NCBI GenBank assembly: GCA_009602725.1
Contig: WELB01000123.1
Location: 367,640-387,776, forward strand
Direction: 5' to 3'
DNA: 20,137 nt
Origin: Spirogloea muscicola
Lineage: Eukaryota > Streptophyta > Zygnematophyceae > Spirogloeales > Spirogloeaceae
Made by a program: the position numbers and the translations under genes. This document shows, one piece after another, positions 1 to 20,137 of the stretch. Each line of letters begins with the position of its first letter. Position 1 is the stretch's first letter. Under the pieces are notes generated by a model, which had not been told where the DNA came from, ran no database searches, and was given only the letters and a program-made list of their open reading frames with translations.

Positions 1-24
1 CCCCCCCCCCCCCCCCCCCCCCCC
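1..24. repeat. Poly-C homopolymer at window start
   Basis: Twenty-four consecutive C bases open the window, followed by a C/T-rich stretch up to the first ATG at 43. This could be a genuine homopolymer in the HSP90 5' leader or promoter, or an assembly artefact near a contig edge. Because of it the HSP90 promoter, including any heat-shock elements, is not visible here. Confidence 0.9.
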
Positions 25-42
25 TCTCCTCCTCGGGCCGCC

Positions 43-3000
43 ATGGCTCAAATTGGGCGCCCACATGCAGGCCGAATCCCACCTCAGGGCACCGCGAGGC
101 GTCCCCCAGAGGCCCTCGCTGCTCTTCGGCTCTTGCCGCCGCCCGGGCCGCCGTCGCCGCCGCCGGGCCGAGATGGCGGACGCCGCTGCCGAGGCGTTGC
201 CGACGACCAGTGCCGCGGCCGATACAGACGCCGACGCCGCCGCCAGTCCGCCGCCGAGGGCGGAACCGAGGTGTTTGCGTTCCAGGCCGAGATCAACCAG
301 GCAAGAGCCACATTGCCGTCGCCGCTGATTCCTGCTCCCGCTTCAGCATGCCATGGCCACCACGACGCACCGAACGTCGTCGCCGGCAGACTCGCTAGCG
401 CGGGCCATGCAAGGATCGCCGCCTGCGGGGAGCCTCGTGGGCGCTGCGGCGGCGGCCAGGGATTTTCAGCTCGTGCCTCTCACGTGGCGAGCGCGGCGTG
501 CCGCCGTGCGCGCGCGGCCGCAGCTGCTGAGCCTGATCATCAACACGTTCTACAGCAACAAGGAGGTGTTCCTGCGCGAGCTCCTGAGCAACGCGTCCGA
601 CGCGCTTGACAAGGTCCGGCACCGCAGCCTCACGGACCCCAAGGTACGCTGCCACCATTAGTGGCACGCATACATATATCTGTATCATAATCAACGAGCG
701 AGCACTGCCGCAGCTTGCACCTGAGCGCTTGCTTATCTTGCCGGGCTGCCTGCCTGCTGCCTATTATTGCTGGCCTCGATCCCTCAAGGTGCTGGAGCCG
801 GACCCGGAGCTGTGCATCCGCGTGACGGCCGAGGAGGAGGCCCGCACGCTGAGCATCCGCGACAGCGGGATCGGCATGACCAAAGCGGGTGAGGACGCCA
901 CGTCGCCGACGCGCTCCGGCCGGATGTCATATGCCCCGACCAGTCTGACGTGCTGAGCGCGCCTGACGTGCAGCAGAGGTCATCAACAATCTGGGGACAA
1001 TTGCGCGCTCGGGCACCAAGGAGTTCATGGAGGCGCTGCAGGAGGGCGGCGACGTGAGCATGATCGGGCAGTTTGGGGTCGGCTTCTACTCGGCGTTCCT
1101 CGTCGCTGACTGCGTCGTTGTCATCACCAAGCACCCCGACGACAACCAGTACGTGTGGGAGTCGCAGGTCAGCATTGCGGCTGCTGCTGCGGCGAGATGG
1201 ACCGGTCGCGGCCGGCACCAATCATCACATCCACTTCATCATTCACGTGGCACTATTACTACTGGGATGAAAAGTAATTCCTCCAATCTATATCAATCAG
1301 ACACAGCAGTCCGTGGCTTTGATAGTTCATCAGCGAAGTGCTTGATCATTGCACGCTGTGCACTTGTGTGGCAGGCGGGGGGGTCGTTCACGGTGCGGAC
1401 TGCCGATGGGGACACTATGGAGCTGCCGCGCGGCACAATTGTGACACTGCACCTCAAGGAGGACCAAGCGGAGTACCTGGAGGAGCGGCGCCTCAAGGAC
1501 GTCATCCGCCGCCACTCCGAGTTCATCAACTATCCCATCTACATGCGCGTCAAGAAGACTGTCGAGAGCCAGGTAAACGACGCCGACGACAACGAGGACG
1601 TCCCCATGGAGGTGACCCTGAGACCAACTATCTCACCTGCATCGAGTGCAGAGGTTTGGCAGGCGGATGCACCTCAAGCTAAGTACTTCCTTTGGTTGCG
1701 AATGTAATATCAGGGCGGCGAGGCTGAGGAGGGGAAGGTGGAGGACGTGACGGAGCGGGAGGGAGGCGCAGCGGCACCGGAGCACAAGGCGAAGAAGGTC
1801 AAGGAGGTGACATTTGTGTGGGAGCTGGTGAACAAGCAGGCGAGGACGAGCAGCTCCACCTCCCACTTGCACGCCTTGTAATGTGCTGTGAATTTCGGAG
1901 TCTAGAGGCAACCTTGTTTCTGGAGTCAGAGAGCGCCAGCTGTCCGTGACCTTGAGCAAGTGTATGGTACGCTCGGGCAGCAAGCTTTGACTGGCGGCTG
2001 TGCTACTTGAGTGCAATAGAAGCCGATCTGGATGCGCAACCCCGAGGAGGTGCGCGCCGACGAGTATGTGGTGTTCTACAAGAGCCTGACCAACGACTGG
2101 GAGGAGCCATTGGCGTACAAGCACTTCAAGGTGGAGGGCCAGCTCGAGTTCCGGGTGAGCCGCCTCCTGAAGAGACCTGAGATTGGGGCCCACGACGCCC
2201 ATCATTAAAAGACCATTGGTTTGTGCGCTGCAGCCCACGTTGGAGGGACGCTGGCCAGACTACACGTGTGACAGCTGAGTTTGGGCGATCTGTTGGGTTG
2301 CAGGCTCTCCTGTTCGTCCCGAAGCGTGCGCCATTCGACCTGTTCGAAGGGCGGCGCAAGAAGCAGACCAACGTGAAGCTGTACGTGCGGCGCATATTCA
2401 TCACAGACGACGCCGAGGACCTGATGCCCGAGTACCTGCGCTTAGTGAAGGGCGTCGTAGACTCGGAGGACTTGCCCCTCAACATCTCCCGCGAGATGCT
2501 GCAGCAAAGCAGAATCCTAAAAGTATCCTCAGTCAGAGTCCTTAGTCTTTCATTCATAGGTTGCGGGTCTTGATGTACCTGTGGGGTGAAGGTTTTGAGT
2601 ATCTATTCTAGTAGTAGTATCTAAGCTAGTGGAGTACTGGCCACGATTGACCAACAAAGAATTACAACTCTGTCAGTATAATGGCGGACAAGATCCAACA
2701 TCACATTGAAGGACTGTGACAAAGAATCATGGGACCTCCGGTTGCAACAGGTGATACGTAAGAACTTGGTGAAGAAGTGCATCGAGATGTTCTCTGAGCT
2801 GGCTGAGGACCGCGACAAGTACAAGACATTCTACGAGGCCTTCTCTAAGAACCTGAAGCTGGGCATATACGAGGACAGCCAGAACCGCGCCAAGCTTGCC
2901 GACCTTCTTCGCTTCTATTCCACCAAGTGCCGTGAGTCCTTCCTTCTGTTCATCACTTGCACCTCTCTCTCCATTGTACCTGGATACAGCTAACATAGAC

Positions 3001-4530
3001 GCTGATGAAGTTTTAGAATTTACCGTTGAAGGGACTGTCACAGGCAACAGGAAACCCGCTTAGACGATGAGGCCATGCCGCGACTGATGCTGGGCAGGCG
3101 ATGAATGGACGAGTCTGAAGGACTACGTAACAAGAATGAAGCCTCAGCAGACGGACATCTACTACATTACGGAGGAAAGCCTCAAGGCCGTGGAGCGATC
3201 GCCGTTTCTGGAGCGGCTTCAGAAGCTGGATATGGAAGTGCTGCTCATGACAGACCCCATCGATGAGTACATGGTGCAACAGGTGAGCATGGCGCGTGGC
3301 ACGCAGGTCTAGCAAGTCCGTCAGTACTGCCAGTATAACCTATGCCTGCCTTAGGTGTTGAAGTAGCTCCTTGGCTGCAAGATTCACTATGAGCAGCCAG
3401 AACGAATAGGTGGGATGAGAGTAGAAGCCTGAGGCTACACTTTGTTGGCGCCTCAATTTAGATATCGCAAGATTCTGACTGCAGCTCAAGGAGTACGATG
3501 GGCACAAGCTCGTCAATGTGACCAAGGAGGGGCTGAAGCTGCCCCTCGAGAGCGAGGAGGAGCAACAGGAGTGGGAGCGCCTGAAGCAGGAGTATGAGGG
3601 CCTCTGCAAGAAGGTCAAGGAAGTATTGGGCGACCGCGTAGAGAAAGTAGTCATTGGGAAGCGCGTCACTGAGTCGCCAGCCGTCCTTGTGACCGGCGAG
3701 TATGGCTGGACCGCCAACATGGAAAGGATCATGAAGGCTCAGGTACAGTGCCTCCTGAGAGTTGTCCCACATAAGCTCAAATTTGTCGCCCCTCCCTGTA
3801 TTTGATGTAGAGACCTTCCCCTTGCAATAACACAATTATTACTCCCTCTGTAGATTGTGATGAAGCCTGGACAAGTATTTGAAGCGTGCCTTCATCCTTT
3901 GCCCTAGTGAAGACTGTACATACAAGCAAGCAATTGCATATGCTTCCAGCGGCTGAGCATGCGGCGCTTTGAGAGAATCGTAGACAAGGTTATCGGATGA
4001 CCTTGCAAGCCTTGCCTCCTGGTTGGGGCTTGCGCAGGCACTGCGAGACGAGACCATGTCCAGGTACATGATGAGCAAGAAGACGCTGGAGCTCAATCCC
4101 CACAATGCCATTATCCAGGAGTTGAAGCGACGGATGGACGCCGACCCAGATGACAAGACGCTCAAGGACCTTATTGTCCTGCTGTATGAGACTGCGCTTC
4201 TCACTTCCGGCTTCAGTATCGACGAGCCGCAGGTAATACTGCTTTCACGTGAGAGCATCATATAGTAGGTCTAGAGGGTAGCCATCAAGTACGACTGCCT
4301 TGGCTGCGAGGCAAGGACGCATAAACCTTGTCCATGTTGGGCCTTGTCCTTTCAGGACGGGTGAGTGACGCATCAGCTTGTCTGTGCTGCAGCTCTTTGC
4401 ACGTCGCATTCAACGCATGATTCAACTGGGTCTAGGAGTGAAGGATGACGAGGAGGAGATGCAAAGTGGTGATGAGATGCCGCCCCTAGAAAGGGCAGCC
4501 GAAGAGAGCAAGATGGAGGAAGTCGACTAG
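43..4530 (+). CDS. HSP90: Cytosolic HSP90 molecular chaperone, 13 exons
   Basis: ATP-dependent dimeric chaperone of the GHKL ATPase fold, acting in cytosol and nucleus. Exons: 43(?)-300, 524-643, 789-888, 977-1167, 1375-1611, 1714-1839, 2020-2154, 2304-2522, 2751-2931, 3098-3282, 3485-3742, 4038-4232, 4393-4530. Exons 2-13 encode 694 aa in one continuous frame. Visible HSP90 landmarks in order: [10 protein letters not shown] (exon 1), the catalytic-Glu region [15 protein letters not shown] (exon 2), DSGIGMTKA nucleotide-binding loop (exon 3), [12 protein letters not shown] (exon 4), an acidic charged linker (exons 5-6), [11 protein letters not shown] and the Arg-finger region NISREMLQQ (exon 8), KNLVKKCIE (exon 9), [17 protein letters not shown] (exon 11), TALLTSGF (exon 12) and the terminal MEEVD. 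MEEVD binds TPR co-chaperones and marks a cytosolic, not organellar or ER, paralog. Introns 1 and 6 use GC donors. The start is unresolved: ATG 43 is open in frame and has a strong Kozak context but adds about 74 aa of Pro/Arg-rich sequence; ATG 173 gives a more typical Ala/acidic N-terminus but in another frame. Confidence 0.95.
301..523 (+). other. HSP90 intron 1, GC-AG type
   Basis: The universally conserved HSP90 stretch [18 protein letters not shown] is interrupted exactly after Q. The exon ends CCAG, the intron begins GCAAGA and ends CCGCAG. No GT near the junction would preserve the protein, so a GC donor is required. The 3' part of the intron is open in the frame of exon 2 from an ATG at 353. 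Confidence 0.85.
1840..2019 (+). other. HSP90 intron 6, GC-AG type
   Basis: The conserved junction [13 protein letters not shown] places the donor after CAG at 1839, with intron start GCGAGG and intron end CAATAG. No GT occurs near the junction that would keep both sides. The donor is less consensus-like than that of intron 1 (GCGAGG against the usual GCAAGT). Confidence 0.8.
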
Positions 4531-5244
4531 GCCTGCAATGACTTAGTGAAGCGAGTGGATGGTGCCTTGGTGTCAAAAACAAATGCACGTGGGACTGGGT
4601 CGGACCTGCTTTGAAAGTCGACAATTAGGAAACAGTGTCGCCTACCTTTCAGTGGGTTGGCCTCATCGACCAAGTTGGGCGGTCTCAGACACGTTGCACA
4701 AGGCACATCTGCCACCAGAGAAGTCCTGAGCTTTTGCTGTATCTGTCCTTACAGTGTCAGTATCACAACAGCATAGCACTCGATGGACATCTGATGAGAG
4801 CCGAGCCTTTCATGCTGCAGGATTGCCAGAGTGTTGTCCACCTAAGATTGCACCGGCGTGGATAGCAGTCTCTTGTCTGCCAACATACAAATTAAGGGAG
4901 GGGAGGCGGAATACTTTGAACCATATTCGTAAACCACAATGGAATGAAGCGTACACGGGGATGCCAGGCTTCTCAAAGCAAAGGCTGAGACCCAGCAAGT
5001 GGCGTTTGAGATGGTTAACTACACTTGGGTTCCCTACATCTAGGAGTAGGCTCACCTAGATGGAGGACTCTACACAAAATTGTCACCAATTCTTGAGACA
5101 GAAGCAACTAGCGGAATTGTGCAAGGCAGCGTACACAGTCAAGAAGCAGTCAAAGTTCCATTGCCTCGTTACTAAATTAATATGGTCGTCCCAGATCCTC
5201 TATGTATCAGCTAACCTAGATGCTACCCTTGACCAGCAAACGAC
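4531..5244. other. Convergent intergenic spacer (HSP90 / histidine kinase 3' regions)
   Basis: About 714 bp between two facing stop codons. I see no ORF with recognisable similarity and no RNA gene. It should hold the 3' UTRs of both genes. On the - strand there is a TGTAA at 4749-4753; I saw none on the + strand. Confidence 0.7.
4749..4753 (-). terminator. Possible TGTAA polyadenylation signal of the histidine kinase gene
   Basis: The + strand reads TTACA, that is TGTAA on the - strand, about 490 nt downstream of the kinase stop. TGTAA is the common poly(A) signal of many chlorophyte algae, and long 3' UTRs are usual there. A five-base match alone is weak evidence. Confidence 0.3.
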
Positions 5245-8200
5245 TCACACCTTCATATGCATACTTTCCACCTGATCTTCATTCACAGGGCTGGGAGGGA
5301 CGTACAGGATGCGCATCAGCGCCTTCCACAGCTGCTCTTCTTCGATGGGCTTGGTCACGAAACCGTCCATACCTGCCTCCTCACACCTCTCTCTGCTGCC
5401 CTTGACCACGTCAGCTGTCAGGGCCAGTATAGGTAGTCGTTTTGACACATTGAGAGTGTCCCTCTGCAGCTTGTCGGAAGCTTGCAACTCCGCCTTCTGC
5501 TCTTCCTCAAGCCAGCTCTTTTCCATGTCACGGATGCGCTTTGTGGTCTCATACCTGCATATTGTGGGCAATGAGTTGCAGAAGCTGCCGGTTAGTTACC
5601 GTTTGACTTGTGCAAGTACACAGTGTGCTGCTGCCATAAATGTATGTTTTCCTACTCTGTGTCTTTGATAACGTTTACGTGCTTTGAGGCCCAAACTCCT
5701 GTCCAGGAGATTCGTCCTCCTGCAACTCGTGACCTCGTTGACTGCAGTCAAGCAAAGCTAGGGAGGCAGGGACCTTTCTATATATATGTAGGCAGTCACC
5801 TACCCATCCATCTCAGGCATTTGCACATCCATGAGGATGCAGTCAAAATGGCGTGATGCTGCCAAGCTCTGAAGGGCCATCTTCCCACTTTCAACGCAGT
5901 GCACAACTGCACCAAAGCGAGCAAGTGTTGCAGATGCCACCTTCCGATTCACCAAGTTGTCATCCACAACCTGCAAGGGTCAGCGACATCATGCAATAAG
6001 AATCTGGAAGGCTTGTGCCACAGACAACAGCATGACACTGCCGCTTCGAGAGTACCAACACTGAAGCTCTGAGCCCCTTTGACCCACAAGCAGTCGAAAA
6101 CACCAGTACTGTGCCAGTTACATGCAGGCACTGCAGCTTCTGCATTTACATATAAGATACACTACAGCACGGAAGCAGTCCCACTCGCAAGGTGCTCACC
6201 ATGATCTGCTTGCCACTGAGCACCATGCACAGCATCTCCTGCCTCTGCAGCGTTGCTCGCCTCGTCATCACCCCTAGGCGGCTTGTGCCCATCTCCAGAG
6301 CCTGAAGGAGGCATGCTGCCATGGACCGACTGCGCAGGGGCTTGAGTAGAGTTGTAGAGAACCCCAACTTCCTGGCAAGGAGCTCATCGTCCTGCTGCAA
6401 AGTCGTGGCCAGAAGAACGAGCTTTGCAGGTTGCACCCCTGGTCTTCCTTGGTTCTGCATTTGCCACACAAACGCAAGGCATGAGGTGACGACCCTGACA
6501 GGCATGGAGCAGTAACCCTTGTGCGCCTGAGTCAGTAAAGAAGGCAGCTCAGTGTGGCGTGCGCGAAGTATGGTCCATCCTACATTAGGACATCAGATCA
6601 GGAACTCAAGTGACAGATTGAGGTCCTACCTTGAACTAGCGCAGCAACAGGAATGCATTGAGGACTCGGCCACTACCCACCTTGTCAAGCGCTTCTACGA
6701 AAGCCGTCTCTAACGCGGCCCAGCTGGTCAGACTGGAGGCACTTGAATCGACCAAGACAATGTCCCACAAGGCTGTGGCCGGGCCATGTGTTGGTGTCGC
6801 TGTGTGCACTTGTGCTGCTGCAGCCACAGATGTTTGTCCACTCTGCTCCAATTTCTGGAGAGCTTCCTCTGTCCCCTCGGCAAACTCCACGTAAACACCA
6901 AGCCGCAGCAAGTAATTGGCAGTGACCTGTTATATACAGACGAGAAACAGCAGTGCATCAGTCTCTTGGAACAGATCAGACTCTGCTCTTACCATATTCA
7001 TGAAGGCAAGAGTCAGTGACAGCTGTTCCTGCATGCTCCAGCCTAGACCATCCCAGACTGTACATTTCACAGCAATTTAAGGTGTAACAAATAGCTCCAA
7101 GTAGCGAACCTCAGCCCTGACAGGGCGCTCGTCCACAATCAAGGCTCTCAAGCCCTTCAGCTTTGTCATGTTTGGGAGTTCTGGTTCTTCCTCGGCCATT
7201 GCCTCGTGCTTTCCCAAATCCTCCAGCAAGATATCAAACTTGAATGTTGTACCCACTCCTAGCTCGCTCACGAATGTCATATTCCCACCCATCATTGCCA
7301 CCAGCCTGGTATACAGCAGATATGTGTCAGGAGCCTCAGTCATCCAGGATAACATATGGCAATCCTCAGCTAACAACCTCCTCATGTGAACTCACATCAT
7401 CCACGTACTCAAGGTGAACAAATGACAAGTTGGAGAGTCGTCACTGTCACCTCTCGTCTTCTTTTCTTCCTGCAGTTTCCCAGGACATGAGCAGGAGGTA
7501 CATTGTGTTCACGGTTATCTGCTATAGGTGCAATTTAAGCATAGACATGAACTCTCTTGACATGTAACGGGGGAAGCCAGCCTTACCTTTGACTGATACT
7601 AAGGCCGATGCCAGTGCCCCCATGTAGTCGCTGGGTGCTGCTGTCAGCCTGCATGAACGGCTCAAAGATTCTGCTTTGGGCAGATTGGGGGATGCCAATG
7701 CCAGTGTCCTCAAGCTCAAACACCAACCTGATAGGTCTACCTCTTGCTCCTGTGCATCTTTTGTCTTTCCCCTCATCCTTGTTGACTGGAGAACTTGCAA
7801 AATCCTGGGGCTTCTCATTCTTATAAGTACTACCTGACAGATAACTTTCCCTCCTACCTGTATCACTATCTCGTGTCACACTTCCTGTGACTCCTGGGCT
7901 TGAAGGCCTGAAGCGAGAGGCCACCCTGTCCTTGTCTTCTGCTACGCTTCTCCCACTTAGACTCTTGAGCATCAACGTCCTTGAGATACCACGCCCAGAA
8001 GTGGATGCCTTGAGTGACTCTAGCTGCCTCGTCACAAAGTCCTCATGAGTAGCAAGCTCACCCTGATCACATCTTAGCGCGGGGTCTGCAGCAGCAGGGC
8101 TTGGCGTCCTCTCCTGGTCAGAGGATGGCATGACCTGCCTCAAAGCTTGACAAGTACAACAGCATTGGGATGACTTGCCATCTGCCGGAAGGAGGCCATC

Positions 8201-11200
8201 TATGATCTCCTCCTCAGCATGATCAGATTGCTCATTAGCTGCTAGTTGCAAGGGATGTATGCCTTTGGATGACAAGGGCATGCTGACCCCCTCGATATCC
8301 TTAGCAGTGAGCCCATAAGCATGACCTGGTATCCACCTCAGTGCTTCAGAAGCTGCTTGACGTGCCAACTCGAGGAGGCCTTCAGAGTGAGAAGGAAAGA
8401 CTGTCCTTGGTGTCAGCGGTCCACTTCTTTGCAATGAGGCATCACCACTTTGTACAGATGTCGGTGGCTCTTCTACCTTGTCAACAACCTTCTTCACTTT
8501 CAGAAGGATGTGACCTTTCTTCGTGAACTTCAACGCATTGCCAATCAGGTTCACCAAGACCTGACGAAGCCGCACTGGGTCCCCAACCAAGCACCTCGGC
8601 ACACTCTCCAGGATCTGGGCAGCTAGCTCCAGCCCATCACCTTCTTCCCAGGTTTTCTGAGCGACCGAAGCGAACATACTCAGGACGTCATCAACGAGCA
8701 TATGAAGGTTGAAAGTAATAGATTCAAGCTCCTGAGCAGCACACGGCCAATTTGTCAGCATCATAGCAGACCCTCAAGGCAAGAATGTACAAGCATGCCA
8801 TATGAGTGCAAAAGGCCTCTGATGGAAACATTGCTGAGCCCAAGGTCTACTTTTGCAGACACTCGTATCAAAAGAACGCTTCCTGGTCTAGCTGTTGTTG
8901 GCCTGATTGGGTTATAGCCTAAAAGTGGACACAACGACACATATCCCAAAACGTCGAGAAATACGGTTAAATCTAATATGGAGTTTATTCAGATTGTGCT
9001 ATATATAATGAATCTGATGTAAGTACCATTCGCCCAGACTCTATCTTGGAGAGGTCCAACACATCGTTGATGAGGTAGATGAGGGCATTGCCACTTGACT
9101 GGGCTGTCCTGCAGTAGTCGAGCTGTACATTATCCATTGGTGTTCGGATCAACAGGTTGATCATCCCCAACATTCCATTCATGGGCGTACGTATTTCATG
9201 GGAAATAGTAGCTAGAAAGGCAGACTTGGCCATATTGCCAGCTTCTGCAGCCACTTTGGCTGCCTGCACCAAAGCTCAAGCGCGGTGATGTCAAGGCCAA
9301 TTCCAACGTCCCTGAGCAACGCACGGATTGAGGAAATAGCAATGCTGCCTAGAATAAGCTGAGACGTGTTTGTTGATGAAGGTGAAGGTGGGCACCACAG
9401 GTGTCCACCTTCATCTCATCCTTGAGTGCCTCCATACGGTGAAAGTCCCACTCCATTTGCTCTATTCTGTGGAACGCTTCCCAGATGATCTCAAGCAACA
9501 GGAGGGAGATGACAAGTGCCAGGACACCAGAAAGGAGGGCCCCCTTAGGAAAGGTGTATGGAACGGCATATCCACAACGGAGCTCATGCCTGCAGATCAA
9601 TGCTCCCAGGACATTACTGAAAGGTGGCTTTGCTCTCACAGCACTGACATCCTCCCACAACAAAAGATTGATCCTTTGATTTAATGCAGCCCCTAATCTC
9701 CTCAAACACAACAAGTTTCCATTGTCACTACAACTTCTGACCAAAATTGGAAGTCTGATGTGATTCTGTTTTACGGAATGAGTGAGTGAGTGTAGTAGGA
9801 ACCCCTTCCACATACATACCTACGGCTGCTATCACCCAGGTCCAGCTTGTACACAGTGCTATGATACAGGTTGGGCAAACCAGGACCTCCAACAGCGAGC
9901 TCTGAATTTTGTGGCACATACAGGCCCAATGGTACATCCTCAGTGACATCATCGATGCGCAAGACAAGGCAGGAAAGTCTGTCAACCCTGTTCCTGCACA
10001 CATATGAGCGTAAGTATGTGTCTGAGTTACTTCAACAGTCAGTGAATTTCTAAGATGCAGGTGAAAAACATATCAATGAATATCTGGACGGCAGCAAGTG
10101 CGACTTGCACTGTGCTTGAGCAAAGGCCAGAACCTCGACTGTATACTGCCACTCTGATGCGGTCCAACAGAAATTTAGCAGCAAATGTGCAAAGTGCAAG
10201 CACGCAACCGCACTTCCAAATCCTGTGTTAGCTCTTCCAACTTGTATACGTGCCTGGAAGAGCTTTGAGTGCTCAAAAGAGGTTCGATGCAAACAGTTGG
10301 ATCTAGAAGGCCCCCAACAAAGCCCCTGAGAGCTTCGGACTGGGCTTCGACTGGTGCCCAGGGCAAGGCTTTAGAGTCAACAACTGAGAAGGTAATGTAA
10401 ATCACTGTCTTGTTGTTGAACACGAAGGGCGCTGAGGTTGCCATGTTGCCTGTTTCTCGTGCCCGGGCAACCGTCTACAGCCATACAGCACAAGTCAGGG
10501 TCCACAAAATACTCCTTGCACATGATAAGGCACGTAGCGTACTAACACAGGTATGTGGAACTAAATAAATCATATACTTTGCCATGACTACTGGAACATC
10601 CGAGCAGCAAGGTGATGGCCTGCGAAGTGCAACTGCCCCTGTTGAATGAGACCAACCAAGTCCCCTTCTCTTCTATAGAATCTCTGACTCATGGCAAACA
10701 CTCAATTGCTACCTAGGCCTCAACTGCTCGTTCTGTGCATTATGCTGCATTTCCACATGCATGTATCAGAAGTAAGGCGCCCAAGTGGTGGGCTGCTAGT
10801 ATACCTTGTAAAGCAGTGGCTGTGAAAGCAAATCCAAGCTTGGGTAAGAGTGGCGTGGCGCTGAGTGGGTTATGACTACATACTCATCAAGGTCCAGATA
10901 GCGACTCTGCCAAATCCACGTACCACTTCCATAAGGCCAAGGCCTATCGGGGTTGCAAACAGGTGCAGCACCTGTAGCTCATCTGCTACCAATGTCATGC
11001 AAGTGCAGAGCCTCTATTGAGGTATACAAGGACACCCAAGCTGACAGGGAGGTGGTTTGGAAAGCCAACCTTCATGGGCACCCACTCTGATACCTCCAAG
11101 CCATGATTTTTCTCAAAGTTAGCACGATGAGAGTGCTTCACCAATGCCATCACATGATGATTGACAATAGCCTGATCAAGCTTCGTCTCATTGACATACA

Positions 11201-12008
11201 TCTGCATTAAGGCGGCAGCAGGCTATTGGGTGTTGTGAGACAATGACAAGCTCGCTAAGCCCCACCTGAAGAAGGCTTAACTGCAGCTCTTGGTCATAAC
11301 CAGCGCCGGGCTTCTAGCTCAGGCTTCAAAAGCTTCAGAGATACTAATACGCTGTGCAGAGCATAAGTGCATTAGCAGTTGGCTTGTTCTCCTTGACCTG
11401 TCAAGAGTCAGGAGAAGCCGGCAGATCTAAGGAGGACTGCATAGTACTCGATTGTATCTGAAATCAACGACAGTGGCATACCTCAAAGGCTGCACTGTCA
11501 AGCTGAGAGGGAACTTTGCCAAGATGGAAAGTCTTAACAAGCGCTTTGAGTGCTCGTATCTGCTGAGTATTTGTCAAAAACTGCACCATGGAGGAGCTGC
11601 TAAAGTCAGACTATAAGAGCATGCTGAGCAGCATTGTCTATTTTCAAGAAGCGGACTGGCAGTCATTGCTGGTGGGTTTAGGTTTGCAACAATCACACAA
11701 GCCAGGCCAGACTTGCACTGTCAAGCAGACAAAGGCTGCAAGAAGAGAGTATCTAAATCCATTGAGCATCTTCAATCAGGGATGGCAACAGGAAAATTCT
11801 GCACCTTCTCTTCAATCATGCGCGCCCGATCCATACAGATGCTTTCCAGCTGCCTCTGGCGCTGCCGGCTGAAGCTCCGATGATTGTTCACAAAGATATA
11901 TACAGCCATGAGTATGCCAGAGAGGAGCCATAGCGCCAAGAATGCCTTGCGCCAGTTCCGGCTCAGCTTCGCCGGGGTGAGCGACTCAGAGGTCAGCGCG
12001 CCAAACAT
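5245..12008 (-). CDS. CHASE-domain hybrid histidine kinase, cytokinin-receptor-like, 14 exons
   Basis: Membrane sensor kinase with the architecture of plant AHK/CRE1 receptors. Exons in transcript order: 12008-11805, 11580-11482, 11201-11070, 10906-10805, 10474-10254, 9993-9820, 9589-9409, 9263-9027, 8731-7587, 7305-7110, 6926-6681, 6454-6200, 5970-5804, 5554-5245. All phases agree and give 1222 aa. Residues 22-40 form a first TM segment; about 60-300 is CHASE (start motif [11 protein letters not shown], then [25 protein letters not shown]); 327-346 is a second TM. HisKA has [10 protein letters not shown] with His393. HATPase has the N box [10 protein letters not shown] (N511, N515), G1 EDTGIGIP (D792), F box FEPF and G2 GGTGIGL (821-827). 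The N and G1 boxes are separated by about 250 extra residues. First receiver about 883-1050; second receiver from 1065 with DD 1067-1068, phospho-Asp 1112 ([10 protein letters not shown]), T1166 and K1188. Expected phosphorelay: His393 to a receiver Asp to a separate HPt protein. The exon 5/6 junction needs a GC donor and is the least certain. An acceptor-like TTGCAG just before ATG 12008 leaves an upstream exon possible. Confidence 0.88.
7730..8491 (-). other. Approx. 250-aa insert within the kinase ATPase domain (exon 9)
   Basis: Between the end of the N-box strand (HILLKVKK, to about residue 531) and the strand leading into G1 ([15 protein letters not shown], from about 784) the kinase has roughly 250 residues with no ATPase-fold motif. 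Most of it is low in hydrophobics and rich in S, T, P, E, K and R, as expected for a disordered loop. A Cys cluster, QCCCTCQ at residues 639-645, sits mid-insert. Plant AHKs, from memory, have a shorter variable insert at this place. The exon has no in-frame stop and no obvious intron here, so I treat it as coding. Confidence 0.7.
9994..10253 (-). other. Kinase intron 5, probable GC-AG type
   Basis: The downstream exon must start with one base completing a codon (acceptor TGTGTGCAG, then NRVDRLSCL), so the upstream exon must end two bases into a codon. The best site is TCTTCCAG with intron start GCACGT at 10253. GT sites nearby are out of phase, apart from a poor one further downstream (CAA|GTTGGA). 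Assigned by phase and CHASE alignment only. Confidence 0.5.
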
Positions 12009-12845
12009 CCTGCAACTTGCTTTGGCTTCACAGTCTCACTGGCAGAGGAGGCGCAATGACCGCAGAGCTGCCGCTGAACAGCCCGTGCCTTCAGTTGCAT
12101 CATTGACTTGCGGCTTCAGTGGTTTCCAGGTCACCCGTCTTGCTCGGTGCCCTAGAGGCCACACCTCAGCGAGCAGGCCACTACCCTGTACGCCAATTGA
12201 AGCTCCGGCACTGGCGTGACACATATAGCTCCGGAGCTGGTGATACCAGCAGCAACCAAATCCCGGAAGTGGCTGCCAATCAGGGTCCCTGCTGGCCTTA
12301 GGTCAAGATTGGTTGATTCCTGCGATGCTCCATGTAATGGCCGACACAGCCACTTCTTTGGCGTATCCTCCACTAAGTGCACCTTGCAGCAGCGGCGATG
12401 CTCGCTCCACCACAGATGTTCTAATGAGTAGCTGCACAATCTGCCATGACGAGCAACGCCGGTAAGCAGGCGGTCCGTTGGCGTTATCCGAGTGCCCTGA
12501 CCTCAACCTGCACTTTGCGCAGGCGAGATGCGCTCGAGTGCCAGCCGCTGCAGACCACTGCCAAAATCTGCTCCGGCTGAATCCCAGTAGGTCTGCCCTG
12601 TCTGATGCATATGCAGCTGGCGAAGGTGGACTACGTTCTGTGAGGCTCATCAAGATACTATTTACAAGGGCACGGTGATGTGCCTTGTATCAAGATGCCT
12701 AGAGCCAGGTCAGACGAAGTTGTTTCTGGAGCCGATGGTGGGCGGCAATCAGCGACAATGATCCACAATGGAGCGCCTGTCGGTCGAAGCTGCAAGTGCG
12801 GCGTCTACCAAGCTCCAATTTGACGCGGGCCTGTACACGACTTAA

Positions 12846-12878
12846 CCGCCGCCGCCGCCGCCGCCGCACCGCCGCCGC
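12846..12878. repeat. Short CCG microsatellite
   Basis: Seven CCG units (12846-12866), interrupted by CA, then about three more units. Non-coding as far as I can tell. Confidence 0.9.
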
Positions 12879-13036
12879 TTGTGCCGCCTCGCAGGCGACG
12901 AGGAGGCTGCCCAGGGCAGCCTCGTCAGGCCGAGCGCGGCACAGGCACTCAGACGCCAATGTCCCGCAGAAGCGAGCTGCCGGGAAGGCAGCACAGCAGC
13001 TATCTGCGGGGCAAGCACAGCCAAGCCACCGACGCA

Positions 13037-13037
<1 letters not shown>

Positions 13038-13080
<43 letters not shown>
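13038..13080. repeat. CCG trinucleotide repeat, 14 units
   Basis: A perfect (CCG)14 plus one base, preceded by GCAACC and followed by a CTGCCAGG segment. It produces poly-Arg, poly-Ala, poly-Pro or poly-Gly shadows in the six frames. Confidence 0.95.
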
Positions 13081-13297
13081 TGCCAGGAGAGGGTGGGGCC
13101 GGCAAGGGGGAGATTAATGTCAGCAATCTGTGGGAAGCGCCTGAGGGGTGGGAGTGGGCGAGGGGGGTGTCGAGGCCGGGGAGAGAGAGGGTGCTGCCAT
13201 GGGGTGGGCTTTGAGGGAGAGGTGCAGTCATCGATAGAACTTCCTGGGGGAAGGGAGAGGTCGGGGGGCGGTGCTGCAGAAAGGGAGAGGGGGCATT

Positions 13298-13318
13298 GGG
13301 GCGGGGAGGGGGGTGGGG
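13298..13318 (+). other. Strong G-quadruplex motif
   Basis: Four G-runs of 4, 4, 6 and 4 are separated by single-base loops C, A and T, a canonical pattern for a very stable parallel quadruplex. It lies in a G-rich purine-biased block of the divergent spacer, about 1.3 kb from both neighbouring genes. The opposite strand is the matching C-rich i-motif sequence. Confidence 0.8.
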
Positions 13319-13927
13319 CGGCGGCGGGCCCCACGGCGGGGCACCGCGCCGGTTGGGGGAAGCAATAGGCCGCCGCGCCCGGGACGCCGCGGCCCGTGAT
13401 GCCTCTGCCCGCCGCGCTTGCTCCCCGTCGGGCGCACTGGCTACGGGAGCTGCCGCGCGAGCCGCGTTTGGCGGTGCGGCCCGGCGGACATGGGCCGCCG
13501 GCCCGCGCTGCCCTGCTGGCAGGCGCTTCGCCCGCCCGTGGGGCCACCCGGGCAGGCCCGGGGTGGGTGGCGGGGGCTTTTTGCTCGCTCAGCCGCATCA
13601 ATCAGCACTAACTGAGGCACTAACCGGGGGGCATAACTCATGTTGTGCATCTCAATGACTCCATTAAGCGGCAAACGCTCAAAATCCTGGAATTCTTATG
13701 CGTCCGTTGACGCTGTGTCAGAGACTGTCCGCCATGCACTGACGTCGCCAAGAACCTCCGACCTGGACAGTGGATGCTGGTGGCGCTCGCTGACCTGGAT
13801 GCATCGCAGCCGTTTGAAGCGCCACGAGGGACTGAACCAGGGTGCCAGCGTGGCATGTAGGCTCCCCAGAGCAGCACAGGTTGCCCCAACCGACGGCAAG
13901 ACCACGTGGCGGGTCCTCTACCGCAAC

Positions 13928-13929
<2 letters not shown>

Positions 13930-13966
<37 letters not shown>

Positions 13967-13980
13967 AGCCGCCGCCGCTA
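13930..13980. repeat. CCG trinucleotide repeat, 12 units plus interrupted tail
   Basis: (CCG)12 at 13930-13965, then CAG and further CCG units. Like the repeat at 13038 it is preceded by GCAACC, so the two may share an origin or simply have similar low-complexity flanks. Confidence 0.95.
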
Positions 13981-14605
13981 AGCCCGCCGCCGTTTCCGGT
14001 GACGACGCCGTCGTCGGCGGCGGGCTGCGACGACGGCGGGGGCTTGAGCCGCGAGCCGCGCCACCGTCTCAGGACTCAGATCCGAGCCTCCGGGCCGTGG
14101 ACTTGATGGTGATGCAGACGCTGCCGCCAGCGCCGCCAGCGCCGGCGCCGCCTCGCGGCAGAGCAGCCGACGGCGGCGCTGTGGCAGAGCCCCCGGCCTG
14201 CCGTCGCCCGCGGCCCGCGCGTCGGCGACACCGGCGGCGCCGTAAGCGGAACCCCCCGATTTGAACCCCTGCCCTCGCCAAGCGGCCCCTTGGGACCTTG
14301 TCCATCCCCCCCTGGGCTGTGGCTTGTCACCGTCATAGCCCCCTACTGGCAAGAAGGCCGTTAGAAAGTGAGTGCCTGACGTAAGCCGGGCGTCGCAAGC
14401 GCGCTTACCTGGAAGCTCAGATGGAGCCGATCGAGAGCCTCGCTGACTTCTGTGCTTTTATGGTTCTATCCTATCTGGCTGCCGGAAGCATCCAAAACCC
14501 GTCTGTTGCGTCGCACACCACAGACCCCTCCTTGAAACCTGTGGACTTGAGTGTCCTGCTGCTGTTTCTTTGTGCTCCCAACCACAGGAAACGAAGCTCT
14601 CGCCT

Positions 14606-17600
14606 ATGTCTTATCTCGTCGCCCCCCTCCTTTTGGGGTTGCAGGTGCTGCTGCTGGACGACGTGGGGCTGAGCGCCGGCGAGCGCGACCTCTTGGATGG
14701 CGCGGCCTGGCGGCTCGTGCCCGGCGACCGCGTGGGCCTCGTGGGCGCCAACGGCTGCGGCAAGTCCACGTTGCTGCGAGTGATCGCCGGACGGCGGGAC
14801 GCAGATCGCGGTGCCGTGCTTATGGACACCGGGACCCGACTTGGGTACCTGGAGCAGACGGCCGTGTCTGGCTCCACTCGCACTACGTGGGACGAGGCAC
14901 GGTCGGAGATGGCGGAGCTCAACGCCGCCGAGGAAGAGCTCAGGGCTGCGGAGCTCGCGGTGGAGCGCGAGGAGCACGGCGCCGTGCAGCTGCTCGGCCA
15001 GGCCATGGAGGCCTTCGAGGCGGCGGATGGCTACAAGGCGGACGAGAGCATCGCCAGGTGCTTCCAGCGTGCAGCGCTGCAGAAGTGCTGCCACACTGAG
15101 GGCGGCACTGAGATGTTTGTGGTTGTGCTCATTGCCAGCCGGGCTCCACTTTGCGAGCAGCTTGTTTGGAAGTGCTGACACGGCCTTCTCATCCTGGACA
15201 GCGTGCTCGGTGGCCTGGGGTTCGGCCCGCGCGACTGGAAGCGGTCGTGCGCCGAGTTCTCGGGCGGCTGGCAGATGCGCATCGCGCTCGCTCGCCTGCT
15301 GCTGGCTCAGGCCGGCGCCGGCGCGCGCTCCCTTCTCCTGCTCGACGAGCCGACCAACCACCTCGACAGCAGTGCCAGGGTGCGCATAAATTTGCTGAAA
15401 GCATCATCGCTATTAACGTGAACGTTATAAATCTGCCGCTCTGATACTGGCTCTGCCGTCCGGCTGGCAGGCGTGGCTGGCCAACTATCTGCGGGCGGCG
15501 CCGGGCTCGGCTATCGTGGTGAGCCACGACGAGGAGCTCCTGGACCGTGTGTGTGGCCGCATCGCTGAGATCCGCGGCAGCCAGCTGCACCACTTCACCG
15601 GCAACTACTCCAAGTTCCTCCGGGAGCGGGAGGCGCGGCAGCAGCAGGCGGCCGCGGAGGCCGAGGGCCGCTCTCGTGAGGCTGCGCGGCTCCAGGGCTT
15701 CATCACTCGCTTTGGCGCCAAGGCAACCAAGGCAGCCGCCGCCAACTCCAAGAAGAAGCAGCTGGCCCGGCTCCAGGAGGACATGCCCCAAGAAGTTGTT
15801 GCTGGTGCGCATCTAGGATTCGTTCTTAACTCCCAGCAAAGCACTGTCTTCGAAAGTCAATAGGAAGTTTGTATACTCAACTTCCCCTTAGAGGCCTGAC
15901 AACCGTGTAGTCATTACTTGCAAGATTGTCGTGCTTCAAGCTCCATTCGTGCTCTGGTAGCTCTCGCCTTGCCGTCTCTCACAGGGTGCAGAGCTTGAAG
16001 CTGTTGCTCACTTGCGTGCTGTCCACTTTGCTCAGCCGATGCCATCGTACTATCGGCTATGTCTTGCCAGGGATGGCGGATGCTGCTGGGGAGCGGCGGA
16101 GCGTGAGCGTCAAGCTCCCACCGGCGCCAGCATGCGCTCGTGAGGTGCTGACCTTGAAGAAGGCGGCCGTAGGCTGGGCAGCCGGGCAGGCCCTGCTCCG
16201 GAATGTCAACCTCAATCTGGAGACGGGCATGCGGCTGGTATGCAGAAGGCCCCCCTTGATGCTCAAGGCCTGGCCAATGCTAGCAAATGCTGCTCGGCTG
16301 CAGTTGCGCAAGGGACTCGGTACAAGAGGTCACTAGTCTTTCATGTGTCACACTAGATCCTACTAATCATCAGTGGAAATCGATTAAGTGTGAGGAGGTG
16401 TTGTATTGTATGGTGTAGGCATTGACGGCCTGAGGGTTTTGTGCTGGGTATAGTAGGAGGTTATGAAGTTGAGCAGCATAGGCTGCCGCACCATCGGATT
16501 CCACACTACCAAGCTGACACTGGCACCAGCTGCGCCGGATGTTGTGGCAGGTCATTCTCGGCCCCAACGGATGCGGGAAGTCGACGCTGCTGCGGGCGCT
16601 GGCCGGCGAGCGGACGCTGCTTGAGGGCACCCGGGTGGTCGGCGCGGGCGTCCAGATTGGCATCTTCACACAGGACCTTGCACAGGACCTGCAGCAGGAC
16701 CTCTCAGCACTCGAGTGCGTCTTGGAGGTATGTGCTCCTGGCGTCATGCAGGCCAACTAGCGGCACGGCTCTACCATCTCGGTGGTTTATAGGCAATTTG
16801 ATGAGGAAGCTGCCACTGCGGTGCAGCTTCTATAGGTCTCGGATCTGTATTCCTGAGCCATCTGCCTGCTGTTGTGCTGCGGTGCAGATAGCAAGAGAGA
16901 AGGACCCGACTGTGACGGATGTGAAAGCGCGGACTGCACTTGGCGCGCTGGGCCTCAGCGGCGAGACCGCCTTACGCCCAATCAGGGAGCTCTCAGGTAT
17001 GCGGCCATGAAGGGGGCCAGCAGGGCAGGGGTTGTTTGCGATGATCAGATTGCAGACTACAAACCTTGCTACCAGTGATGGATCGGCGTCAATTTGTCTT
17101 GCATTTAGTTTGCACTTTACTGAGTTAAGTAAGGGTGTGGCGGCCTACTATTACAGATAAATGCTAGACTTTGAGGTTGAAAACCTTGACACTTACAACT
17201 TTTGGCACATGCAATTAGACATCTCACAATTTACTGAGTCAGCTCAGCCCCTTCTCTGTGGCTGCTACACATTAGTTGGGGACTTGCGTTGAGCTTGCCG
17301 TTTCCTTCTTGATGAATCTGCGAGCTCCTTTGGATGCTGTGCCGCCAGGCGGCGAGAAGGCACGCGTGGCATTGGGCGGCTTCGTCCTGCGGCCGCACAA
17401 TGTCCTCCTGCTGGACGAGGCGAGCAATCACCTTGACCGGCCCACCGCCAAGGCACTGGCCGCCGCTGTCAAGAGCTTCAAAGGTAGCCGCTGCTGGGCC
17501 TGCTGGCAGGCATCGATGCGTGTCAGTGCAGACATCCGGACGAGTGTCGCGATCGCCCATGCGCTGGTCGTTCTCAGCCTTTCAGAGGCCCTCTCTGTGC

Positions 17601-18495
17601 CATGTGGGCAGGCACAGTCGTGGCCGTCACGCACGAGCTGGAGTTCGCAGAGGCCATGGGGCCCACGCATGTTGCACAGGTGCTGCCCGACGGTGGGGTC
17701 GCAGTCGACTTCTGCATCGCTGGCGAGTTGAAGGACGGCGACTTTGGAACGGCGGCCGTGCCACGAGGAGGACGAGGCGCGGCTTTGCAGGGGATGCAGA
17801 TGAGGACCAACACAGAGGCGGCCGGCAGCTCGACCAAGGACCCCGAGAGAAAGCCTGGGACTGGGCAGGCAAATGACCGGAAGAAGCTGCAGCAGGTGTG
17901 CTTCACAACCAAGGGGTCCATTGGGGTCCATAGCTTGACTGATGGGCTCATGATTTGATGGCTTCTTACGAGAGGGTATGTCGAGGAAGGGGCTCAACAC
18001 GAGAGAATGAATGGAGTCAAGTTGTTGACTTCACAATATTTGCTTGATTGAGTCGGATAGCATAGGGAAAACGGAAGGGAGGCCTGCGTCCCGGTGGTAT
18101 TGGACAAAGAATTGCTCTTATGGCTTGCCGCCATGATGGCTGCTGATAGTGGTCGGAGACTGCGTCAGGCAGGCGTACACGCTGACCTTGAGACTACGCC
18201 TGCGCACTTGGCTACGGGCGCGCCAATTGTGGTGTCCTTGCAGGCGCAGGCCAAGATTAAGCGGCTGCTGGAGACGATCAGTGAGCGGGAAAAGGAGTGT
18301 GCGCTGCTAGACGAGCAGATGATGGAGGCGGGCAGTGACGTGGGAAAGGTGCAGGAGCTGCTGAAGGCCAAGCTCGCGGCGCAGGCAGCGCTGGCCGAGG
18401 CCGAGGCAGAGTGGGAGCGATTGGAGGGTGTTGTGGAGGGGCTGCAGAACATCAGTGCCAGGGAGCAGCAGCTTGCAGCGACAGCCGCTGCATGA
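14606..18495 (+). CDS. ABC-F family ATPase with two nucleotide-binding domains, 9 exons (5' end uncertain)
   Basis: Soluble tandem-ATPase protein of the ABC-F group, which acts on ribosomes in translation and is not a transporter. Exons: (14606 or) 14645-15057, 15202-15379, 15471-15804, 16071-16237, 16551-16727, 16888-16996, 17349-17483, 17612-17895, 18244-18495; phases agree and give 682 aa from 14645. NBD1: Walker [10 protein letters not shown], signature FSGGWQMR, Walker B/D-loop [13 protein letters not shown]-switch VVSHD. Then [14 protein letters not shown] leads into a basic, Ala-rich helical inter-domain linker. NBD2: Walker [10 protein letters not shown], signature LSGGEKAR (split by intron 6), [11 protein letters not shown] and VTHE. 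The last exon is a charged coiled coil, as in ABC-F C-terminal domains. The organisation resembles bacterial Uup/YheS and plastid plant ABCF5-like proteins, so plastid targeting is possible. ATG 14606 reads in frame through a good acceptor at 14644 and adds 13 hydrophobic residues; a separate upstream first exon with a transit peptide is equally likely. Confidence 0.88.
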
Positions 18496-19195
18496 GACTG
18501 CGCGCGCTTGCTGCGTGCCAATAGCCTGACAGCATTCGGGAGGTTGCAATGTGGGTACCGGTGAAGCAGGCCTCACTGGCCTCTACCTTTGTCTTGTGTT
18601 GCGTCACTTTGATAAAGTGGTACACTTCGCACTCATTACAAGGGTCTGACAAGCAGCCATCCTCAGCAGCTGGCTCAGTTTATCTGCACATTGCTCGGGT
18701 GTAGGTATAGTGTGTGTGTAGGTTTTGAAGTATGAGAACAGTGTTCGAGGGTGTAGGCTTAGACACAGAACACACTATGGTGCTCATTCTTTCATATACA
18801 CCAGCAAGAATGTCTTTGATCCGATATCAGAACAGGACAGAAAGAGTAGCAGCAATACACTCTTAGGCTCATTTCGATGAATGAGCAGGCTAGCTGGTGG
18901 TGTTATTCCTCAAAGAATCCTGACTATGTGGCATCTGCCTTTCAGACAGAGACTGGGGCGCAGAAATCTCAATTGGCAGGCAGGCCAGTGTCAGCAAGCC
19001 ATTCTACATAATCTGAGCTAACCTGTGAAAGTTTAACATATACAGCATGGCCACGCGCCTATAAGAAGGATGTTTCCTGGCGTTGCAGCCCCATGCACCT
19101 CTGCTACAATTTTGCCGCTGCACAGCCCCGTGCATCGCCCCTGCTAACTTGGTGTGACAAACAGCAGTAAGCAACGAGCGCAGTGCTCGTGAAGG
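18496..19195. other. Convergent intergenic spacer (ABC-F / Lin0512 3' regions)
   Basis: About 700 bp between facing stop codons. No ORF with recognisable similarity and no RNA gene seen. It contains GT-rich direct and inverted repeats around 18698-18778 and a - strand TGTAA at 18636-18640. Confidence 0.7.
18636..18640 (-). terminator. Possible TGTAA polyadenylation signal of the Lin0512 gene
   Basis: TTACA on the + strand, TGTAA on the - strand, about 556 nt past the Lin0512 stop. It is the only such motif I found on that strand in the spacer. If used, the 3' UTR would extend nearly to the ABC-F stop codon. Confidence 0.25.
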
Positions 19196-20060
19196 TCAGT
19201 ACCCTACATAAACTGCAGCGTTGACAACGTAGCAGTCGTCGTTCTTGTCGCCCATGGACTCAAGCGCAACGCCTGAAGGCGTCACAAGGCCGCCATCCAC
19301 GACCTCGACGCCCACAATCTCCCCGCTGGGCAGAGAATGCCCAGCGGGGATAGGCAGCCGCCGATAGAGAAGTGTCAGCAAAGGCGGCCCCGGTGCTCCC
19401 AAAATTGCCTCCAACATAACCAAGCCATGCCTCCAGATGCTAATACGGCAGCTGATTATATCCTTACTATCAAGCCTCGTTATAATGGCATGGTAAGCTG
19501 TGGCAGTGACGCCAAGTGCCAGTCTTTTCCCATGTGGAGGGCCCGCCGTGAGTATGAACAGTGGCTTGACAAAGACCGGAGGGGACCTTCACGGCCAGGG
19601 ATGGGATAGGGGCTTCACTATGGAAAGACGGCCTTGACGGCTTCCACGTCAAGTGCATCTTGGAGCGGAGCGGGCACGCCCAGCCGCACGCGGAGCTTCA
19701 TTTGCTGCCACCCGACACCTGGCACGGCGCCTGCGCAGCACCAAAGGGGTGAGGCCAGCAACAGAGGCTGAGCTTAACATCCTATGTGCTGCAGCGCTTT
19801 TATACACGGGAATGATCAAGGGATTTAGTCGTCCTTGTGCTCGACTCAACTGCTCGCAGGAATGGGGTTTATATTGCACAACCAGGGCTCACAGTCAGGG
19901 GTTTAAGGTAGGTTTCGGCGCCTGGGGTTTAAGGAGAGAGAAGAGGGAGGAGGCAGGGCTGGGAGGAGGGCGGCGCGGGCCACCTGTGCGGAAGGCCGGG
20001 ATGGAGTTGGCGGAGATGGCATCGCGGCACGCGCGCACGGCCGCCTTGGTCACGTCCTGC
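19196..20060 (-). CDS. Lin0512-family conserved protein, C-terminal exons (5' partial)
   Basis: Exons in transcript order: 20060-19984, 19730-19619, 19325-19196 (stop TAG/TAA/TGA codon at 19196-19198). The joined protein has the family's conserved blocks: QDVTKAAVRACRDAISANS and IPAF (exon 1), MKLRVRLGVP and DVEAVKAVFP (exon 2), then YGEIVGVEVVDGG, TPSG, GDKNDD and YVVNAAVYVGY at the C-terminus. Junction phases fit: the Tyr codon of FPYG is split TA/C across intron 2. This is the small Lin0512 family (named from Listeria lin0512) found in bacteria, algae and plants; its function is unknown to me. The first visible exon probably starts at 20060 with an acceptor GCGCAG, restoring the typical HGQDVTKAA context; the exon before it, and the start codon, lie beyond the window. 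If instead no splice occurs there, the frame stays open toward the CGG repeat. Confidence 0.78.
19320..19350. repeat. Perfect 12-bp inverted repeat (hairpin) at Lin0512 intron 2 acceptor
   Basis: Arms 19320-19331 and 19339-19350 are exactly complementary, with a 7-nt loop. In the - strand transcript the 3' arm contains the acceptor AG (19327-19326) of Lin0512 intron 2, so the stem would bury the 3' splice site. The stem is ten G-C pairs plus two A-T pairs. Confidence 0.9.
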
Positions 20061-20093
20061 CTGCGCCGCAGCGAGGGCTGCACTGAGCGCGGC

Positions 20094-20094
<1 letters not shown>

Positions 20095-20127
<33 letters not shown>
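20095..20127. repeat. CGG trinucleotide repeat, 11 units
   Basis: Perfect (CGG)11 close to the window end, upstream of the first visible Lin0512 exon. It is probably in an intron or in the 5' part of that gene; coding cannot be decided from this window. Confidence 0.9.
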
Positions 20128-20128
<1 letters not shown>

Positions 20129-20137
20129 ACGGCGAGC

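Follow-up and report, generated by a model that had tools for sequence, protein, structure and literature searches.

A CHASE hybrid histidine kinase of the AHK family with a changed cytokinin pocket in the streptophyte alga Spirogloea muscicola

The kinase gene in the 20,137-nucleotide stretch of Spirogloea muscicola DNA analyzed here (the window) probably encodes a CHASE hybrid histidine kinase (CHK) of the AHK family whose input is not cytokinin, or which binds cytokinin weakly, a reading to which we assign a probability of roughly 0.77. We doubt a cytokinin input because most adenine-side contacts of the plant receptor AHK4 are lost, the key aspartate included. The gene product is most likely a functional hybrid kinase that takes a different or unknown input. 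We propose that a dimer of the CHASE sensor, which would lie on the extracytosolic side, perceives a small ligand or another cue and that the signal passes through the second transmembrane helix to the HisKA domain. The conserved histidine might then be autophosphorylated, and the phosphate could travel by phosphorelay to the aspartate of the C-terminal receiver and on to an HPt protein, with the pseudo-receiver probably acting as a scaffold. Cytokinin would be a weak ligand or not the input at all, as has been proposed for the ‘sister CHKs’ of moss.

Gene structure and family placement

The gene occupies the minus strand of the window (12008-5245, with the ATG at 12008 and the stop codon at 5245) and is predicted to consist of 14 exons encoding 1,224 amino acids (Table 1). 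An earlier note on this DNA had described a complete model of 1222 amino acids; completeness stands, and the length is revised. All 13 introns carry GT-AG boundaries (13/13) at splice sites chosen by hand. Two boundaries are ambiguous: exon 3 could end in ...GLE or in ...VPMK, and exons 5 and 6 could be joined in more than one way. Since the hand-picked GT-AG sites align in both sister copies of the gene (C95 and C12) and the overall dN/dS between the window gene and these two copies is 0.19-0.22, we regard it as a coding gene. A chance mosaic of open reading frames is ruled out by the dN/dS values.

Table 1. Predicted exons of the CHASE kinase gene, in window positions.
Feature	Positions	Strand	Content
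Exon 1	11805..12008	-	Start codon, TM1 (aa 22-40), beginning of long helix, RARM; conserved in C95 and C12
Exon 2	11482..11580	-	Long helix, beginning of CHASE; site of a 16-bp insertion in the C95 copy
Exon 3	11070..11201	-	CHASE; ambiguous 3' end
Exon 4	10805..10906	-	CHASE with DEY and SLD; Leu at the AHK4 Asp262 position
Exon 5	10242..10474	-	CHASE with ARARETG; Ser at the AHK4 Thr278 position; Phe281 and Thr294 kept; ambiguous 3' end
Exon 6	9820..9987	-	Sensor, membrane-proximal part
Exon 7	9409..9589	-	End of sensor, TM2 (aa 330-348), linker
Exon 8	9027..9263	-	HisKA with a ten-residue motif (at aa 394)
Exon 9	7587..8731	-	HATPase_c, broken by a weakly constrained linker of ~235 aa
Exon 10	7110..7305	-	End of HATPase, beginning of pseudo-receiver
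Exon 11	6681..6926	-	Pseudo-receiver (Receiver_CRE1)
Exon 12	6200..6454	-	End of pseudo-receiver (LKPLR)
Exon 13	5804..5970	-	Receiver with VVDDN and a ten-residue phospho-acceptor motif
Exon 14	5245..5554	-	End of receiver (LALTADV, TKPI), stop codon

Pfam matches and hydrophobic peaks confirm the domain order TM-CHASE-TM-HisKA-HATPase-REC-REC claimed in the earlier note, with one qualification: there are indeed two receiver domains, and the first is a degenerate pseudo-receiver of the AHK4 type (Receiver_CRE1, PF24896; aa 881-1034, E 1.8e-23), giving the order TM-CHASE-TM-HisKA-HATPase-pseudo-receiver-receiver. The true receiver (Response_reg, PF00072) begins at aa 1065 (E 1.3e-24), HisKA spans aa 385-450, and HATPase_c is matched as two stretches. 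The CHASE search of the spliced protein, which had been set as a check on the original proposal, returned aa 94-248 with 45.5 bits against a cut-off of 25 (E 9.5e-12); the motifs quoted at the time are all present, with RARM where CHASE begins, as well as SLD and ARARETG. The two strongest hydrophobic stretches (aa 22-40 and 330-348) flank this domain.

AHK-type architecture and ancestry are supported by comparison of the predicted protein with solved structures and by a kinase tree. Compared with the PDB at E up to 1, the sensor half matches AHK4 alone, and the cytoplasmic part has its top hit in 7p8e, a chain of plant CRE1 (E 1.9e-132; runner-up 3.7e-50). A 33-letter set of motif residues and QMPEMDG align to 7p8e with identical or nearly identical letters; it is this alignment that constitutes the evidence for the kinase and receiver motifs, the position search having used strings from the protein itself. 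In the kinase tree, four algal rows and one plant CRE1, the only plant sequence included, form a single group with support of 100/99, apart from 80 bacterial rows that were picked by kinase similarity, their CHASE content unchecked. The gene thus groups with plant CRE1 and not with bacterial hybrid kinases, as anticipated in the earlier note, in a tree built without fungal, amoebozoan or giant-virus CHASE kinases. Bacterial contamination is ruled out by the 13 introns, the presence of copies on three contigs, and the tree.

The cytokinin-binding pocket

The 22 cytokinin contacts of AHK4, as listed in PMC3491891, were compared in three alignments, two of them pairwise. Identical residues occur at 5/22 positions in one alignment and at 6/22 in the two pairwise alignments. 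Asp262, which hydrogen-bonds adenine in AHK4 and is called crucial for cytokinin binding in PMC3491891, is replaced by leucine in all three copies of the gene and in the three alignments of the window copy. Thr278, the site of ‘wooden leg’ (wol), is likewise replaced by serine in all three copies and in three alignments, and the position of Leu284 falls in a gap in three of three. At the ligand site, therefore, the sequence is not that of the ‘canonical’ receptor for which the protein had been taken.

The protein could still be a functional cytokinin receptor that binds its ligand through a rearranged pocket, which we consider unlikely. Its plant-type architecture, the kinase and receiver motifs in common with CRE1, and purifying selection on CHASE (dN/dS 0.14-0.24) all fit this explanation. 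Phe281 and Thr294, kept in three alignments, are essential in AHK4 mutants, where their replacement by alanine abolishes binding (as Phe304 and Thr317 in PMC1863423; renumbered in PMC3491891). The tail side of the pocket retains 4/9 contacts (Ala204, Thr294, Gly320 and Gly321) and shows conservative changes at 241, 256, 266 and 318. Because these four residues and Phe281 are kept, and Tyr250 in two of the three alignments, cytokinin binding by the algal CHASE sensor appears possible from its sequence. Against it stand the changes at Asp262, Thr278 and Leu284 and an adenine side in which only 1/13 or 2/13 contacts are identical. Trp221 and Arg282 are also changed, and replacement of either by alanine lowers AHK4 binding (PMC1863423). 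Moreover, moss proteins with changes at the same aspartate and threonine are described as poor cytokinin binders at best (PMC8657898).

The pocket of the window gene shows no significant selective loss relative to the rest of the domain (5/22 versus 77/237 elsewhere, p = 0.47; 6/22 in the two pairwise alignments, p = 0.64 and 0.81), nor do the adenine side (1/13) and the tail side (4/9) differ significantly (p 0.12). Agreement among the three copies at 16/17 non-gap pocket positions is no excess over the 250/272 seen across the whole sensor.

A further reading, improbable in our estimation, is that the AHK signaling machine has been kept under purifying selection while the CHASE pocket was turned to a different ligand, with the adenine side largely gone (1/13 or 2/13) and the hydrophobic tail chamber retained to a greater extent (4/9, plus conservative neighbors). 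If true, and with no classical receptor detected in the genome by a search of limited sensitivity, the molecule perceived by CHASE receptors of plants before land plants specialized them may have been something other than cytokinin, perhaps isoprenoid-like. A full-length copy that has a changed pocket, is under purifying selection and comes from the lineage sister to land plants is a usable candidate for finding the ancestral CHASE ligand or cue.

Sister copies, related loci and the host

Three sister copies of the kinase gene (the window copy, C12 and C95) lie in a triplicated block, and an HSP90 neighbor adjoins each of them on three contigs; tandem duplication is ruled out by this shared neighbor. 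In the C95 copy, 16 bp inserted in exon 2 shift the reading frame, as might be seen if the gene were a decaying relic without function. We regard this as very improbable for the window copy, which is open throughout, while the C12 copy is open until 9 residues short of the window's stop. In addition, dN/dS is 0.02-0.24 across CHASE, HisKA, HATPase and receiver and 0.19-0.38 in the pseudo-receiver; higher values (0.47-0.72) are confined to the linker.

A search of the S. muscicola genome with the AHK4 sensor gave eight exon matches in three families (C123/C12, C69/C94 and C32/C172; best E 0.009). This search detected no classical cytokinin receptor, at a limited sensitivity that also missed the C95 copy and the C99 family. 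The latter is a fourth family with a CHASE-like stretch (E 2.5e-4 for AHK4 against that single locus, whose first 3.9 kb are largely N) and further kinase matches on C350 and C298. At C107, where roughly the first 3 kb read mostly as N, matches to CHASE did not rise above chance (best E 0.13). The pocket of C69 is identical at 2/22 positions versus 84/237 elsewhere (p = 0.016, uncorrected), and that of C32 at 5/22 versus 64/237 (p = 0.80). A whole-genome Pfam search for CHASE returned 0 matches, a false negative given that the window gene is present, since short exons defeat the search. For the same reason, 0 matches to the cytokinin-binding domain of CKX have no bearing on its absence, and 0 candidates for HPt are uninformative on absence, intron-split genes being missed.

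The host had been described as a probable chlorophyte, and this is corrected here: S. muscicola is a triplicated zygnematophyte and therefore a streptophyte alga, in keeping with its GRAS genes and the triplicated block. That the window holds a chlorophyte CHASE receptor informative on how old cytokinin perception is or how it was transferred, in favor of which one could name a GC content of the flanks of up to 0.71, presumably resembling that of some chlorophytes, is scarcely credible given 92 exon matches to GRAS genes and the joint occurrence of kinase and HSP90 genes on three contigs. The origin of the GRAS family is placed at the ancestor of Zygnematophyceae and land plants (PMC11712027, PMC11096116). 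With the gene in a streptophyte and its pocket not canonical, the argument about the age or transfer history of cytokinin perception in chlorophytes falls, and the gene is unusable as evidence for cytokinin receptors in that group.

Comparison with known CHASE kinases

The algal protein shares its domain order with AHK4/CRE1 and AHK2/3 of land plants as well as Receiver_CRE1, and plant CRE1 is its best solved match. In direct comparison, which was made with AHK4/CRE1, it differs at the 16 or 17 contacts that are not identical, among them Asp262 and Thr278, and in the ~235-aa linker inside the HATPase region. In the bacterial CHASE kinases PcrK and All2875, as in the algal protein, a CHASE sensor is coupled to a histidine kinase (PMC7700396). 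The bacterial kinases of our tree are separate from the algal gene.

The ‘sister CHKs’ of Physcomitrium patens reportedly go back to Gruhn et al. 2014. In these proteins the binding aspartate is changed to Phe, Tyr or Leu and the wol threonine to Ser or Trp, and little if any cytokinin binding is expected of them (PMC8657898, Lomin et al. 2021, section 2.1). Both residues are thus lost in the moss proteins and in the alga, where they are Leu and Ser, while kinase and receiver motifs are kept; the likeness is to the moss residues as described in PMC8657898.

CHKs have already been tabulated for the streptophyte algae Zygnema, Spirogyra, Klebsormidium and Chara, with five listed for a Zygnema and four for a Spirogyra (PMC10338860, Table 1). 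They belong to the same family in related lineages; Spirogloea is absent from that table, and its copies differ in having been multiplied by triplication. The same paper likens streptophyte-algal CHASE kinases to the moss ‘sister’ group and allows that they might not be genuine receptors of cytokinin (PMC10338860); the gene analyzed here adds a residue-level case for that view.

Gene model and domain architecture

The earlier note had read a complete CHASE-domain histidine kinase from the sequence, and this reading holds. The exons, assembled by hand, form a single minus-strand gene whose 14-exon open model encodes 1,224 aa; all 13 introns (145-330 bases) have GT-AG borders. A Pfam search of the spliced protein found CHASE, as well as HisKA, HATPase_c and two receivers, and the top two hydrophobic stretches (aa 22-40 and 330-348) flank the sensor on both sides.

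Coordinates of the kinase gene, its protein domains and the neighbouring exons
Feature	Window position	Strand	Residues	Evidence or remark
HSP90 exon	967-1707	+		block common to C123 (window), C95 and C12
CHASE kinase gene	12008-5245	-		14 exons
CHASE			94-248	Pfam, E 9.5e-12
HisKA			385-450	Pfam
HATPase_c				Pfam, two pieces
Linker within HATPase region	7587-8731		about 546-780	~235 aa
Receiver_CRE1 (PF24896)			881-1034	Pfam, E 1.8e-23
Response_reg			from 1065	Pfam
ABC transporter ATPase exon	14447-15178	+		matched on C123 and C95, not C12

The proposed likeness to land-plant AHK receptors was likewise borne out. AHK4 was the one distinct PDB sequence matching the sensor half with E up to 1 (3t4j, E 9.1e-22), and the Receiver_CRE1 profile corresponds to the first receiver of AHK4. 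The cytoplasmic part was closest to chain 7p8e (E 1.9e-132; runner-up sequence 3.7e-50), and the alignment of the two shows common sequence around the phospho-accepting His, in the nucleotide-binding boxes and around the receiver Asp. The PDB labels this chain just a histidine kinase receiver domain; from the title of PMC8498639, we take it to be Medicago CRE1. Judged from sequence, the signalling half looks intact. We propose that a CHASE sensor in the membrane would govern the hybrid histidine kinase, which would in turn feed a phosphorelay; both the relay and the location are predicted.

Family placement also argues against a bacterial affinity. In a HisKA-HATPase tree of 85 rows, whose bootstrap did not fully converge, four algal rows (C123, C12, and C69 and C32 from further CHASE-kinase families) grouped with plant CRE1 (support 100/99), apart from 80 bacterial rows, which were the 80 highest-ranking of at least 592 candidates and were picked by kinase similarity, not by CHASE. 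The tree is without the C95, C94 and C172 copies and without fungal, amoebozoan, giant-virus or other algal CHASE-domain kinases (CHKs).

Sister copies and lineage

The window locus is a real gene. It is present on three contigs of the assembly (C123, C95 and C12), and GT-AG is found at 13 of 13 introns in every copy when these are aligned on the window exon borders, which is weaker evidence than transcripts because sites picked within coding-like sequence would be kept anyway. The three copy pairs have dN/dS values of 0.193, 0.213 and 0.223. By region, the values are 0.02-0.05 around TM2-HisKA, 0.14-0.24 in CHASE and 0.19-0.38 in the pseudo-receiver; constraint on the protein is weakest in the linker (0.47-0.72). 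The C12 copy reads open to a stop 9 residues before that of the window gene. A 16-bp insertion in exon 2 puts the C95 copy out of frame. With the adjoining sequence this insertion forms a perfect inverted repeat of 14 bases, so either template switching or misassembly may have produced it.

The organism is almost certainly a streptophyte, and the earlier description as a 'probable chlorophyte' has to be abandoned. The assembly (153 Mb, 471 contigs) holds 92 exon matches to GRAS transcription factors, as against 0/14 control genomes (those named in parallel family searches being prokaryotes). The GRAS family has been traced to the common ancestor of Zygnematophyceae and land plants (PMC11712027, PMC11096116). 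An HSP90 gene adjoins the kinase on all three contigs, and a recent whole-genome triplication is described for Spirogloea muscicola (PMC10487979). GC content contrasts sharply between neighbours, at 0.49-0.54 across the kinase gene (5001-12000) and 0.68-0.71 in the flanks (1-1000, 13001-15000).

Searching the assembly exon by exon with the AHK4 sensor revealed three CHASE-kinase families, the two further ones with two copies each detected (C172 and C32; C69 and C94). A fourth family, on C99 (C99:516600-525600, about 4153-4500), is GC-rich and very divergent; it has a CHASE-like stretch, and kinase relatives on C350 and C298. No classical-receptor-like exon was detected by this search, which covered 153 of 174 Mb and missed divergent exons, including those of the window gene's C95 copy.

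The ligand pocket and comparison with known CHKs

The input of this kinase is probably not cytokinin, or else cytokinin is weakly bound. We compared the pocket at the 22 residues that Table 2 of PMC3491891 lists as contacting cytokinin in AHK4 (chain numbering matched at 23/23 residues checked). The window gene keeps five in a six-sequence alignment (Ala204, Phe281, Thr294, Gly320 and Gly321; 5 positions in gaps), and six, with Tyr250, in two pairwise alignments (2 gaps). In all three alignments Leu replaces Asp262, whose bonds are termed crucial in AHK4 (PMC3491891), Ser replaces Thr278 (the wol site) and Leu284 lies opposite a gap; neither Trp221 nor Arg282 is retained. In one alignment of hand-joined exons, C69 keeps 2/22 contacts with Ile for Asp262, and C32 keeps 5/22 with Asp262 in a gap.

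Several observations count against a non-cytokinin input. Phe281 and Thr294 are retained, and an Ala substitution at either one eliminated binding by AHK4 (PMC1863423; renumbered per PMC3491891). Identity within the pocket does not fall significantly below that of the remaining domain (p 0.47 to 0.81, three alignments), and part of the pocket lies in poorly aligned loops. The three copies are identical at 16/17 non-gap pocket positions versus 250/272 across the whole sensor.

We found no published description of this particular gene in the open-licence literature, which does not show absence. Table 1 of PMC10338860 counts CHKs in several streptophyte algae and gives 0 for Chlamydomonas, and Zygnema CHKs have been described (PMC9915684). 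A weak or non-cytokinin input fits this literature, since streptophyte-alga CHKs are placed with the moss 'sister CHK' subfamily (PMC10338860), for whose members very weak cytokinin binding, or none, is concluded (PMC8657898). The seven moss 'sister CHKs' carry Phe, Tyr or Leu at the Asp position and Ser or Trp at the Thr position (PMC8657898); the window gene likewise has both the binding Asp and the wol Thr replaced, by Leu and Ser, respectively.
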